Assembly: GCA_021498125.1 (NCBI GenBank)
Contig: JAIZWL010000004.1
Location: forward strand, 145,192-209,191
Length of the DNA stretch: 64,000 nucleotides
From: Candidatus Thorarchaeota archaeon
GTDB lineage: Archaea; Asgardarchaeota; Thorarchaeia; Thorarchaeales; Thorarchaeaceae
Direction of reading: 5' to 3'
Of this stretch, positions 1 to 64,000 are shown in pieces (position 1 is the stretch's first letter; every line of letters starts with the position of its first letter). The notes beneath the pieces are model-generated. The model was not told where the DNA came from and searched no databases. It saw nothing but the letters and a program-made list of their open reading frames with translations. The translations under genes and the position numbers were made by a program.

Positions 1-713
1 CTGATGGCCAGCCTGAAGGCCAGTTTTTTGAGGCCCACCGTGTTCCCTGCATAGGTCGTGTTGGCACTATACACAGTGTTCCGAGTATAGTCGATGTAGA
101 TTCTCCGTTTGTCTATATCTACGGGGATCATATTCTCAGTGCGACCAGCAGAGTGCAGAATCAAGAAACAATCATCAACATCATTTTGCTCAACAAATTG
201 CTTGTATGCTGAACGATACAATAAATCCAGACTGTGAGCCACATAATACGAGTCTGTGATCTGCATAGTAAGGATAGAGAACGGAGAATTTGTCGGCCCC
301 AGAGAAAAGAACCGCACGATCATCTCTTTTCCGTGCATACTCCCCTTGAGGATCTCACGGATTTCAGCAATACCCTCCTCACGGTTCAGTTGTCGGAGGT
401 TCCGATCAAGAGATTCACCGCTTGGAACAAGATAACGAGTATGCTCAACATCGCGTGCCTGATCATAGTATCCGTCAAAATGAACAGTGTGGCCGTCGAG
501 CTTCAGGGGGATTTCCTCACCTGTCTCAATAGCCCGTTGACGAACTCGTTCAATATCAACAGGATCATCGGTCACAACAAAGACCGAGTCAGGCTCGCAA
601 AGCCTAATTGCGTCAATCAAGAACTCATGTGCCTTAGGATGTCTAATCCGACGAATCTTGTCGAGATTCTCATCATCTAAGAGCGAGGTCAGTTGGGAGA
701 GTGCTCCACTCAA
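1..713 (-). CDS. pckG: GTP-type phosphoenolpyruvate carboxykinase, N-terminal part (runs off left edge)
   Basis: About 237 residues of the N-terminal half are present; the nucleotide-binding half lies outside the window. The enzyme converts oxaloacetate and GTP to PEP, CO2 and GDP in the cytosol for gluconeogenesis. Visible family motifs on the reverse strand are FVVTDDPVDIERVR, TDSYYVAHSLDLLYR, SAGRTENMIPVDI and a NTTYAGNTVGLKKLAFRLAI segment that ends at the edge, matching archaeal GTP-PEPCKs. The probable start is TTG at 713, preceded by GTGAGG seven bases upstream; an in-frame TGA lies just before it, so no longer start is possible. A small hairpin sits in the leader. Identity is fairly sure; the start less so. 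Confidence 0.85.
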   Translation of the reverse strand, partial: MSGALSQLTSLLDDENLDKIRRIRHPKAHEFLIDAIRLCEPDSVFVVTDDPVDIERVRQRAIETGEEIPLKLDGHTVHFDGYYDQARDVEHTRYLVPSGESLDRNLRQLNREEGIAEIREILKGSMHGKEMIVRFFSLGPTNSPFSILTMQITDSYYVAHSLDLLYRSAYKQFVEQNDVDDCFLILHSAGRTENMIPVDIDKRRIYIDYTRNTVYSANTTYAGNTVGLKKLAFRLAI

Positions 714-735
714 TTTTATGCCTCACACATTGGTA

Positions 736-756
736 CTCCGGTGAGCCGTGCCGGAG
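736..756 (-). promoter_or_regulatory. Leader hairpin upstream of PEP carboxykinase
   Basis: CTCCGG and CCGGAG form a six-base stem around a nine-base loop, ending about 23 bases before the TTG start. There is no U-run on the pckG strand, so it is not an obvious terminator. A role in leader structure or regulator binding is speculation. Confidence 0.3.
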
Positions 757-837
757 GGTGTCCCAATATGTTATTTGTGGTATGGACTTTTTGCCTTATT
801 TGTAATTCGGACGCCCAAAATGGGCAATTCGACGGAC

Positions 838-1293
838 CTACGAGCGATCCTCTTGCGCGATGATATAGACCGGCCCATCATAGGAGGCTAGAGTGCGCTG
901 TGAAATATCGCTCCCGTGTTCATCAACAAGAAGCCATTCCGAATCCACCGGGCGGTCTGCAAATGGCCAACCACGTTCCAGTGTGTCGTGATAGGTCAAT
1001 TCCGGGGATCCACGGACTATGCGTTGCTCGCCTGAATTTTGGTCAAATATCGCACGAACAGATATCGCAGGATTGTGGAATCTGAAAGCGCGATCGGGGC
1101 CATATACCTTCCCATGTAGAGGACCACGCTCAAGCAACACAAACAGGGAGATCGTAGCAGCCAATACGACAGGGTAAAACAGCATTGCCGCAATGGAGCT
1201 AACGAAAAACTCTGGAATGAAGAAAAGGATAGAGAATATACTAAAAATAATACCTAAGAGAGAAACACCGACAAGTGATTGTAATTTACGCAT
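838..1293 (-). CDS. Two-TM protein with C-terminal ubiquitin-like (beta-grasp) domain, copy A
   Basis: 151 residues. Two hydrophobic helices lie near residues 8-30 and 34-53, followed by a soluble domain from about 75 to the end. That domain has a strand pair (VRAIFDQNSGEQRIVRG), a helix beginning TYHDTLERGW, and the signature WLLVDEHGSDI...LASYDGPVYII. The same layout recurs in the proteins at 2724-3227 and 3321-3914. The order beta-beta-alpha-beta with an LxxYDG turn resembles ubiquitin (LSDYNI) and the YukD-like group. There is no C-terminal diglycine; it ends EDRS, so conjugation is unlikely. It would sit in the membrane with the domain on one face. The fold is inferred from pattern, not from a search. 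Confidence 0.6.
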   Translation of the reverse strand: MRKLQSLVGVSLLGIIFSIFSILFFIPEFFVSSIAAMLFYPVVLAATISLFVLLERGPLHGKVYGPDRAFRFHNPAISVRAIFDQNSGEQRIVRGSPELTYHDTLERGWPFADRPVDSEWLLVDEHGSDISQRTLASYDGPVYIIAQEDRS

Positions 1294-1534
1294 TTGATAA
1301 ATCTTCTATGAAAACAGTAGTATTCTAGTGTTATAGACTATAGGACGGAGGCAAAATCGGATCATTTCATCAAAAATAGCGAAACTGGAGCCGTATTGGC
1401 CAGCCAGCATAACAGCTGCTGCTTCAATAGTTCAGCAAGTTGACTCTATCACCTTATTCCTCTGAACCATATTATACCGAAGCGATGAATTATTAGGTGG
1501 AAGCATTTGTGTCCATTTGAGGCGAATTTTGAAA

Positions 1535-2599
1535 ATGGACCCACGAGTTGCCGAACATGCAAGGATAATTGTTGAGTGGAGCGCTGAGATCAAGAAAGGC
1601 GATAAGGTCATCATCCGAGCCACTCCTGAAACTCAAGAACTGGTTGTCGCACTGAACCGTGAGCTCGCACGGGTAGGAGCGCATCCTGTAACATTAATGG
1701 AGTTGGAAGAGGCATCAAGAGCATATATTGATGCAGCAAGTGAAGAGACCCTTCAAGAAATACCAGACCATGTAAAGGCTCTATACGAGAATAGCGATGC
1801 GATTGTCATGATCCGATCCCCGGCCAATACAAGAGCGATGGCTGGAGCAGATCAGAGAAAATTGGTCACTCTCAGTAAAGCGATGCGACCGATGTCCAAC
1901 GTCATTCTCTCTAAACGATGGACCGTGACTGTCCACCCATGCAACTCTCTTGCACAACAGGCCAACATGAGCCTTGAAGAATACAGGGACTTCGTATACG
2001 GTGCCACTCTCCTTGATTGGAAAGAAGAGAGCAAATTGATGTATGTCCTCAAGGAACATTTGGAGCGCCACAGCGATGTCAGATTCGTCGGCCCTGAAAC
2101 CGATCTCTATGCAAAGACCGAAGGCAGGATTTGGATCGCGTCTGACGGCAAACACAACCTTCCAAGTGGTGAGGTCTTCACCGCACCTATAGAGGACACC
2201 GTGGAAGGCAAGATCTTTTTCGATATCCCATTCATGCAGAGGGGCAAGGTCATTCAGGGAGTCCGCCTGACATTTGAGAAGGGAGAGGTTGTCGATTTCT
2301 CAGCAGAAAAAGAAGAGGCCACCTTGAAATCGATCATCGAGACCGATGAGGGATCCCGTAGACTCGGTGAGATGGCAATAGGGACTAACCGAGGAATCCA
2401 GAAGTACACCCTTAACATGCTCTTTGATGAGAAGATCGGTGACACTATTCATTGTGCACTCGGCAATGCATACAAAGAATGCAACGGCCGTAATGAGAGT
2501 GCCGTACATGTTGACATGATAAAGAGCATGAAAGAAGGCGAGGTCATCGCTGGCGACGAAGTGATCTACTCCAAAGGCAAGTACCTCTGGGAAATGTAA
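1535..2599 (+). CDS. M29-family metallo-aminopeptidase
   Basis: 354 residues from ATG 1535; GAGG lies 12 bases upstream and an in-frame TTG at 1517 is an alternative. It removes N-terminal amino acids from peptides in the cytosol using a two-metal centre. Family features seen are LPSGEVFTAP, with the metal-ligand glutamate, at about 217-226, GEMAIGTN near 280, FDEKIGDTIHCALG near 300 and SAVHVDMI near 325. Length is near the usual 360-410 of thermophilic aminopeptidases (AmpS/AmpT). It lies alone between two copies of the ubiquitin-like membrane proteins, transcribed in the opposite direction, so it appears to have been inserted into or to split that cluster. A strong hairpin follows the stop. 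Confidence 0.85.
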   Translation: MDPRVAEHARIIVEWSAEIKKGDKVIIRATPETQELVVALNRELARVGAHPVTLMELEEASRAYIDAASEETLQEIPDHVKALYENSDAIVMIRSPANTRAMAGADQRKLVTLSKAMRPMSNVILSKRWTVTVHPCNSLAQQANMSLEEYRDFVYGATLLDWKEESKLMYVLKEHLERHSDVRFVGPETDLYAKTEGRIWIASDGKHNLPSGEVFTAPIEDTVEGKIFFDIPFMQRGKVIQGVRLTFEKGEVVDFSAEKEEATLKSIIETDEGSRRLGEMAIGTNRGIQKYTLNMLFDEKIGDTIHCALGNAYKECNGRNESAVHVDMIKSMKEGEVIAGDEVIYSKGKYLWEM

Positions 2600-2620
2600 G
2601 GCAAGTAGTTTCTCTACTGT

Positions 2621-2644
2621 GACGGGGAGACTTGTCTTCCCGTC
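2621..2644 (+). terminator. Hairpin after the M29 aminopeptidase
   Basis: GACGGG pairs with CCCGTC and the stem continues inward to about ten pairs. It follows the stop by 21 bases. There is no downstream T-run, so it could be an RNA end-stabilising hairpin instead of a true terminator. Confidence 0.35.
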
Positions 2645-2723
2645 CCCACTCCACTGACCAATCTACTAAGCAGTATCATCACATATGATCAGAGTTGCCG
2701 AACTTGATCAGACTGCCCGATAT

Positions 2724-3227
2724 TTATATTAAAGTAATATATGCGGGACCATCATATGATGCCAATGGCGCATTTGTGATATTCTCACCATGAGCATCAT
2801 AGACGTTCCAATGTGCATGACGAGCAATTCTGGAAAAAGTCCAATACTCCAAGAGCGCCTCACGAAAAGTCGTCTCGGGTGAACCGTGGATAAGAATCTC
2901 ATCCCCAGAGACTTTGTCAATAACAAAACGGTGCAGAACTGACATGTCCATTTCTGGGAACTTGAGAAACTCATGGACATATTCCCGATCCACATCCACT
3001 TCTATCGGTGGCGTGGATGTAATATATCGAGAATCTACGTCGTAAAAAAACTCCAGAAACAATTCAAGAACTGTAAAATAACCAATAACAAGCGCGATTA
3101 AGATGCCCAGGTTAATATTCGAACCACTAACTATGAATGCCAAAGCTATCAGAATAACAAGTGGGGAAAGCATCATAGCAATGCAAGTCGCATCATACTC
3201 GAAGGTTTCCGACAACGATTGCACCAC
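2724..3227 (-). CDS. Two-TM protein with C-terminal ubiquitin-like (beta-grasp) domain, copy B
   Basis: 167 residues. TM helices lie at about 16-36 and 40-60, then a charged linker, then a domain from residue 97: LHRFVIDKVSGDEILIHGSP, helix TTFREALLEYWTF, and WNVYDAHGENI...LASYDGPAYITLI. It is closely related to copy C and more distantly to copy A. The conserved tryptophan, the D-x-x-G turn and the L-x-x-[YF]-D-G motif correspond to the third to fifth strands of ubiquitin-like folds. It ends directly after the last strand, with no tail and no diglycine. Gene order with copies C and D on the same strand suggests joint expression, although a terminator separates B from C. Confidence 0.6.
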   Translation of the reverse strand: MVQSLSETFEYDATCIAMMLSPLVILIALAFIVSGSNINLGILIALVIGYFTVLELFLEFFYDVDSRYITSTPPIEVDVDREYVHEFLKFPEMDMSVLHRFVIDKVSGDEILIHGSPETTFREALLEYWTFSRIARHAHWNVYDAHGENITNAPLASYDGPAYITLI

Positions 3228-3287
3228 CGTATACGATACTACTCGTAATCAGCCAAGGTTTTACCAAGTTCTTGATCACTAGGCATT

Positions 3288-3321
3288 AGAAAAAAAACCG
3301 TGCCGGGAACTGCTTCCCGGC
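3288..3321 (-). terminator. Intrinsic-type terminator after copy C
   Basis: GCCGGGAA/TTCCCGGC, an eight-base perfect stem with a CTGC loop at 3302-3321, is followed on the reverse strand by a run of eight T. It overlaps the first base pair of the copy C stop codon. Confidence 0.75.
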
Positions 3322-3914
3322 TAATCATAGTACTCGACACTTGAATCAAGACTGGAATAGTCCGCTTCACTCGACTCCGGTGTATCAACAGGTAGATCGC
3401 CTACTATACGAATTTTCGCAATCCCGTCAAAGAGCGAGAGTGATGAATCGGAGATGTCATTCCCACGTTCATCTGTGATGATCCAGTTTGATCCTCGGTC
3501 AATCTGAGAGAAACCCCAATACTTTCGAACCGCATCCCGAAATGTTGTATTATCACGTCCATGAACCACTATCTCCTCTTTCGTTGCGGGATCGACAATC
3601 ACACGATGGATTGTAGAAGTGTCAACACTGTGATAAGCTCCCTCCGGAGATTTGTCCATTTGCTCGTCCAGAGCTTCATCAACATCAAAGTGACCTAATC
3701 TACTATATCGGTAATACACCGTTTGCCGAATGCGAACCGCATTGGTCAGATGATCAGAGGTTGCATTAACGCAGATCAGCATGGACGAAAAAATCAATAA
3801 TCCAACACTTAGATATCCAAGTGGACTATTTTTCAAGACGCCTGCTATAATTATTGTGACAAAACCAAGTATGCACAATAGTGATCCTATTCCATAGATG
3901 AAGTTCTTCCCCAA
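3321..3914 (-). CDS. Two-TM protein with ubiquitin-like domain and acidic tail, copy C
   Basis: 197 residues. TM helices at about 7-26 and 30-50 are followed by a linker containing DVDEALDEQMDKSPEG and then the domain IHRVIVDPATKEEIVVHG, helix TTFRDAVRKYW, and NWIITDERGNDI...LSLFDGIAKIRIV. This is the clearest ubiquitin-like pattern of the four. A 29-residue acidic, serine-rich tail follows and ends SSVEYYD; copy D ends QEVECYD, so the last residues may be a shared sorting or binding signal. No diglycine is present. The function is unknown; a membrane-tethered adaptor is a guess. Confidence 0.62.
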   Translation of the reverse strand: MGKNFIYGIGSLLCILGFVTIIIAGVLKNSPLGYLSVGLLIFSSMLICVNATSDHLTNAVRIRQTVYYRYSRLGHFDVDEALDEQMDKSPEGAYHSVDTSTIHRVIVDPATKEEIVVHGRDNTTFRDAVRKYWGFSQIDRGSNWIITDERGNDISDSSLSLFDGIAKIRIVGDLPVDTPESSEADYSSLDSSVEYYD

Positions 3915-4129
3915 AGTACTCTTTCTCCTTTCTTACATTATCTCAAATCAATACCTCTTTTATGAAAGTTCAACCAGAAAAATAATGTGGTGTTGTGGAG
4001 AGCAAATGGGTCAATGTAAACGATTGGAGAAAATCGCTGTGCATCTATGCGTAGAGGTGAATGGTTGATAATCGGGCTTCGGTCCAACCTCTGCCAAGTG
4101 TGTTTAACATCAAGTCCAAAGACAAAATC

Positions 4130-4177
4130 CTTCTGCCATAAAATAGTAAAAAAGGGCGGGGAAAATAGGCCCCGCCC
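4130..4177 (-). terminator. Intrinsic-type terminator after copy D
   Basis: GGGCGGGG (4154-4161) pairs with CCCCGCCC (4170-4177). On the reverse strand the stem is followed by TTTTTTACTATTTTA. The 3915-4193 interval otherwise shows no coding potential that I trust. Confidence 0.75.
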
Positions 4178-4193
4178 ACGACTGCCTCCCATA

Positions 4194-4766
4194 TTAGTCA
4201 TAGCACTCTACCTCTTGGCTACGACCAGAATAGACGGTCTCAAATGGTCCTACAAACAAGTCCGGCCATATCTCCTCCTCTGAACCAATTGATGCGTTCC
4301 CCAAGGGTGATGAGAGTAGAGAATTGGTGGTGACCTTCTCTCGCCCATCGGTAATTCTCCAAATAGACCTGCGGACATTCTCTTGAGAGATCGTGTTTTC
4401 ATTATCATTGACAGAAGACTCGTCGTTGATCAGATGATAAGCAATAGTACGGTGCAACATTGAAAGACATTCATCACGATAAACACTCAGAGGGCCTTTC
4501 TCTGTGGTGGGTATTAGATTACAAGATGTATAGGAGGTCTCAGTCAACTGGCGTGCAAAAATAGGGACCGAAAATATGCGAGATTCTACAATGGTTTTGG
4601 ACACTGCCAGCAAGGATGTGATAAGAACGAGACCGACTCCTAAATAGAAAAACAGAAGCGCCTCTGAAAGTGTAATAACGATCAGAGAGAGGAACACCAA
4701 TAGCACTGTGTCTATGGTAATCCCGTGAAGCGCGGCGTTTCCCACAATGTTGCACCAGTTTTTCAT
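4194..4766 (-). CDS. Two-TM protein, divergent copy D of the ubiquitin-like set
   Basis: 190 residues from ATG 4766. A longer reading back to 4952 would overlap the divergent flavoprotein gene and adds a segment unlike the paralogs. Two TM helices lie near 20-40 and 42-62. The linker and the start of the domain (LSMLHRTIAYHL) match copies B and C, and IWRITDGREKVTTNSLLSS matches the WxxxDxxG signature. The intervening strand and the YDG motif are lost, so the fold may be degraded. The C-terminal QEVECYD resembles the end of copy C. It is the first gene of the B-C-D group in the transcribed direction. Function unknown. Confidence 0.5.
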   Translation of the reverse strand: MKNWCNIVGNAALHGITIDTVLLVFLSLIVITLSEALLFFYLGVGLVLITSLLAVSKTIVESRIFSVPIFARQLTETSYTSCNLIPTTEKGPLSVYRDECLSMLHRTIAYHLINDESSVNDNENTISQENVRRSIWRITDGREKVTTNSLLSSPLGNASIGSEEEIWPDLFVGPFETVYSGRSQEVECYD

Positions 4767-4887
4767 ACGTAACGAATCTTTATAACTTTTGTGAGAAAGT
4801 GAAAAGTCATTTCTGTGTTTGGTTAGACGCTCTTTTGGACAATAGAGATAAGGCCTGTCGCACTTATAAATAAGGCAAGGAGATCGT

Positions 4888-5391
4888 ATGACACGGGACT
4901 TCAAGTACATAGAGAAACAAATTCGGAAGAAGACATTTGGGATCATTGGCACTGTCGATGAAAAAAATAGACCTCATACAACAGGAGTACTCTATGGCGT
5001 ATCACATCCGAGTGAGCCGTTTGCTATCTACGTTGCGACGGGAGCCGCATACAAGAAGACAAGGAACATTCGACAAAATCATAATGTGTCGTTTGCAATA
5101 CCGTTCCCACATCACGCACTCTGGTTTGTGCCAGCATCAATGATCTTTTTTCAGGGAATTGCGGAGATCTTGCCTCCGAATGATGAGGCTGCAAGAAGAG
5201 CGTTCTCAACAAAATGGATTCTGCGAGGTAACATCAAGATGGGCGAGGAAAACGAGATGAATGCGGTCTTTATCAGGGTCAGGCCAATCGAGAAAATCCA
5301 TGTGTTCGGTGTGGGAATCAGTATGATGAGGATGATGAGAAACGCAGAAGAGGGAGTTTATTCAGTTCGTGTCCCCAAGGACAGGACGTAA
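4888..5391 (+). CDS. FMN-binding split-barrel protein (pyridoxamine 5'-phosphate oxidase-like)
   Basis: 167 residues with a strong AGGAG six bases before the ATG. The N-terminal KTFGIIGTVDEKNRPHTTGVLYGV and KKTRNIRQNHNVSFAIPF are typical of the PNPOx-like flavin reductase barrel, in which the lysine-arginine segment contacts FMN. It is probably a cytosolic dimeric flavoprotein; the substrate cannot be told. Residues TGVLYGV replace the usual P-x-x-x region of true PdxH, so B6 synthesis is not implied. The cobalamin adenosyltransferase gene begins 38 bases downstream on the same strand. A flavin-based Co(II) reductase role for the transferase is possible but only by neighbourhood. Confidence 0.75.
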   Translation: MTRDFKYIEKQIRKKTFGIIGTVDEKNRPHTTGVLYGVSHPSEPFAIYVATGAAYKKTRNIRQNHNVSFAIPFPHHALWFVPASMIFFQGIAEILPPNDEAARRAFSTKWILRGNIKMGEENEMNAVFIRVRPIEKIHVFGVGISMMRMMRNAEEGVYSVRVPKDRT

Positions 5392-5428
5392 ATCATTAAG
5401 GGATACATCAACAGAACTAGTACGGACG

Positions 5429-5971
5429 ATGAAAACTATGGCAAGGCGAATTTACACACGCAATGGTGATGACGGGACTACAAGACTTCTCTCGGGAGAA
5501 GAGATCGCAAAGGATAGTGTCCACGTTGAAGCATACGGAACCGTGGATGAACTCATGGCGGTCCTTGGTGTCGCAAAAGTATTTGCACAGAAACGGCTTG
5601 CGGACTATATTCAGTCTATCCAAGCAAGTCTCTCAAACATAGCAGCCGAACTGGCAGTGGATCCAACAACTGGAACGGACATCCTCTCAAAGATCCCCAG
5701 AATCTCGGCAGAAGATGTTGAGGAACTGGAACATATTGCTGATGAACTGTCCGAGGAATTACCGCCACTCTCCAAGTTCATCATCCCCGGTGGGACCAAA
5801 GCTGCGTCATTTCTCCATCAAGCAAGGACTGTTTGCAGAAGAGCAGAACGTCGAGTAGTTGCCATGAGGAAAGACTACAAGATCAATCAAGAGATCATCA
5901 AATACCTGAACAGACTCTCGGATCTTCTGTTTGTGATGAGCAGACATGCAAATCTTGGCCATGAAGAATGA
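5429..5971 (+). CDS. Cob(I)alamin adenosyltransferase, PduO type
   Basis: 180 residues from ATG 5429 (a second ATG at 5438 is equally plausible; upstream in-frame codons would overlap the flavoprotein gene). It transfers the adenosyl group of ATP to Co(I) corrinoid to make coenzyme B12. Seen are the N-terminal ATP site YTRNGDDGTTRL, VEAYGTVDELMAVLG, FIIPGGTKAASFLHQART, CRRAERRVVAM and YLNRLSDLLFVMSR, in the order and spacing of the family, with the usual length. It lies between a flavoprotein and a diaminopentanoate dehydrogenase-like gene, consistent with supplying cofactor for a B12-dependent mutase encoded elsewhere. Confidence 0.92.
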   Translation: MKTMARRIYTRNGDDGTTRLLSGEEIAKDSVHVEAYGTVDELMAVLGVAKVFAQKRLADYIQSIQASLSNIAAELAVDPTTGTDILSKIPRISAEDVEELEHIADELSEELPPLSKFIIPGGTKAASFLHQARTVCRRAERRVVAMRKDYKINQEIIKYLNRLSDLLFVMSRHANLGHEE

Positions 5972-6050
5972 GAGCATATTGCGTGCATCCCATTGATTCA
6001 AGTAGGAGATACATAGTCTTAACGGCATATAGAATTTAGAGGTCACACTC

Positions 6051-7079
6051 ATGGGAGAACCATTTAGAGTCTTGCAGGTTGGTCTTGGCTCAATAGGTGT
6101 CAAGATCGCGGAGAACATCATTAGAAGAGAGAATCTAGAACTCAAGGCAGTAGTCGATATAAGTCCGGATCTGAGAGGACAGACCGTTGAAGGCCTACTC
6201 TCGATCCAAGAGGACACAAGGACACCCATCTATGGAGACCTCCAAGAGGCGATCGATGCCATTGGCCCTGTTGATGCAGCATTAGTTGCGACTTCATCAT
6301 CATTGAAGACTGTGGCCCCCACGATTAAGACCTGCCTCGAGGCCGGAATGGATGTTGTATCGATCTGCGAACAGCTCTCATTCCCACATACGCGATACCC
6401 TGAGATCTCAAAGGACTTGGACGAGACCGCAAAGAAAACAGAGAGATCGGTCCTTGGGACCGGAATCAATCCCGGATTTCTCATGGACACGCTTCCAATT
6501 CTACTATCTGCACCTATCAAGCATGTCGATTCAATTAGAGTGACACGAGTCATCAACTCTAGCAAGAGAAGAAAATCATTCCAGCTGAAGATCGGCACGG
6601 GTATGACGGTCGAACAGTTTCGTGATGCCATTAGCACCGGGAAGATAACGGGACATGTAGGTCTCAGTGAATCGCTCTGGATGGTAAATGCGGCATTGAA
6701 TCTTGGACTTGATGAGATCGTGGAGATCCCACCAGAGCCCGTGCTCACGGAGAAAGAGGTCACCACGCCAATCGTGTCGGTCAAGAAGGGAGATGTCATT
6801 GGACTCAAGAGTGTTGGTCTTGGAAAGAGAAATGGTGAGACCATTGTGACTCTCGATTTTACTGCGCATGCAGGGGCTGAACCCGAGTATGACGCTGTTG
6901 AGATCAACGGGGAACCAAGCATCACTCAACGGATCGAGGGCGGAGTCCACGGGGATAACGGTACGATAGCAATGGCACTGAACATGATCCCGCTGGTCAT
7001 CAGAGCCGCACCCGGTCTCTACACCATGAAGGATCTCCCGTGTCCCAGAAACACCGAACGACTCTGGCGCGATGAGTGA
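6051..7079 (+). CDS. Dihydrodipicolinate reductase-fold dehydrogenase, 2,4-diaminopentanoate dehydrogenase-like
   Basis: 342 residues; GAGG lies seven bases before the ATG. An N-terminal Rossmann domain is shown by VLQVGLGSIGVKIAENI, with ALVATSSSLKTVAPTIKTCLEAGMDVVSICEQL near 85-115. The segment LGTGINPGFLMDTLPI is typical of the Ord/DapB-like family that oxidatively deaminates 2,4-diaminopentanoate in ornithine fermentation. The neighbours are a cobalamin adenosyltransferase upstream and a class III aminotransferase 19 bases downstream, which support a B12-linked diamino acid route. No ornithine 4,5-aminomutase genes are in this window, so the exact substrate is uncertain; 3,5-diaminohexanoate or another amino acid is possible. 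Confidence 0.75.
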   Translation: MGEPFRVLQVGLGSIGVKIAENIIRRENLELKAVVDISPDLRGQTVEGLLSIQEDTRTPIYGDLQEAIDAIGPVDAALVATSSSLKTVAPTIKTCLEAGMDVVSICEQLSFPHTRYPEISKDLDETAKKTERSVLGTGINPGFLMDTLPILLSAPIKHVDSIRVTRVINSSKRRKSFQLKIGTGMTVEQFRDAISTGKITGHVGLSESLWMVNAALNLGLDEIVEIPPEPVLTEKEVTTPIVSVKKGDVIGLKSVGLGKRNGETIVTLDFTAHAGAEPEYDAVEINGEPSITQRIEGGVHGDNGTIAMALNMIPLVIRAAPGLYTMKDLPCPRNTERLWRDE

Positions 7080-7098
7080 GAGGTAGGAGATAGAGAAT

Positions 7099-8394
7099 AT
7101 GTTTGAGAAATTCAAGAAGAAGACGCCCAAGTCCAAGGAACTCTTTGAGCGTGCTAAACGAGTGTTTCCGGGTGGCGTGAACCATAATATCCGCACCTTT
7201 GGACTTGATCGGGTTGGGATCTACCCACCCTTCATGGCTGCCGGAGATGGGGCCTATGTCTGGGATGTTGATGGTAACAGGTATGTCGACTGGTGGATGA
7301 CTCATTTTTCGAAGATCCTTGGACATCGCAGACCCGGTGTGATAAACGCTGTCGGCGAGCAGCTTTCAAGAGGCATCCATCTCGGCACCCTTAACGAGGC
7401 CCAAGTGCTCTTTGCAGAGAGGATACAGGCTGCGATCCCGTTCATGAAAAAGATGAGATTTTGCACAACTGGCAGCGAAGCGACCATGTACTCATCACGT
7501 CTAGCAAGACTCTTCACGGGGAGGCGGCTGATAGCAAAGGCGAGAGGCGGCTGGCATGGCGGCAATGATGCATTAGGGTTTCATGTGCAGTATCCCTATA
7601 GCGATGATCCGTTCTATAATGGGGTCTCATTCGATTACAATGACAGAGAGAGCGTCGATAAGGTTCTAAGAGAGCATGGGAAAGAGATCGCCGCGCTAAT
7701 CATCGAACCAGTGCTTGGAGCAGGAGGCGGTCTCGCGCCGGAACCGGACTATCTCCCCTACCTGAGAGAAGAGACCGAGGCACGGGACATTCTCTTGATC
7801 TTTGACGAGATCATAACCGGCTTTCGACTCTGTTATGGCTCGGCGGGCAAAGGGGTCTTTGGAGTAGAACCGGATCTCATCACTCTTGGAAAGATCGCAG
7901 CCGGAGGCATGCCTCTTGGTGCCTACGGTGGGCGTGAAGACATCATGGACTTGGCCCGTCCCGGAGCCAAAGGCGGCCGCTGGGTCGGAGGCGGTACATT
8001 TTCCAGCCACCCTCTCACCATGGTCGCAGGGGCTGCCGTCATGGATGCCTTACGAGACCTCATGTATTCGGGTCTGAATGATGCAGGTAATGCTCTCCGT
8101 GAGCGCATCAACAAGATCTTCGAAGACGCAAAAGCACCAGCACTGGCAACTGGTACGGGGTCAATCATCTTCATCACGTGGCTCAAGCACACGATCGAGA
8201 AACCATTCACAAGCTTCAAACTCAATGAGGCCACCGACCATCAGAAACAGAATCTGTTCCAAGCTCTCCTGATGGAACAGGGAGTCTTCGGATATCATGG
8301 TCTCGGTGCGTTGTCTTTTGCTCACTCCAAGCAGGACATTGAACAAACGGCACTGGCGATCGAACAGGTCACGGAAACTCTCACCAAGGAATGA
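7099..8394 (+). CDS. Class III PLP aminotransferase (glutamate-1-semialdehyde aminomutase-like)
   Basis: 431 residues, GGAG before the ATG. It is a PLP enzyme with fold-type I features: VFPGGVNHNIR at the N terminus, FCTTGSEATMYSSRLAR, GGWHGGND, the LLIFDEIITGFRLC motif with the cofactor aspartate near 236-239, and the Schiff-base lysine in LITLGKIAAGGMPLGAYGG near 265. Length equals that of HemL-like aminomutases, and HemL signatures overlap. No haem genes are near, while a diaminopentanoate dehydrogenase-like gene lies directly upstream, so amino-acid catabolism is more likely than tetrapyrrole synthesis. The two genes are probably co-transcribed. Confidence 0.82.
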   Translation: MFEKFKKKTPKSKELFERAKRVFPGGVNHNIRTFGLDRVGIYPPFMAAGDGAYVWDVDGNRYVDWWMTHFSKILGHRRPGVINAVGEQLSRGIHLGTLNEAQVLFAERIQAAIPFMKKMRFCTTGSEATMYSSRLARLFTGRRLIAKARGGWHGGNDALGFHVQYPYSDDPFYNGVSFDYNDRESVDKVLREHGKEIAALIIEPVLGAGGGLAPEPDYLPYLREETEARDILLIFDEIITGFRLCYGSAGKGVFGVEPDLITLGKIAAGGMPLGAYGGREDIMDLARPGAKGGRWVGGGTFSSHPLTMVAGAAVMDALRDLMYSGLNDAGNALRERINKIFEDAKAPALATGTGSIIFITWLKHTIEKPFTSFKLNEATDHQKQNLFQALLMEQGVFGYHGLGALSFAHSKQDIEQTALAIEQVTETLTKE

Positions 8395-8525
8395 TTGATT
8401 CGCTAGGCTTAAGGGCACTTTTTGCCCTTGAAACACGGCGATTGCTCTTAAATGAGATTCAAGAGAAGTTGAAATAACTAATCGGTATCAAGAAGATCAG
8501 TGCAATTCAATTATCGAGTGAAGAT

Positions 8526-8879
8526 ATGAGTCTGCCTGAGGAAGAGGTCACCCAGATCATCCAAGAGATGATACAAGAAGGCATTCTCAAAGGCCATATC
8601 TCTGATGATGGAACACGTTTCTTCAGGCAGATAGACAGTCTCATCTCGTCGATACATCACGAGGAGATACCACTCGAGTTCATGGAATACGACTCACGTC
8701 CGGGAATCGCGGCTGCTCTTGTTGGTTTCGTCGCTATCATTGTTGTAAGTATCTTGCGTCCATTTCTTCTAGGAAGTGGACGGTATGAGTTGGAATTGGT
8801 ATTTTATTACACTCTACTAATGGGAATGACCACTATCTTATTCGGATGTTACTATGTCGGAAGGAAACCAACACCATAG
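8526..8879 (+). CDS. Small membrane protein with N-terminal winged-helix/PCI-like segment
   Basis: 117 residues. Residues 1-35 (EEEVTQIIQEMIQEGILKGHISDDGTRFF) read like the recognition helix and wing of a winged helix, and also resemble the end of PCI domains. Two TM helices follow at about 62-82 and 90-110. The domain would face the cytosol. No close family is recognised. It stands alone between the aminotransferase and a convergent histidine phosphatase. Confidence 0.55.
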   Translation: MSLPEEEVTQIIQEMIQEGILKGHISDDGTRFFRQIDSLISSIHHEEIPLEFMEYDSRPGIAAALVGFVAIIVVSILRPFLLGSGRYELELVFYYTLLMGMTTILFGCYYVGRKPTP

Positions 8880-8979
8880 ATAGTGAGTTGCCAATATAAG
8901 GATCAAATATTATAAATATACAACAATCCCTGTTCCTAGTAGTGTAAACTTGTACCTCAGTACGAATGAATGGAATAAT

Positions 8980-9618
8980 TTATCGGCCAATCACAGAGTC
9001 ATCAAGTCCCATAGGTGCCAAATGTGCGGTTTCGTTCAACTTCCTCAATTCACGAGTTCCCCAATCACTTATTCCTAACCACGAGATACTGGCTGCATGA
9101 CAGCGATAATAGGTCAGAGCAGACTTATCAGGTCGAAACCACCATTCGATGATTGTTGCGTTTATGTTCCCATGTGCGACAATAAGAACAACTTCTTCAG
9201 ATTTTTTGTCTAGACGGTCCATCAGCAATGCAGCTCGCTTCCGTAGCATTCGCCAGCTCTCTGCTTCGGGATATGGAATATAATCAAGTAAAGGCTCAGA
9301 GGGAGGATTCCAAAATTTCGCAGCCTCTTCTCGGGTCTTGCCTTGTGAAACGCCCATGTTCATCTCCCTCAGCTGAGGTTCCACGACAAGCGGTACATCG
9401 AGTTCGTCACGAATAATCTTTGCAGATTCATAGGCCCGTTTCAGATCACTTGTGTAAATGATCTCAATCCTGTCCCCAAGTATCTCTTTGAGCCGTCTGG
9501 CGGTGACCTCGACTTGTTTCCTTCCTCGATCTGTTAATGGTAGGTCGGTCCATCCACCAATAATACCTTTCGTGAGGTGTTCCGCTTCTCCATGCCGCAC
9601 AAGAACTAGCTCGTTCAT
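8980..9618 (-). CDS. Histidine phosphatase (phosphoglycerate mutase-like)
   Basis: 212 residues from ATG 9618, which has AGGTG eight bases upstream; a longer reading to 9735 has no family sequence in it. The RHG motif LVRHGEAEH begins at residue 5, with the phosphohistidine at His8. IYTSDLKRAYESAKII and VVEPQLREMNMG supply the second part of the pocket, and LIVAHGNINATIIEW contains the second catalytic histidine. The tail WLGISDWGTRELRKLNETAHL is usual for broad-specificity members. It could be a phosphoglycerate mutase, a cobalamin-pathway CobC-like phosphatase or a general phosphatase; sequence alone does not decide. Confidence 0.85.
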   Translation of the reverse strand: MNELVLVRHGEAEHLTKGIIGGWTDLPLTDRGRKQVEVTARRLKEILGDRIEIIYTSDLKRAYESAKIIRDELDVPLVVEPQLREMNMGVSQGKTREEAAKFWNPPSEPLLDYIPYPEAESWRMLRKRAALLMDRLDKKSEEVVLIVAHGNINATIIEWWFRPDKSALTYYRCHAASISWLGISDWGTRELRKLNETAHLAPMGLDDSVIGR

Positions 9619-9831
9619 ATCATCACACCTGAAACAATATAAATTATTAAGAGATGGCCTAAAAATGACACGCCATATAATATAATTATAACCTGCGTAA
9701 TGGTGATAAAGATATCGGATCTCACATCTACACATCTTACAGCGTCATCATAAAATGAACTGACACATGGCACAGAGAACACATCTTTTAAGGCCCATGA
9801 GGAGAGAGGAGCGCATCGGCAGGCGAAGACT

Positions 9832-10794
9832 ATGCAATTTGTAATGGACCCCACCCTCGCAATTACAATTATTATTTTCGCACTACTTGTTGGAATCATA
9901 GCCTCGATGCTTGGGATAGGTGGTGGTATCATCAACACACCACTGCTTGTGATTATATTCATGTTTGGACCAAGAGAGGCCTCAGCCACTGCGCTTGTCG
10001 CTGCGTTCTTTGTAGCTATATCCAGCAGCATATCATATTATAGACAAAAACCGCGACCCACTCAATACAAGGCGGGTCTGTTTTTGGCAATGACAACAAT
10101 TCCGGGATCTCTCACGGGAGTCTGGTTAAAGGGAGTCATCACGGACGACATGTTGTTACGGTACATCTTCGCTATCCTCCTCTTCCCCATAGCACTCAAG
10201 ATGCTCAATGCCCGTCGCAAAGGAAAAACGGACATGGCCTCACAGATCCTCTCGTTTGACTTTGACTCACTCTCCAGAAGACGATTAGGCGCGGCGCTAG
10301 GCGGTGCATTTGTAGGAGGAGTAGCTGCAGGATTACTTGGTCTAGGGGGTGGCGTAATCGTCGTACCTGTGTTGAGTGTGATCATGGCACTACCAATGCA
10401 TGCAGCAGTTGCAACCTCTATGTTTACAATGATGTTTACCACTACCGCAGGAACCGCACTGAATCTTTACTACGGACAGGTTGACATCCTCTATGGGGTT
10501 CTTCTGGGTATTGGGATGATTGCTGGTGGTCAGATCGGTTCGAAGGTAGCCTGCCGGATCGATGCGGTGCGTCTCAAACAGATCTTTGGACTTGTACTGG
10601 TCTTTCCACTGATCAAGATGGCAAAACTCGGACAGATGTGGCTCGATCCATCAGGGACCAGTTTTCTACTGGCAACAGTCGGCGACATCATAATCTGGCT
10701 GACTATTGTGATACCTACAGCAATCATCAGATTTGTTATTCTCAGGAGAAATGGCAAATACATAGTTACACCAACAAAAGCAGCGGATGATTAG
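9832..10794 (+). CDS. TauE/SafE-family membrane permease
   Basis: 320 residues with about eight TM helices in two halves. Each half starts with a glycine-rich motif: VGIIASMLGIGGGIINTPLL near 20-39 and GGVAAGLLGLGGGVIVVPVL near 162-181. This internal repeat defines the family, which exports sulfite, sulfonates or other organic anions across the cytoplasmic membrane. A loop of positive charge between the halves (MLNARRKGKTD) fits a cytosolic linker. A second start is not needed. Nothing in the neighbourhood identifies the substrate. Confidence 0.88.
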   Translation: MQFVMDPTLAITIIIFALLVGIIASMLGIGGGIINTPLLVIIFMFGPREASATALVAAFFVAISSSISYYRQKPRPTQYKAGLFLAMTTIPGSLTGVWLKGVITDDMLLRYIFAILLFPIALKMLNARRKGKTDMASQILSFDFDSLSRRRLGAALGGAFVGGVAAGLLGLGGGVIVVPVLSVIMALPMHAAVATSMFTMMFTTTAGTALNLYYGQVDILYGVLLGIGMIAGGQIGSKVACRIDAVRLKQIFGLVLVFPLIKMAKLGQMWLDPSGTSFLLATVGDIIIWLTIVIPTAIIRFVILRRNGKYIVTPTKAADD

Positions 10795-10800
10795 ACTGTA

Positions 10801-10852
10801 GAGATTCCAGAAAAATAATAATTGCCGCGTGGGTGCGGGCCCGAAGGCCCGC
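10801..10852 (-). terminator. Terminator between TauE permease and caspase-like gene
   Basis: GCGGGCC and GGCCCGC form a perfect seven-base stem with a CGAA loop at 10835-10852. The reverse strand then has ATTATTATTTTT, so it probably ends the caspase-like transcript. Confidence 0.6.
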
Positions 10853-10873
10853 TGGAAGAAACGGGAAAAAACC

Positions 10874-12391
10874 TTACAGTGTGAATCCAACACTGGTATT
10901 GCCATCGAACTCTTGCGGAGTGTCACCACCACTGTGTGGATATGCCGCTACCGCATAGTCGAAGCAGTCCTCCATGAGTGTGCTTGTGCTGCTGCCGTAA
11001 TGATTGATGAGACCGTACTCCAAGAAGTAGTAGGTCCATGCTCCATTCTGATGAGTGGAGTCATCATATCCGTAGCCGTTGTCAGTGCATGTCGTCGTCA
11101 TGTAGACGTGAGCTGCATTTGACAATGCCTGGATTTCAGGAATCAGACCACCACTGTAACAATGATCCACAAAGATGAAGATCTTGTCAGCAGCCCAAGT
11201 GCCAACAATCGCAGCAAGTTCTGTATCATACAGATTGCCGTCCTCATTGTCCTCACCACTGCTGCAGTCCCACATGCACAGGTAAGAAGAGCCTTGGCCA
11301 TCACCTGAACCATGACCAGATGTGATGAAGGCAACTTGATCGTCGGCATCAGCACCACCAAGCCAGTTCAAGGCGGCCTTGACGTTTGATTCCTTAGCCA
11401 ATGCATAGTATGACGGGTAATTCGATGAATGGGTATCACCGAGCACACGGACATAGTCGTAGCCCATGACATTTGTCAGGTAGTTGTACCAGTCAGTCGC
11501 GTCCTCATCACAATAGGAGAGATCGCTAATCGACTTGTAATCACTAATACCAACAATGACTGCCCATCTGTGAACAACCCCATCACCGCTGCCGCCACCA
11601 CCGCCACCGCCACCACCATAGGTGATCGTGACTGTGAGCTCATAAGAACCAGAGCCACTGTAGTCGCGGACCATGATGTACCACGTTCCGGCACCAGGAT
11701 TGTCATAAGTGACATCCTCGCCACCAGACGTGTACCCACGCCAGTCATACGTGCTAGTAGTTGGTTCAGCACCGAGTCTTCCATAGAGATCGAAGTCAGC
11801 AGAACCACAGGTGAGCACGGAATGCATGCTCTCAGCGTTCGCTTCAACCTCGATTGTCCACATCTCGGTCTCTCCAGCAGCGGAAAGGCTTCCAGTTGCG
11901 GTCTCACCACTAGTGAGCACATGATCACCAGTGCCACCGCCACCGCCACCGCCGCTTTCATATTCAATCTGGTCGATTGCAAAACCCCATTTGGTCACAG
12001 AGTAATCCGTGTCCAAGCGGACTTTGATCGTGTCGCCGTTGCTCCACGAAGACCATCCACCATCTGAATAGAGACCAGTGAGTTTGTGGAGTTGACTCCC
12101 AGCATAGTCATACACGTAGACAAAATCGTAGTTGTTTTCAACATCAATCTTTGAAAAGTGCACGCGTATCTGAGAGGCTCCTGTCTTGGTGATCGTCCAA
12201 GTATAATCAAAATTGTTCGAGTAAGGATGTTCTGACTCGACCACATATGATTCCACTGTTCGCGTTACTTGATATGTCACTGTCTTTTGACCGACAGAAT
12301 TTGTCGGAACTGCAGTCACAACATTAGGTAACAGAGCAGTGGCGAACATCACCAAAAAACAGGCCGATAGTAGGACCAATTTACGGTTCAT
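10874..12391 (-). CDS. Secreted caspase-like cysteine protease with CUB-like and PPC domains
   Basis: 505 residues. A signal peptide (residues 1-28, ending VVTAVP) directs export. Domains in order: a CUB-like beta-sandwich, about 48-150 (DFVYVYDYAGSQL...WGFAIDQIEYE); a Gly linker; a pre-peptidase C-terminal (PPC) domain, about 160-255 (GTWYIMVRDYSGSGSYELTV); a second Gly linker; and a clan CD caspase/legumain-like domain, 275-505. The catalytic pair is visible as FITSGHGSG (His about 359) and FVDHCYSGG (Cys about 411). WAVIVGISDYKSISDLSYC opens the domain. The C-terminal DTPQEFDGNTSVGFTL is shared with the paralog at 45358-46464. Likely an extracellular, calcium- or surface-associated protease; specificity unknown. 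Confidence 0.88.
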   Translation of the reverse strand: MNRKLVLLSACFLVMFATALLPNVVTAVPTNSVGQKTVTYQVTRTVESYVVESEHPYSNNFDYTWTITKTGASQIRVHFSKIDVENNYDFVYVYDYAGSQLHKLTGLYSDGGWSSWSNGDTIKVRLDTDYSVTKWGFAIDQIEYESGGGGGGGTGDHVLTSGETATGSLSAAGETEMWTIEVEANAESMHSVLTCGSADFDLYGRLGAEPTTSTYDWRGYTSGGEDVTYDNPGAGTWYIMVRDYSGSGSYELTVTITYGGGGGGGGGSGDGVVHRWAVIVGISDYKSISDLSYCDEDATDWYNYLTNVMGYDYVRVLGDTHSSNYPSYYALAKESNVKAALNWLGGADADDQVAFITSGHGSGDGQGSSYLCMWDCSSGEDNEDGNLYDTELAAIVGTWAADKIFIFVDHCYSGGLIPEIQALSNAAHVYMTTTCTDNGYGYDDSTHQNGAWTYYFLEYGLINHYGSSTSTLMEDCFDYAVAAYPHSGGDTPQEFDGNTSVGFTL

Positions 12392-12410
12392 TGGAAGTTA
12401 CACCACGCGG

Positions 12411-12428
12411 ACTGACCACAAGGTCAGT
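12411..12428 (-). promoter_or_regulatory. Leader hairpin of the caspase-like gene
   Basis: ACTGACC and GGTCAGT form a perfect seven-base stem with a four-base loop, 20 bases before the ATG. An AT-rich TATA-like element (TTTTTATCTTA on the reverse strand, about 12453-12463) lies upstream, so the hairpin would be at the very 5' end of the mRNA or act as a dyad operator. Confidence 0.4.
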
Positions 12429-12591
12429 ACGATACCTCCTTGGTCTGCAAACTAAGATAAAAATCACACGGATGATTTAACGAAAATATTACCAATGATA
12501 AGAGGATTATTTCGTAATTGATTCGGTGGGCCCTAGACCAATCGTCCGATCATACGTGCAAATGCATGCTGTGCCGAAAATCACATGTGTG

Positions 12592-14028
12592 TTATAAAGA
12601 ACCTGAGCTGATCTTGGGCAACCAGATACGGAAAGCACACCCCTGAGTATAGTCACCTTGTACCCGATCAAGGACCTCAATTCGCCCACCATATTTCTCA
12701 ATGATCTGAACAGCCTGATGAATACCGACACCACTAGACCGCGCAGAGGGATCAAATATGAGATTCTTCTGCTCATCGGGAATTCCAGAACCGTTATCAG
12801 AGATCGTTACTTCAAACCCATCACGGAGTTCGCGCAACGAAACCCACACTCGCGGATTATCCTTTGGATTATGCCGAACTGCATTATCAATGATATTCAT
12901 GAAGGCGGTCTTGATAAAAGAGTCAGCCTGAATACGAGCATGAGATACAAGAATATGGCTCTCGATTATCACATTTTCATTTGTTGTGGCAATCTGTTCC
13001 ATGCATTCGACAAGAATCGGATTGATCTCGATTTCTTGCAGAGGGGCCTCAAGAAGTGTTTCAGAGGATTGAACACTGTCAATGAGTTCGGTACATTTGT
13101 TGATCGAGTCACGAATCCCTTTCACAACATCAAGGACCTTAGGGTCGTGAAAATCATCTTCGAGTAATTCTGCATTGATGAGGATAGCCTGAAGATGATT
13201 CCGAATATCATGACTGAGAAGATCAAGATACAGAGAGGCACTTCGATCAGCAGCACGCTTCTGGGCTTCGATCTTTCGCAGCTCTGTCATATCTCGAAGA
13301 AATACAACGATATGCTTTTCGTCCTCATAGGGGATTCCTATCGCCAAGATCCACCGGGGACTGCGCTGGACCGAAGTGACAAATTCTATGGAGACGTCAG
13401 AACGATTCTTCTGAACTTGGTCGACTAGGGATTGTAGATTGTCATAGAGGTCTGCGGAAAAAAGGTCAGAGAGGTGGGTATCAGCAGGACCTTCGGTCTG
13501 AGGTATGATAGTCCCCTTGGAATAAATCTCTTTAACGTGTCCGGTATCATCAAGAATGAGAACAGTATCAGTTATTGAATGAACGAGAAGACGATACCGC
13601 TGCTCACTCTCCTTCAACGCCGCTTCGGCCTGTCGTTTTCGTAATCGTTCCTGTGCCTCATCGATCTCACGAATGATGGCTGGTGGGAGCCGCGCGAGAT
13701 TTTCTTTCAGGATATAGTCATGAACACCCCGACGCATCAATTTCACTGCGACCTCGTCAGGAATAGTTCCGGACACTAAGATGAAGGGGATATCCAGACC
13801 GTGGGACTTGATTATTTCAAAAGCATAGTCCGCTGAAAAACCGGGCATCATATAATCACAGAGGATCACATCCCATGAACCATCATCAAGAGCAGCGGAT
13901 AACGCATCTGCATCTGCGACTCGGAATATCTCTGGATCTAGACCCCCCTTTTTCAGATTGCGCTCAATAAGTAAAGCATCATCTTCCGAGTCCTCGATAA
14001 GCAAGACACGTATCGAACGCACTCTCAT
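12592..14028 (-). CDS. Hybrid response regulator-PAS-histidine kinase
   Basis: 478 residues from ATG 14028, which overlaps the upstream regulator's stop (ATGA) and has GGAGG before it; a longer reading would run into that gene. Domains: receiver at 5-125 with VLLIEDSEDD and phospho-acceptor Asp58 (ILCDYMMPG); PAS at about 145-255; histidine kinase with DLLSHDIRNHLQA (His near 290), N-box FMNIIDNAVRHNPKD and G-box SDNGSGIPDE. The end, GDYTQGCAFRIWLPK, is nearly the same as in the kinase at 36336-39296. It is soluble and cytosolic. It probably takes a phosphate from the large kinase upstream and relays it, since all three genes are translationally coupled. Confidence 0.88.
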   Translation of the reverse strand: MRVRSIRVLLIEDSEDDALLIERNLKKGGLDPEIFRVADADALSAALDDGSWDVILCDYMMPGFSADYAFEIIKSHGLDIPFILVSGTIPDEVAVKLMRRGVHDYILKENLARLPPAIIREIDEAQERLRKRQAEAALKESEQRYRLLVHSITDTVLILDDTGHVKEIYSKGTIIPQTEGPADTHLSDLFSADLYDNLQSLVDQVQKNRSDVSIEFVTSVQRSPRWILAIGIPYEDEKHIVVFLRDMTELRKIEAQKRAADRSASLYLDLLSHDIRNHLQAILINAELLEDDFHDPKVLDVVKGIRDSINKCTELIDSVQSSETLLEAPLQEIEINPILVECMEQIATTNENVIIESHILVSHARIQADSFIKTAFMNIIDNAVRHNPKDNPRVWVSLRELRDGFEVTISDNGSGIPDEQKNLIFDPSARSSGVGIHQAVQIIEKYGGRIEVLDRVQGDYTQGCAFRIWLPKISSGSL

Positions 14029-14471
14029 GTCCCTCCAGTGGGGGCAATGTTCAGTAATACCCAAAAGAGCCCCAAAGTTCTGACACTGTCAACAAATTGA
14101 TTGAAATCAACTGGTTTTCTCACAAAACTGTTGGCGCCCAAGTCGTAGCTCTTGAGAACATCCTGCTCCTCAGCAGAAGAAGTGAGCATTACAACAGGAA
14201 GAAGTCGCAGGGCCTCGTCGGATCGCAATTCGCGCAAGAATTCGAGTCCGTTCATCCTAGGCATATTGAGATCGAGAAGTATCACTACAGGGAGTGCGTT
14301 AGAATCCCGATCCTTAAACGGACCCTCACATCGAAGATACTGTAATGCTTCGATCCCATCGCCCACTACAACAATATCATTTAGGATATTTGCCTTCTTC
14401 AGTGCACGCTGTGTCAAAATGACATCATCTTCATTGTCCTCAACAAGTAGAATCACCTTTGTTTTATCCAC
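14025..14471 (-). CDS. Single-domain response regulator (CheY/Rcp1-like)
   Basis: 148 residues. The start is GTG 14471, which overlaps the TAA stop of the upstream kinase; an apparent longer reading lies within the kinase gene. VILLVEDNEDD gives the acidic pocket, VVILLDLNMPRMNG the phospho-acceptor Asp67, MLTSS the conserved threonine/serine and FVRKPVDF the lysine. There is no output domain, and the protein is of the Rcp1 type that partners phytochrome-like kinases. Its gene lies between the large kinase and the hybrid kinase with overlaps on both sides, so it is likely the diffusible receiver of that relay. Confidence 0.92.
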   Translation of the reverse strand: MDKTKVILLVEDNEDDVILTQRALKKANILNDIVVVGDGIEALQYLRCEGPFKDRDSNALPVVILLDLNMPRMNGLEFLRELRSDEALRLLPVVMLTSSAEEQDVLKSYDLGANSFVRKPVDFNQFVDSVRTLGLFWVLLNIAPTGGT

Positions 14472-17400
14472 TTTGGCTCGCCCCCTTTGGAATTGTGAAA
14501 TAGAAAGTTGCGCCTTTACCAATTTCGGCTTCAGCCCATATCCTACCACCGTGCTTTTCAATCAATCGTTTTACTGTGGCTAGACCGATACCATACCCCT
14601 CGAAGTCCTCCGAACGGTGTAATCGTTGAAATGGTTGGAATAATTTTGCGGAGAGATGCATATCAAACCCTGCACCATTATCACGGACTAAAAATACTTG
14701 TTCGTTGTCAATAATCTGCGAAGAGAATTCAATTCGCGCATTGGATGTCTTGCTAGTAAACTTCCAAGCATTTGACAAAAGATTTTGAAGAACAATTCTG
14801 AATGCCCGTTCATCACACCATGCAAGCAGGTTCTTCTGGATAGTGAAACGAACTTTCCGTTTAGGCTCCTGCGCTCTTAAATCGTCAATAATTTCTGTTG
14901 CAATAGCACTCAAATCAATAACCTTACGATCCAAGGTCCGCCGAGTTATTCGTGATAGCTTGAGCAGGTCATCAATCAGTCGCGCCATTCGATTAGACGC
15001 CTTGACAATTCGGGCCAAAAAATCAGTGCCCTCATCATCAAGAGACTCTCGATGGTCTTCAAGAAGAGCCTGACTGAATCCGATAATACTTCGAAGTGGC
15101 GCCCGCAGATCATGAGACACAGAATAGACAAAGGCCTCCAATTCCTTATTTGTGGCCTGAAGCTCTGCTGTTCGAGCATCGACTAAACGCGAGAGGTCCT
15201 CGTTCAGACGCCTGACTTCATCCTCCGCACGTTTGATGTCAGTAACGTCCGTACTAATCATCAGAATCTCCTTAGGCGTTGTCCCATGAAAAATTGGTGC
15301 TGCTGTGATACGATACCATTTTGTTGAACCATCGCTCGCATCAGTGTAGGAACTAAGAAAGACCAAGGTCGCACCCGTCTGTTCGATCTCGGTGATCACA
15401 GTAATGATCGTATCCGCAATGTCTGAGGGAAGCGTGTCTGTGACCTTTTTGCTAATGAGTTCTGCTGGCTCAAGACCCATAAATCGTCGATTGACAAATT
15501 GGAACCGGCCTTCGAAGTCGAGAGTTGCAATCACATTTGGTGCATTCTCTACAAGGGAGCGCCACGTCTCTTCAGAGGCACGTAGATTATCTTGGACCTT
15601 GATCTGCTCAGTGACATCAACAAGAACCGCAATGGTGCCATCAATCTTCCCAGATTGATCACGAGAAGGAATTGCTGATACTCGAATAACTCGATAACTA
15701 CCGTCCTTATGACGCAGTCTAAGAAGATAAGTTGAAGTCTTACCCTGCCTCCGCTTTTTAGACTCCATAGTGACAAGTTCGAGATCGTCAGGTTTCACGT
15801 AATCAAAGACACTAGTCCCAATCATTTCCTCAGGAGTGTAACCTAGCATGTCGGCAAATGCTTTATTCACCAATACAAAATGATTGTCAAAATCAGTAGA
15901 ACCAATTCCCTCAGGCATCTCAAGAATGAGAGATCGGAATTTTTGCTCAGAACGTTGTAGTGCCTCTAATGACTTAGCCCGCTCGATAACGGTCGCAATC
16001 ATTCCTGAGAGAGTCTTAAAGAACAGAAAGTCCTCTTCAAGATGACGGATGGGTTTTGATGAAGTGAAGGAGATCACTCCAAGAAGCAAGCCTGTACTAT
16101 CAACTATTGGAAGGATAACCATAGCACGCAAATCGAGATTGCCGATTTTGCTCCGATACTTGGAATAAGGCTCGCAGGAGCGAATATCTGAACACACTAT
16201 AGGTTCGCGGGTGAGAGCCGCACGGGCTACAAGATAGTGACGAGCTGTTTCAGGGGTCAGATGAAGAGTTAGGGGGAAATCTTGTGGATCGACTCCTACA
16301 AGAGCAGTATAGCTCAGAACATTATCTTCTGGATTGTACAGACCTATGACCCCCACAGAAAATCCTAGTGCATGTGAGAGTGTATCTAGTAGTTTCTTTG
16401 TGATTGACGCAGGTGTGAGCTTCTCTTCGATGGCCACCTCGGCCACTGTACGAAAAGCGGAGCGCTCACGTTTGAGCACCATTTCGATCCTAAGTTGCTC
16501 TGTTACATCTACACCGGAACTGAGGATGCCATTGATATTCCCTTCCGCATCAAAGGTCACCGTCGTTCGCCAGCGAATTATCCGTTCTTCGCCATCTGTT
16601 GTGATAACGGGGCGGAGAACTCCATCAATTTTTTTTATCTCGCCACGAACCAGTTTCTGAAATCGTTCACGCACAATTTTACGCTCTCGTTCAGGTACGA
16701 ATTCAAACCAAGATGTGCCAACCAGCTCTTCCGGGGTCTTTCCGAGGAGCTCAGAACCCTCACGATTAATCAGTATGATCGTCCCATTTACATCAAGTGC
16801 AATCAGAAAGACCTGTGACAACTCAAAGTACATCTTAATCCGATCACGCTCTGCACGCAGAGCCTCCTGGGAGTTCCGAAGAGTCTTCAATGCCTCCTCT
16901 CGCTCACTAACATCCAAAGCACTGAACAGAATTCCATCGGCCTTGCCCTCTTCAGTGACTAGCTTGACATAGGTCACAAGAGCTGGAAAAGTGGAACCAT
17001 CTTTTCTTCGCAGCAGAAGATCAATATTCCGAAGCATGCCTTCTCGACCCAGCAATTGCGCCCTTGCATCCACCTCTTCTCGAGATGTGTTTCGTGCAAA
17101 AAGACTGTATAATGGTAATCCTTTCAATTCACCCTCAGTGTATCCAAGAGCCTCAATGGCAGCACGATTGCATCTCTGAATTTCCATTTGTTCATCGGCT
17201 ATCAAGATCATGGACGGTATGGTATTGATTATGCGATCAAGATATGAAGCAATGCGTTTGTATTCCGCCTCTACATGTTTTAGGTCATCAATGTCCAGAA
17301 GTAGACCGACCAATTTCAGCGGACGACCATCGGAGTCACGCTCAAGTATCTGAGCATTTCCCCTGACCCATCGCCACTCATTCCCACCCGTCAGAAGCCT

Positions 17401-18054
17401 GAACTCTACCTGAAATTCGGATGTCTTACCAGAGAGATATTCATTCATCGCCTGCTCAATGCGAGTCACATCTTCAACATGAATTATTTGAATTAATCGC
17501 CCAAACTCGGTGACACGCTCTTGCATATCAATATTAAATATATCACTGAATCGCGAATCGATTTCCAACGAGTTGCTTTGAAGATCCCAACTCCAGAGAG
17601 CAGCCTGGGCGGTCTTGAAGGCGAATGCAAGAGATCCTTCGAACTTGTCAACACTTAGAGAGACACGTTCACTAGTAAATGTGTTGACTTGAACCAAGTA
17701 TCGAACAGTAGGAGTATCCGCTATTGCCCGGATCACGACGCTAAACTGTACTGTTGTATCATCCCTCTTATTGACAATAATCGTAGTGCCCACAGATGTC
17801 TCAAAATCACTGCGATGCAGGCCATCAAAGAGCTCGGTAAGAGGACGACCAATAGCATCCTCCCCCACAATATGCCTGCTGAAAGCATTGGCATAGAGAA
17901 CATTTAGATTCGAGTCTAAGAAGATGATTCCTGTGTCAATTGACTCGAGTGCTGCCTCGAGAGATTTTGTGTCAATTTGCGTCGCATCTCTCATGGAACT
18001 AGACAACCAGAGTGTTAGTAAAACAAAAAGGGCATATATAATATCTTTGAACAT
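14464..18054 (-). CDS. Multi-PAS/GAF sensor histidine kinase
   Basis: 1196 residues. A single N-terminal hydrophobic helix (about 3-20) may tether it to the membrane. Four PAS domains lie at about 25-510, a GAF domain at 545-705 (LRAMVILPIVDSTGLLLGVISF), two more PAS domains at 715-955, HisKA at 970-1035 with SVSHDLRAPLRS (His about 980), and an ATPase domain at 1080-1190 with NLLSNAWKFT, RDNGAGFD and GYGIGLATVKRLIEKHGG. This is the phytochrome-like class without a bilin-binding GAF cysteine that I can identify. First gene of a three-gene coupled operon with the receiver and the hybrid kinase. The ligands are unknown. Confidence 0.92.
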   Translation of the reverse strand: MFKDIIYALFVLLTLWLSSSMRDATQIDTKSLEAALESIDTGIIFLDSNLNVLYANAFSRHIVGEDAIGRPLTELFDGLHRSDFETSVGTTIIVNKRDDTTVQFSVVIRAIADTPTVRYLVQVNTFTSERVSLSVDKFEGSLAFAFKTAQAALWSWDLQSNSLEIDSRFSDIFNIDMQERVTEFGRLIQIIHVEDVTRIEQAMNEYLSGKTSEFQVEFRLLTGGNEWRWVRGNAQILERDSDGRPLKLVGLLLDIDDLKHVEAEYKRIASYLDRIINTIPSMILIADEQMEIQRCNRAAIEALGYTEGELKGLPLYSLFARNTSREEVDARAQLLGREGMLRNIDLLLRRKDGSTFPALVTYVKLVTEEGKADGILFSALDVSEREEALKTLRNSQEALRAERDRIKMYFELSQVFLIALDVNGTIILINREGSELLGKTPEELVGTSWFEFVPERERKIVRERFQKLVRGEIKKIDGVLRPVITTDGEERIIRWRTTVTFDAEGNINGILSSGVDVTEQLRIEMVLKRERSAFRTVAEVAIEEKLTPASITKKLLDTLSHALGFSVGVIGLYNPEDNVLSYTALVGVDPQDFPLTLHLTPETARHYLVARAALTREPIVCSDIRSCEPYSKYRSKIGNLDLRAMVILPIVDSTGLLLGVISFTSSKPIRHLEEDFLFFKTLSGMIATVIERAKSLEALQRSEQKFRSLILEMPEGIGSTDFDNHFVLVNKAFADMLGYTPEEMIGTSVFDYVKPDDLELVTMESKKRRQGKTSTYLLRLRHKDGSYRVIRVSAIPSRDQSGKIDGTIAVLVDVTEQIKVQDNLRASEETWRSLVENAPNVIATLDFEGRFQFVNRRFMGLEPAELISKKVTDTLPSDIADTIITVITEIEQTGATLVFLSSYTDASDGSTKWYRITAAPIFHGTTPKEILMISTDVTDIKRAEDEVRRLNEDLSRLVDARTAELQATNKELEAFVYSVSHDLRAPLRSIIGFSQALLEDHRESLDDEGTDFLARIVKASNRMARLIDDLLKLSRITRRTLDRKVIDLSAIATEIIDDLRAQEPKRKVRFTIQKNLLAWCDERAFRIVLQNLLSNAWKFTSKTSNARIEFSSQIIDNEQVFLVRDNGAGFDMHLSAKLFQPFQRLHRSEDFEGYGIGLATVKRLIEKHGGRIWAEAEIGKGATFYFTIPKGASQSG

Positions 18055-18149
18055 ACACCAAATAAATCACTAATTGTTGTCATAGGAGAAAGGATAAACA
18101 ACTGTTCTACCACTTGCAATTTGTCACAGACTCATTTTACGTCACTTGA

Positions 18150-18192
18150 TGAGAAATAAAAATGGACCACACAGCCGAGTGAAGCTGTGTGG
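18150..18192 (-). terminator. Terminator after the MFS carrier
   Basis: CCACACAGC (18167-18175) pairs perfectly with GCTGTGTGG (18184-18192). The reverse strand continues TCCATTTTTATTTC, typical of an intrinsic-type terminator. Confidence 0.7.
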
Positions 18193-18211
18193 CGTGAAGA
18201 GTGGTAAGAAA

Positions 18212-19603
18212 CTACTCATCAGGTTCCTCGGAAGATTGAGGGAGGGGTGGGAGATCGCTGGCAGCCCCGCTTAGAGGTTCGTCCGAGGACGCATGCTCTT
18301 TTGCAAGTGCTTCAAAGTCCGGATCGAGATCCACCTTCACGAGCACCAGTATTGCAAGCAGGATGAATATGGCCGCGACTGGTCCCCAGTACTGATAGCC
18401 AATGGTCACATACTTGCCGGGTGTACCGATCACCTCTAGCACTTTAGGTAGATCGAGAATATACCCCATTATCAGTGCAGATAATGCTTGACAGATATTA
18501 AGGGGAATTGCTGGAAATCCTGTATAGACACCTGCACGGCCTTCACCTGTGATCAGTTCATCTTTATGCGCAAAGTCAGCATAGATGATATACGGGAAGA
18601 GGAAGTACCCCGCGATTGCAGCGGCCAAGAGCGCAATCAATATGAATCCCGCAGTCTTGCTAGCCACAAAGAGCGTGAAGGGGAGAACCGCGACTGCCAG
18701 ACCCATTGCTGCCTGTAAGGTGTATCGTTTTCCGAAACGCCGGATTCCCCACATCCAGACCAGAAAGAACGAGAACACTACGACCAGCAGCTCGACACCG
18801 AAGATGACCAGATCGGTAAGATTGAAAGCAAGAAAGTCATTTACGTACGGGAATGCCATTGAAGAGACCATGGCAAAGCCAATGGACAATAGGCCCTGTG
18901 CGACGAGCCAGCCAACAAAGTCACGATTACGTAGAACGATACCCAGTTCCTTTCGCATGCTTGGCTGTGGAATGAATTTCCCTTCCTTGTGAAGACCGAT
19001 GAGTGGAGGAAGGAAGCCAACGATCTCAATGATCATCATGATAATGATGATGTCGAGAATAATTGGTGGCAATCCCCAACCGATAGAAAGACCGGCAAGC
19101 AATGAAGTGACAAGAGTTCCTATGATAAAGGCAAGAAAGTTGGCCACATTCTGCCAACTTGATACAGAGGGTCGCTCCTCGGGCTCGGTCAGCTCAGGCA
19201 TCCACGACTGGAACGGCGTGGTCACCATGCCATAAAATACCTTGAACATACTTAGAGTGAGCGTGGCATAGATAAAGAGACCAATAGTGTCGCTGGGGTT
19301 AATGAACCAACTTGGAGTAAACACAAAAAGGAACGAGAGTGCCATCAATGGTGCACCGATAATCACATACGGTTTTCTCCGTCCGAACCGTTCCGTGGGC
19401 GTACGATCACTTAGATACCCAAATCCAAATTGGATAATTGCGATGACAATGTAACTAATGGCCAGCGAGATCCCAGTATAGATGCCTGGTAGATCATTCA
19501 GTGAATAATAGAAAAGAGCAGTAGCAAGAGAGATAAAGTCCAGCATCATGCTCGGACCAAGTCGGGCCATTCCGAAGTAGATCTTCTGGAATCGTGTAAG
19601 CAT
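18212..19603 (-). CDS. MFS carrier, sugar:cation symporter (GPH/MFS_2)-like
   Basis: 463 residues from ATG 19603, with GAAGG ten bases upstream; a TTG at 19645 is the longer alternative. About 12 TM helices. The loop between helices 2 and 3, GYLSDRTPTERFGRRKPYVIIG, has the D-R-T-x-x-x-R-x-G-R-R-K/R-P form typical of the glycoside-pentoside-hexuronide group and of related proton-coupled carriers. A second MFS-like loop, WGIRRFGKRYTL, begins the C-terminal half. The C terminus is an acidic Ser/Pro-rich cytosolic tail of about 40 residues. The substrate is not identifiable. Confidence 0.8.
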   Translation of the reverse strand: MLTRFQKIYFGMARLGPSMMLDFISLATALFYYSLNDLPGIYTGISLAISYIVIAIIQFGFGYLSDRTPTERFGRRKPYVIIGAPLMALSFLFVFTPSWFINPSDTIGLFIYATLTLSMFKVFYGMVTTPFQSWMPELTEPEERPSVSSWQNVANFLAFIIGTLVTSLLAGLSIGWGLPPIILDIIIIMMIIEIVGFLPPLIGLHKEGKFIPQPSMRKELGIVLRNRDFVGWLVAQGLLSIGFAMVSSMAFPYVNDFLAFNLTDLVIFGVELLVVVFSFFLVWMWGIRRFGKRYTLQAAMGLAVAVLPFTLFVASKTAGFILIALLAAAIAGYFLFPYIIYADFAHKDELITGEGRAGVYTGFPAIPLNICQALSALIMGYILDLPKVLEVIGTPGKYVTIGYQYWGPVAAIFILLAILVLVKVDLDPDFEALAKEHASSDEPLSGAASDLPPLPQSSEEPDE

Positions 19604-19805
19604 GAGGTATTGCCTTCTTGATAACAGTGGGAAGTCGATTCGCAAACCATATCTTAAATTGTTCTGAAACTAGTAGATTAATAAAATAGTATTATTTTTC
19701 TAATTTATCCAATAGTAATCCGCATGGCGGCCACGGATGCGAACAAATAGAATGTACAATATTCTCCATTAAACAATCATTCGTATAAGTGACTATATAG
19801 GCATA

Positions 19806-19813
19806 ATATTTAT
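19806..19813 (+). promoter_or_regulatory. TATA-like element for the GTPase-TRAPP operon
   Basis: ATATTTAT lies 51 bases before the preferred GTG start, which would give a leader of about 25 bases containing a TTGGAG Shine-Dalgarno. Confidence 0.45.
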
Positions 19814-19863
19814 CCGCCGCCCATATCAAATAAAAAGTGAGTTGAATTATTGGAGTGCAATTA

Positions 19864-20400
19864 GTGACCGGTAGCGAAAACAACAACGTACCGTTAAGGA
19901 AAGTGATTCTTGTGGGATCTGGCGCAGTCGGCAAGACGACACTTGCGACACGTCTGATAACTGGGGCGTATGTCGAAACCACAATGACAGTGGGACTTAA
20001 TGTTGACACATGGACTGTAGAGGATTCTACCAAGAAGACCTCCATTAAGATAGTGTCGTTTGATCTGGGAGGCCAAGAGCAATTCAGATTTTTTCAGCAA
20101 GAACTTGTCAAGGGGGCGCAATTTGCAATAATAGTGTTTGATGTTTCCAGATACGAATCATTTCTTGAGCTCGAAGAGTGGATGGAATTCGTACAAGATA
20201 TCCCTGAGAACTGTAGGGTATTAGTTGCCAACAAGGCGGATATTTCCAGCATTGTTTCTGAAGAGGACATCCAAGAATTTTCAAAAAAATACAACCTCCC
20301 CGTAATCCGGACCAGTTGCGTGACCGGGAAAGGTATTAAGGAACTTGAGAATATCCTTTGGGAATCACTTAAAGGAAACGGTGTCTGTGGCAATACGTAA
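19864..20400 (+). CDS. Small Ras-superfamily GTPase (Arf/Rab-like), first gene of the TRAPP-like operon
   Basis: 178 residues from GTG 19864 (TGGAG eight bases upstream; an in-frame GTG at 19855 is the alternative). G1 is GSGAVGKTT at 18-26, switch I threonine in TTMTVGLNVDTW, G3 DLGGQEQF with the catalytic glutamine present, G4 NKAD, and G5 RTSCVTG. It should bind and hydrolyse GTP. The C terminus ends without a prenylation cysteine box, though CGNT is close to the end. Twenty-seven bases downstream is a CxxC/winged-helix protein and then a TRAPP/Bet3-like protein. GSGAVGKT and TSCVTG are also in the GTPases at 53950 and 56764. Confidence 0.92.
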   Translation: MTGSENNNVPLRKVILVGSGAVGKTTLATRLITGAYVETTMTVGLNVDTWTVEDSTKKTSIKIVSFDLGGQEQFRFFQQELVKGAQFAIIVFDVSRYESFLELEEWMEFVQDIPENCRVLVANKADISSIVSEEDIQEFSKKYNLPVIRTSCVTGKGIKELENILWESLKGNGVCGNT

Positions 20401-20427
20401 AGGTCTGATCATTGGGGTGAATTGCTC

Positions 20428-20871
20428 ATGGTGCTAATTCATGTGGACTGCCCAGTCTGCTCAAAGAATGTGGAAATCAAAATTGACGAGGAGAAGATTC
20501 AGAGCTCGATTCGCAATCCAGTCCCAATCGTATTCACACACGGAAGCCCTGAACACGCTCTCACCGTGTTTATAGACAAGGAGTACCATGTTCGAGCAGT
20601 GAGCGGTGCAAACATAGTACAAAGAATCGCTGAAACTCGGGCAAAACAAAAGCCTCTCACAAGAAGGTACGTGCCAGTCCCAAAGACGCAAATTCCTAAT
20701 CTGAAAGGACTCGATCCAGTGCAACTGAAAATTCTTGCTCTCGCAGATGGCAGTACAAGCGTCGAGGAGCTAGCGAGCATATTGGGGGTCCCAGCAATGA
20801 GAGTGAAGATTGTCTGTGAACAACTGGTCAGACTTAAAAAATTAGATAAAATCAAAGTGGTGATGGAATAA
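20428..20871 (+). CDS. CxxC-domain protein with C-terminal winged helix, GTPase partner candidate
   Basis: 147 residues from ATG 20428, GGGGTGA nine bases upstream. The N-terminal domain, about 1-72, has VDCPVCSKNVEIKIDE, then FTHGSPEHALTVFIDKEYHVRAVSG. The C-x2-C plus H-x4-H pattern and the strand order match the N-terminal domain of the 308-310 residue proteins at 53019 and 55828. Residues about 92-147 form a winged helix (LKILALADGSTSVEELASILG...LVRLKKLDKIKV). Only four candidate metal ligands are visible, so zinc binding is inference. It overlaps the TRAPP-like gene by one base (TAATG). It may connect GTPase state to another partner, or bind DNA. Confidence 0.65.
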   Translation: MVLIHVDCPVCSKNVEIKIDEEKIQSSIRNPVPIVFTHGSPEHALTVFIDKEYHVRAVSGANIVQRIAETRAKQKPLTRRYVPVPKTQIPNLKGLDPVQLKILALADGSTSVEELASILGVPAMRVKIVCEQLVRLKKLDKIKVVME

Positions 20872-21485
20872 TGGTGAAGAATTGGTTGATCATCCAAGGA
20901 TCAAAATTAAAGAAGTACACATCAGAAAAGGTCCTCTCATTGACGATTACAAAACTCAATGAACTTCTTATTGAAAATTTGACGGAGATGGCTGGAGAAG
21001 AAGAAACCATCCAGAGAGTGTTTAAAGGTGGAATGAAGCTAGGAAATGAATTCATGATGGAACTCTCAGCACATCTCATTAACGACATTGAAACCGTGCC
21101 AGCATATGGTGAGGCGGCATGGCTCCTGTTTGCCGGGAAGGCACCAACATGGCAAAAGTGGGAGAAGACAGAATTCGATGGTCATAAGGTATGGATCTAC
21201 CGCTGGGCTGATGACGACTGTCCGTTCTGCAGAAATATTCAGTTTCCAAAAAAGTTCTGTGCATTTCCAGCAGGAGCGTTTCAAGGAGCGGCCCAGACAT
21301 GGTCGGCCCTAATGAACGATGGAGCATATCATGTTCTTAGTAGGGAAGTAAAATGCAAGGCACAAGGCGCCGATGCCTGTGAATACGTCCTCGTGTTGGT
21401 AAAAAAAGAAACCCCACTGGAAGTGCTCAAGGAGCATATGCCTGAACTCTTTGAGGATCTCCAGCTGGGATTTGTAGACTACTAA
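20871..21485 (+). CDS. TRAPP/Bet3-like (V4R-fold) protein
   Basis: 204 residues. The N-terminal LSLTITKLNELLIENL and FKGGMKLGNEFMMELSAHL fit the first helices of Bet3-type TRAPP subunits and of V4R proteins, which share a fold. The second half has DDDCPFCRNIQFPKKFCAFPAGAFQGAAQ, a G-x-x-x-G-A segment, and CKAQGADACEYVLVL, which is the V4R hallmark of cysteines in the last strands. The cysteines suggest a metal or small-molecule site. In eukaryotes TRAPP complexes activate Rab GTPases; here the gene follows a GTPase in one operon with overlapping junctions. A GEF or scaffold role is inference. It overlaps the convergent reductase gene by four bases. Confidence 0.75.
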   Translation: MVKNWLIIQGSKLKKYTSEKVLSLTITKLNELLIENLTEMAGEEETIQRVFKGGMKLGNEFMMELSAHLINDIETVPAYGEAAWLLFAGKAPTWQKWEKTEFDGHKVWIYRWADDDCPFCRNIQFPKKFCAFPAGAFQGAAQTWSALMNDGAYHVLSREVKCKAQGADACEYVLVLVKKETPLEVLKEHMPELFEDLQLGFVDY

Positions 21486-22675
21486 CCACGTAACGATTTG
21501 AGAACAGATAATGGGGCGCGTCTGAAGATCTTGGATGTTGCAGCCTTGTAGGTTTCAAGACCAAGAATCATCCTTGAGGCGGCATCCCGCGTCTGTTCAT
21601 CAGCACCCATGAGCCGTACCACGAGTTCCATTCTGCGAAGCGATTTGTAGATCATATTGGCAAGTGGGAGACCGTGATTAATCATATCATCACCGAAGAT
21701 CTCCATCCATCGTTGAGTGTAAGAACTGACAATGTCCTGCTCCAGATTGCCATCCATATCATCATGGAACGTCTCGGCAGCCTGTTGCCCTGAGACAATA
21801 CCGTAGTAAATACCCTCACCAGTGACAGGGGAGACAAAACCGCCTGCATCTCCAGCCAGCAAGATATTATCTCGGCCAATCGGGGTGAAGGGCTTTTTGA
21901 AAGGTATTGCAGCAGGCTTTCGTGTTGTGCCATCAAAAGACTCGGGTATAATCTTCCGCTCCTTGAGAGTCTTCACAAAATCATCAAAGATTTCAAACTG
22001 GTTTCTATCCGGATGGGCCTCATTTCCAAACCCAATTCCCACATTGAGATACCCGCGCTTTGGGAACACCCAACCATAACCACGAGGAACAACTCCAAAG
22101 AAGATGTGTATCTCACGACCGGACCCCAAATATACATCAATGAGATCATCATCCATTGGAACTTCACAGCACACAGTACGTGCCATATGGTCGTAGGGCT
22201 GGGTGAAGCCAAGTTTCTTCTTATAGGATCGTAGACCTGCACCATCTGCAATAACAACATAGCGCGCATCGAAAGAGAGCCCATTTCTTGACTCAACGGT
22301 AACATGATCACCTCGGGATTCAACCGTAGTGACCATGCTCTCTTCGTGAACTTCTGTACCTGCATCAGCAGCGTCCAAGAGAAACTGGTGATCCCATTTC
22401 GTTCGCACGACAAGGTTCACACTCTGCGGCGACTCCCAACGAACACTCTTCAATTTAGGGGAATAGACTACGAGACCCTTGCCTTGCGTATTAATGGCCT
22501 TCTTAGCCTTAGGACCAATCAGAGGAAGTGCCTTGTGTGAGAGTGCCCCTCCACAAGACTTGAAGCGTGGGAACTTGGCCTTATCAAGAAGAACAACATC
22601 CATTCCTAACCGAGAGGCATGAAATGCGGTGGCGCTTCCAGCAGGGCCTCCACCAATGACAATGACATCTTTCAT
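21482..22675 (-). CDS. Geranylgeranyl reductase family flavoprotein
   Basis: 397 residues from ATG 22675. The dinucleotide-binding motif VIVIGGGPAGSATAFHASR is at the N terminus, followed by CGGALSHKAL, which is the active-site P-x-Y/C-x-x-C-G-G-type segment of this family. LLAGDAGGFVSPVTGEGIYYG near 285-305 binds FAD. In archaea these enzymes saturate geranylgeranyl chains of ether lipids (digeranylgeranylglycerophospholipid reductase). Length is typical. Alone on its strand and convergent with the TRAPP-like gene. Other substrates, such as polyprenols or quinones, are possible. Confidence 0.85.
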   Translation of the reverse strand: MKDVIVIGGGPAGSATAFHASRLGMDVVLLDKAKFPRFKSCGGALSHKALPLIGPKAKKAINTQGKGLVVYSPKLKSVRWESPQSVNLVVRTKWDHQFLLDAADAGTEVHEESMVTTVESRGDHVTVESRNGLSFDARYVVIADGAGLRSYKKKLGFTQPYDHMARTVCCEVPMDDDLIDVYLGSGREIHIFFGVVPRGYGWVFPKRGYLNVGIGFGNEAHPDRNQFEIFDDFVKTLKERKIIPESFDGTTRKPAAIPFKKPFTPIGRDNILLAGDAGGFVSPVTGEGIYYGIVSGQQAAETFHDDMDGNLEQDIVSSYTQRWMEIFGDDMINHGLPLANMIYKSLRRMELVVRLMGADEQTRDAASRMILGLETYKAATSKIFRRAPLSVLKSLRG

Positions 22676-22720
22676 TGTGATTCGTATAAATTGATGAAGA
22701 GCCACTAATATTTCTATAGT

Positions 22721-25360
22721 CTAGGGGGTCGATGCTGAGGGCACATCTCGCACATCTTGGTCTTCATATTTTGCAGGGTCACTATCAAACTGTTCTTTGC
22801 AGTACGGATTGCAGAAGTAATAGCGCTTCCCCTTATAGTCAGAGTAGAGCCCAGCCGTCGCTATATCAACATCCATCTTGCAAATTGGATCGACTGCAAC
22901 TGCTCGAACGGCAGTCTCAACAGGCACCGCAACATCAATTTTTGTTGGCCTGAATCTGTTGAGAAAGAGAGCATTCGTTACTACGCTCACCGACGAAAGA
23001 GCCATTGCAAGTCCGGCCCATTCAGGTCTCAGCGCCCATCCCGTGAAGGGATAGAGAAGCCCTGCGGCAAATGGAAGCAGAATCATGTTATAGATGAGAG
23101 CCCAGAAGAAACCTTGTTTGATCTTGGACATGGTCTTGCGACCAAGCTCAATAGCAGTGACCACATCACGTATGTCATCACGTACTAATACAATATCACC
23201 GGTCTCGACCGACACATCTGTTCCGGAGCCCAGAGCGATACCCACATCTGACTGAGCGATTGCTGGTGCATCGTTAACTCCGTCACCCACCATCGCAACT
23301 CTGCGCCCTTGCTCCTGAAGCTCTACAACCTTAGAGGCCTTGTCCGCAGGCATCACTTCTGCAAGCACATTATCAATACCGATACTACGCGCTATGGCCT
23401 GTGCGGTGGTCGCTCGATCACCAGTGATCATCCACACATCGATACCTTCTGATTTCAGAGCATCAACAGCGGCGGCTGACCCGTCCTTCAGTTTATCAGC
23501 AATACCCAGCAGACCCAAGGCACGCCCATCCATGGCTGCATAAATCACAGTCTTACCCTGTAACTCAAGCATCGGACCATGAACTTCGAGTTCGGTCGTA
23601 TCAATCCCCTGAGCTCTAAGATAGTCAACCTTCCCGACAAATAGCAAATGGCCCTCTACAAGTCCACGGACGCCCATTCCAGAGACCGAGTCGAACTCAG
23701 TGCATGCTCCAAGTTGAAGATTCAAATCTTCAGCATAGTGGACCACAGCCTCGGCCAGCGGATGCTCACTATTCTTTTCCACAGCCGCAACCATGCGTAT
23801 CAGTTCATCATCAGAGGTCTCGCGCGCAGCGATAACATCTGTGACAGTAGGATGGCCGATGGTCAACGTTCCGGTCTTATCAAAGACGACTGTATCGATC
23901 AATGGGACTGATTCCAGCGCCTCACCATTTTTGATCAGCACACCATATTGTGCACCCTTACCGAGCCCAACCATAATAGCGGTAGGTGTGGCAAGTCCTA
24001 ACGCGCAGGGACAGGCTGCTACTAGGACTGCTATCATAAAGCTCAGAGAGTGTGTCCAATGTGCGCTTCCAAAGACCAACCATACAATAAATGTCAGTGC
24101 AGCGATAGAGATCACAAATGGCGTGAAGACCTCAGCAATCGCATCAGCCTTCCGCTGAATTGGTGGCTTGCTGGTCTGGGCTGACTCTACAAGCTTGACG
24201 ATCTGTGAGAGAACCGTATCTTGCCCGACCTTCTCGGCACGGACTCTGAGCATTCCATTCTTGTTGATGGTCGCACCTATGACACTATCGCCGGGTCTCT
24301 TTTTCACAGGGAGAGGTTCACCGGTCACCATAGACTCATCAACGGTAGATCGACCATCGATGACAGTACCATCAACTGGAATCTTATCACCGGGTTTTAC
24401 AAGGACCACATCACCAACTTCCACATCCTCAATGGGGATGACAAGCTCCTCTCCGTCACGCACTACAATTGCAACCTTGGCTTGAAGATCCATCAAGGCC
24501 CGGATCGCATTGGATGTTCGACCCTTCGCAATCGCTTCCAGTGATCGGCCCAAGAGTATGAACGTGATGAGGAGTGCAGAGGTGTCATAAAAGCTCGCAT
24601 ACTCGGTCAGAATGAAGGTCGTGGCGACTGAGTAGAAGTATGCTGCGCTGGTGCCGAGCATAATGAGCGTGTCCATGTTCATCTTTCCATGACGCATGAC
24701 ACGAAGACTGGACCTGTAAAACGGATATGCCGCAATGAACTGAATAGGCGTGGCAAGAAGGAACATGATAACATCAGGCGATACCCCGACAGGGAGCAGC
24801 GGGGTCAAGACACCAAATGCGATCAATACAATAGGAATCGTCAGAATGGTGGAGAATACAAGAAGACGTGTATAGTATTTTATCTCGCGAGTTCGTGATA
24901 ACGCCTCACGGTCACCCGATTCACTCTCCGTGGTTGCATCAAATCCAAGCTCTCTGAGTCGTCGCCTGAGCATGGTGAAAGTGACAAGATCGTCATCATA
25001 CTCAACAATGAGACGAGAAAGTTCCGTAAAACCTCTCGCAGTAATTACGCCCTTGATCCGCTCCACGTCGGTCTCAATCATTTTCCAATCCGACTCTTTT
25101 GGAGAGGGAGTTACTGTCAGGGCCATCGTCGGCCGCCGAGGCCGATAGCCTGTTGCCTCAACAGCCTCTTCCAGATCTTCACGCTTGACCTTACTCGCAT
25201 CATACTCTACTACTGCCTTACCATCAAGCAGGCTCACTGTCGCATGAATAACGCCATCCTTATCCAGCAGGGATTTTTCAATCGATGCCACACAAGACGC
25301 ACAATGCATCCCCTCAATTCGCAGGGACATCCGCTCGGCTCTTTTCGGATCCTTCGTCAT
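22721..25360 (-). CDS. copA: Copper-type P1B ATPase with YHS tail
   Basis: 879 residues; GGAG eight bases before the ATG. Residues 12-75 are an HMA domain with GMHCASC (Cys20, Cys23). A second HMA-like domain at about 80-150 has lost its CxxC. Then come eight TM helices with [12 protein letters not shown] (the CPC metal site), VTGEPLPV, phosphorylation site [21 protein letters not shown] and [13 protein letters not shown] domain follows at about 835-870 ([13 protein letters not shown]...[20 protein letters not shown]), another possible metal-binding site. It pumps Cu(I), or perhaps Ag(I), out of the cytosol. No copper regulator gene is adjacent. Confidence 0.93.
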
Positions 25361-25516
25361 TTCTTTCGCTCCTTTAGTTCACAATGGTTAACTTTTGTTA
25401 TAAAGATGGCGATGTATCCAGCACGATATATTCAATGAGATATATAGCATATAAGACTAACGATGTGAAAAAGTGAAAAAAAGAGGAGGAGGAGGAGGGG
25501 CGATCGCCCACTCCAA

Positions 25517-26674
25517 TTACTCCATTGTTGTATAGACGGGCCATTTGCGCCACAGATACGCGAACACCAGTTCGACCCATAGAAGGACGAGGAGGAAGGG
25601 AGTTGGATTAACAGTGAAAGGACTACTGCCAAGATTGATGAACGGTGCGATGAGATAGAACCCGAAGAAGAAGAGAGTCCCAAGGAAGAGAACGACAAAT
25701 AGACGAATAAAGAAGTTCACTCCCTGACTGTGACTCTTCGGCCAATTGTCAAAGAAGAGTGCAACGATAATGACAGCAGCGATCAACCAGTCGGCATAGG
25801 CGACATTCCAGATCCCGACAGCACCGACATAGGCAGAATCCCCTGGATCGGGATAGAACATCAGAAAGATTGGAAGGGTCAGACTAAACCCGACCAGTCC
25901 GGCCACAAACACCCAGACCAGACCAAGGATCACACAACCGACAAAGGCAATAATTCCGATAAGTGGTTGTCTACCAGCCTTATTCCATGGGGAATACTCA
26001 AAGACCATCAAGGTTAGCAGAGAGAAGAAGATAGTCCACTGTGTCCAAGCCATATTAATCCCGTACATGGGAAGGACCCATGAGAGAGGGTCGCCAAGTG
26101 TGGCGGCGGGATTTCCGTAGGGGTAGAAGAGGAAATACCAAACGATGAATGTGAGAATGATCCCGACCAAGAATACCCGAGCACCACGGCCCGGCTGCTT
26201 CTTATCAAACCAGGGCCAGTACATAGTCCCAGCCAACCACAATACTGCAAAGGAGAAACATGATGCGGACAGAGCACCAAATATGGCCCATCCGACTGCT
26301 GTGGCCGTTAGTGGATCAGCAATGCCAAGGGACATTCCGTACATCGCACCGAACATAGTGGCGATATAGAACAATAGGAAAGCCACGATCACATTAACCA
26401 CTGTTGCTGCTAGGCCCACTTTCCAAGGCGTACGCAGCTTTTGATAGAACGGCCAATTCTCAAACCAGATAGAAAAGAGAACTGACATTAGACCAAAGCC
26501 GCCTAATAGGGAACCTAGAAGATTCATACCAGGGATCAGCCAGACTCCAATTGCAATAATAAAAGTCAAGAGGAGTGACACAACACCTGCTATAGGTTGC
26601 TTCCAACGTGGGAGAACGACTACCGGAGCTTCATCTACTTCCGGTACGCCCACCTTATCTCCTGCTAATGCCAT
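25517..26674 (-). CDS. Polytopic membrane protein with internal W-P repeats
   Basis: 385 residues from ATG 26674, with GAGGTGA six bases before. About 12 TM helices. Recurrent motifs at loop positions are FENWPFYQKLRTPWKVG, TMYWPWFDKKQPGRGARV, FEYSPWNKAGRQPLIG, FDNWPKSHSQGVNFF and a final WRKWPVYTT. Each precedes a pair of helices, which suggests that the protein grew by repeating a unit of about three helices. I do not recognise a named family. It stands between the copper ATPase and a hydrolase gene; no functional link is seen. Confidence 0.6.
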   Translation of the reverse strand: MALAGDKVGVPEVDEAPVVVLPRWKQPIAGVVSLLLTFIIAIGVWLIPGMNLLGSLLGGFGLMSVLFSIWFENWPFYQKLRTPWKVGLAATVVNVIVAFLLFYIATMFGAMYGMSLGIADPLTATAVGWAIFGALSASCFSFAVLWLAGTMYWPWFDKKQPGRGARVFLVGIILTFIVWYFLFYPYGNPAATLGDPLSWVLPMYGINMAWTQWTIFFSLLTLMVFEYSPWNKAGRQPLIGIIAFVGCVILGLVWVFVAGLVGFSLTLPIFLMFYPDPGDSAYVGAVGIWNVAYADWLIAAVIIVALFFDNWPKSHSQGVNFFIRLFVVLFLGTLFFFGFYLIAPFINLGSSPFTVNPTPFLLVLLWVELVFAYLWRKWPVYTTME

Positions 26675-26803
26675 AGTTTTCACCTCAGGCAAATAGATAC
26701 GAACTACTAATACAGACATTCTCCTACTTTAATACATCGAAAAGGCTTGAACGGTCATTCAATTTAAAGGCAGATCTGACAGACTGTGAGATGGTGGTAA
26801 ATC

Positions 26804-27580
26804 GTGGAGATCCTTGAAGAAAACGGGACTCGCATCGCGTACGAGATAACAGGTGTTGAAGAGGGCCCCCGACTGATTCTGATCCACGGCCTCTTTCTCA
26901 ACGCGGACTGTTGGAGATATCAACTTGCACATTTTGAGTCCAAGTATCGGATATTGCGATTTGATCTTCATGGCCACGGAAGGTCAATCATTCCCAAAAA
27001 GCGGTTCACGATCCGCAACTATGTTGATGACATGAAACTCCTGTTGGAGCACCTGAATTGGACCAGTGACCTGAACATCGTAGGCCACTCACTTGGGGGG
27101 ATGGTCGCACTTGTGTACGCACTGGAAAATGCCACGCAAGTAAACAAGTTGGTTGCTGCAAGCTCGTACTGCTTTGTGAGCAACGAGGCCATGACTGATG
27201 TGTTGGGAAGAGTGAAGGGTAATCCGCTTGACAAATTCGCCTTTGGGATCGGAAAGAGAGGACTCTCACCGTATGATGAAGAGGCATCGAAATGGCTTGC
27301 AAAAATGGTGACCGATCACTTGACGACAAAGGATGCACTATATGCAACAGCGGCCTCAGCAGGTTTCAACATCTGTGAGCGGCTACGATCCTTAACAGTA
27401 CCAACTCTTCTAATTGTTGGAGAGAAAGACATCACGACCCCTGTGTGGGCCTCGGAGATGCTGCACGAGTGGCTACCAAATTCGGAGATAGTCATTGTAA
27501 AGGGAGCAGGACACCTCGTCATAGTTGACCATCATGAAGAATTCAACGAGCACGTAGACTCGTTCCTGTCAAAACAATAA
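26804..27580 (+). CDS. Alpha/beta hydrolase
   Basis: 258 residues starting at GTG, with GGTGGT upstream. The oxyanion region is LILIHGLFLNADCW, the nucleophile elbow is NIVGHSLGGMVAL (Ser near 95), the acid is in VGEKDITTP and the histidine in GAGHLVIVDHHEEF near 240-250. This is the general esterase/lipase/haloperoxidase-like group. A small cap lies between about 125 and 175. Cytosolic. The substrate is not inferable. It converges with the HD-domain gene. Confidence 0.88.
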   Translation: MEILEENGTRIAYEITGVEEGPRLILIHGLFLNADCWRYQLAHFESKYRILRFDLHGHGRSIIPKKRFTIRNYVDDMKLLLEHLNWTSDLNIVGHSLGGMVALVYALENATQVNKLVAASSYCFVSNEAMTDVLGRVKGNPLDKFAFGIGKRGLSPYDEEASKWLAKMVTDHLTTKDALYATAASAGFNICERLRSLTVPTLLIVGEKDITTPVWASEMLHEWLPNSEIVIVKGAGHLVIVDHHEEFNEHVDSFLSKQ

Positions 27581-27590
27581 TAAAAATCTT

Positions 27591-28175
27591 CTATCTCTGG
27601 ATATCAAGAAACGATAGGTCGTCCCACTTCTCAATCAACGAGTAGATCGAGTCCATGGAGGCGTTCAGCTCACGCGCAATATCACGAGCAGTCCTCGTTT
27701 GAAGAAGATCGGTCATCTCTATCTGAAGATCACGGGCCTCGCGGGTGGCCTGTAAGAAATCAATTCCGCGTGTATTGACACGGTATGCCACCTCTCGGAT
27801 AAGACCAAAGGGACCTAGTGCCTGAAGCTTGTCAGCATCGAATACCACTCGTGCCTCAAGCGTGTGTGCGCGACCGATCGTAGCTGGTTCGACACATTCG
27901 ACACAGTGGACCAACTGAAACCGCAGAACCTCATCAATATTGAGAGATTTGAGAAAGGCATCAACAAGGGCGACGTTTTCAGGATGATATTGATGCAACA
28001 GAGCACCTAATCTACAAATCTCGACATCTGCGTCTTCTTGTGTGGCAATATAGACTGCGAGCCGGGCGGTCCGGGTTCCATGTTCGGGACCATGCGTGGA
28101 ATCAAGCTCGGCATATCTCTTGTTTGCAAATTCTTCAATGGATTGAACCTGCATCTCTGTCAGTAGCGTCGCCAT
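27591..28175 (-). CDS. HD-superfamily protein with altered HD motif
   Basis: 194 residues. STHGPEHGTRTARLAVYIA is the first histidine helix of HD phosphohydrolases (YpgQ/YedJ-like), and ARVVFDADKLQALGPFGLIREV is the characteristic C-terminal D-A-D-x-L segment. The eponymous motif is LLHQYHPENV instead of LLHD, so one metal ligand is changed and activity may be lost or altered. Last gene of an operon after a MaoC-like hydratase, a thiolase-fold enzyme and an acyl-CoA ligase; its start lies 25 bases beyond the MaoC stop. Confidence 0.7.
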   Translation of the reverse strand: MATLLTEMQVQSIEEFANKRYAELDSTHGPEHGTRTARLAVYIATQEDADVEICRLGALLHQYHPENVALVDAFLKSLNIDEVLRFQLVHCVECVEPATIGRAHTLEARVVFDADKLQALGPFGLIREVAYRVNTRGIDFLQATREARDLQIEMTDLLQTRTARDIARELNASMDSIYSLIEKWDDLSFLDIQR

Positions 28176-28199
28176 AATATCGGCCTCTACATATCGAAG

Positions 28200-28625
28200 C
28201 TATTCCATTAGCATAACAAGGGCCTCTCCATCAAGAACAAGATCCCCATTATGGTTCGTGCAGGTGGTTCCCAAGGTGACACGTCGTTTCTCATCATTCT
28301 TTGCAATGACCTCAACCCGCGCAGTGATCGTATCGCCGATTCGGACAGGGCCACGGAATTTCATACTTTGGCTCATGTAGATTGTACCCGGCCCAGGAAG
28401 CTGCATTCCAATGACAGCACTGATGTAGGCGGCTGTCAGAATACCATGAGCGATACGGCCACCGAACATTGTTGTCTTTGCCCACTCTTCATTAAAGTGG
28501 AGAGGATTATAGTCGCCACTGAGGCTTCCAAATGCGGAGATATCGTCCTCGGTCACAGTATGAACAAGCTCGGCCGAGTCACCAACTTTTAGATCAGAAT
28601 ACTTTGTGATTTTTACATCGGACAT
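28200..28625 (-). CDS. MaoC-like (R)-specific enoyl-CoA hydratase
   Basis: 141 residues with the hot-dog fold. The active-site motif is FGSLSGDYNPLHFNEEWAKTTMFGGRIAHG, with Asp and His of the D-x-N-P-x-H signature. It hydrates 2-enoyl-CoA or dehydrates 3-hydroxyacyl-CoA. The gene begins six bases after the end of the thiolase-fold gene, and both are downstream of the acyl-CoA ligase. That set suggests making or breaking a small acyl chain on CoA. Length is typical for PhaJ-type enzymes. Confidence 0.88.
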   Translation of the reverse strand: MSDVKITKYSDLKVGDSAELVHTVTEDDISAFGSLSGDYNPLHFNEEWAKTTMFGGRIAHGILTAAYISAVIGMQLPGPGTIYMSQSMKFRGPVRIGDTITARVEVIAKNDEKRRVTLGTTCTNHNGDLVLDGEALVMLME

Positions 28626-28631
28626 AGGAAC

Positions 28632-29666
28632 TCACTCCCAAGACCCCCACTTGATTGTTATGGCGTTCCAAGACCAGCCAATCCCAGCTGCGGTCAACAC
28701 CACCACATCGCCATCTTTAATCTTGCCTGCGTCCAGACCCTCCTCCAGAGAAACAATCGCATCATTCTGGCCCATGTGACCGTACTCCTCAAAGTATGTA
28801 GACTGCGTGTAAGGATCGACTCCCACCTCTTTGGCCACATATTCGAACGCGCTCCGCTTCATACGAATGAGACCCAGATAATCGATATCATCACGTGAAT
28901 ACCCACTCTTAGACAACGAGTCATCAATGACCTGGATAAAGTTCCGCATTGACAGTTTATCGAGGCGCTCCTTCAGACTCGTAGGGTCACGGACATCAAG
29001 GTAGTGTAATCGTTTCTCGATCGCCTCGCAACTTATGGGCATGACAGTTCCTCCAGCAGGAACATAGACATCATCTGCAAATTGACCGTCAGAGATCACT
29101 GCGCCCTCGAGAACAACATTACGTGGATAGTCAGCACGAAGAATGACCGCAACACCACTGGCTGCAAGGTCGTGCATAAAGCGTGTCCGGATGTTCGTGT
29201 AATCGATAAGATCACAATTACGATAGCCACTGGCAATAAGGACTCGTCTGTAGCCTTGCGTCCACATTAACGCCTTTGCAAGCAACATGGCCACGACAAA
29301 GGTTCCGCACCGCTGATTCACATCGAAGGCCCAAGCACGTGTAGCCCCAATTTCATGTTGCAGTTTAATTCCATACGTCACCATCGGATGCTCGGCATAG
29401 ACCTCTCCAGCCCAAATCACAAGATCGATGTCTTGTGCAGGATCGATTCCAGCACGCGCGATTGCGACCTTAGCGGCCTTAACGCCCATCGCTACAGTAT
29501 GATCATCAGAACCAGGGACTGCCTTGCTCTTGAGACCCATCTTAGTCAGGACTACCTCAAGGGGAGTACCCGATTGCTCAGAGATGTATTCAGCTGTGTG
29601 ACGTTCAGGAGGGATATATGTGCCGATGGCCTCGATACCAATAGGAACTCGCTCCATGGTACTCAC
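28632..29666 (-). CDS. Thiolase-fold condensing enzyme (KAS III / HMG-CoA synthase-like)
   Basis: 344 residues. The nucleophile cysteine is seen as DVNQRCGTFVVAM (Cys120). The C-terminal half has EEYGHMGQNDAIVSLEEGLDAG, where H-x-x-x-N replaces the family's G-N-x-S, and VVLTAAGIGWSWNA. At the place of the usual H-Q-A-N, the sequence is LGLIRMKRSAFEY, so the normal catalytic histidine is missing; His in YGHMG may serve. It would condense acyl groups on CoA or ACP. It overlaps the acyl-CoA ligase gene by four bases and precedes MaoC. No DUF35 partner is adjacent. Confidence 0.75.
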   Translation of the reverse strand: MSTMERVPIGIEAIGTYIPPERHTAEYISEQSGTPLEVVLTKMGLKSKAVPGSDDHTVAMGVKAAKVAIARAGIDPAQDIDLVIWAGEVYAEHPMVTYGIKLQHEIGATRAWAFDVNQRCGTFVVAMLLAKALMWTQGYRRVLIASGYRNCDLIDYTNIRTRFMHDLAASGVAVILRADYPRNVVLEGAVISDGQFADDVYVPAGGTVMPISCEAIEKRLHYLDVRDPTSLKERLDKLSMRNFIQVIDDSLSKSGYSRDDIDYLGLIRMKRSAFEYVAKEVGVDPYTQSTYFEEYGHMGQNDAIVSLEEGLDAGKIKDGDVVVLTAAGIGWSWNAITIKWGSWE

Positions 29667-31189
29667 CTCAACTCTCTCTTGAGAATCTTCCCTGCTGCGC
29701 TCTTAGGAAGATCGTCACGGAACTCGTATATTTTTGGGATTTTGTAACGTGCCAGCTTGTCTTCGAGATACGAACGAATCTCATCAGCAGTAGCATTCGC
29801 TCCAGACTTCAATACGATAATGGCCTTTCCAACCTCCCCCCATTTTTCATCAGGCACACCAATGACAGCCGCCTCAAGAATTGCCGGATGCTTGTAGAGT
29901 AGTTCTTCTATCTCAGTGGGATAGACATTTTCACCACCACTGATGAACATGTCTTTGCTGCGGCCAACAATATAGTAGAAGCCTTCCTTGTCCATTCGGG
30001 CAAGGTCACCAGTATGAACCCAGCCATCCGGCTCGATCGTCTTTGCGGTCTCTTCAGGCTCGTCCCAATAGCCGGAAAAGATGTGAGGTCCACGAAGCAT
30101 CAGTTCACCAATCTCTCCAGTCAGAACAGGAGCACCGTCTTCATCTACGATCTTCATGTCACAGTGGAGTACAGGAAAGCCTACAGAGGTCGGTCTCCGA
30201 CGAATCTCGCTCTCGGGGAGATAGAAATTGTTGGGTCCCACTTCAGTGAGTCCATAACCCATTTTGAAATCCTTACCACGTGCCCAGTAATGTTCCATAA
30301 TTGCTACGGGACAAGGAGCACCCCCTGAGATGAACACCCGCACCGAACTCAAATCCGTCTTGGAAAATTTGTCGTGCTCTGCAATCATCTGGAACATTGT
30401 TGGGACTCCAATCACAATCGAACAGCGTTCTTGTTCAATGATCTTCAATGTCGTGGCCGGATCGAAATCGCCCATAAGAACGGTCCTTGCACCCAAATGA
30501 TAGAATGGAACAAGTAGCACATTCCAACCGCCAGTATGAAAGAGGGGAAAGAGCAGTGGTTGAACGTCATCAGGTCTAAGACCCCAAGACGTGATAGTGT
30601 TCACTGAGTTCCAAAAGACCAGTCGATGGGACAGAATGGCACCTTTTGGAAGACCAGTCGTACCACCTGTAAAGACAATGAGGGCTGGATCATCAAGCTC
30701 AATGGTCGGACGCTCAACCTCATCGGATGAGACCTTGGCCATCAGATCTCGAACTGCAGGATTACTACCCAGAGAAGTGCCACCCATAACAAAGAACGTG
30801 CGGTCACCCAGACTGTCACGCATCGCATTGAACTGGTCCTCAAGACGTGGGTCATACATGAAGACGAGAGGGTCAGTCTTGTTTGTGAGAAATTCTATCT
30901 CACGTGGAGCGAGACGGACATTAAATGGGACCATAATTGCCCCGATCTTGCCGCAGGCCAAGAAGAGGTCTATGTAGTCCATACGATTCTTTGCAAGACC
31001 CGCAACACGATCGCCCTTACGAACTCCTGCATCAAGCAATACCCGCGCAAGCTGGTTGGCACGTTGACCCAACTCACCAAAGGTGTATCGTACATCTTCT
31101 ATTGCATCATATATGGCCTCACGGCGGGGAGTAAGTAGTGCACGCCGGCCAGCCCAGTCACCGATCCAAGTCCAATCTTCATGATCCAT
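29663..31189 (-). CDS. Acyl-CoA synthetase (AMP-forming)
   Basis: 508 residues of the ANL superfamily. Motifs are LIVFTGGTTGLPKGAILSH (P-loop, about 170), GYGLTEVGPN (A5), GWVHTGDLARMDKEGFYYI (A7/A8), SKDMFISGGENVYPTEIEE and the C-terminal catalytic lysine in KSAAGKILKREL. It activates a carboxylic acid with ATP and joins it to CoA; chain-length preference cannot be read. First gene of an operon with the condensing enzyme, MaoC hydratase and HD protein, which together suggest a fatty-acyl or ketide pathway in an organism expected to have isoprenoid lipids. Confidence 0.92.
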   Translation of the reverse strand: MDHEDWTWIGDWAGRRALLTPRREAIYDAIEDVRYTFGELGQRANQLARVLLDAGVRKGDRVAGLAKNRMDYIDLFLACGKIGAIMVPFNVRLAPREIEFLTNKTDPLVFMYDPRLEDQFNAMRDSLGDRTFFVMGGTSLGSNPAVRDLMAKVSSDEVERPTIELDDPALIVFTGGTTGLPKGAILSHRLVFWNSVNTITSWGLRPDDVQPLLFPLFHTGGWNVLLVPFYHLGARTVLMGDFDPATTLKIIEQERCSIVIGVPTMFQMIAEHDKFSKTDLSSVRVFISGGAPCPVAIMEHYWARGKDFKMGYGLTEVGPNNFYLPESEIRRRPTSVGFPVLHCDMKIVDEDGAPVLTGEIGELMLRGPHIFSGYWDEPEETAKTIEPDGWVHTGDLARMDKEGFYYIVGRSKDMFISGGENVYPTEIEELLYKHPAILEAAVIGVPDEKWGEVGKAIIVLKSGANATADEIRSYLEDKLARYKIPKIYEFRDDLPKSAAGKILKRELR

Positions 31190-31274
31190 GTCAATGGCCT
31201 CATGTATTTCTTAGAGGTTAATAATATCGACCACACGGATGAATCTTACTCTTGAAGATAATGTGTATTGGGAA

Positions 31275-31859
31275 TTAACCGATGAAGATCTCGCTCTTGT
31301 CATCTTCAGCGTCGGCCATCATCTGCAAGATCTTCTCGAAGGCCTCATGAATATTCTCACCAGTCTTTGCAGAGGTCTCGATGAACACCGCAGGAATCTC
31401 CAATTTTTTAATGAAATAATCGGCGAATTGCTGCCCTTCTTTAGAACTCACCTGTTGATCAGGGGGCACAGTTCCACGGAGATCAATCTTGTTTCCGATA
31501 ATAATTGTGGGCGGTAGCCGACCCATATTTCGATAAGCTTCTACAAGCCACTTTGACGCATTATCGAATGTCTCTCGATCGATGACCGAATATACGAGGA
31601 GGATACCATTTGACCCGTGATAGTAATGGCCTCTCACTTTTTCAAAAGTGGGTTGGCCAGCAAGATCCCAGATGACAAATTTGATAATCTCGTCACGAAA
31701 GAGAACTTTCTTTGTAGCCAGATCAACTCCAATTGTGGCAAGATGGCCCTCGATAAAATCTTCACCTAGATAGTTACGTCGGATGCTTGTCTTCCCTACT
31801 GCCCCATCCCCAATCAATACTGCCTTCAAGACCTTACTGCCATCATCTTGATCTCTCAT
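31275..31859 (-). CDS. Rab/Ras-like small GTPase
   Basis: 194 residues from ATG 31859; upstream in-frame codons add an unlikely segment. All G boxes are intact: GDGAVGKTS (17-25), switch I ATIGVD with threonine, WDLAGQPTF with catalytic glutamine, GNKIDL and ETSAKTGENI. The switch II AGQPTFEKVRGHYYHGSNG and the effector residues are close to eukaryotic Rabs. There is no C-terminal cysteine motif, so membrane attachment is not by prenylation. The divergent neighbour is a polyprenol-kinase-like membrane enzyme, 321 bases away. Confidence 0.93.
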   Translation of the reverse strand: MRDQDDGSKVLKAVLIGDGAVGKTSIRRNYLGEDFIEGHLATIGVDLATKKVLFRDEIIKFVIWDLAGQPTFEKVRGHYYHGSNGILLVYSVIDRETFDNASKWLVEAYRNMGRLPPTIIIGNKIDLRGTVPPDQQVSSKEGQQFADYFIKKLEIPAVFIETSAKTGENIHEAFEKILQMMADAEDDKSEIFIG

Positions 31860-32180
31860 CTGACCAGTCACTCCCAAGAGGCCACTTCCAAATTGAAGCC
31901 CAATTTCAATTGGAGCAGGTATCTTAAATAGATAGACTCTAGATAAGGTTACCGAATTAAAGCGGTTTAACTTTATCGCTAGAGTGCAGGGAGTTATCGG
32001 TAGGTTCTGATAGACATTTCCCAATAAATAATAAGAATAATACCACTGCACTATCAATTGTACAACAGGATTACGCCAACAAAGATAAAGAAATTAATTT
32101 TTCACCCGCATTATACCGTCAGATGTGACCATCACAACAAACCAAAAAAGGAACCATGTGAGAGCAGCCAGTGGTATAAC
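31860..32180. other. Divergent intergenic region between GTPase and polyprenol kinase-like gene
   Basis: 321 bases, AT-rich. It holds presumably two promoters; on the reverse strand several TATA-like stretches occur around 32020-32040 (AATAAATAATAAGAATAA). No RNA gene, repeat or ORF that I trust is seen. Confidence 0.4.
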
Positions 32181-32918
32181 ATGGTCGATCTCATCTTCGG
32201 AGACCTAACAGCCACAGATGCAATAATGGCCATCCTGACTGGGATCTTGGGGGGCATCATGCTTGGAGTCGCCTACAAGATGGCGGAGAAGGGAATGCCA
32301 CACTGGAAACCCAGAAAGCTAGTCCATGTGTCAATGGGGAGCATCATTGGCCTGACCATTGTTGCATATTCAAATCTGAGCGGTCCCACCTTTGCCATTG
32401 GAACGTTTCTCACATTCATTCTCTATGCGTGGGCCCACAAGAGCACGCTTGTGTCAGAACTATTAGCGGCAGGAAGCAGGGAGGGAGAAAGTAGAGCCAA
32501 TACCTTCGTGTCAGGGTTCATGGGGATGATCGCGTTTGCCCTTGCATTCTTGATGTTTCTCTCACAGCCAGCCATATTTGTCGCAGCGATCCTTGGAGTC
32601 GCCTGGGCGGACGCAGCAGGAGAGATAGTAGGAAGAATATGGGGTGGACGATTTGTCTCAAGAATCGGAGTAAAATCATTCGAGGGGAGCTGTGGTGTCT
32701 TTGTGCTATCAGTACTGGCACAAGTGACGGCTCTATCTCTGTATTCATCAATCTTCATTTTTGGTATCATTCCACAAATCCTAATAATTGCGGGATTAAT
32801 GACGCTAACGGAGTTCGTGAGTAAGAGGTGGCTTGACAATTTTCTGATACCTCTAGTCACTGCATTTGCGATGTGGCTTCTGCTATTCCCAACCATGCCG
32901 CTGTTCTTTGCAACTTAG
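32181..32918 (+). CDS. Dolichol/phytol kinase-like integral membrane protein
   Basis: 245 residues from ATG 32181, with about seven TM helices. Motifs of the polyprenol kinase / cytidylyltransferase family are RKLVHVSMGSIIG near 47-60, WADAAGEIVGRIWGGR near 145-160, KSFEGSCGVFVL near 170 and EFVSKRWLDNFLIPLV near 217-232. These enzymes use CTP or another NTP to phosphorylate long isoprenoid alcohols in the membrane; the archaeal CDP-archaeol synthase CarS is a relative. A role in lipid-carrier recycling is likely, and exact substrate is unclear. It overlaps the convergent SRPBCC gene by four bases. Confidence 0.75.
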   Translation: MVDLIFGDLTATDAIMAILTGILGGIMLGVAYKMAEKGMPHWKPRKLVHVSMGSIIGLTIVAYSNLSGPTFAIGTFLTFILYAWAHKSTLVSELLAAGSREGESRANTFVSGFMGMIAFALAFLMFLSQPAIFVAAILGVAWADAAGEIVGRIWGGRFVSRIGVKSFEGSCGVFVLSVLAQVTALSLYSSIFIFGIIPQILIIAGLMTLTEFVSKRWLDNFLIPLVTAFAMWLLLFPTMPLFFAT

Positions 32919-33832
32919 AGGCGAACTTCCTCCCAGAGACTTGCACGTTCGATTCCAGAATCACCAAGTTCACACACAAGCTTGAGCTCACTAAGTATCG
33001 AGGCCCAACCAATATTGTAACCAATTACACTCTCAGGGCTCTTGAAACCGAAATGATGAAGCATGACCAAGGTCTTGTCTTCAACTGGTTCAAAACGGAT
33101 ATTTACGCGGGTCTCCAACTCATCGCCGTAGACCCATGAGAACTCAAGTTCTTTATCAGGATCTATTTTTGTGAAGACAACAGGTCCCTTACCCTCCGCC
33201 CACCATGTGTAAATCCCTCCATACCTGGTATCAACGACTGGCCGTTCAACACCTATGAAATGACTGAGTTTCTCGGGATTTGTCCAGACATCGAACGGGA
33301 GGGAGGGTGGAGCATTAATCACAACACTCTGTCGGACCTCCAATGGATCGTACATAGTGACCCGCATAGGATGATACTTGGAATAGTCGAACCGCAAAGC
33401 GGGAACTCCAAGCTCGACGACTGATCTGAAATTCGCCAAGAGCAATGTCCAGTGCTCAGGAAGATGGAGATTCCGTGCCGATGTGGGAATTGCACCATGC
33501 TTGACCTCAATGAGAGTACCAGGAGGGATCTTGGAAAAACGGATCACGACCAAGGTGTCAACGCCCATGATAGACCATGAGAGAAGCATCGAATTGTCTT
33601 CTCGAAGTCGTCGGATAGTCCAGTTGCCTTCGATTTCAGCACAGACGGGGGCATTTGGCCCCTGAAAGGTGATCTCTCCACCTTCACGGATGTCTGCGGA
33701 TATCTCATTTCCCAGCCATTGGAGCATCATAACAGGATCAAGAAAACTCTTCCACACCTCTTCGAGTGGTTTGTATACACGAACTGTCATGCGGATCAGT
33801 GGAAGTACTTCGACCTGTCTCTTAGGGTCCAT
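32915..33832 (-). CDS. Tandem SRPBCC/AHSA1-like domain protein
   Basis: 305 residues consisting of two START-like lipid-binding folds. The first spans about 8-150 (VYKPLEEVWKSFLDPVMMLQWLG), and the second about 165-300 (INAPPSLPFDVWTNPEKLSHFIG...GGIYTWWAEGKG...LVMLHHFGF). AHSA1-type proteins bind hydrophobic ligands or act as Hsp90 co-chaperones. The N-terminal half has a less conserved core. It converges with the polyprenol kinase-like gene. No ligand can be named. Confidence 0.8.
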   Translation of the reverse strand: MDPKRQVEVLPLIRMTVRVYKPLEEVWKSFLDPVMMLQWLGNEISADIREGGEITFQGPNAPVCAEIEGNWTIRRLREDNSMLLSWSIMGVDTLVVIRFSKIPPGTLIEVKHGAIPTSARNLHLPEHWTLLLANFRSVVELGVPALRFDYSKYHPMRVTMYDPLEVRQSVVINAPPSLPFDVWTNPEKLSHFIGVERPVVDTRYGGIYTWWAEGKGPVVFTKIDPDKELEFSWVYGDELETRVNIRFEPVEDKTLVMLHHFGFKSPESVIGYNIGWASILSELKLVCELGDSGIERASLWEEVRL

Positions 33833-33973
33833 TTATCGGCCTCCCAGCATTAGATAAGAGCCGTTCTTACTTATCAGCATGCCGGATAGGCGGCATTTGA
33901 ACAGATACGAATAGAAGTAATAAAGCGAATTGAGTCACTAATTACCTACAAATATATCATTAATCTACTTGAG

Positions 33974-36172
33974 ATGCCCCTAATGAGTGAGCAGGACACC
34001 TGTACTATATCCAATTACATAGACATGGCCCGGTACGTAATGGATCTGGTAGACATCGGATTTATGCTATTTAGGGATTCAAAATGCCTGTACGCTAATA
34101 AGACAGCATTGGAATTTATTAAAAAAGACGACTTCAAAAACAATAATATAAGAACTCTATTTGATGCCCTTCTAAAAGAAGATGTCAATAAAATAATAAA
34201 TGCCCTGCACGAAAAAAATGGAAACAAAGTGTTTATCCGCGCCCCAAAAGCATCACGTGACAACGTGCTAAGTATTGGATTCAGAATAATAGAGTGTAAA
34301 GATGGATTACTTGATGAACTCACGATTGAAGAGGTTATCCCAAATAAGATACTAGAGAATTTTCCTTCAGAGGGTCTCACACCATGGCAAATAATGATGG
34401 ATTTCATTCATCAGCCAGCAGTACTCTTAGGAATGGATATGAAACTGATTGCAGTCAACCGAACAAGTGCCCAATTTCTGGGAGCGGCAGATCCACAAGA
34501 GATCATAGGTGCGGATATTCAAGACATTATCATCAAAGATGATATAGAGAAACTCAAGAGAAGAGCAGAGGAACTAAGTAAAGACGTAATTGGATCCGGC
34601 GTTGGCCGATACCATGCAATACGAAAAGATGGAACAATCATACCAGTTGAAATTGCAACATCAGTAATACGAGACAAGGAGAATCGGCCTGTTGCGTTTT
34701 TGGCACTGGCACGAGATGTAACAGAAGATGAAAAGGCACGTATCGAATTAGTCAAGAGAGAACAACAACTTAGAAATATTTTCAATACATATCCGCAGCC
34801 AGCATATATGTTAGAAAAACAAGGTGATAGAATAATTCTCGTCACAACCAACAATAAGATCCGTGAACTAACAGAGGGGGATATTACAAAATATATCGGA
34901 CGCCCATTAGAGGAGCTCTTCCCAGAGGATTCGGGAATTCCCAGTTTAGTTCAGAGTGTCATGGAAACGGGAATCCAACAACAAAAAGAATCTCTTTTTA
35001 TCCATAGAGATTCCGGGCGACACATTAACATCATCGCAAGCTGTGCTAAAGCCGATAAGGACCTGGTCATTCTTATTACAACAGACATCTCAGCGATTAG
35101 AAAAAGTCAAGAGCAAGTCAGAAAGAGCGAACGAGAAAAAACAATCATACTTGGTTCTCTTTCCGAACAAGTGATCTATTTCACAGGACCTGACCTAAAG
35201 ATTGCCTGGGCAAACAGGGCCGCTGCGGAAGACGTCGGCCTATCGGAAGAGGAGGTCATCGGCGAGCGTTGTTATGAGCTCTGGACCAATAGGGATGAAC
35301 CATGTGTAGGGTGCCCGGTGTTAGAGGTATATCGGACCAAACAGAGGTACAAAGGGGAGATGACAGGTTCACGTAATCGCATATTCCAGGTAATAGTAAG
35401 TCCAATCTTAGACGAGAAGGAGAATATCACTGGTGTAGTAGAAGTGGCACGTGATGTAACGGAAGAACGAGTGGCGCTTCGCCTCTTGGAGGAGGCCAGA
35501 CAGAATTTACAGTTGCTCAATGATCTCCTCACTCATGATCTTAATAATATATACCAGGGCGTGCTCATCGGCTTAGAGTTGTTAAGAGAGTCAACAGAGC
35601 AAAGTCCCACAGCATCAGAACAGCTTGAAATAATCATGTCACAGATTGAGAGAAGCATCGAACTCATACGTAAAGTCCAGAAACTCAACCAGATAGATCG
35701 AGTTCCTAAAGATCTTCGGAGTGTCCACGTAATTGCAATCATTGACAAAGTGGTTGAGGCAATAAAGCAAGATTTTCCAGACAGGACTGTCAAATTGGAT
35801 GTGAAAAGACCAAGGGTATGCCCGACCGTAAAGGGAGACGAGTTTCTTTTTGATGCAATTTTCAATCTTGTACATAATGCGGTAAAATTCTCCGATGATG
35901 AACCAGTTCGTGTCGACATTAAAATTACACATATGACATCACAACAACAAGTTGAGATCATAATAGATGACTTCGGACCAGGCATAGACGAGGCCACTAA
36001 AGCGATACTGTTCAAAGAGCGAGTATTGGGGGCCAAAGGCGGAAGTGGTATCGGACTGACCTTAGTCAAACGGATTATAGAGCGATATGGTGGACATGTC
36101 TCGGTAGGGGATCGTATAGAGGGAAAATGGGAAAAGGGATCGCGTTTCAAATTAGTCCTACCGACTGCGTGA
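33974..36172 (+). CDS. PAS-domain sensor histidine kinase
   Basis: 732 residues; ATG 33983 is an equally good start since a TATA-like AAATATATC lies at about 33949-33957. No TM helix. PAS domains lie at about 15-125, 130-255, 265-375 and 385-505; the last has the YELWTNRDEPCVGCPVLE segment, common in redox-related PAS. The phospho-acceptor is LLTHDLNNIYQG (His about 521), followed by the ATPase domain with LVHNAVKFSDDEP, DDFGPGIDEA and GSGIGLTLVKRIIERYGG. It lies 163 bases before another, larger PAS kinase on the same strand. Confidence 0.92.
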   Translation: MPLMSEQDTCTISNYIDMARYVMDLVDIGFMLFRDSKCLYANKTALEFIKKDDFKNNNIRTLFDALLKEDVNKIINALHEKNGNKVFIRAPKASRDNVLSIGFRIIECKDGLLDELTIEEVIPNKILENFPSEGLTPWQIMMDFIHQPAVLLGMDMKLIAVNRTSAQFLGAADPQEIIGADIQDIIIKDDIEKLKRRAEELSKDVIGSGVGRYHAIRKDGTIIPVEIATSVIRDKENRPVAFLALARDVTEDEKARIELVKREQQLRNIFNTYPQPAYMLEKQGDRIILVTTNNKIRELTEGDITKYIGRPLEELFPEDSGIPSLVQSVMETGIQQQKESLFIHRDSGRHINIIASCAKADKDLVILITTDISAIRKSQEQVRKSEREKTIILGSLSEQVIYFTGPDLKIAWANRAAAEDVGLSEEEVIGERCYELWTNRDEPCVGCPVLEVYRTKQRYKGEMTGSRNRIFQVIVSPILDEKENITGVVEVARDVTEERVALRLLEEARQNLQLLNDLLTHDLNNIYQGVLIGLELLRESTEQSPTASEQLEIIMSQIERSIELIRKVQKLNQIDRVPKDLRSVHVIAIIDKVVEAIKQDFPDRTVKLDVKRPRVCPTVKGDEFLFDAIFNLVHNAVKFSDDEPVRVDIKITHMTSQQQVEIIIDDFGPGIDEATKAILFKERVLGAKGGSGIGLTLVKRIIERYGGHVSVGDRIEGKWEKGSRFKLVLPTA

Positions 36173-36240
36173 GCCTATCGATACGTCATGTGTTCGTGTC
36201 AATTGCAGATTGCACGGGATGATATTTTAGACGAATAGCA

Positions 36241-36249
36241 TACTATATA
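36241..36249 (+). promoter_or_regulatory. TATA-like element before the 986-residue kinase gene
   Basis: CTATATAGG occurs 87 bases upstream of the ATG, in a 163-base gap that lies after the first kinase. This suggests that the second kinase has its own promoter. Confidence 0.35.
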
Positions 36250-36335
36250 GGTTAACACTAAAATTGCATATTAGACATAGGAGTATATTGTTACACAGAA
36301 GCCTACATTCGACCCTCACGGAGGTCACTTGATAG

Positions 36336-39296
36336 ATGAGTGAAGATGGCCATCGACAATCTTTAGGAAACACCGGTATTCCGTATCAGGCAATTGTCGA
36401 TACAATGAATGATGCATTGATAGTACTCGATGAGAACGATGTGATCACCTATGCCAATCATAGTTTTATGGAACTTATAGGGTATAGACTCTCAGAGATC
36501 GTAGGACATCATATTACCGATTTTGTGAGCGAGAAGGAAGCAGAAAAAGTACAGAAAAACAACGTGCTTCGACGGAAGGGGCTATCTTCACAGTATCAGC
36601 TGGACTGGACTCATTGGACGGGCGATCGAGTTCATACTATAATATCCGCGACCCCCATACTTGATGCGGAGGGGAATTACAGCGGATCTTTTGCTGTTGT
36701 CACCGATATCACATCATATCGGATAGAACAAGAGAAACGAATCCGAAATGAGCGCAGATTTAGACTCTTGTTAGAGAGCATGAACGAGGCAGTGGCCTTC
36801 ATTTCTACGAAATTCATACTTGAATATGGAAACCAGCGATTATTCGATCTCCTTGGATATCCACGAGAAGAGGCATTAGGCAAGTCGATATATGAGTTCA
36901 TTGACTCCACCGAATACGATGGCGCACGAAACTTCTTGGAAAATCCTGAGAGAGAATTACGAAGCTATGAGCTTTTAATAATAACTAAAAACAAGGAGCG
37001 GATTCATACTCTAGTGACACCAAGACCCATAATAAATGAACAAGGGGAACAGGTCGGATTTTTAGGCGTACTGTTAGACGTAAGTGAACTCAAATTAAAA
37101 TCACAACAACTCGAAGAAACAGAAGCAAGGTATGAAATATTGTTTGAAGAGATGCCCGTAGGGCTGATCTCGATTGACCAGGAGGGAGGCGTCATCAATG
37201 CAAACAGACGAGCTGTTGACATTTTAGGTGCGCCATCATTAGAGGAACTAAAGAGTGTAAACTTTCTCACTGGAAAGACCCCCAAAGAATTAGGAGTTGC
37301 CGAGGCACTCATAGAGTGCCAGAGAAAAAAAGAACCAGTCACACGTGAGATTGAGTATCATACACGCTGGGGGCAAAAAGGGTATGGCCGATACCGCCTT
37401 CACCCCAGACTCGACAATGAGGGAAAAATCATCGAGATCCTTGGCGTCTTTGACGACATAACAGAACGACGAGAGATGGAAGAGGCACTTAGGGAATCTG
37501 AGGCGAATTATAGAAACCTAGCAGAAAACTCGCTTCAGGGAATATCAATTATTCAGGATCAGAAATATGTGTTTGTCAATCAGGCATTTGCGGATATTGT
37601 TGGAAGATCATGTAAAGAGATCTACAAGCTAGGGCCGAAGGCATGGGAGTTTGTGCACCCTGATGATAGAGAGTATCTTATGGAACTCGCAGACAAAAGA
37701 CGACAGGGCGATGATATTTCTCTTACCTATAAATACAGATTTGTGAGACCAGATGGAGAAGTGCGATGGGTCGAGGCATTTGCAAAGTATATTGACTACA
37801 ATGGGAAACTGGCCCTTCAGATAGTAGTTATTGACATTACCGACAGAGAAAAGGCTCAGGCAGAATTACGCGAATCACAAGAGATGCTTCAATTAGTTCT
37901 TAAGACAATCCCTCAGAGCGTGTTCTGGAAGGACACAAATTCCGTCTATCTGGGCTGTAATGACGCATTCGCCAGACTCGCAGGATTATCATCCCCAGAA
38001 GAAGTAGTAGGGAAGACAGATTATGATCTACCTTGGTTAAAAGAAGAGTCCGAGAGTTATATCGCACTCGATAAGCAGGTCATAGAAACTGGAGAGAGCA
38101 TCTTTGGGCTTGTGGAGCAACTACACACAGCAGATGGGCAAGTGGTCTGGTCCGAGACCACAAAAGTGCCATTATACGATACACAGGGAAACATCATCGG
38201 AGTTCTTGGCACTCTGCATGATGTGACTGAACGCCAAGAGAAAGAGGAGGCAATTCAGCACTCCGAGCAGAAATATCGTACACTGGCCGAGAGTAGCCTG
38301 CAGGGTCTTGCAATTATCACAAGAGAAGGAGTGCGGTATGCAAACACAGCCCTATGGAAATTACTAGGGATTCCCGAAGACAGTGCAGAGATACCGCTCA
38401 TTCGTCCTGAGAGGTTTGTTCATCCAGAGGACAGAGAGAGAGTGGCAAATATCATTATAGCAAAAATCGAGCGACGGCCTGCTGCGAATAACCTTGAGTT
38501 CAGAATTATTGACCAGAGTGGAAACATTCGCTGGGTCGAGGGATTTGCAAGCTCCATGGAGTTTGAGAGCGAACCCGCAGCGCAACTTGTTCTCATAGAT
38601 ATTACAGATCGGATGGCCGCAGAGCGAGAGGTCAAGTCTGCAAAGGACAGAGCAGAATTATATATAGATATAATGAGCCATGATATCAGAAACCATCTGC
38701 AAGTAATCGTCAATAGTGCCACACTGATGAGAACAGCAGCGGACGAGTCCACGAAGGACTCTTTCCTGAATATAATCAATGAGTCAATAATGCGTGTATC
38801 GCGGCTCATAGACGAGGTCCGAGCAACGGAAGAACTGGTCAATGCACCCATGAGAAAGCGAGACCTTCGAGAAGCATTGGATCTCTGCATCAAGGCATTA
38901 TCTCAAAGCAGTAGTACAATCCGATTTCACGAGAATACTGAGGTCACAAAAGCTGAAATCGAAGCGGATAGTTTTCTTGAGCTGCTTATCACAAACATCC
39001 TCGTTAATGCAGTCGAACATAATCCCAATGCCCCAAAGAGCGTCTGGGTCCGCCTCTACGAAGAAGGCAATGGGTACGTGATCACGATCGCTGACAATGG
39101 CCCAGGAGTATCGGACACCATGAAGGCGAATCTGTTTGATAGATCGCGGCGATTCGGTGGTCTTGGACTTCATCAATCTCAACAGATCGTTGAGAAGTAT
39201 GGCGGCAAGATAGTAGTGATGGACAGAGTTCCGGGAGACTATACGCAGGGAGCCATGTTCAAAATCTGGATCCCAAAACCCACTGACCTTCAATAG
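36336..39296 (+). CDS. Multi-PAS sensor histidine kinase
   Basis: 986 residues, cytosolic. Six PAS domains follow one another from about 15 to 755, several with the typical PAC end (DITDREKAQAELRESQE, DITERREMEEALRES). The kinase core begins DIMSHDIRNHLQVIVN (His about 782), then LLITNILVNAVEHNP, IADNGPGVSD and FGGLGLHQSQQIVEKYGG, with the end GDYTQGAMFKIWIPK. That end matches the hybrid kinase at 12592-14028, so the two may form a lineage-specific kinase type. No receiver domain is adjacent; partner regulators must be elsewhere. A bidirectional terminator follows. Confidence 0.92.
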   Translation: MSEDGHRQSLGNTGIPYQAIVDTMNDALIVLDENDVITYANHSFMELIGYRLSEIVGHHITDFVSEKEAEKVQKNNVLRRKGLSSQYQLDWTHWTGDRVHTIISATPILDAEGNYSGSFAVVTDITSYRIEQEKRIRNERRFRLLLESMNEAVAFISTKFILEYGNQRLFDLLGYPREEALGKSIYEFIDSTEYDGARNFLENPERELRSYELLIITKNKERIHTLVTPRPIINEQGEQVGFLGVLLDVSELKLKSQQLEETEARYEILFEEMPVGLISIDQEGGVINANRRAVDILGAPSLEELKSVNFLTGKTPKELGVAEALIECQRKKEPVTREIEYHTRWGQKGYGRYRLHPRLDNEGKIIEILGVFDDITERREMEEALRESEANYRNLAENSLQGISIIQDQKYVFVNQAFADIVGRSCKEIYKLGPKAWEFVHPDDREYLMELADKRRQGDDISLTYKYRFVRPDGEVRWVEAFAKYIDYNGKLALQIVVIDITDREKAQAELRESQEMLQLVLKTIPQSVFWKDTNSVYLGCNDAFARLAGLSSPEEVVGKTDYDLPWLKEESESYIALDKQVIETGESIFGLVEQLHTADGQVVWSETTKVPLYDTQGNIIGVLGTLHDVTERQEKEEAIQHSEQKYRTLAESSLQGLAIITREGVRYANTALWKLLGIPEDSAEIPLIRPERFVHPEDRERVANIIIAKIERRPAANNLEFRIIDQSGNIRWVEGFASSMEFESEPAAQLVLIDITDRMAAEREVKSAKDRAELYIDIMSHDIRNHLQVIVNSATLMRTAADESTKDSFLNIINESIMRVSRLIDEVRATEELVNAPMRKRDLREALDLCIKALSQSSSTIRFHENTEVTKAEIEADSFLELLITNILVNAVEHNPNAPKSVWVRLYEEGNGYVITIADNGPGVSDTMKANLFDRSRRFGGLGLHQSQQIVEKYGGKIVVMDRVPGDYTQGAMFKIWIPKPTDLQ

Positions 39297-39319
39297 TCAG
39301 CACATCACAAAAAAGAAAT

Positions 39320-39365
39320 AGAGACCAGAGTCAAACTCTCAACTCCGGTCTTTTTTTGTTCTTTT
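39320..39365. terminator. Bidirectional terminator between kinase and acidic-tail membrane protein
   Basis: AGACCAGAG and CTCCGGTCT form a nine-base stem with one mismatch. The forward strand then has TTTTTTT and TTCTTTTTT. The reverse strand also reads into CTATTTCTTTTTT. It lies between convergent genes. Confidence 0.75.
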
Positions 39366-39380
39366 TTATAATTATTCCCT

Positions 39381-40775
39381 TCATGGAGGTTCGGATCCAT
39401 CAGCCATGTCAGTGTCTAAATAACCGGACACGGGCCCATCGTCGTCGTCTTCTTCCTCTGAAGCGTCGCTAGCATCATCGGACGTAGTCTCTTCAGGAAC
39501 ACCGGTCGCGGAATCTGTGGTCTCGTATGATTCATCTGAAACCTCAGGGACTGATTCGTCACTGAATGGTTCTGGTTCCTCGGTCGGGGTTGAAGCAATT
39601 GGCGCTTCCTCTTCAGGAGGCGTAGGACTGACAGGTTCTTCCGAAGGGGTAGGAGCAACAGGTTCGGCCTCTCCCTCAGGAGGCACCTCACTCGGAGCAG
39701 GCACGGCCTCTTGCGCCTTGCCAATACGATGAAGGTATAGAGCCTCCATAATCATGGCAATAAATGGAAAGACCATCAACTTGATGATATCAGACAGTGA
39801 GGCACCAAAAGCCGGATCTGGTAAAATGATGGGGAAGAGGACATCAGCAAAGTAATAGCCTGACGCCAAAAAGAATGTGAACACCGCAGCAAGATCTGCC
39901 GACACTCGTAAGAAGGACTCTGAAGAGCGGCCAGATAATGTGGAACCCACTGAGCTCATTGTATAGATCACAAAGAAGATGGAGATTGCAATACTCACGA
40001 GATCGGGAGTAGTATCGACAGGCTTCCCGGCATTATATATGAAATACGCCGAGTAGAAGGAGATGAAAAGTCCAATGAGGGCAAGATTACCGACCGTTAC
40101 TTTGTTTCTGTGCCGCGCCATGATAAGAGAGTTGATAAAATTAAATAGCGCTGCGAAACCCGCTCCAATGATGATGAGAACGAGGCGGATAGGTGCGGTA
40201 AGGAGCTCAGTCAAGTTGGTGACGATAATGAATATCAGAGCGCCAAAGATAACGACATAACAGAGAATATTGCTGAACCCAGCAAGAATCGTGCGCCCCT
40301 TTGGAATCTTTGTGGTGTCAACCGTACCGCCATATTTGAGAGCCGTCCGTGTTGAAAAATAGGCCTGAAACATGATCCAGCCTACAAACGCAACCCCAAA
40401 GATCAACATCTGGAAAAAGGGCATGAACATCGTTGCCATCATGAAGAGCATAATGATGCTTATTGCAAACCAAGGTATGAACATGATCGCGGAGAGTTTG
40501 TAAGAGCCATCACTGGCAACAAAACGCTGCAATCGAATGAGAGTCATGAACGTGGCCAACATAAAAAAGACGGGCCAGACACCACCAGTGATTGCAACGA
40601 GAACTACGATCCCAAGTGCATTTCCACCCTGCTGTGAAACATATAATCCAGCTGCACCCACGATGGACGTGATAACGAGACCTATGAAAAAGACAATTGT
40701 AAACCAACGAAGTCGTTTGTTCTCAAAAAACAACTTGAGTCCGTTGATAAATGAAGTAAGGATAGGAATCTCCAT
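39381..40775 (-). CDS. Polytopic membrane protein with long acidic tail
   Basis: 464 residues. About ten TM helices in residues 20-345 are followed by a 110-residue tail, rich in Pro, Glu, Ser and Asp, that includes PTPSEEPVSPTPPEEEAPI and ends DMADGSEPP. The tail is of low complexity and cytosolic or surface-exposed; its repeated EEP/TP units look like a flexible binding arm. I do not recognise the family of the membrane part. It neighbours a thioredoxin-like gene on the same strand, 165 bases away. Confidence 0.6.
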   Translation of the reverse strand: MEIPILTSFINGLKLFFENKRLRWFTIVFFIGLVITSIVGAAGLYVSQQGGNALGIVVLVAITGGVWPVFFMLATFMTLIRLQRFVASDGSYKLSAIMFIPWFAISIIMLFMMATMFMPFFQMLIFGVAFVGWIMFQAYFSTRTALKYGGTVDTTKIPKGRTILAGFSNILCYVVIFGALIFIIVTNLTELLTAPIRLVLIIIGAGFAALFNFINSLIMARHRNKVTVGNLALIGLFISFYSAYFIYNAGKPVDTTPDLVSIAISIFFVIYTMSSVGSTLSGRSSESFLRVSADLAAVFTFFLASGYYFADVLFPIILPDPAFGASLSDIIKLMVFPFIAMIMEALYLHRIGKAQEAVPAPSEVPPEGEAEPVAPTPSEEPVSPTPPEEEAPIASTPTEEPEPFSDESVPEVSDESYETTDSATGVPEETTSDDASDASEEEDDDDGPVSGYLDTDMADGSEPP

Positions 40776-40940
40776 TGTTACTCCTCCGATTAAGGAACAC
40801 CATTACAGTGTACTCGTAGGTTATCTATCTTTTGAGAGAGGAAACTGGCTGTAAAAAGGTGATTCAGGAGAAGATTAGAGGGGTGATTAACGAGTGGCTA
40901 TGCATCTCACCAATCAGCCCCAGGTTAGTTGACAAGTAGA

Positions 40941-41423
40941 TTAGTTGTTGGACTCGAGATGGTAGAGTATCTCAGCCTCGAGTGTGTCCTTCACGTGGGG
41001 CTTCTCGATGATCGTTCCAATCTCGTTTCCGTTCTTGTCGAAAATCACTATCCACGGAATGGCATTGGCGTCCCATTCGTTAATCTCGGGAGGGGAGGGG
41101 GGAGAAGCCCACTTTTTATCGGGGTTCAAAGGATCGGTCTTTACACTACCAAAGACAATAAACTCCATACCGAGTTGTTCTTCAAGATGACGAAAGACAG
41201 GGAGTGCATTCTTACAATCAATGCACCAAGCAGCACTAAAGACGACACAGGCGATATCAGGGTACTCCTTCAATTTCTCAAGAACAGAACCATCCAGTCG
41301 GTATGCCTCATATTTCTCAACTATCTCATCTTTAGCCTTACCTGACAGCGTGTCAAAGTATTCACGTACAGACATGCTGCGTGTACGTAGGTCATCAAGG
41401 TCAATATTGGTCAGTTTAGTCAT
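40941..41423 (-). CDS. Thioredoxin-like protein
   Basis: 160 residues from ATG 41423, with GGGTGAT seven bases before. The thioredoxin fold has active site SAAWCIDCKNALP (Cys67, Cys70) and the cis-proline segment NAIPWIVIFDKNG. The N-terminal extension of about 55 residues and the absence of a signal peptide make it a cytosolic member. The insert SVKTDPLNPDKKWASPPSPP before the cis-proline is unusual. It probably reduces disulfides or serves a specific partner. Confidence 0.85.
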   Translation of the reverse strand: MTKLTNIDLDDLRTRSMSVREYFDTLSGKAKDEIVEKYEAYRLDGSVLEKLKEYPDIACVVFSAAWCIDCKNALPVFRHLEEQLGMEFIVFGSVKTDPLNPDKKWASPPSPPEINEWDANAIPWIVIFDKNGNEIGTIIEKPHVKDTLEAEILYHLESNN

Positions 41424-41545
41424 AGCAATCACCCATCAGATTGGAAACGCAAGCGTCATAGCATATAATAGCCTTAGCATCAGAGCGATGGGGAGAGAGA
41501 CCCAATAGATGAAGTCATAAGTGGTTACGAAACATCATAGGTTGG

Positions 41546-42892
41546 ATGTGTGCAGATGTGAGCGTTCCACAATTAGTCACACAGGTCGAACAGGATAAGT
41601 GGCGAGCCCTCCTTGCATTTGCAATTGTTGACTTGCTACAAATCGTCTTTGTCTCATTTCTCTATCTTGACACGACATCACTGTTCATTGTTGGATTTGA
41701 TTTTACACGGACCAATACGTTTGTGTCCGTGACCTTGTTCATTGCGATATCACTTGTACAGGTCATTCTACTGTACTATACTGCGCTGGGGACTCTTGCG
41801 AAAGAGAGCATGATGGAACTCTTCCCCCACGCGACTGAAAAGACCAAGTGGTCCTGCAAATATTCGAGAGAGCAGATAGTAAAATGGACGAGGGAGATTG
41901 CTCAGCAGAGCCAAATAGAGGTCAAAAAAATATATCTCCTGCAATCACCGATCCCGAACGCCTTCACGTTTAGTCTTCCATTGATAGGTTCAATTGTCGT
42001 CATCCATAGTAATCTAATCAACCTCTTGAACCCCGATGAGGTCAAGGCCATAATCTCGCACGAGATCGCACATATTCGCAACAAAGATTCGATTGTTCAG
42101 ATTCTTGCACGCACACCTGATTTCTTCATCCACATCATCTATCTCTATGTCTACATCAGAATTGGACTCGGGATCATCGATGCACTTCTGGTCACATTTG
42201 ACCCCATCGCAGTTGCGGCCCGTCTTGTTGCACTAATCATCTTCATCATCATGTCAAGGATATTCATTTCGATTGGAACACGATTTATCCAGAGAGCCAG
42301 CCGAGCGGCTGAGCACCTCGCAGACTATCATGCAGCCACTCTTGTTGGGGCAACAGTCACGGTAAATGCGCTGCTCCGACTAGGACAACGTATGGAAGCA
42401 ATCACAGCCTTGGCAAACGAGATCAAGTGGCTGGCATCACTCAACGACTCCAACATCATGCCGCTGACAGAAACCGAGATGAATAGAACAATACACGCTC
42501 TGTCCCAATTAGAACTCGATGATAAGACAGCCCGACGCGAAGCGCCCCGTATCTTTCTTGAAAACCGCTTACGATTACTCAGGGATGTATATGGCCTTAA
42601 TCTGAGTGATGAACAGATCGAGGATGCTATAGCACCCGCTGTCAAGAAACTAGTTGAACAGCATAGCAAAGCAGAACTGGCAAGTCAGGGTACAACAGTT
42701 GATTGGAGAAGAGCCGATCTTGATGGGAATGAACGGCTTGACACAGATGAACTTACACAGCTCGTTGCATTACTCAGAAAAAATCCTTCCAAGCTGATGT
42801 TTGACAATGAGGTCGGAAGAAATTTTCTGGTGCTGGATCATCCTGACTTCAGGCAGAGAGTTCTGTTTATTGCTGATGCATTAGGCATTTAA
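41546..42892 (+). CDS. M48-family membrane metalloprotease with C-terminal EF-hand-like motif
   Basis: 448 residues. TM helices at about 20-40 and 52-72 precede the catalytic HEIAHIRNKDS (zinc ligands His172 and His176). Two further TM helices at 190-230 are followed by a third-ligand region, AAEHLADYHAA, near 262. Length exceeds HtpX (about 290) because of a C-terminal extension. This contains ADLDGNERLDTDELTQL at 388-404, which has the D-x-D-G-N-x-x-x-D-x-D-E spacing of a calcium-binding EF-hand loop. It would degrade misfolded membrane proteins. Calcium dependence is inference. The start is ATG in TGGATGTG. Confidence 0.85.
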   Translation: MCADVSVPQLVTQVEQDKWRALLAFAIVDLLQIVFVSFLYLDTTSLFIVGFDFTRTNTFVSVTLFIAISLVQVILLYYTALGTLAKESMMELFPHATEKTKWSCKYSREQIVKWTREIAQQSQIEVKKIYLLQSPIPNAFTFSLPLIGSIVVIHSNLINLLNPDEVKAIISHEIAHIRNKDSIVQILARTPDFFIHIIYLYVYIRIGLGIIDALLVTFDPIAVAARLVALIIFIIMSRIFISIGTRFIQRASRAAEHLADYHAATLVGATVTVNALLRLGQRMEAITALANEIKWLASLNDSNIMPLTETEMNRTIHALSQLELDDKTARREAPRIFLENRLRLLRDVYGLNLSDEQIEDAIAPAVKKLVEQHSKAELASQGTTVDWRRADLDGNERLDTDELTQLVALLRKNPSKLMFDNEVGRNFLVLDHPDFRQRVLFIADALGI

Positions 42893-42997
42893 TATAACAA
42901 GAGAACAGCAATTGCAGAAAGTCAATACTAGAAGGCCATTTATACGGAAACGCCTAATGCATAGAGTGAGATAGAGTCAGTTGGTGCCCGTGAGACA

Positions 42998-43717
42998 ATG
43001 AAAGATGCAGATGCTACATTCTTTATTGATCGTGAGCAGAGACGCCTAGAGATTGAAACAGGAGAATTCAAACACTCGTTTCCCCTAAAGCCAATACCAG
43101 ATGAATTATTTCGTGTGATGCTCCAAGCCACGGACTTCAAAGAAGAATCATTACAAGCCGTAGACGATCTTGTCAATTCTAGAATCTTTGAGGCAGCTGT
43201 GGCCACTAGAACATTTTCTGCGGTCTACCCAATCAATCTCGCAATAAAATTGACCTATCCAACATTGTATGATGATTACATCGAAGAGATAATTGACGAT
43301 TTGGAAGGCCAGCTGCTCTCATTTCAAGGAGTACCCATTGAAAAGACGATAGGGGACAGGCTGAAACTCTTTCGGAATCTGTACTTGGATGAGACTAAAA
43401 TTGACCCCTATAGGCTTGGGGCTTTTGAGATATTTGGCGAACTCACTTTCAAAAATCTCCTACGCGACTCACGAGCCTCACTATTGTTTCGTTGGTTTAA
43501 GGGAAGGAGATCAAAGAGCGTCCAATTAAATTGCATAACCCAGATTGCAGAAGAAAGGTCGCCATTCTATCGATTTATGAGAGTAGTGCGATCAATGTTT
43601 GCTACGAGATTTCTTGACCTCTTGGAAGAGAAACGCACCTGTGCATATGAGTTCTGGATCACAGATGCACTGACAAAGGACTTGAGTGATCGACGTGGGT
43701 TTCCGCTAATGCCATAG
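42998..43717 (+). CDS. Hypothetical soluble protein
   Basis: 239 residues, no TM helix and no motif I recognise. A TATA-like TTTATACG lies about 55 bases upstream. The N-terminal half (TFFIDREQRRLEIETGEF) suggests a short beta-sheet; the rest is helical, with a basic patch WFKGRRSKSVQL near 176-187. It could be a nucleic-acid-binding or adaptor protein, but nothing shows this. It converges with the MFS exporter. Confidence 0.55.
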   Translation: MKDADATFFIDREQRRLEIETGEFKHSFPLKPIPDELFRVMLQATDFKEESLQAVDDLVNSRIFEAAVATRTFSAVYPINLAIKLTYPTLYDDYIEEIIDDLEGQLLSFQGVPIEKTIGDRLKLFRNLYLDETKIDPYRLGAFEIFGELTFKNLLRDSRASLLFRWFKGRRSKSVQLNCITQIAEERSPFYRFMRVVRSMFATRFLDLLEEKRTCAYEFWITDALTKDLSDRRGFPLMP

Positions 43718-43736
43718 TCGAAACGAGTCCAGTCGA

Positions 43737-45188
43737 TTACTCGTCAATCGGTTCATCGCTGGTGCGTTCAGTTTCCGAGGGGCTCAGACCTCGGAATGGT
43801 GTCAACACTATAGCGAAGATCAACAATAGAGCAAAGGCCCAGAACGACCATGATATCGCCAAGGTATAATAGCTGATGTAGGCAGAACCAGATGAGACAT
43901 GGGTGGGATTGATAATTGAAAAGAACCATGAGAAGAAGGTAGTTGCCAATGCAATAGCGACAGAGAAACCAGTTGTCCGAGCAATGTTTGTGAGTGCACT
44001 GACGACGCCCAAGTATTGTTTCGGTGCTGAGGTCATGATGAAATTCCCATTAGCAACTGTAAAGAGCGATAGTCCAGTGGCCATCACAACAATACTCAGC
44101 CCCATCAAAATGAGATCTGGTGCCACCAGTCCCAACGCAATAAGTCCCACTAACTGAACCACCAGACCAATCATGGTCTGAGAACGTGCAGTGATACGCT
44201 CTGAGAGAAGTCCAGCGAGAGGGCCACTTACCGAGAACACAATTGGCTGAATTGCAAGAAATACTCCAGTCATACTCTGACTAATCCCCAGAGCATCTTG
44301 AAACAGAAACGGCAAAAGAAAAGTGACTGGTGCGATTGCCATGAAAGAAAAGAGAGCCGTCACAAGGCTGATAGAAATATGGCGATCCATCATTACTGTG
44401 GTAGGAATGATTGGAGAGATGAAACGCTTCTCCCGAACAAACAGGCCTGCAAAGGCAAGGACTGAGATACCTATCAAGAGGAGGAGAAATTCAAGCCCCA
44501 TCTTCACTCCAAGTGAGGCTGCATAGACAAGGGAGAAGAGAGAGAGGAAAAACAGTCCGGCCCCTATAGTGTCAAAGTGGACTTCGGTTATATGTTCAGT
44601 AGAGGGAATGAATAATGTAACAATTGCAAACCCAACAAGGCCAACTGGAAGATTTACAAGAAAGATACTCTCCCAACCAAAGAACTCGGTGAGAATTCCT
44701 CCAAGCACGGGACCAAGGCCTAGAGCTGTGGCCAACACCACAGAGTTGAGACCGATGGCCCGGCCCCTGTTCTCAGAAGTTGTAAAGTAAGTGATCAACG
44801 CAAGACCTGTAGCAGTCATCATACTCGAACCAAAGGCTTGAAACACACGTGATGCAATTAGTATGATAAGAGATGAAGAGAGGGCACAGGTGAGCGATCC
44901 AATAGTAAAGAAGAGAATCCCAAATTTGAAGACACGCGTCTTGCCATAACGGTCGCCCATCTTTCCAGCAAGAGGCATCATTGACGTGAGAACTAGTAGG
45001 TACGCAACCGTCACCCATTGGATCTCGGCCATTCCCACACCAAAACTCTCGGCCATCGTCCATAATGAAACGTTTACAATCGAGGAGTCCAGCGCACTAA
45101 GAAAGACACCAAAACCTGTAGCCAATACAATCATGTAAGGACCGACTTGCAGGGTGTCCGTTGCGTTACTTGTAGCATCCTCGTTCAT
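43737..45188 (-). CDS. MFS drug:H+ antiporter, EmrB/QacA (DHA2) type
   Basis: 483 residues with 14 TM helices. Family motifs are FLSALDSSIVNVSLWTMA in helix 1 (the LDxTIVNVALP signature), AGKMGDRYGKTRVFKFG loop 2-3, and LGPVLGGILTEFFGWESIFLVNLPVG (motif C and the W-R-W-I-F-x-I-N-x-P segment). The Asp in helix 1 is typical of proton-coupled multidrug export. It has its own promoter and no regulator nearby. The downstream caspase-like gene lies on the same strand but beyond a putative terminator. Confidence 0.9.
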   Translation of the reverse strand: MNEDATSNATDTLQVGPYMIVLATGFGVFLSALDSSIVNVSLWTMAESFGVGMAEIQWVTVAYLLVLTSMMPLAGKMGDRYGKTRVFKFGILFFTIGSLTCALSSSLIILIASRVFQAFGSSMMTATGLALITYFTTSENRGRAIGLNSVVLATALGLGPVLGGILTEFFGWESIFLVNLPVGLVGFAIVTLFIPSTEHITEVHFDTIGAGLFFLSLFSLVYAASLGVKMGLEFLLLLIGISVLAFAGLFVREKRFISPIIPTTVMMDRHISISLVTALFSFMAIAPVTFLLPFLFQDALGISQSMTGVFLAIQPIVFSVSGPLAGLLSERITARSQTMIGLVVQLVGLIALGLVAPDLILMGLSIVVMATGLSLFTVANGNFIMTSAPKQYLGVVSALTNIARTTGFSVAIALATTFFSWFFSIINPTHVSSGSAYISYYTLAISWSFWAFALLLIFAIVLTPFRGLSPSETERTSDEPIDE

Positions 45189-45289
45189 GGATCATCACTG
45201 ACTACTTGCAGCCGAATGAGGTAACAAGGACCAGTCATGCTCAGTTAAGGAGTTTATGGAAACCAATCAATAAAAGAGAGGAGCTTGCC

Positions 45290-45328
45290 GAGGAGGAAAA
45301 AAGATGGCACGATGGAATGACAGTGCCA
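45290..45328 (-). terminator. Weak terminator after caspase-like gene 2
   Basis: TGGCAC (45305-45310) pairs with GTGCCA (45323-45328) on the reverse strand, followed by TCTTTTTTCC. It lies about 30 bases after the stop codon at 45358. Confidence 0.45.
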
Positions 45329-45357
45329 CTCCAAAGTGCCATCAGACCAAATCAGGC

Positions 45358-46464
45358 TTACAGAGTAAAGGAAACTGCGGGGTTACCATCGAACTCTTGG
45401 GGGGTGTCTGCACCACCATAAGGATAGTTAGACAGAGCCCAATCGAAACATTGCTCCATGGTCGTGAATCCTTGACCGACAAGACCAGCCTCAAGGAACC
45501 AGTAGGTCCAAGCGCCGTTCTCATAGGATGGTGCATCATAACCATAGCCTGAATCGGTACAGGTAGTTGTCAGATAGAAGTTGGCCGCGTTGGTGTCTGA
45601 CATGACTTCGTTCATGCCACCAGAGTAGCAGTGATCAAGGAAGATGAAGACCTTACTGACAGCTGGCTCAAAGACCTGCGCCAGCTCGACATCAGTAAAT
45701 GATCCATCCTCGCCATCACTACCTACTCCATAGTCCCACATGCAGATAGTCTCTCCACCAGTGTAGGTGGTTCCATGACCTGAGCTGGCAAAGACAACAA
45801 TGTCATCTTCATCAGCAAGTGCAATGAAATCGGCAAGTGCGTTCTTGACATTGTACTCGGTCGCAAGCCCATCCCACTGGGGATAGCTGTTCGAGTTATC
45901 CCCGAAGAGCTTGATCGTATAACCAAGCCCACTCAGATAGTTGTACCAATCTGTTGCGTCCTCATCACAATATGACAGATCATTGACTGCCTGATAGTCA
46001 GAGATGCCAACGATCACAGCGTATTTGTTCTGACCCGGCGGGGGAGGCGGATCTTCTACGTTGTCCACTGTCACTGTGTTCGTATCGGTACCAGTGAGTC
46101 CACCACTGTCTGTAGCAGATGCGGTGATAGTATGAGTCCCATCATCTACAGTAGTCGTATCCCAGGTGTAAGAGTTACCAGTGGTCACGACAACACCATC
46201 AATTGATATCGTCGGCACAAGAGTTCCATCTTGTGCGTCTGTGGCCGTTGCGGTAATTGTTACTACACCTTGAACCGTAGCAAGATTTGCTGGCTCAGTG
46301 ATCGTCACTGTAGGGGCTGTGTTCTGCCAGCGACCGCCACGGTATCCAGCACGAGTGACTGTGACTGGATCACGAACCGTGGCCGCGCTCATTGCGGGGG
46401 CTGCCACAAATGCAAAAGCAAAGACGGCAAGCAGCGCAACTCCAAGAAAGGTGTTCCTTCTCAA
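45358..46464 (-). CDS. Secreted caspase-like cysteine protease with Ig-like domain
   Basis: 368 residues from TTG 46464, which has GAGGAG seven bases upstream; an apparent start at 46512 would lie too close to the TATA-like box at 46518-46525. Signal peptide RRNTFLGVALLAVFAFAF ends at about residue 28 (AMSAA). An Ig-like domain of about 85 residues (TVTITEPANLATVQGVVTI...AQDGTLVPTISIDG) and a PPPPPG linker precede the caspase-like domain. That domain begins YAVIVGISDYQAVNDLSYC, with His in ASSGHGTTY (about 229) and Cys in FLDHCYSGG (about 279). It shares DTPQEFDGNPAVSFTL with the other copy. An exported protease, probably surface-bound or released; target unknown. Confidence 0.87.
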   Translation of the reverse strand: MRRNTFLGVALLAVFAFAFVAAPAMSAATVRDPVTVTRAGYRGGRWQNTAPTVTITEPANLATVQGVVTITATATDAQDGTLVPTISIDGVVVTTGNSYTWDTTTVDDGTHTITASATDSGGLTGTDTNTVTVDNVEDPPPPPGQNKYAVIVGISDYQAVNDLSYCDEDATDWYNYLSGLGYTIKLFGDNSNSYPQWDGLATEYNVKNALADFIALADEDDIVVFASSGHGTTYTGGETICMWDYGVGSDGEDGSFTDVELAQVFEPAVSKVFIFLDHCYSGGMNEVMSDTNAANFYLTTTCTDSGYGYDAPSYENGAWTYWFLEAGLVGQGFTTMEQCFDWALSNYPYGGADTPQEFDGNPAVSFTL

Positions 46465-46517
46465 GTTTGTTCTCCTCGGAAGCTGTGTTCCTTGGGTCTG
46501 CGATAATTGCAAACTAA

Positions 46518-46525
46518 CATATAAA
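46518..46525 (-). promoter_or_regulatory. TATA-like element for caspase-like gene 2
   Basis: TTTATATG lies on the reverse strand, about 54 bases before the preferred TTG start. The implied leader is about 30 bases with GAGGAG. This placement argues against the longer start at 46512. Confidence 0.5.
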
Positions 46526-46623
46526 TCCTCTTTAAATTCGAGTTTTAATGTCCCTTATAAACAGAAATAAATATGACGCTTGTTCGAGAAAAAATCCCCC
46601 CACCGCCACTATAATACAGGTAT

Positions 46624-47043
46624 TCACTGACCGAACTTTATAGCACCACGTGGACATGCGCGAATACAGACACCACAACCCGCACATCTCTGCTGGTCAA
46701 TGACCGCAAAAGGGCCATCCATAGAAATCGCACCCATAGGACAGGCTCTCAAACACACAGCACAACTTGCACATAAGGACTGATCCACATGTGGTCGGGT
46801 GGGATCATAGCTGGTTGTTTGAGGTTGCGCTTCGACAGGCTGAGAATCATTAGATACCGAGGACTCGACATCTTGTGACACTTCAGAAGAAGAAGACGGA
46901 ATATTTTCACCTGAAGAAGAACTTGGACCTGCTGCATGATATCCACCAAAATTATGATCCCGATAAGGTCCACCAAATTGATTGCCCCTATTCATTCTAG
47001 AACGACCAAAGCCGCGTCTGCGACCAAGACCACGTCGATTCAT
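46624..47043 (-). CDS. Dicluster ferredoxin with arginine/glycine-rich N terminus
   Basis: 139 residues. Two Fe4S4 motifs in the C-terminal 50 residues: CASCAVCLRACPMGAI and CAGCGVCIRACPRGAIKFG. The N-terminal 22 residues carry about ten arginines and glycines (GRRRGFGRSR), and the next 55 are low-complexity Ser/Gln (SSSSGENIPSSSSEVSQD). Such an arm suggests binding to a nucleic acid or an acidic surface, though this is not proven. A small electron carrier for an unknown partner. It is a separate transcription unit beside the convergent caspase-like gene. Confidence 0.85.
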   Translation of the reverse strand: MNRRGLGRRRGFGRSRMNRGNQFGGPYRDHNFGGYHAAGPSSSSGENIPSSSSEVSQDVESSVSNDSQPVEAQPQTTSYDPTRPHVDQSLCASCAVCLRACPMGAISMDGPFAVIDQQRCAGCGVCIRACPRGAIKFGQ

Positions 47044-47240
47044 GGATTCACCTTCAGTATCTATGTGAAAATGGTTCCCGTATAATAGTTTCGAAATGTC
47101 CTAAATTATGAGTGATAAGTTACGAAAAATAACTTAATTGAGAGCACCGAGTCAAACTTACAAATTATGGTCAAATGACAGAGAACAAACGGCTTAAAAG
47201 TGGGAGTGTGTTGGGCCACTCTCTCTTCCGAGGTGGTTCT

Positions 47241-48191
47241 ATGGCAACACCAAAGACAAGCGTAGTTGCGATAGGTGGCAACTCATTAATTCGCGATAAG
47301 ACAAAAAGATCGATTCCTGATCAATATCAAGCCGCGGCCGAAACCAGCAGGCACATCGCTGATATGATTCTTGAGGGCTGGAACATCGTTATCACGTCAG
47401 GTAACGGCCCTCAGGTCGGCTCGATTCTCAGACGCTCTGAAATTGCAGCGAACGAGGTACACAAGATTCCTCTAGACTATTGTGGTGCTCAGAGTCAAGG
47501 TCAGATAGGATACATGATCGCCCGAGCACTCACGAATGAATTCAAGAAACGGGGGATAGAGAGGACAGTTGCGGGAATCATCACACAGGTCGTTGTTGAC
47601 AAAAATGATCCGGCATTCAAGAACCCAACCAAGCCCATTGGTACATTCATGGATAAGGATACTGCAATGCAGAGGGCAAAGACACTTGGCTGGGAAGTCG
47701 TTGAAGACTCGGGTCGCGGATGGCGGAGAGTCGTTCCATCACCCATTCCACAGAAAATCGTTGAACTGAGCGCCATCAAATCTTTGATTGAGAATGGCAT
47801 CAGTGTCTATGCAGTTGGTGGTGGTGGAATTCCAGTCATTGAAAAGGAAGATGGATCGGTCGAGGGTGTTGCGGCAGTCATCGACAAAGACTACGCTTCA
47901 AGCCTGCTTGCCAGCGACCTGAATGTGGATCTCCTGCTCATCTCCACAGCTGTTGAAAAGGTCTACATCAACTTCGATAAACCCGACCAGAAAGCCATTG
48001 ATTCGATGACGGTATCCGAAGCCAAACGATACATTGAGGAAAACCAATTCGCTCCTGGAAGTATGCTTCCCAAAATCAAGGCTTGCATTCAGTTCATCGA
48101 GCGTGGTGGCGAACTCGCCTTAATCACCGATCCCCCAAACATCACACGTGCACTTCATGGAGAAACAGGTACTCGAATCGTTCCCGATTAA
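47241..48191 (+). CDS. arcC: Carbamate kinase
   Basis: 316 residues from ATG 47241, with GAGGTGG four bases before; a longer reading to 47175 is unlikely. Amino-acid kinase fold with VVAIGGNSLI, ITSGNGPQVGSILRRSEIA, PLDYCGAQSQGQIGYMI and CIQFIERGGELALITD, the family signature set. It transfers phosphate between carbamoyl phosphate and ADP, giving ATP in arginine or agmatine breakdown, or purine fermentation. No ornithine carbamoyltransferase or arginine deiminase is nearby. The next gene, 52 bases on, is FdhD-like. Confidence 0.9.
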   Translation: MATPKTSVVAIGGNSLIRDKTKRSIPDQYQAAAETSRHIADMILEGWNIVITSGNGPQVGSILRRSEIAANEVHKIPLDYCGAQSQGQIGYMIARALTNEFKKRGIERTVAGIITQVVVDKNDPAFKNPTKPIGTFMDKDTAMQRAKTLGWEVVEDSGRGWRRVVPSPIPQKIVELSAIKSLIENGISVYAVGGGGIPVIEKEDGSVEGVAAVIDKDYASSLLASDLNVDLLLISTAVEKVYINFDKPDQKAIDSMTVSEAKRYIEENQFAPGSMLPKIKACIQFIERGGELALITDPPNITRALHGETGTRIVPD

Positions 48192-48242
48192 CAAGGAATG
48201 ATAGGTCTTTCACAGAAGACTGTGATACAGTATATGGTGTAA

Positions 48243-48941
48243 TTGGTGGATAGAATAAGGAAGGCTTCTGTTACCGAACTACACGGAGAAAAATTAATTT
48301 CTTCAGAAGAAAAAGTCGCTATTGAACAGAGAACTAGAATCAGATGGAGTGACGGATCCGCAATCCTCGAAACAACTGCAAGTCCGGGTCAGGAGAGAGA
48401 ACTTGCAATTGGACTTCTGACAACAATGGGAATCGCAGTCCCGTATGATGCAGTCACAGTGGAGGAGACCGAAGGTATCACTACTATCATAGTGAATCCA
48501 ACAAAGGTGCATGATATAGAGAACCCAAAAATCGTAGACACCGAGATCAGCTCACAGGACATAGTGAGAGGGGTCTCAAGACTGAGGGATCTTCAGATAT
48601 TGCTCAAGGAAACTGGTTGTGCTCATGGGGGACTTGTGGTGGAGCAACACGGCCAGAAGTATGCATTCGCTGAAGACATAAGACGTCAGAATGCTCTGAA
48701 CAAGACCATCGGATCTGCGATCATTCAGGGGATTGGGCTTCACGCCTGTGCGCTGTTTTTCACAGGACGCCTGACATCAGAGGTTGTAGGAATGGCGAAA
48801 CACGCCGGAATCCCAATGGTCGTATCCCTAGGAGTCACAACTGATGAGGGGATCAGAATTGCACAAGAGGCGAACATGACCTTGGTCGGTTCAGAGGGGA
48901 GATGGATCTACCACATTGGGAGCGTGAGAGTCATCCCTTGA
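48243..48941 (+). CDS. FdhD/NarQ-family sulfurtransferase-like protein
   Basis: 232 residues. Members of this family deliver sulfur to the molybdenum/tungsten cofactor of formate dehydrogenase. The segments ELAIGLLTTMGI, KETGCAHGG, FAEDIRRQNALNKTIGSAI and FTGRLTSEVVGMAKHAGIP match the family in order. Yet FAEDIRRQNALNK departs from the usual EDVGRHNALDK, and only one cysteine is seen in the catalytic loop. The start may be TTG 48243 or GTG 48246. No formate dehydrogenase gene is in the window. The function may therefore be altered. Confidence 0.68.
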   Translation: MVDRIRKASVTELHGEKLISSEEKVAIEQRTRIRWSDGSAILETTASPGQERELAIGLLTTMGIAVPYDAVTVEETEGITTIIVNPTKVHDIENPKIVDTEISSQDIVRGVSRLRDLQILLKETGCAHGGLVVEQHGQKYAFAEDIRRQNALNKTIGSAIIQGIGLHACALFFTGRLTSEVVGMAKHAGIPMVVSLGVTTDEGIRIAQEANMTLVGSEGRWIYHIGSVRVIP

Positions 48942-48946
48942 GAGGC

Positions 48947-49072
48947 CTACTGGGAGCCCTCAATCCGCCTCAATGATTTTCGAATCGACTCCACCAGAAT
49001 CTCGATCTCAGTCATTCTCTTCTCTGCTCTCTGAATCAGCTTGATCTCTTCTCTTTTTGATATCCGTGCCAT
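48947..49072 (-). CDS. Small coiled-coil protein, 41 residues
   Basis: An ATG at 49072 follows GGAGGAG by nine bases, and an open frame of 41 residues ends with TAG. The product MARISKREEIKLIQRAEKRM... is highly charged with heptad-like hydrophobic positions, so it probably forms a helix that pairs with the coiled coil of the upstream 108-residue membrane protein. It is the last gene of the ABC exporter operon. Function unknown. Confidence 0.55.
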   Translation of the reverse strand: MARISKREEIKLIQRAEKRMTEIEILVESIRKSLRRIEGSQ

Positions 49073-49077
49073 TGGTC

Positions 49078-49404
49078 TCACTCCTCCATTTTGAGAACGT
49101 CATCAATCTCCTTGAGGGCTTCGTAGATACTATCCATTCTCTCAACTAAATCGGAGAGAGAGTCGACGATGTTCTTATGCCGGTCTATCATCTCGCCATC
49201 ATCATCAAAGAACAATGTGCTTGAGACCCCCAAGTATACAATTACAATGAGGGCGCCACCAAGTATCGAAAAGAACGAGAATATTCCGACGAGCCAGATG
49301 TTCAGATTTTGCGTGGCGGCCAAGTATGCAAGGTATGCGGGGAGACCGAATCCCATACTAATGATCGCAAGACCTGCAAGCCATCTTCCAGTTGACTGTT
49401 TCAT
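49078..49404 (-). CDS. Two-TM membrane protein with C-terminal coiled coil
   Basis: 108 residues. TM helices at about 8-28 and 36-58 are followed by an acidic coiled-coil segment with IVDSLSDLVERMDSIYEAL from residue 78. It begins six bases after the regulator gene and ends next to a coiled-coil microprotein, so the two are likely partners. Its position suggests a regulatory or sensing accessory to the exporter. No known family. Confidence 0.6.
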   Translation of the reverse strand: MKQSTGRWLAGLAIISMGFGLPAYLAYLAATQNLNIWLVGIFSFFSILGGALIVIVYLGVSSTLFFDDDGEMIDRHKNIVDSLSDLVERMDSIYEALKEIDDVLKMEE

Positions 49405-49409
49405 GTAAA

Positions 49410-49793
49410 TTACCTCTTTGTGCTTTTTCCTTTCTTCCGCGTCTTTGTCGCGGAGTCTGTATCTGCCAACCTAGCAATCAGATCGGCAGTGATCTCAAGT
49501 CTGAAGTCTACCAAGGTGAAATATCTTTTCACGTATCTTGTGGACTTGTCAGTACCGACTGCATACTCGCTCTTGACGAGTCCATGCTTTTCCATGTTCT
49601 TCAAATGAAGATGAAGAAGAGGGTACGAGACCTTCAACTCACTGCTCAGTTCTTGAATGAACATGGGTCTCTTACTCAGAGCAGCAATAACACGCAATCG
49701 AGTGAGGTTCCCGAGAAGGGAGAGGATCTCAGACAGCTCATCTAGTGAGCGTGGAATCTCAATCGGTTTGATTGGTCCATCGTTCTCTGTCAT
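49410..49793 (-). CDS. ArsR-like winged-helix transcription regulator
   Basis: 127 residues. ILSLLGNLTRLRVIAALSKR, the recognition region MFIQELSSELKVSYPLLHLHLKNMEKHGLV and a wing (VKSEYAVGTDKSTRYVKRYF) form the DNA-binding domain. The tail is basic (KTRKKGKSTKR). It sits 23 bases after the ABC permease gene, and the palindromic array ahead of the ABC operon is its likely site. Ligand unknown. An ArsR-type repressor of an exporter operon is the usual logic. Confidence 0.82.
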   Translation of the reverse strand: MTENDGPIKPIEIPRSLDELSEILSLLGNLTRLRVIAALSKRPMFIQELSSELKVSYPLLHLHLKNMEKHGLVKSEYAVGTDKSTRYVKRYFTLVDFRLEITADLIARLADTDSATKTRKKGKSTKR

Positions 49794-49816
49794 TCAATCC
49801 AGCTCCATCTCGGGGT

Positions 49817-50629
49817 TTAGAAAGCTCCCAAGAGACCTCTGTGTCGGCTCCATTTCATTGTTGCCCTTAGTGACAGAATGCCAATAATGGCAAGCACAGT
49901 GCCCGAAATGATCGTACCCAAGAGTAGTGGTGACACCGTAAGAAATGTTGCACCATTCAGAGTCATGTCTTGAATTGCAAGAAAGCCCTGGGTCAGTGGG
50001 AGCAAGAGAGAGAACTGCTGAACGTTCGGGGGGAGAGCTGCAAGTGGAAAGAAGATCCCTGTAAGTATGAACAGGATCGGCTGGACAGTATTGACAATTG
50101 CATTCGACTGCTTGACAACCAGAGTCACTGCTGCAAACATGAACGCAAACCCAGAAACTCCGTAAATCGTCACTGCAAATGCGATCAGGAGACCCACTGG
50201 ATCAACAACCGTCAGCTCAAGTCCAAAGACAAGAGTACCCAACGTGAACCCGATGACCATGAGATAGCCAGCAAGAACTAAATCAACAAGGGCATAGCCA
50301 ACAAGCATAGCGGTCAGATGGGTTGGTGCTGTCAAGGTGGACTCAAGAGTTCCACGGTATTGCTCATTTCTCAAGGCAATCCCTGCACCCCAGAGCGACT
50401 GTGAGAGTATCATGAGCAGGAGCACTCCAAGAATCAGAAAACTTGTAAAGTCGAAACCAGCAGAGGTATTCCCAATCCCGAAGCCTCTCCCAATTAGAGA
50501 GAACAGAATCATCCAAATGATAGGCTGGATCAGACTGGCCAATAGCCAACCCACGTACCGTTTCTGAATCTTCAGCTCTTTGACAAGAGTAGCCTTCACT
50601 ACAAGTAACCAATAGCCAACATTATGCAT
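49817..50629 (-). CDS. ABC-2 type exporter permease
   Basis: 270 residues from ATG 50629, whose start codon lies within the last codons of the ATPase gene (eight-base overlap). Six TM helices. LKIQKRYVGWLLASLIQPIIWMILF opens the domain; the cytosolic loop ALRNEQYRGTLESTLTAPTHLTAML carries the E-x-x-x-G-T-L-E coupling helix of DrrB/ABC2 families. The ligand is probably a drug or lipid. Regulator and accessory genes follow on the same transcript. Confidence 0.88.
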   Translation of the reverse strand: MHNVGYWLLVVKATLVKELKIQKRYVGWLLASLIQPIIWMILFSLIGRGFGIGNTSAGFDFTSFLILGVLLLMILSQSLWGAGIALRNEQYRGTLESTLTAPTHLTAMLVGYALVDLVLAGYLMVIGFTLGTLVFGLELTVVDPVGLLIAFAVTIYGVSGFAFMFAAVTLVVKQSNAIVNTVQPILFILTGIFFPLAALPPNVQQFSLLLPLTQGFLAIQDMTLNGATFLTVSPLLLGTIISGTVLAIIGILSLRATMKWSRHRGLLGAF

Positions 50630-51656
50630 TAGCCGAAACCTCCTCATCATTTTTATCAGTGAGAAAGACAAACGCATCCTCCAAGGACGGTTCACGAACA
50701 TCCATGCTCAATAGACGAGCTTCAGGGCGAGTGATGACCGCCTCGATGATCCGTTGAAGAGCAGTGTCCTCATCAACCGCACGTAGATTGAGATGGACCA
50801 CAGAAGGATCTTCATCATCATGTACAGTACTCACAACTGTCAACCCATCGCCAGCAAGATGAGCCAGAATCCGCTCGTCAAGATTCTTAATATCAACATC
50901 AATTCTCATTCCACCATTGGCCTGCTTCCTAAGGGCCTCTGGACGGTCAAGTGCGATGATCTTACCATGATTGATGATCGCAATTCTATCAGATAATTCC
51001 TCAGCCACATGCATCTCATGTGTCGTGAGTAACACAGTCTTTTCGCCTTCATCGACAAGCTGCTTTTTGATAAAGCTGCGCAGCTCCCTACTTGCCTTTG
51101 GATCAAGTCCGACAGTAGGCTCGTCTAGAAGAAGCACCTCGGGGTCGTGAACAAGGCCTCTGGCAATGATTATCCGTTGAGTCATTCCCGCACTGAACTT
51201 CTCAATGAGATCATCGGCCCTATCGGTCAGGTTCACAAGATCAAGCAGATACTCGATACGCTTCTCCAATGCATGACCGGAGAGTCCATAGAGATGACCC
51301 CAATACCGCAGGTTCTCCCTTGCTGTCAGTTTATTGTAGAGCTGTCGGGGGTTACCACCAGCAACCACGCCGACAATTCGTTTTACTCTCTCGGGTTCAG
51401 TGACTGGATCGACTCCGAATACTGACACCCGACCCTTATCCGGAATGAGAAGACCCGCAAGCGATTGAATGGTCGTTGTCTTCCCAGCCCCATTTGGACC
51501 AAGTAGACCGAAGACTTCACCTCGTTCAATCTCAAAGCTTAGACCATCTAAGGCTTTGACGTACTTGTATGAGAATCTCGGTGGAAAGAGTCGTTCCCAC
51601 TTTCTAGAACGATAGACCTTGACCAGTCCATCACAGAGAACTGTTCCTGCACTCAT
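50622..51656 (-). CDS. ABC exporter ATPase (DrrA-like)
   Basis: 344 residues from ATG 51656. Walker A FGLLGPNGAGKTTTIQSLAG, Q-loop, signature KFSAGMTQRIIIAR, Walker B VLLLDEPTVGLDPKASREL and the switch histidine LLTTHEMHVAEEL. A C-terminal domain of about 100 residues extends beyond the core (VHLNLRAVDEDTALQRIIEA), typical of DrrA-type subunits. First gene of a five-gene operon that includes the permease, an ArsR-like regulator, a two-TM protein and a coiled-coil microprotein. Its promoter overlaps a palindromic array. Confidence 0.92.
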   Translation of the reverse strand: MSAGTVLCDGLVKVYRSRKWERLFPPRFSYKYVKALDGLSFEIERGEVFGLLGPNGAGKTTTIQSLAGLLIPDKGRVSVFGVDPVTEPERVKRIVGVVAGGNPRQLYNKLTARENLRYWGHLYGLSGHALEKRIEYLLDLVNLTDRADDLIEKFSAGMTQRIIIARGLVHDPEVLLLDEPTVGLDPKASRELRSFIKKQLVDEGEKTVLLTTHEMHVAEELSDRIAIINHGKIIALDRPEALRKQANGGMRIDVDIKNLDERILAHLAGDGLTVVSTVHDDEDPSVVHLNLRAVDEDTALQRIIEAVITRPEARLLSMDVREPSLEDAFVFLTDKNDEEVSANA

Positions 51657-51670
51657 CGTTATCAACTAAT

Positions 51671-51702
51671 CCATATATGGTATATCCATATAAACTATAT
51701 GG
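51671..51702. promoter_or_regulatory. Palindromic operator array overlapping the ABC operon promoter
   Basis: CCATATATGG (51671-51680) is a perfect palindrome. TATGGTATATCCATA (51676-51690) is another, and CCATATA-AAC-TATATGG (51686-51702) is a perfect 7-3-7 inverted repeat. A further TATATGG-type half-site lies at 51717-51725. The whole region contains the TATA-like sequence about 25-40 bases upstream of the start. An ArsR-like regulator is encoded in the same operon, so autoregulation is likely. Confidence 0.65.
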
Positions 51703-51951
51703 TATATCTCATACAGGTATATGGTTTGATAATAGTTTGATGTATTTATGTGCGCCCGAATGACAGCGTTCCACAGGTGGATCGTAGCCTGACGTGCACT
51801 ACTTCCAAAAAAAGCGGAAATTATCATCTCAAGCATGAAATATATCTATAATGAAAAATAATATGGTCCTACGGGATATCGACTCACCATTCACTTCATA
51901 GATCGTTGAAGAACTATAAGCGTCACATCTGATGATGACGCTAGTAATATT
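51703..51951. other. Intergenic region after the operator array
   Basis: About 250 bases, AT-rich. On the reverse strand it is the region downstream of the methyltransferase at 51952-53001 and contains a T-run (TTTTTTT near 51809). No open frame or RNA gene is evident. Confidence 0.35.
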
Positions 51952-53001
51952 CTATTTTATTACCTCAAAGGCCGAGAGAGGTGTCGCGAGCCGTATCTTC
52001 TTGGCCCCGAGCTCTTTAGCCCATTGCCGAAAGTCATCTACATGAAAGTGGCCATAAGCTCCTTCGACCACCTTGATATGAATCTCACAGAACTTGTTTG
52101 CACCGGGATAAAAGTTCTCAGTACCAAAGACAATACCACCGGGTTTTGTCACCCGGAGCATCTCTTTCAGGGCGGACTTTGGGTCAGTCCAGTGAAGTAC
52201 CATAGAGGAGTAGACATAGTCAAAGGTTTCATCCTCAAAGGGGATAGACTCCGCAAACCCGTGTTTGAACTCTGGAGGGAACTTCTCTAGCATCTCCGGG
52301 TAATTCGAGTGATTCCCCTTACTACCCAAATGGGTCTTAATCATATTTGGAAACTCATCACGAGCAATTGTAAGAAGGCGATCATTGGGCTCGATTCCAA
52401 CAATTCGAAACGGAGAACCTTCGTACATATGGCCCCTCGTATAGTAGTAGGTCCAAATAGCGGCTGTGCCCCAACCAGTTCCCGAACCAACATCTAGAAA
52501 GGCTCCTGGCTTATTCCAAGCGTTCGTCAGAGCGAAAGCAGTACGCCTGATCTGTTCATAGAGTTGCGATGAGAGAGCGTCATCCCAGTTGAAAAGATTC
52601 ATCCCGCCAGTGAAAGTGAGAGGCCTTCCTCGCAGTCTGTCGGGAATCGCACGGGCATGATCTTGCCAGAGATCGTCCATTGTCCCCTTGAAGGGAGCGG
52701 GAAGCACCCAACCATCTTCAATGTGTTCTTCAGACTGATAGCGGTTCCCGTCAACCTGATGAAGAATACCATCTTCAACCAAGATGCCTAAGAGATAATC
52801 AAGAAATTCGGGATCGGAATATCCAAAATGTGAGAGCATATCATCAATAGTCCTTGGACGCAGAAGATATTCAAACCACCCCTCATCACGAAGAACGCGG
52901 ATCACATTCCCACGATAATATGCATCAACGTCCTTCCGTATCTTACTTACATTAATTCCAACCTTCATTAGTTCTCTCCATGCTCGTGCTTTTGATGCCA
53001 T
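51952..53001 (-). CDS. SAM methyltransferase with N-terminal winged helix, cassette copy 2
   Basis: 349 residues from ATG 53001, chosen because it begins MASKARAW like the paralog and has GGGGGT at the right distance; ATG 53007 is the alternative. Residues about 20-100 form a winged helix (VIRVLRDEGWFEYLLRPR...FLDYLLGILVEDGIL), as in O-methyltransferase dimerisation domains. The Rossmann methyltransferase is at 165-345: FLDVGSGTGWG, IVGIEPNDRLL, SIPFEDETFDYVYSSMVLHW and MLRVTKPGGIVFG. Third gene of a GTPase cassette. The methyl acceptor may be a lipid or a protein; not known. Confidence 0.82.
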   Translation of the reverse strand: MASKARAWRELMKVGINVSKIRKDVDAYYRGNVIRVLRDEGWFEYLLRPRTIDDMLSHFGYSDPEFLDYLLGILVEDGILHQVDGNRYQSEEHIEDGWVLPAPFKGTMDDLWQDHARAIPDRLRGRPLTFTGGMNLFNWDDALSSQLYEQIRRTAFALTNAWNKPGAFLDVGSGTGWGTAAIWTYYYTRGHMYEGSPFRIVGIEPNDRLLTIARDEFPNMIKTHLGSKGNHSNYPEMLEKFPPEFKHGFAESIPFEDETFDYVYSSMVLHWTDPKSALKEMLRVTKPGGIVFGTENFYPGANKFCEIHIKVVEGAYGHFHVDDFRQWAKELGAKKIRLATPLSAFEVIK

Positions 53002-53018
53002 AGCCATACCCCCTGTTC

Positions 53019-53945
53019 TTATCCGAGAAGGCCCCTCCGATTGATGAAGTCCACCATTTCAAAGGCCTCTGTAAGTTCAGACCAGTGACCATCCTCAAGA
53101 AAATCAATTAATGAGGACTGGCCCATAAGGAGTGGTCTGAGAAGGACCTTTGCGATCGGCAGTTTGGCACTCACCCGCTCCACAATCTTGGTTATTCGAT
53201 CAGAGTAAGGTGTAGCGCTGATGGTAAAAATCATCGAGTCCGTAACCAGCCGGTGTAGCGATTCGGGATCCGTCTGAGGATTATCATCAAGCGCGCGTAA
53301 AGCGACATTAATCGCACGTTGATTAGTGTAAGCCGCTCCATGATCCTCAAGCAGACCAGTCGCCAGACCCTCAAGAGCTTGAATGATACGGTCGTCCCTG
53401 ACAGAGGCAAAGACCACTCGCTCCTTTGAGACCCAGATGTGCATATCCATATCTGCAAGGGAGATCACAAGATATCGTTGCTCCGTGTCATAGACTTTTT
53501 CAGCCTCTTCCACACGTTCCAGTATGAGGCGGGCTAATTCAGCAGGTTTGAATTCGTCAGGACAGAGATAGGTTTGCACCCAGAAACGTTGGCGATCAAC
53601 AAGAATCAGAATACGAATGTGCTTGTGGTGAGTCTGTTGGATCTCTTGGCTTGGATGCACCACTAGGTTCTGATGTGCTCCACTCCCGATTGAAGTAAGA
53701 GGCTCAACGTATGCATCACGATAGCCTCGAAAGAGACCCTTGTGATCGACAACAATAGCATTGTAATGCCGCTCGTTCTGTGCTTCATGCACTACACGGA
53801 CAGTAGTCAGCTGCATTCCGAAATAAGAAGTGTGCGAAGTCTTTGATTCGTAAGTTGAGGGGTCATCAATACTAAAGCGCACAGTTTTCCCACAGATCTT
53901 ACATTTGAACTCGGTCAGGCCACCAGCCTTATCTGTTCTCAGCAT
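53019..53945 (-). CDS. CxxC-domain, longin/roadblock-like GTPase-cassette protein, copy 2
   Basis: 308 residues. The N-terminal domain (about 12-85) has FKCKICGKTVRFSIDDPS then VVHEAQNERHYNAIVVDHKGLFRGY; the C-x2-C and H-x6-H could bind zinc. About 105-210 is a mixed sheet/helix region (ILILVDRQRFWVQTYLC...LVISLADMDMHIWVSKERVV) that recalls longin or roadblock domains. The rest is helical, ending FLEDGHWSELTEAFEMVDF. It is closely related to the protein at 55828. It sits five bases from the GTPase stop, so a direct complex is plausible. No named family; fold names are inference. Confidence 0.68.
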   Translation of the reverse strand: MLRTDKAGGLTEFKCKICGKTVRFSIDDPSTYESKTSHTSYFGMQLTTVRVVHEAQNERHYNAIVVDHKGLFRGYRDAYVEPLTSIGSGAHQNLVVHPSQEIQQTHHKHIRILILVDRQRFWVQTYLCPDEFKPAELARLILERVEEAEKVYDTEQRYLVISLADMDMHIWVSKERVVFASVRDDRIIQALEGLATGLLEDHGAAYTNQRAINVALRALDDNPQTDPESLHRLVTDSMIFTISATPYSDRITKIVERVSAKLPIAKVLLRPLLMGQSSLIDFLEDGHWSELTEAFEMVDFINRRGLLG

Positions 53946-53949
53946 CTGC

Positions 53950-54576
53950 TCATTTTTCCCCCATCAAGTGATCAACAAGCCAACGTCGTAATTCATCAAG
54001 TCCCTCACCAGTCACGCAACTTGTCTCAAAATAGCCCTGAATCTGAGGCATGTTTTTGAGCAATATGTCTACTAATTCTTGATCAAAGGAATCAGGAAGA
54101 TCCACTTTATTTCTAATGAGAAGATACTGTGGTTGCACACCGTGTTGATATGTTAAAGAACCATCATTAATCAGACCCATCCATTTCTCAATATCCATCA
54201 GTGATTGTAAATCGTCAGAACTGAACACAAGTAGTACAAGATCCACCCCACCGAATGCAAGTCGTTCCGCATCTCGAAAAGGATGCACTGGTTGGTCAAT
54301 CTGACCAGCAACGTCTATGACCTGATACGAACCAACGTGATTCTCTTTTGCGAGATCTGACATTTGCAAGGATTCGATCTCGAAAAATAGAGTCCGATGG
54401 TACTTGGTCACGGTCTCATCAAGAACACCATGCTTGAGCACGTTCAACAGAGTCGTTTTTCCAACAGCTCCAGAGCCCGCAAGAAGCATCTTCTGAATCT
54501 GGCGTCTTTGTTTCATTTGATTCAAGAGAGAGGCGGATTTTGTAGATGCTCTTGTACTAGATATCGGCATATCCAT
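53950..54576 (-). CDS. Small GTPase (Arf/Rag-like), cassette copy 2
   Basis: 208 residues from ATG 54576 (a TTG at 54585 is possible). G1 GSGAVGKTT at 34-42, switch I YHRTLFFEI, G3 DVAGQIDQP with glutamine, G4 RNKVDLPD and G5 ETSCVTGEG. Between G3 and G4 it has HPFRDAERLAFGGVDLVLL, a pattern shared with copy 1. A 33-residue basic N-terminal extension precedes the core (SSTRASTKSASLLNQMKQRR). No lipid-anchor cysteine at the C terminus. First gene of a GTPase/CxxC/methyltransferase transcript, separated from cassette 1 by a terminator. Confidence 0.92.
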   Translation of the reverse strand: MDMPISSTRASTKSASLLNQMKQRRQIQKMLLAGSGAVGKTTLLNVLKHGVLDETVTKYHRTLFFEIESLQMSDLAKENHVGSYQVIDVAGQIDQPVHPFRDAERLAFGGVDLVLLVFSSDDLQSLMDIEKWMGLINDGSLTYQHGVQPQYLLIRNKVDLPDSFDQELVDILLKNMPQIQGYFETSCVTGEGLDELRRWLVDHLMGEK

Positions 54577-54707
54577 TGTAAACAACTCGCATCATTCCCA
54601 ATTAGTCCCATGATATTTATGTAAATGACATATATAAGGCTTTTTATAAATCTACTACGACTTCGAAATGTTTGAGGTGGCATGAAGACTGTATCGTTTG
54701 TATACAA

Positions 54708-54744
54708 CAGAAAAAAAAGCCGGCTCAGACCCTTCATGAGCCGG
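54708..54744 (-). terminator. Terminator between the two cassettes
   Basis: CCGGCTCA (54720-54727) pairs with TGAGCCGG (54737-54744). On the reverse strand it is followed by TTTTTTTTCTG. It ends the transcript of the first methyltransferase. Confidence 0.75.
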
Positions 54745-54766
54745 AGTATATTTTGGAAAACAGACA

Positions 54767-55807
54767 CTATTTGAGGATCTGAAATACAGAGATGGGTGTG
54801 GCTATTCGAATTTCTTTTGCCCCGAGTTCCTTTGCCCATCGTCGAAGATCATCTCTGTGAAAATGACCGAAAGCACCCTGCACCACCTTGAAATGAATCT
54901 CTCCAAACTTGTTAGCATCAGGAAAGAAATTCTCAGTACCAAAGACATATCCGCCAGGCTTGGTCACCCTGAACATCTCACGAAGAGCCTCCTTCGGTTG
55001 AGTCCAGTGAAGCACCTGTGATGCATAGACATAGTCAAAGGTCTCATCATCAAAGGGAATCGACTCTGCATAACCGTTCTCGAACTCAGGAGGAAATCTC
55101 TGTAACATCTGAGTAAAATCGATGTCATCACCAAGATGCCTCCGGAGCATGCTGTGGAATTCTTCTCGCGCAATGTTCAGAAGTCGATCATTAGGTTCAA
55201 TTCCCACAATCCGTAAGGGCGATCCCTCTTTCATGTGACCCTTCTTGAAATAGTACGCCCAGATAGCGGCGGTGCCATACCCTGTTCCAGCACCGACATC
55301 AAGAAAGTAGCCGGGTCTGTTCCATGCACCAGTATATGCAAAGGCACTACGGCGGATCTGTTCATACATATGATTAGAGAGAGCGTCATCCCAGTTGAAG
55401 AGATTCATGCCGCCAGTGAACTTTATGTACTTCCCACGCAGTCGATCAGGAATCGCTCGCGCATGATCGGCCCAGAGTTCTTTCATAGTGCCATCAAAAC
55501 AGGCAGGAAGTGTCCACCCATCCTCAACGTGTCCATTCACACGATACCGAATGCCGTCCTCGTGTATGAGAGTCTTGTCCTCAACCAAGATGTCTAGCAA
55601 GTAGGCCAAGAATGCAGAATCCGTGTAACCGAATTGAGTGAGAATTTCAGCGGCCGTCCGTGGTTGAGAGAGGTATTCAAACCACCCCTCATCACGAAGG
55701 ACACGAATGATATTCCCACGGAAAAACGCATTGATCTGCGTTCTGAGTTTACTCACGTTCAGACCTATCTTCAATAGTTCTTTCCATGCTCGTGCTTTTG
55801 ATGCCAT
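54767..55807 (-). CDS. SAM methyltransferase with N-terminal winged helix, cassette copy 1
   Basis: 346 residues, beginning MASKARAWKELLKIG like copy 2. Winged helix at about 20-98, then the methyltransferase: FLDVGAGTGYG near 167-177, IVGIEPNDRLLNIAREE, SIPFDDETFDYVYASQVLHW and MFRVTKPGGYVFG. The C-terminal NFFPDANKFGEIHFKVVQG and GAFGHFHRDDLRRW are shared with copy 2 and may be a lineage-specific acceptor-binding region. Third gene of the cassette; it starts 20 bases after the stop of the CxxC gene. Acceptor unknown. Confidence 0.82.
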   Translation of the reverse strand: MASKARAWKELLKIGLNVSKLRTQINAFFRGNIIRVLRDEGWFEYLSQPRTAAEILTQFGYTDSAFLAYLLDILVEDKTLIHEDGIRYRVNGHVEDGWTLPACFDGTMKELWADHARAIPDRLRGKYIKFTGGMNLFNWDDALSNHMYEQIRRSAFAYTGAWNRPGYFLDVGAGTGYGTAAIWAYYFKKGHMKEGSPLRIVGIEPNDRLLNIAREEFHSMLRRHLGDDIDFTQMLQRFPPEFENGYAESIPFDDETFDYVYASQVLHWTQPKEALREMFRVTKPGGYVFGTENFFPDANKFGEIHFKVVQGAFGHFHRDDLRRWAKELGAKEIRIATPISVFQILK

Positions 55808-55827
55808 CCTACAACCTCCATTCCAAT

Positions 55828-56760
55828 TTATCCAAGCAGACCCCTCCGGTTGATAAAGTCCACCATCTCAAAGATTTCTCCGACCTTAGTCCAATTCCCA
55901 TCTTCTAGAAGATCGAGCAATGATGATTGCCCTGTAAGCAATGGCCTGAGAAAAGCCTTCGCAATCGGGAACCGCTTACTCACTCGTTCGACAATACTAT
56001 TCACCCGATCTTGAAACGGAGTAGAGGCGATCGTGAAGTTCATTGGGTCGGTGACCAGTCGGCGAAGAGCCTGAGGATCGGGGTCTGGAACATCATCAAT
56101 AACTCTTAGCGCGATCTCGATTGCACGCTGATTGCTAAAGGGAGAAGTGGGACTGGTCGTCATGAGCCCATCCACCAGTCCTTCTAGAACAGAGAGCTTT
56201 GAGGGCGACTGAACTGAGGCAAAAACAATTCGTTCATTCGAGTGCCAGACATGCAGATCCATATCTGCAAGACTGAAGTCAAGTCGCCGTTGTGGTAGTT
56301 CGTAAATGCGCTCAGCCTCCTCCACTCGTTCCATAACAAGGCGCGCTAGCTCGGCGGATCTGAATGTCGCCGGACAAAGATATGCCTGTACCCAAAAGTG
56401 CTGTCGATCAACAACGATGAGCAGCTTCACGTATTCATGCGGAGTCAAAGAAACACCTTGACTTGGATGCACGACCAGACTCGGCTGTACATCTTTGCTC
56501 TCGGAAACAAGAGGCTCGGCGTATGCATCACGATATCCTCTGAAGAGACCTTTCTGATCAATGACAATAGCGTTATGATGCCGCTCGTTTGATATGTCAT
56601 GCGATACTCGAACGGTCGTCAATTGCATTCCAAAATACTCCCGCTGCGGAGTCTTTGATTCGTAGGTCTCCGGATCATCAATACTGAAGTGAATTGTTGC
56701 CCCGCAGATCTTGCATTTGAACTCAGTAGTCAAATCACCAGCTTGGCCCGTCCTCTGCAT
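55828..56760 (-). CDS. CxxC-domain, longin/roadblock-like GTPase-cassette protein, copy 1
   Basis: 310 residues. N-terminal FKCKICGATIHFSIDDPETY, then VSHDISNERHHNAIVIDQKGLFRGY; this C-x2-C plus H-x6-H layout is the same as in copy 2 and resembles the protein at 20428. The next section, VKLLIVVDRQHFWVQAYLC...LDFSLADMDLHVWHSNERIVFAS, gives a possible longin-type fold. The helical C-terminal region ends FEMVDFINRRGLLG, identical to copy 2. It lies three bases after the GTPase stop codon. Role inferred: effector or regulator of the GTPase. Confidence 0.68.
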   Translation of the reverse strand: MQRTGQAGDLTTEFKCKICGATIHFSIDDPETYESKTPQREYFGMQLTTVRVSHDISNERHHNAIVIDQKGLFRGYRDAYAEPLVSESKDVQPSLVVHPSQGVSLTPHEYVKLLIVVDRQHFWVQAYLCPATFRSAELARLVMERVEEAERIYELPQRRLDFSLADMDLHVWHSNERIVFASVQSPSKLSVLEGLVDGLMTTSPTSPFSNQRAIEIALRVIDDVPDPDPQALRRLVTDPMNFTIASTPFQDRVNSIVERVSKRFPIAKAFLRPLLTGQSSLLDLLEDGNWTKVGEIFEMVDFINRRGLLG

Positions 56761-56763
56761 GAG

Positions 56764-57432
56764 TCATCCATCCTTTTGTATGTGTTCCACGATCCACCGT
56801 CGCAACTCGGCGATACCAGTACCATTCAGGCAACTGGTCTCAAAATAGGCTTGGATCTGTGGCTTGTTCTTGAGAAGTAAATCAACAAGCTCGTGATCAA
56901 ATGCATCAGGTAGGTCAACCTTGTTTTGTACAAGAACATACATGACCTCACCCTTATCTGCATCTTGCTTTTGCCCCTCGTCAATAAGAGCAATCCACTT
57001 CTCGATATCCAGTAATGATTGCAAATCATCCGAACTGAATACCAAAACAATCAGATCAACACCTCCGAAGGCCAGACGGTCAGCATCCCGAAAAGGATGA
57101 ACAGGCTGAGTCAGCTGACCCGCAACATCAATGACTTGAACGACTCCCACCACATCCCCATCTGAGAGATCATCCATCTTCAATGTGTCGATATTCAAGA
57201 ACAATGTTCGGTGATACTCCTGCTTTACATCCTCTAGAGTCCCTCGTTTTAGCACGTTCAAGAGGCTCGTCTTTCCAACTGCACCAGAACCAGCAATCAA
57301 CATTTTTCGGACTCTGTGCCTTCGTTTTATCCGATCTAACAGAGATTTAGTGCCCGTTGATTTGCCAGAGCTTGTCATAGGTATATCCTTCTCAACTACC
57401 TGCATCAGTCCCATATCAATGAGATTCCCCAT
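56764..57432 (-). CDS. Small GTPase (Arf/Rag-like), cassette copy 1
   Basis: 222 residues from ATG 57432; ATGs at 57414 and 57378 give shorter forms and a TATA-like TTATATTT near 57450 favours a start after 57430. G1 GSGAVGKTS (48-56), switch I YHRTLFLNI, G3 DVAGQLTQP, G4 QNKVDLPD and G5 ETSCLNGTG. The N-terminal extension is basic (RIKRRHRVRKM). HPFRDADRLAFGGVDLIVL and FSSDDLQSLLDIEKW match copy 2. No C-terminal cysteines. First gene of cassette 1. Confidence 0.92.
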   Translation of the reverse strand: MGNLIDMGLMQVVEKDIPMTSSGKSTGTKSLLDRIKRRHRVRKMLIAGSGAVGKTSLLNVLKRGTLEDVKQEYHRTLFLNIDTLKMDDLSDGDVVGVVQVIDVAGQLTQPVHPFRDADRLAFGGVDLIVLVFSSDDLQSLLDIEKWIALIDEGQKQDADKGEVMYVLVQNKVDLPDAFDHELVDLLLKNKPQIQAYFETSCLNGTGIAELRRWIVEHIQKDG

Positions 57433-57609
57433 CGGATATATCTAAAACGCAAATATAACTCTTCTCACTTTTATACCATATGATTGAAAATATATTACAG
57501 GATTTATTTTATCTAACCAGGACTTCCTCATACTATATGCTCAAAATACTCTCGCTCCAGCATCCAAAGTCATTTATTCACCGCCCAGATGAGATGCTTT
57601 GTGAAGATC

Positions 57610-58410
57610 ATGGAGAAATTCTTCAAAGCAAATCGAACTATGTGGGATAGATTTGCCAAGGTTCATTTTCACTCCGAGGCATACAGAACACAAGAGTTCC
57701 TCAATGGGGCAACAACATTAAACTCGATTGAGATGGAGGAGCTTGGTGATGTGAGAGGAAAATCACTCTTGCATCTACAGTGCCACTTTGGTCTGGATAC
57801 ACTATCATGGGCGCGTGAGGGAGCAAAAGTCACAGGCATTGACTTCTCTGAAGAGGCCATCAGATTGGCACGTGAGCTCGCTCAGAAATCAGGACTCGAG
57901 GCCAAGTTCATCCATGCAAATATTTACGACCTGCCAGATATCTTCGAGGAAACTTTCAACATTGTCTTTACGTCATATGGTGTCCTCTGTTGGTTAAATG
58001 ATCTAAAGCGATGGGCAGAGATCGTCGCCCAGTTTCTTAGACCTGGCGGAATTTTTTACATCATCGAATTTCACCCGCTCATATGGGTCTTTGACACAGA
58101 GGCCGAGGATGGCTTCAGGTTGCAACACTCGTATTTCCACGGTGCTGAACCGTTGTCCTTTGAAGTCGATGGATCGTATACAGGGGAAAAAATCGAGCCA
58201 GTGACCGACTACGAGTGGGTGCATAGTATTGGCGAAACGGTCAATTCGATCATAGATGCAGGACTCAAGATTCAGTTTCTCCACGAGTTCCCAATGACCA
58301 CATTCCAGAACTTCCCATTCCTAAAGCAACATGACGACGGTCTCTGGTACTATGACGACTCGGAGATACAACTGCCTCTGATGTTCTCGATCAAGGCCGT
58401 AAAAGAATAG
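57610..58410 (+). CDS. Class I SAM-dependent methyltransferase
   Basis: 266 residues if ATG 57610 is used; ATG 57589 adds seven residues. The motif SLLHLQCHFGLDTLSWAREGAKVTGIDFSEEAI is the SAM site of the family in which the usual GxGxG is QCHFGLDT, and FNIVFTSYGVLCWL and FLRPGGIFYIIEFHP follow. Unlike the cassette methyltransferases it has no winged helix. The C-terminal half (about 165-266) is the acceptor-binding part. Diverges from the GTPase cassette; the substrate is unknown. Confidence 0.85.
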   Translation: MEKFFKANRTMWDRFAKVHFHSEAYRTQEFLNGATTLNSIEMEELGDVRGKSLLHLQCHFGLDTLSWAREGAKVTGIDFSEEAIRLARELAQKSGLEAKFIHANIYDLPDIFEETFNIVFTSYGVLCWLNDLKRWAEIVAQFLRPGGIFYIIEFHPLIWVFDTEAEDGFRLQHSYFHGAEPLSFEVDGSYTGEKIEPVTDYEWVHSIGETVNSIIDAGLKIQFLHEFPMTTFQNFPFLKQHDDGLWYYDDSEIQLPLMFSIKAVKE

Positions 58411-58484
58411 ATTTCGATCATCAAGAGGGACTGAGGGGTCACAAACGGTCACAAACGGCAACCGTCAAGAGGTATTATAAAAAA

Positions 58485-58525
58485 GCGAAGACAAAAGAGA
58501 GAGAAGAGCTGACAAGCGTCAGCTC
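58485..58525 (-). terminator. Terminator after the second ABC-2 operon
   Basis: GAGCTGAC (58506-58513) pairs with GTCAGCTC (58518-58525) around AAGC. The reverse strand then has CTCTCTCTTTTGTC, a moderately T-rich end. Confidence 0.55.
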
Positions 58526-58527
58526 AC

Positions 58528-59394
58528 TTAGAACTGGGCCAATGCACCTCTGTTCCGGACCCATCGATCTGTGGCCTTGTACAAGAGCCCACCAACCAGC
58601 AGATAGATGGCATCAAGCAGCAAAAGCATCACTACTGATTGGACAAGCCCTGGTGCCGCAAGCCCAAAGACCAATGAGTTACGAAAAGCATCAGCACCCC
58701 AGCTGAGAGGGGATCCCATAGCGGCCATCTGGAGAACGGGCGGCAAGACTGCAAGGGGATAAGAGAGCGGAGCAATAAGAACCAACGAACTGCCTACGAA
58801 CTCCACAAGCATCCAGCCTTGCTTCGCCACCAGTACAATGCTGGCCACTGCATAGACAATGCCTTGCATTCCGATCACAAGAAGCGCGACGATGGCAAGC
58901 GCAGGAAATATTCCCCAGGCATCTATTGTGATGCCGAAGATGAAGACCGACGCAACGAGTTGAAGGATCACCCCAAGTCCACCATGCTGAATGTTATGAA
59001 GACCATTTCCCCAGATAAAAGTCGTCCGACCAATCGGGGTGGTGAACAGGGTCTCAAGTGTTCCCACATTCTGCTCGCGCCTCAAGGTCATCCCTGTTCC
59101 CCAGATGATAGAAATTATCAGCCCCATCAAGGCGGTGCCGATGGCCACGTAAGTGATCCAATTGCTGATACCGGTCATGTTATTGAGCGATGAAGAGTCC
59201 ACTCCACCGCTGACCGAGGTTCCTGCAAGAACCAGTGGAATCAGCCAGAGAAAGGGCATCAAGATGAACCAGAGAATACTGAGAGGGTATGACAGCTCAA
59301 TCTTCCAAGTCTTGATCGACATTGCCCATGCCGCTCGAATCTCAGACCGCCATCCTCGACGCTTTATCACTCGTTCGTAAAGATTCTCATCCAT
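58528..59394 (-). CDS. ABC-2 type permease, second subunit
   Basis: 288 residues from ATG 59394, with GGGAGG eight bases before and only one base after the upstream permease stop. Six TM helices; the coupling loop is MTLRREQNVGTLETLFTTPIGRTTFIWG. It would pair with the permease at 59396-60289 as a heterodimer, driven by the ATPase upstream. Substrate unknown; a drug, lipid or peptide exporter is likely. An apparent longer start to 59442 overlaps the upstream gene. Confidence 0.87.
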   Translation of the reverse strand: MDENLYERVIKRRGWRSEIRAAWAMSIKTWKIELSYPLSILWFILMPFLWLIPLVLAGTSVSGGVDSSSLNNMTGISNWITYVAIGTALMGLIISIIWGTGMTLRREQNVGTLETLFTTPIGRTTFIWGNGLHNIQHGGLGVILQLVASVFIFGITIDAWGIFPALAIVALLVIGMQGIVYAVASIVLVAKQGWMLVEFVGSSLVLIAPLSYPLAVLPPVLQMAAMGSPLSWGADAFRNSLVFGLAAPGLVQSVVMLLLLDAIYLLVGGLLYKATDRWVRNRGALAQF

Positions 59395-59395
59395 C

Positions 59396-60289
59396 TTAGA
59401 AACCTCCCATGCTCCCACGCTCTTTTGTCCAGTGCTCAGCATATCTGAAGACTGCGAGACCGACCCCCCAGAAGAGGATCAGTAGACCCACAAGCCCAGC
59501 AATCCCGAGAAGGTAGGAGATAATGGTGAACTCGCCAGTGATTGCCAATTCACGTATGACCTCGATCGCAAGGGTCGCGGGCATCAGATACGCCAGTATC
59601 TGAGCATACTTTGGTAGTACTTGTACAGGATAGTTTACGGGAGTGACTGTGAAGATCATCGAGTCCACTAACTGTGTTAACACGCTTGGATCCTTGAAGA
59701 CGATGATCAACCCGGCCAGCATGAAGCCGAACCCAAAGAGGGCGAACAACATGAGCAGGAGCACGATGATAACTGGAAGAATCATCGTCACCGAATAGGA
59801 CACTCCAAACAATATCATCGAGAACCCTAGCAATACAAGGGCTGAGAAGGTTGTCTGGACGGAGTCAGAAAAGGCTCCACCAAGTAAGATACTGATCCGT
59901 GGAACTGGAGCAAGGAAGAGTGGTTCAAGCGTGCCACTGAACTGTTCCCATCGGAACGTGTTTCCAATCCCCCAGATCGAGTTGTCAACGTACTGGTAGA
60001 CAAACCAGCCAATGACCGCAAATCGGATAAAGTCATCATACCCCGAGATCTCAGTGAAATGGGCACTTCCCCCGGGGCCACTGATTGCTGTCATCATCAA
60101 CAGATATGGTGCAATCCAGAGGAGAGGAATAATCCCCCAGACGATGATGTTCGCTGGATACCTCAGAGCGATTCTAAGATTCTTGGTCGCAATCGTCTTT
60201 GAGATGGACCAGTCCAGAGAACGGACCTGAAAGTTCGGGGCGAATTCGGGCTGTACACCTTCTGAGTCAGCAACTTCAACAATCGTCAT
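59396..60289 (-). CDS. ABC-2 type permease, first subunit
   Basis: 297 residues. N-terminal cytosolic arm, six TM helices and the coupling loop NTFRWEQFSGTLEPLFLAPVPRISILLG. Its start codon overlaps the ATPase stop (TGATG). The two permeases are similar in length and layout, pointing to a duplicated subunit that forms a heterodimer. Conserved YPANIIVWGIIPLLWIAPYL opens the first helix. Confidence 0.87.
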   Translation of the reverse strand: MTIVEVADSEGVQPEFAPNFQVRSLDWSISKTIATKNLRIALRYPANIIVWGIIPLLWIAPYLLMMTAISGPGGSAHFTEISGYDDFIRFAVIGWFVYQYVDNSIWGIGNTFRWEQFSGTLEPLFLAPVPRISILLGGAFSDSVQTTFSALVLLGFSMILFGVSYSVTMILPVIIVLLLMLFALFGFGFMLAGLIIVFKDPSVLTQLVDSMIFTVTPVNYPVQVLPKYAQILAYLMPATLAIEVIRELAITGEFTIISYLLGIAGLVGLLILFWGVGLAVFRYAEHWTKERGSMGGF

Positions 60290-61278
60290 CAGTCCTCTAT
60301 CCTCCGTCCTGTGAGTTGTAGGAACACATCATCGAGTGATGGCTCCTTGACCTCAAACTGCTCGACCTGAATTCCCTGTTCATGAACCAAATTCAACAAT
60401 CGACGGGCAAGATCATACCCATCATGAGCTGTGACAACAAGTTCATGAACTCCATTACGTTCTCTGACCGTCGCGTTCATCACGTCATCAAATCTCTTGA
60501 TAGCCTCAAGGTCAGGTTGACCGTGCACCTTGATGTGAAGACTGTCATAGTCACGAACCCGCTCCTTGAGCTCATGAGGAGTCCCTATACTCTTGATTTC
60601 GCCCTCGTTGATCAATGCAATCCGATCACATAGCATGTCAGCCTCATGCATATAGTGAGTCGTAAGCAGAATCGTCTTATCGCGAAGTTTGTCACGAACA
60701 TACTGGCGGAGATCGGTTGCGAAGGTCGGATCAAGACCTTGAGTCGGTTCGTCCAAGAGGAGAACAGGTGGGTCGTGAATGAGAGAGCGTGCAAACACGA
60801 TCTTCATACGCATCCCATGAGAGAGGTTCTCGGCCTTCTCATCGGCCTTCTCTAACAGGTTCATACGACCAAGCAGCTCATCGGCTCGCTCTTTTGCCTC
60901 ACTCTGCGTTAGTCGGTATAACCGCCCGAAGAAGATCAGATTCTCACGCGCGGACAACTTCCAATAGATGCTTCGTTCATTTCCCTGACAGACACCGATC
61001 GCGGCCCGAACGTAGGTAGAGTCCTTCAGAACATCATACCCCATAATACTTGCCTCACCTGAAGTAGGTAGGACAAGAGTTGCTAGTATTTTGATGAGTG
61101 TCGTCTTACCTGCGCCGTTTGGCCCCAGGAGACCATAAAGACGGCCTTTAGGAATGTCCAGACTCACAGACTTGAGAGCCTCAACTCTCTTACGTTCAAC
61201 AGGGACAACAATTGCTCTCCGTCTGGTGGAGATGAATACCTTTGATAAATTTTTAATTTCAATAGCACTTTCAGACAA
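60289..61278 (-). CDS. ABC exporter ATPase, second operon
   Basis: 329 residues from TTG 61278, with GGAGGGGAG six bases upstream. Walker A GLLGPNGAGKTTLIKILATL, signature NLSHGMRMKIVFARSL, Walker B VLLLDEPTQGLDPTFATDL and the switch histidine TTHYMHEADML. The C-terminal domain of about 90 residues (VEQFEVKEPSLDDVFLQL) is typical of NatA/DrrA-type proteins. Promoter: ATATTTATC on the reverse strand (61310-61318) about 32 bases before the start. Confidence 0.92.
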   Translation of the reverse strand: MSESAIEIKNLSKVFISTRRRAIVVPVERKRVEALKSVSLDIPKGRLYGLLGPNGAGKTTLIKILATLVLPTSGEASIMGYDVLKDSTYVRAAIGVCQGNERSIYWKLSARENLIFFGRLYRLTQSEAKERADELLGRMNLLEKADEKAENLSHGMRMKIVFARSLIHDPPVLLLDEPTQGLDPTFATDLRQYVRDKLRDKTILLTTHYMHEADMLCDRIALINEGEIKSIGTPHELKERVRDYDSLHIKVHGQPDLEAIKRFDDVMNATVRERNGVHELVVTAHDGYDLARRLLNLVHEQGIQVEQFEVKEPSLDDVFLQLTGRRIED

Positions 61279-61627
61279 GATTGACTCCCCTCCAAATCGT
61301 GGAAGAGATGATAAATATTCAGGGGCCCAATGCGCACTTCATGTGCGACTAAAATGATAGGATGCTCGTCCTATTATTGAAGAAGTAGGTCTCTTTTCAT
61401 AAAGGCCACCGAACTGTCAATTATCTGTTGAGTTATAAATTTTCCCAAGCATTTGGTCCCCTGTGAAACGTAGGGGAACAAAAACTATCTTGGAATAGGA
61501 GAATCGGACCAAGTTCAATGGTAACCACAGTCACATATCTCGAACAGAATTAGGAACAGGCAACTTTCATTTTTTAATAGGCAATCATAAATGTAAGCCT
61601 TATCCTACAAAAATCGATGTGTATTTC
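61279..61627. other. Intergenic region before the decayed surface-protein gene
   Basis: About 350 bases. The left end carries the promoter of the ABC operon. A weak stem (TCCCCT/AGGGGA, near 61450-61470) is visible. No open frame or RNA gene that I trust. Confidence 0.35.
61310..61318 (-). promoter_or_regulatory. TATA-like element of the second ABC operon
   Basis: ATATTTATC on the reverse strand lies 32 bases upstream of the TTG start, giving a leader of about ten bases. Confidence 0.45.
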
Positions 61628-62182
61628 TTGAAATCAAATACATTGTTTGTGCGTGCAGTTCTAATCTTGTTTTTAGTCATTACAATTGCCGCGAACGTCC
61701 AACCATCTCAGAGCCCAATGCCTCTGAATACTGTATCTATAGATAATACTATAGATTCCAATTAAAAGAAAGTAATCGCCCCAAGATATACTTCATCGTA
61801 TACGTCACATAGTCCCACATCCGTTCACTTACGAGATCTATAGAAATGCGACCCTTATTTTTTCAGCGAATTGGGCTGGGGGCCTCATTACAATAAATAT
61901 AGATGGTCTGAGTGTAGGGAGCTATAACTACACAATAGAGATCCACGACAAGGCAGGAAATACGAATCGTGATACCGTTATTGTCACAGTGGTTGCTCAA
62001 GGTTCTACTACCACAACTACTACCACAACAACAACGACACCTACAACGACCACTACGACATCGCCCAGTTCCTCCACGACCCCCTCAGACGATTTGGGAG
62101 GACTGATTACATTGGCGCTATTGCAAGCATCGAAGCGGTCGTGATCATCATTGTGATTGTCATGCTGCGCAAGCGTGCATGA
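61628..62182 (+). pseudogene. Decayed cell-surface protein gene (signal peptide, Ig-like domain, Thr-rich stalk, TM anchor)
   Basis: Three pieces remain in different frames. TTG 61628 encodes a signal peptide-like KSNTLFVRAVLILFLVITIA, closed by TAA at 61763. A second frame, open from about 61776 to TGA 62142, encodes an Ig-like repeat (FTYEIYRNATLIFS, INIDGLSVGSYNYTIEI, TVIVTV) and a threonine-rich stalk. A third frame, shifted by one base, encodes the membrane anchor IEAVVIIIVIVMLRKRA and ends at 62180-62182. The domain order is that of archaeal surface proteins, so this is one gene with at least two lesions and probably a deletion of other Ig repeats. The terminator is preserved. Programmed frameshift is unlikely. 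Confidence 0.65.
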
Positions 62183-62200
62183 AGGATCACATACCGCACT

Positions 62201-62250
62201 GTCTAGAGGTAGTCTTGAATATCAGGACTGCCACTAGACACGTTTTTTCT
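62201..62250 (+). terminator. Terminator of the decayed surface-protein gene
   Basis: Stem GTCTAG/CTAGAC with inner GGTAGTC/GACTGCC (one wobble), 62201-62239, followed by ACGTTTTTTC. Confidence 0.7.
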
Positions 62251-62533
62251 ATACTATTTTTTTAACTGTTTCTATATTATTCCAATGTGTTAAATTGACA
62301 GTACTCTGGAACATCTAATGTCGAGGTCTGATATATGAAAAAGGTTCAATCGGCATTTTTGTATGACATTGATGTTTCACAGACACTTCGAGAAAAGATA
62401 AAAAATAAGACGTGTTAAGACGTACAGAAATGCGATTCTTGACCTTACACTAATGCTTTTATGTCACAAAATGAGAGTGTGTTCGCTATGAGTTTCTTCG
62501 TCTAAACGAAGAGAAGCAGGAGATGCCCAAGTA
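62251..62533. other. Intergenic region before rubredoxin
   Basis: About 280 bases, AT-rich. A 27-codon open frame (62335-62418) is present but lacks a good ribosome site, so I do not call it. A TATA-like CTTTTATG lies near 62455-62462, 72 bases before rubredoxin, and a tiny ATG-CCC-AAG-TAA frame begins at 62523. Confidence 0.35.
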
Positions 62534-62695
62534 ATGGCAAAATGGGAATGCCAAGTATGCGGTTGGGTCTACGACGAAACTGTTGGAGACCCCGACGGCG
62601 GTATTGCGCCTGGTACGAAGTTTGAAGATATTCCGGATGACTGGGTCTGCCCGATGTGTGGCGCCAGCAAGGAAGACTTTGAACTGATCGACTAG
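62534..62695 (+). CDS. Rubredoxin
   Basis: 53 residues. Cysteines 6, 9, 39 and 42 in [10 protein letters not shown] and [13 protein letters not shown] give the single-iron site; the length and the spacer are typical. It carries electrons for oxygen or peroxide detoxification, or other redox enzymes, in the cytosol. GGAG lies 12 bases before the ATG, with a tiny frame of three codons between. A strong terminator follows. No partner gene is adjacent. Confidence 0.95.
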
Positions 62696-62724
62696 ACGTA
62701 GACTGAGGGGAGAAACTCTATTGT

Positions 62725-62752
62725 GGGGGTGAATTCACTCCCCCTTTTTTTC
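62725..62752 (+). terminator. Terminator after rubredoxin
   Basis: GGGGGTG pairs with CACTCCC (one wobble) with AATT as loop, followed by CCCTTTTTTTCTT. Confidence 0.75.
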
Positions 62753-62890
62753 TTATCCTATCAATGGGAGATCCACCACAAACAAAACAAGTACAGATCG
62801 TTCATTTTGACGGAGGAAACTCGCCATCTCACATGAGGGGAGTATTAATCTAGGAGATTGTGGACATAGTATTATGGAGATAAATCATCA

Positions 62891-63451
62891 ATGATATCTC
62901 ACAAGATCTATCAATTCTATTGTAAAAGAAATCTTGAGATTGTCGGAGGAATCACCGTCCTTGTTGCATTGATTCTCATGGGGATCATAGTTCCGACAAT
63001 CACGGGACTCACTGGTCAGGCGATTCCTGATACTTCATGGGGCTACTCGGAACAGAATCTCCGAGACCAATTTGCACTATTGACGCAGGGCAATGGTGTG
63101 CTCTACTACATGCTTCTGAGCACAGACACGTTCTTTCCATTCCTCTACACGTTTTTGGTTGCTCTTGCAATGGTACCACTCCAATTGGGAATTTTCAAGA
63201 CCGAGAGCCGATGGCACAACCTCGTATTGCTCCCTTTTGTTGCAGCGATACTTGACTACGCGGAGAACGTTCTCATATTCTCCCAATTCATATCATACCC
63301 GAATCTCAATGCGGGGATCATAGCAATTGCCAGTGTCGTTACGCAACTCAAATGGATCACTATCGCGGGACTGCTCTTGCTCTTGCTCTTTGAGGGAGTC
63401 GCATTCCTCTTCATCGGAATCAAAGAGGAGTCCTTAGACACCAGTGCATAG
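62891..63451 (+). CDS. Four-TM membrane protein of unknown family
   Basis: 186 residues. TM helices at about 18-40, 76-100, 108-130 and 150-176. An extracytosolic or cytosolic loop of about 35 residues between helices 1 and 2 includes DTSWGYSEQNLRDQF. Charged residues inside helices 2 and 3 are few (DYAE near 123). No family is recognised. It sits alone between rubredoxin and the repeat gene. Confidence 0.6.
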   Translation: MISHKIYQFYCKRNLEIVGGITVLVALILMGIIVPTITGLTGQAIPDTSWGYSEQNLRDQFALLTQGNGVLYYMLLSTDTFFPFLYTFLVALAMVPLQLGIFKTESRWHNLVLLPFVAAILDYAENVLIFSQFISYPNLNAGIIAIASVVTQLKWITIAGLLLLLLFEGVAFLFIGIKEESLDTSA

Positions 63452-63728
63452 CGGCCCTGTGTGAAAAGGCTGTAATATTAGTGGTTATGAAAAGTATAGA
63501 CACCATATAGGTTCGGATCCAAGACTCGTCATGACCTATGCGGCCTTGTTCGATCTATGCCTGTGGACACTCCACACAGATTACTTGCCACGGCAATGCT
63601 CAAATACCATATTATTATTAAATGGATTAGAGATAGAACAAGAGAATTAATAACTAAAAAGGCCATCTTTTAGCAAATTCATAGTGAGGTTTCGGCAAGT
63701 TCAAACTTCCACACATGGATTCTAATCT
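63452..63728. other. Intergenic region
   Basis: About 280 bases. I see no ORF with a start signal, no RNA gene and no repeat. Confidence 0.3.
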
Positions 63729-64000
63729 CTATTTGCCAATCTTCTCACGTATGTTATCTACGAACTCCAACAACTGTTGCTTCTCTTCACGGGTTAATTG
63801 CTTTGCATCTATGAGATCCTGAATGTATTGCAATGTCTGTTTCAAGCCAGCCTCTCTCAACAAGATGTCAAGACCCACCTCGTCAATGACTGCCTTCACT
63901 CCCACCTCGTCAATGACTGCCTTCACTCCCACCTCGTCAATGACTGCCTTCACTCCCACCTCGTCAATGACTGCCTTCACTCCCACCTCGTCAATGACTG
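63729..64000 (-). CDS. Protein with tandem GVKAVIDEV repeats (runs off right edge)
   Basis: At least 90 residues of the C-terminal part; the gene starts outside the window. Nine-residue units GVKAVIDEV occur four or more times with nearly identical DNA, then GLDILLREAGLKQTLQYIQD, LTREEKQQLLEFVDNI and a basic end. The repeat is amphipathic and could form a helix or a solenoid. The family is not recognised. The DNA repeats imply recent expansion, so the copy number may differ between relatives. Confidence 0.6.
   Translation of the reverse strand, partial: VIDEVGVKAVIDEVGVKAVIDEVGVKAVIDEVGVKAVIDEVGLDILLREAGLKQTLQYIQDLIDAKQLTREEKQQLLEFVDNIREKIGK
63874..64000. repeat. 27-bp tandem coding repeat
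   Basis: A 27-base unit, written in + orientation as CCCACCTCGTCAATGACTGC plus CTTCACT, is repeated without change more than four times and continues beyond the edge. The unit is a multiple of three, so it keeps the frame. Confidence 0.9.

Follow-up and report, generated by a model that had tools for sequence, protein, structure and literature searches.

A tandemly duplicated operon encoding a Ras-like GTPase, a CxxC protein with a predicted longin fold and a methyltransferase in a Thorarchaeota archaeon, and its neighbourhood conservation in Asgard archaea

The window analysed comprises 64,000 nucleotides of Candidatus Thorarchaeota archaeon DNA and carries two adjacent operons with the same order of small GTPase, CxxC protein and methyltransferase (MT), as originally predicted; an ORF check located all six ORFs on the minus strand. 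Copy A consists of a small Ras-like GTPase of 222 aa (56764..57432), a CxxC adaptor-like protein of 310 aa (55828..56760) and a class I SAM methyltransferase of 346 aa (54767..55807). Copy B consists of the corresponding GTPase (53950..54585), a CxxC adaptor-like protein of 308 aa (53019..53945) and a methyltransferase of 351 aa (51952..53007). The GTPase start codons are uncertain, with 57432 or 57414 (giving 216 aa) for copy A, and a TTG at 54585 (211 aa) or an ATG at 54576 (208 aa) for copy B. The spacing is indeed tight, with gaps of 3 and 4 nt between GTPase and CxxC genes and of 20 and 11 nt between CxxC and MT genes in copies A and B, respectively.

A terminator between the operons had also been proposed, and the minus-strand element at 54706..54745 conforms with this, having an 8-pair stem followed by U8, a hairpin energy of −14.9 kcal/mol and a z of −2.6. 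A simple hairpin scan missed it, presumably on account of its 9-nt outer loop; that scan of the region returned 8 terminator-like hairpins against 5.9 expected, and the hairpin it placed after copy B (51919..51942, minus strand) is weak when taken alone. Upstream of copy B, a TATA-like box, TTTATAAA (54643..54650, minus strand), is the sole match in the window, with 0.6 expected by chance, and is a weak candidate.

Comparison of copies A and B revealed 60% identity for the GTPases, 63% over the full length for the CxxC proteins and 70% for the MTs, in line with the proposed paralogy of corresponding members; MASKARAW and FEMVDFINRRGLLG are common to both copies. Divergence estimates (NG86) were dN 0.285 and dS 1.996 for the CxxC proteins and dN 0.205 and dS 2.482 for the MTs, so that both pairs look constrained; for the GTPases, dN was 0.30 and dS was not computable. 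The copies would be two parallel versions of one switch, diverged yet constrained.

Both GTPases are assigned by motif and profile to the small GTPases of the Ras superfamily. The G1, G3 and G4 motifs GSGAVGKT, DVAGQ and NKVD are intact in both, the Pfam Ras profile is matched above cut-off (5.9e-12 for copy A, 4.7e-10 for copy B, the latter with Arf at 5.3e-10), and TIGR00231 gave 44 bits for copy A against a cut-off of 42.5. The Arf profile scored 32.7 and 39.5 bits (cut-off 22.3) and Gtr1_RagA 12.9 and 13.7 bits (cut-off 22) for copies A and B, Ras being better than Arf in copy A and level with it in copy B. As to an Arf-type N-terminal helix, the GTPase N-terminus was modelled at low confidence and its start codon is uncertain. 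A Rag-type roadblock domain after the G domain is absent, the chain stopping at the last G-domain helix, and Rab-type prenylatable C-terminal cysteines are absent from both chains, which end in QKDG and MGEK. The suggested role in membrane identity was not borne out, since nothing in the analysis places any member of the trio at a membrane and neither GTPase has a prenylatable C-terminal cysteine.

The copy A CxxC protein matched no family of Pfam (E ≤ 1) or NCBIfam (E ≤ 0.01), and the best hit of a sequence search of the family against the PDB had an E of 1. An AF2 model (mean pLDDT 83.9, pTM 0.64) predicts three parts: a Zn beta-domain (residues 11-85; 56506..56730), a longin-fold domain (approximately residues 109-225; 56086..56436) and a helical C-terminal domain (residues 226-310; 55831..56085), the last seen within the whole-protein model; all lie on the minus strand. 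C16, C19, H54 and H61 are the probable zinc ligands, being invariant in 40/40 aligned rows; over the 49 Zn-domain rows of the fetched loci, the counts were C 48, C 48, H 47 and H 49. The longin-like character of the protein had been predicted, and the modelled topology b-b-a-b-b-b-a-a matches solved longin/roadblock chains, including those of Mon1-Ccz1, TRAPP and MglB, in a structural search; among the matches listed, none covers the Zn domain. The GTPase stop codon (TGA) shares its reading frame with the CxxC start. Folding of a fused chain (P0148), with TGA read as W, gave a pTM of 0.53 and no sign of a fixed arrangement from a faulty input alignment, in which 35 of 39 CxxC rows had 118-144 N-terminal residues placed on the GTPase half. 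Foldseek with this model returned only GTPases among the 50 matches listed.

By a Rossmann MT profile (Methyltransf_11, 1.5e-17 for copy A and 3.1e-17 for copy B, both above cut-off) and an intact motif I (DVGAGTG and DVGSGTG), both MTs are classed as class I SAM-dependent methyltransferases; the Pfam Ubie_methyltran match is also above cut-off. The MT domain is common to UbiE/MenG-like enzymes; unlike these, the trio MT has approximately 150 extra N-terminal residues including an FNWDD block, and it lies below every NCBIfam cut-off listed (TIGR01934, 40 bits against 158.35). The winged helix ascribed to the MT is a weak candidate, as only sub-threshold matches were obtained, in 2 of the 5 N-terminal pieces scanned, with an ArnR1-like WHD at E 0.069 and Dimerisation at E 0.095. 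The nearest NCBIfam models, all far below cut-off, are UbiE/MenG, BioC, arsenite, fatty-acid and other small-molecule MTs. Of 13 PDB matches to the MT profile, the best is LahSB, a peptide O-methyltransferase, and a sterol MT is also among them. P0213, one of the MT homologues, carries a fused Polyketide_cyc2/lipid-transport domain (4.7e-9). Asgard archaea account for 18 of the 19 organism-named MT matches.

Absence of co-location in other genomes had been named as evidence against the proposed set; the trio genes were found to adjoin in other Asgard genomes. In a census at E ≤ 1e-35, with up to 13 candidates scored in each genome, the GTPase subfamily was found at 21 places in 16 of 227 genomes, all 21 of them inside CxxC loci. 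Nineteen lie 11-85 bp from the CxxC match; the other two, at 899 and 1158 bp, are each the second GTPase of a tandem in one of these loci. Across Zn-domain proteins of all architectures, a same-strand GTPase ORF lies within 150 bp in 40/51, where the chance expectation is approximately 6.8% (from 22 further GTPase ORFs over the 646 kb of these stretches). The whole trio, with this GTPase subfamily, is linked in four Asgard families (f1, f15, f23 and f24) and the CxxC-MT pair in six (these four, f2 and f28). Content is kept while order shifts, from GTPase-CxxC-MT to MT-GTPase-CxxC (L072, L074) or a convergent MT (L079); L079 was counted as lacking the CxxC protein through the start-codon rule only, the profile match covering it there. 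One place of 56 residues (G168:C460) was left out of the fetched loci. Distance matrices of the three families over 12 trios correlated pairwise with r of 0.89, 0.83 and 0.68 (Mantel p of 2e-4 for each pair, the minimum possible with 5000 permutations). The GTPase of locus L027, the only one there, carries two stops and was left out of this comparison. Because neighbouring genes are acquired and lost jointly, their co-occurrence overstates the case for a functional link.

Each end of the middle protein is associated with a neighbour gene of its own. A same-strand MT within 1 kb accompanies 21/26 CxxC proteins with the C-terminal domain; anywhere in the fetched stretch, an MT is found for 25/26 of these versus 0/28 Zn proteins without the domain, which have a GTPase neighbour in 25/28 (Fisher for C-terminal domain versus MT, 1e-10 within 1 kb and 2e-14 for the whole stretch, values that, like the binomial ones, ignore relatedness). 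L083 was scored as having no C-terminal domain though cut by a contig end, its other half probably being L103. Per genome, an MT (E ≤ 1e-50) is present in 21/21 genomes with the C-terminal domain and in 2/206 others; G022, a genome in one contig at 86% completeness, encodes a short CxxC form and the GTPase and lacks an MT. L082 and L084, with longin and C-terminal parts and no Zn match, keep the MT and have no adjoining GTPase. L082 may be frame-broken. Exceptions were also seen: the C-terminal domain of L081 has no MT within the fetched stretch, and the six stretches L104-L109 have an MT and no CxxC protein in view, L108 and L109 starting or sitting on short contigs. In addition, P0213, a short CxxC form (P0029) and a GTPase (P0088) are on contigs of equal length, 3292 bases; these may be a single contig, a possible exception to the rule for the C-terminal domain. 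Seven loci with all three domains (six of f2, one of G155) have no adjoining GTPase of the trio's family, which implies that some versions of the module do without the GTPase; among them, L073 has just 703 bases upstream, and in L078 a weak GTPase match is seen in a 517 aa protein encoded 303 bp upstream. At E ≤ 1e-35, the GTPase subfamily is absent from all f2 genomes and from G155.

We tentatively read the trio as one module, at a probability of about 0.42, in which the GTPase would switch the MT on or off through the middle protein; a switch is favoured by the retention of the set as a unit in several Asgard families. The middle protein is predicted to bind the GTPase through its zinc/longin part and the MT through its helical C-terminal domain; the three proteins would form a physical complex and GTP would gate methylation or MT placement. 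The substrate might be small and hydrophobic, lipid- or quinone-like, rather than a protein, as hinted by the Polyketide_cyc2 fusion and by the small-molecule MTs among the nearest NCBIfam models.

Alternatively, the longin-fold protein could be GEF- or GAP-like and the MT could modify either of its two partners, the GTPase or the CxxC protein, and thereby set the switch instead of serving as its output. Longin/roadblock proteins are mainly GEFs and occasionally GAPs, according to PMC10933270, and the Mon1-Ccz1, TRAPP and MglB matches as well as LahSB would fit. Yet the LahSB match spans just 65 residues of generic MT core, Zn proteins without the C-terminal domain mostly keep a GTPase neighbour and have no MT in the fetched stretch, f2 keeps CxxC-MT without the GTPase, and the fusion partner of P0213 is of a lipid/small-molecule type, which together make protein methylation unlikely. 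Similarly improbable is a biosynthetic role, where the MT would be an enzyme in the synthesis of a quinone, lipid or secondary metabolite, and the zinc/longin protein and the GTPase would only aid its assembly, metallation or placement and would not signal. The nearest MT models, the sterol MT, the fusion in P0213 and the two tandem MTs of L023 speak for this, against which stand the intact Ras-type motifs, including the DVAGQ glutamine, and the pairing of the same kind of Zn domain with GTPases lacking a nearby MT. That the trio is a patchy, co-inherited accessory cassette, such as a defence or conflict island made of parts that have no need to interact, is very unlikely. In favour of a cassette, the trio has no match in the 3 other genomes of its genus nor in most of its family, one G009 copy has a two-stop GTPase beside open CxxC and MT frames, and the MT matches PADLOC mad2 at 4.8e-11. 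Against it, this match, the only one to the MADS defence set in a scan of the copy A proteins, lies wholly within the generic MT domain (residues 161-289), neither the GTPase nor the CxxC protein gave a PADLOC match, content is kept despite reshuffled order, and domain-specific partner choice is unexpected of a mere island.

A switch built from these three proteins would resemble longin/roadblock platforms (TRAPP longin pair-Rab1, Mon1-Ccz1-Rab7, Ragulator-Rag and the Asgard roadblock/longin proteins of PMC10933270), where a longin-fold domain is likewise paired with a small GTPase. Unlike in these platforms, the longin domain of the trio lies between zinc and helical domains in one protein, and its gene is associated with a GTPase subfamily of its own and an MT. 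The Myxococcus MglA-MglB pair (structural matches 6h5b, 6izw and 6hjm) is likewise a prokaryotic Ras-like GTPase with a roadblock partner; MglB is not known to have a zinc domain, a helical extension or a methyltransferase. The earlier statement that no described system has this set agrees with a literature search of limited scope over partly accessible sources. Asgard genomes are rich in small GTPases and longin/roadblock proteins; in MK-D1, the GTPase genes are generally not in operons with roadblock, longin or TRAPPC3 genes, and genome layout does not tell the pairings, according to PMC10933270. The link of a single GTPase subfamily with a single longin-fold protein and a single enzyme marks out three proteins as a set whose output, methyl transfer, can be assayed and by which the roles of Ras-like GTPases before eukaryotic membrane traffic become directly testable.

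A wider reading, which we regard as rather doubtful, is that such proteins are Asgard plug-in adaptors with a GTPase-docking Zn domain and swappable outputs (longin plus MT-docking domain, TPR array or winged helix), one output being GTP-switched lipid or small-molecule methylation. If true, this would be an archaeal GTPase effector logic new to us; we know of none of this kind in eukaryotes or bacteria. In profile comparisons, the protein at 20422 in the window has a CxxC domain that matches the trio Zn domain at a probability of 28%, while the first Zn domain of the f2 proteins reached 81% with that CxxC domain and 72% with the trio Zn domain, suggestive of one superfamily. A contig profile scan with a two-row alignment picked up just two loci, each of the long TPR type.

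Reading of the ORFs revealed two tandem operons on the minus strand of the window (contig C4:145192-209191 of a 3.11-Mb genome in 14 contigs), running from 57432 to 51952 and each encoding, in the same order, a small Ras-like GTPase, a CxxC protein and a class I SAM methyltransferase (MT). The original prediction of closely spaced, paralogous copies held: the GTPase-CxxC and CxxC-MT gaps were 3 and 20 nt in copy A and 4 and 11 nt in copy B, and the copies shared 60% (GTPase), 63% (CxxC protein) and 70% (MT) identity, with dN far below dS for the CxxC and MT pairs. The predicted terminator between the operons was found as a hairpin with U8.

The GTPase is a G domain of the Ras superfamily in which the P-loop, DVAGQ and NKVD motifs are all intact, and sequence and profile scans revealed neither a prenylation site nor a fused roadblock domain. 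The MT carries a Methyltransf_11 domain preceded by about 165 extra residues. For the CxxC protein, a zinc site in a Zn domain, a longin fold and a helical C-terminal domain were predicted. Copy A gave no Pfam match at E ≤ 1 and copy B a single sub-threshold one (E 0.23), and searches of NCBIfam and of PDB sequences returned no match.

To score neighbours, the ORFs of 58 fetched genomic stretches were compared with profiles of the GTPase, Zn, longin, C-terminal and MT parts. At least one domain of the CxxC protein was present in 54 proteins, of which 52 came from the stretches and 2 from the window. A same-strand GTPase ORF lay within 150 bp of 40 of 51 Zn proteins, against a chance expectation of about 6.8% derived from the remaining GTPase ORFs (22 in 646 kb). 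A same-strand MT lay within 150 bp of 19/26 C-terminal-domain proteins, within 1 kb of 21/26 and anywhere in the stretch for 25/26; for Zn proteins without this domain, an MT was in the stretch in 0 of 28 cases. These 28 were 22 long proteins, L030 (a short form), L085 (Zn domain and short tail), L086-L088 (other tails) and L083, a protein truncated where its contig ends and counted as lacking the domain. The long proteins (L031-L038, L089-L102; 738-765 aa where complete) adjoined a GTPase gene in 19/22 cases and had TPR repeats in 4/4 tested. In several stretches of Asgard family f2, one or two extra GTPase ORFs lay slightly upstream. Per genome, an MT was found in 21/21 with the C-terminal domain, G122 being included via L083 and L103, and in 2/206 others. 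Co-location of the trio outside the window was supported, with a conserved association of domains with neighbours across the fetched loci. These tests show linkage, not contact, since they take no account of relatedness, and neighbouring genes are passed on together.

The GTPase-CxxC-MT order recurred in L071 and in those loci of f1, the family of the window's genome and G010, that have an MT. At L027 (G009:C5), the GTPase match had decayed, with two stops (TGA, TAG), beside open frames for the CxxC protein (306 aa) and the MT (348 aa). The order was MT-GTPase-CxxC in L072 and L074; L079 had GTPase-CxxC with a convergent MT, and L070 a divergent MT 2.5 kb off. Two MTs were present in L023, and two GTPases in each of L021 and L022. 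Across 12 trios, the distance matrices of the three families correlated (r 0.89, 0.83 and 0.68).

An extra N-terminal CxxC domain was found in L073 and in all f2 loci with a complete protein; tandem zinc-type domains were seen in L073, L075-L078, L080 and L081. The MT adjoined the double-CxxC protein in L073, L076, L077 and L080, lay at a distance of 4-6 kb in L075 and L078, and was missing from the fetched stretch of L081. In the fetched stretches, none of the double-CxxC proteins (f2 and L073) stood beside a GTPase gene of the trio's family. Not every case fits a strict rule: in L104-L109, MTs were present with no CxxC protein in the stretch. The MT P0213, the GTPase P0088 and the short CxxC form P0029 each came from a contig of 3292 bases; from this common length, one short CxxC form may adjoin an MT, a possible exception to the C-terminal-domain rule.

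Counting the window's own genome, CxxC protein matches were found in 11/99 genomes with a single-sequence query and in 37/227 genomes of the phylum with a profile, MT matches (E ≤ 1e-50) in 23/227 and the GTPase subfamily (E ≤ 1e-35) in 16/227. All three families were patchy; the three further genomes in the same genus as the window's genome gave no match to any of them. Named protein relatives were all from Thorarchaeota or other Asgard archaea except P0201, an MT that shares 51% identity with copy A and carries the label Methanobacteriota archaeon; this label may reflect transfer, a mislabelled bin or wider spread.

The genes, their order, their conservation and the domain-neighbour association are the observed parts of an adaptor model, in which the GTPase would be the switch, the Zn/longin part of the CxxC protein its docking face, the C-terminal helices the dock for the MT, and the MT the output. 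We infer binding among the three proteins, gating by GTP and an MT substrate. Our guess is that this substrate is lipid- or quinone-like, because small-molecule MTs are nearest by profile and in one natural case, P0213 (509 aa), a trio-family MT is fused to a Polyketide_cyc2 domain of lipid/small-molecule (lipid-transport) type. In a limited literature search, titles and abstract openings revealed no paper describing the GTPase-CxxC-MT set.

Elsewhere in the window, a further Ras/Rab-like GTPase ORF was recognised by eye (31275-32057, minus strand); it was not among the members returned by the search for the trio's GTPase subfamily. A second GTPase operon (19855-21485, plus strand) encodes a small GTPase, a 149 aa CxxC protein and a V4R-like protein (V4R 7e-7, 29.7 of 31 bits), V4R being related to TRAPPC3/Bet3. 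The tail of the 149 aa protein is winged-helix-like (HTH_47 1.3e-4, 21.9 of 27.1 bits). In an hhalign comparison, the CxxC domain of this protein was similar to the first of the f2 proteins' Zn domains (probability 81%).
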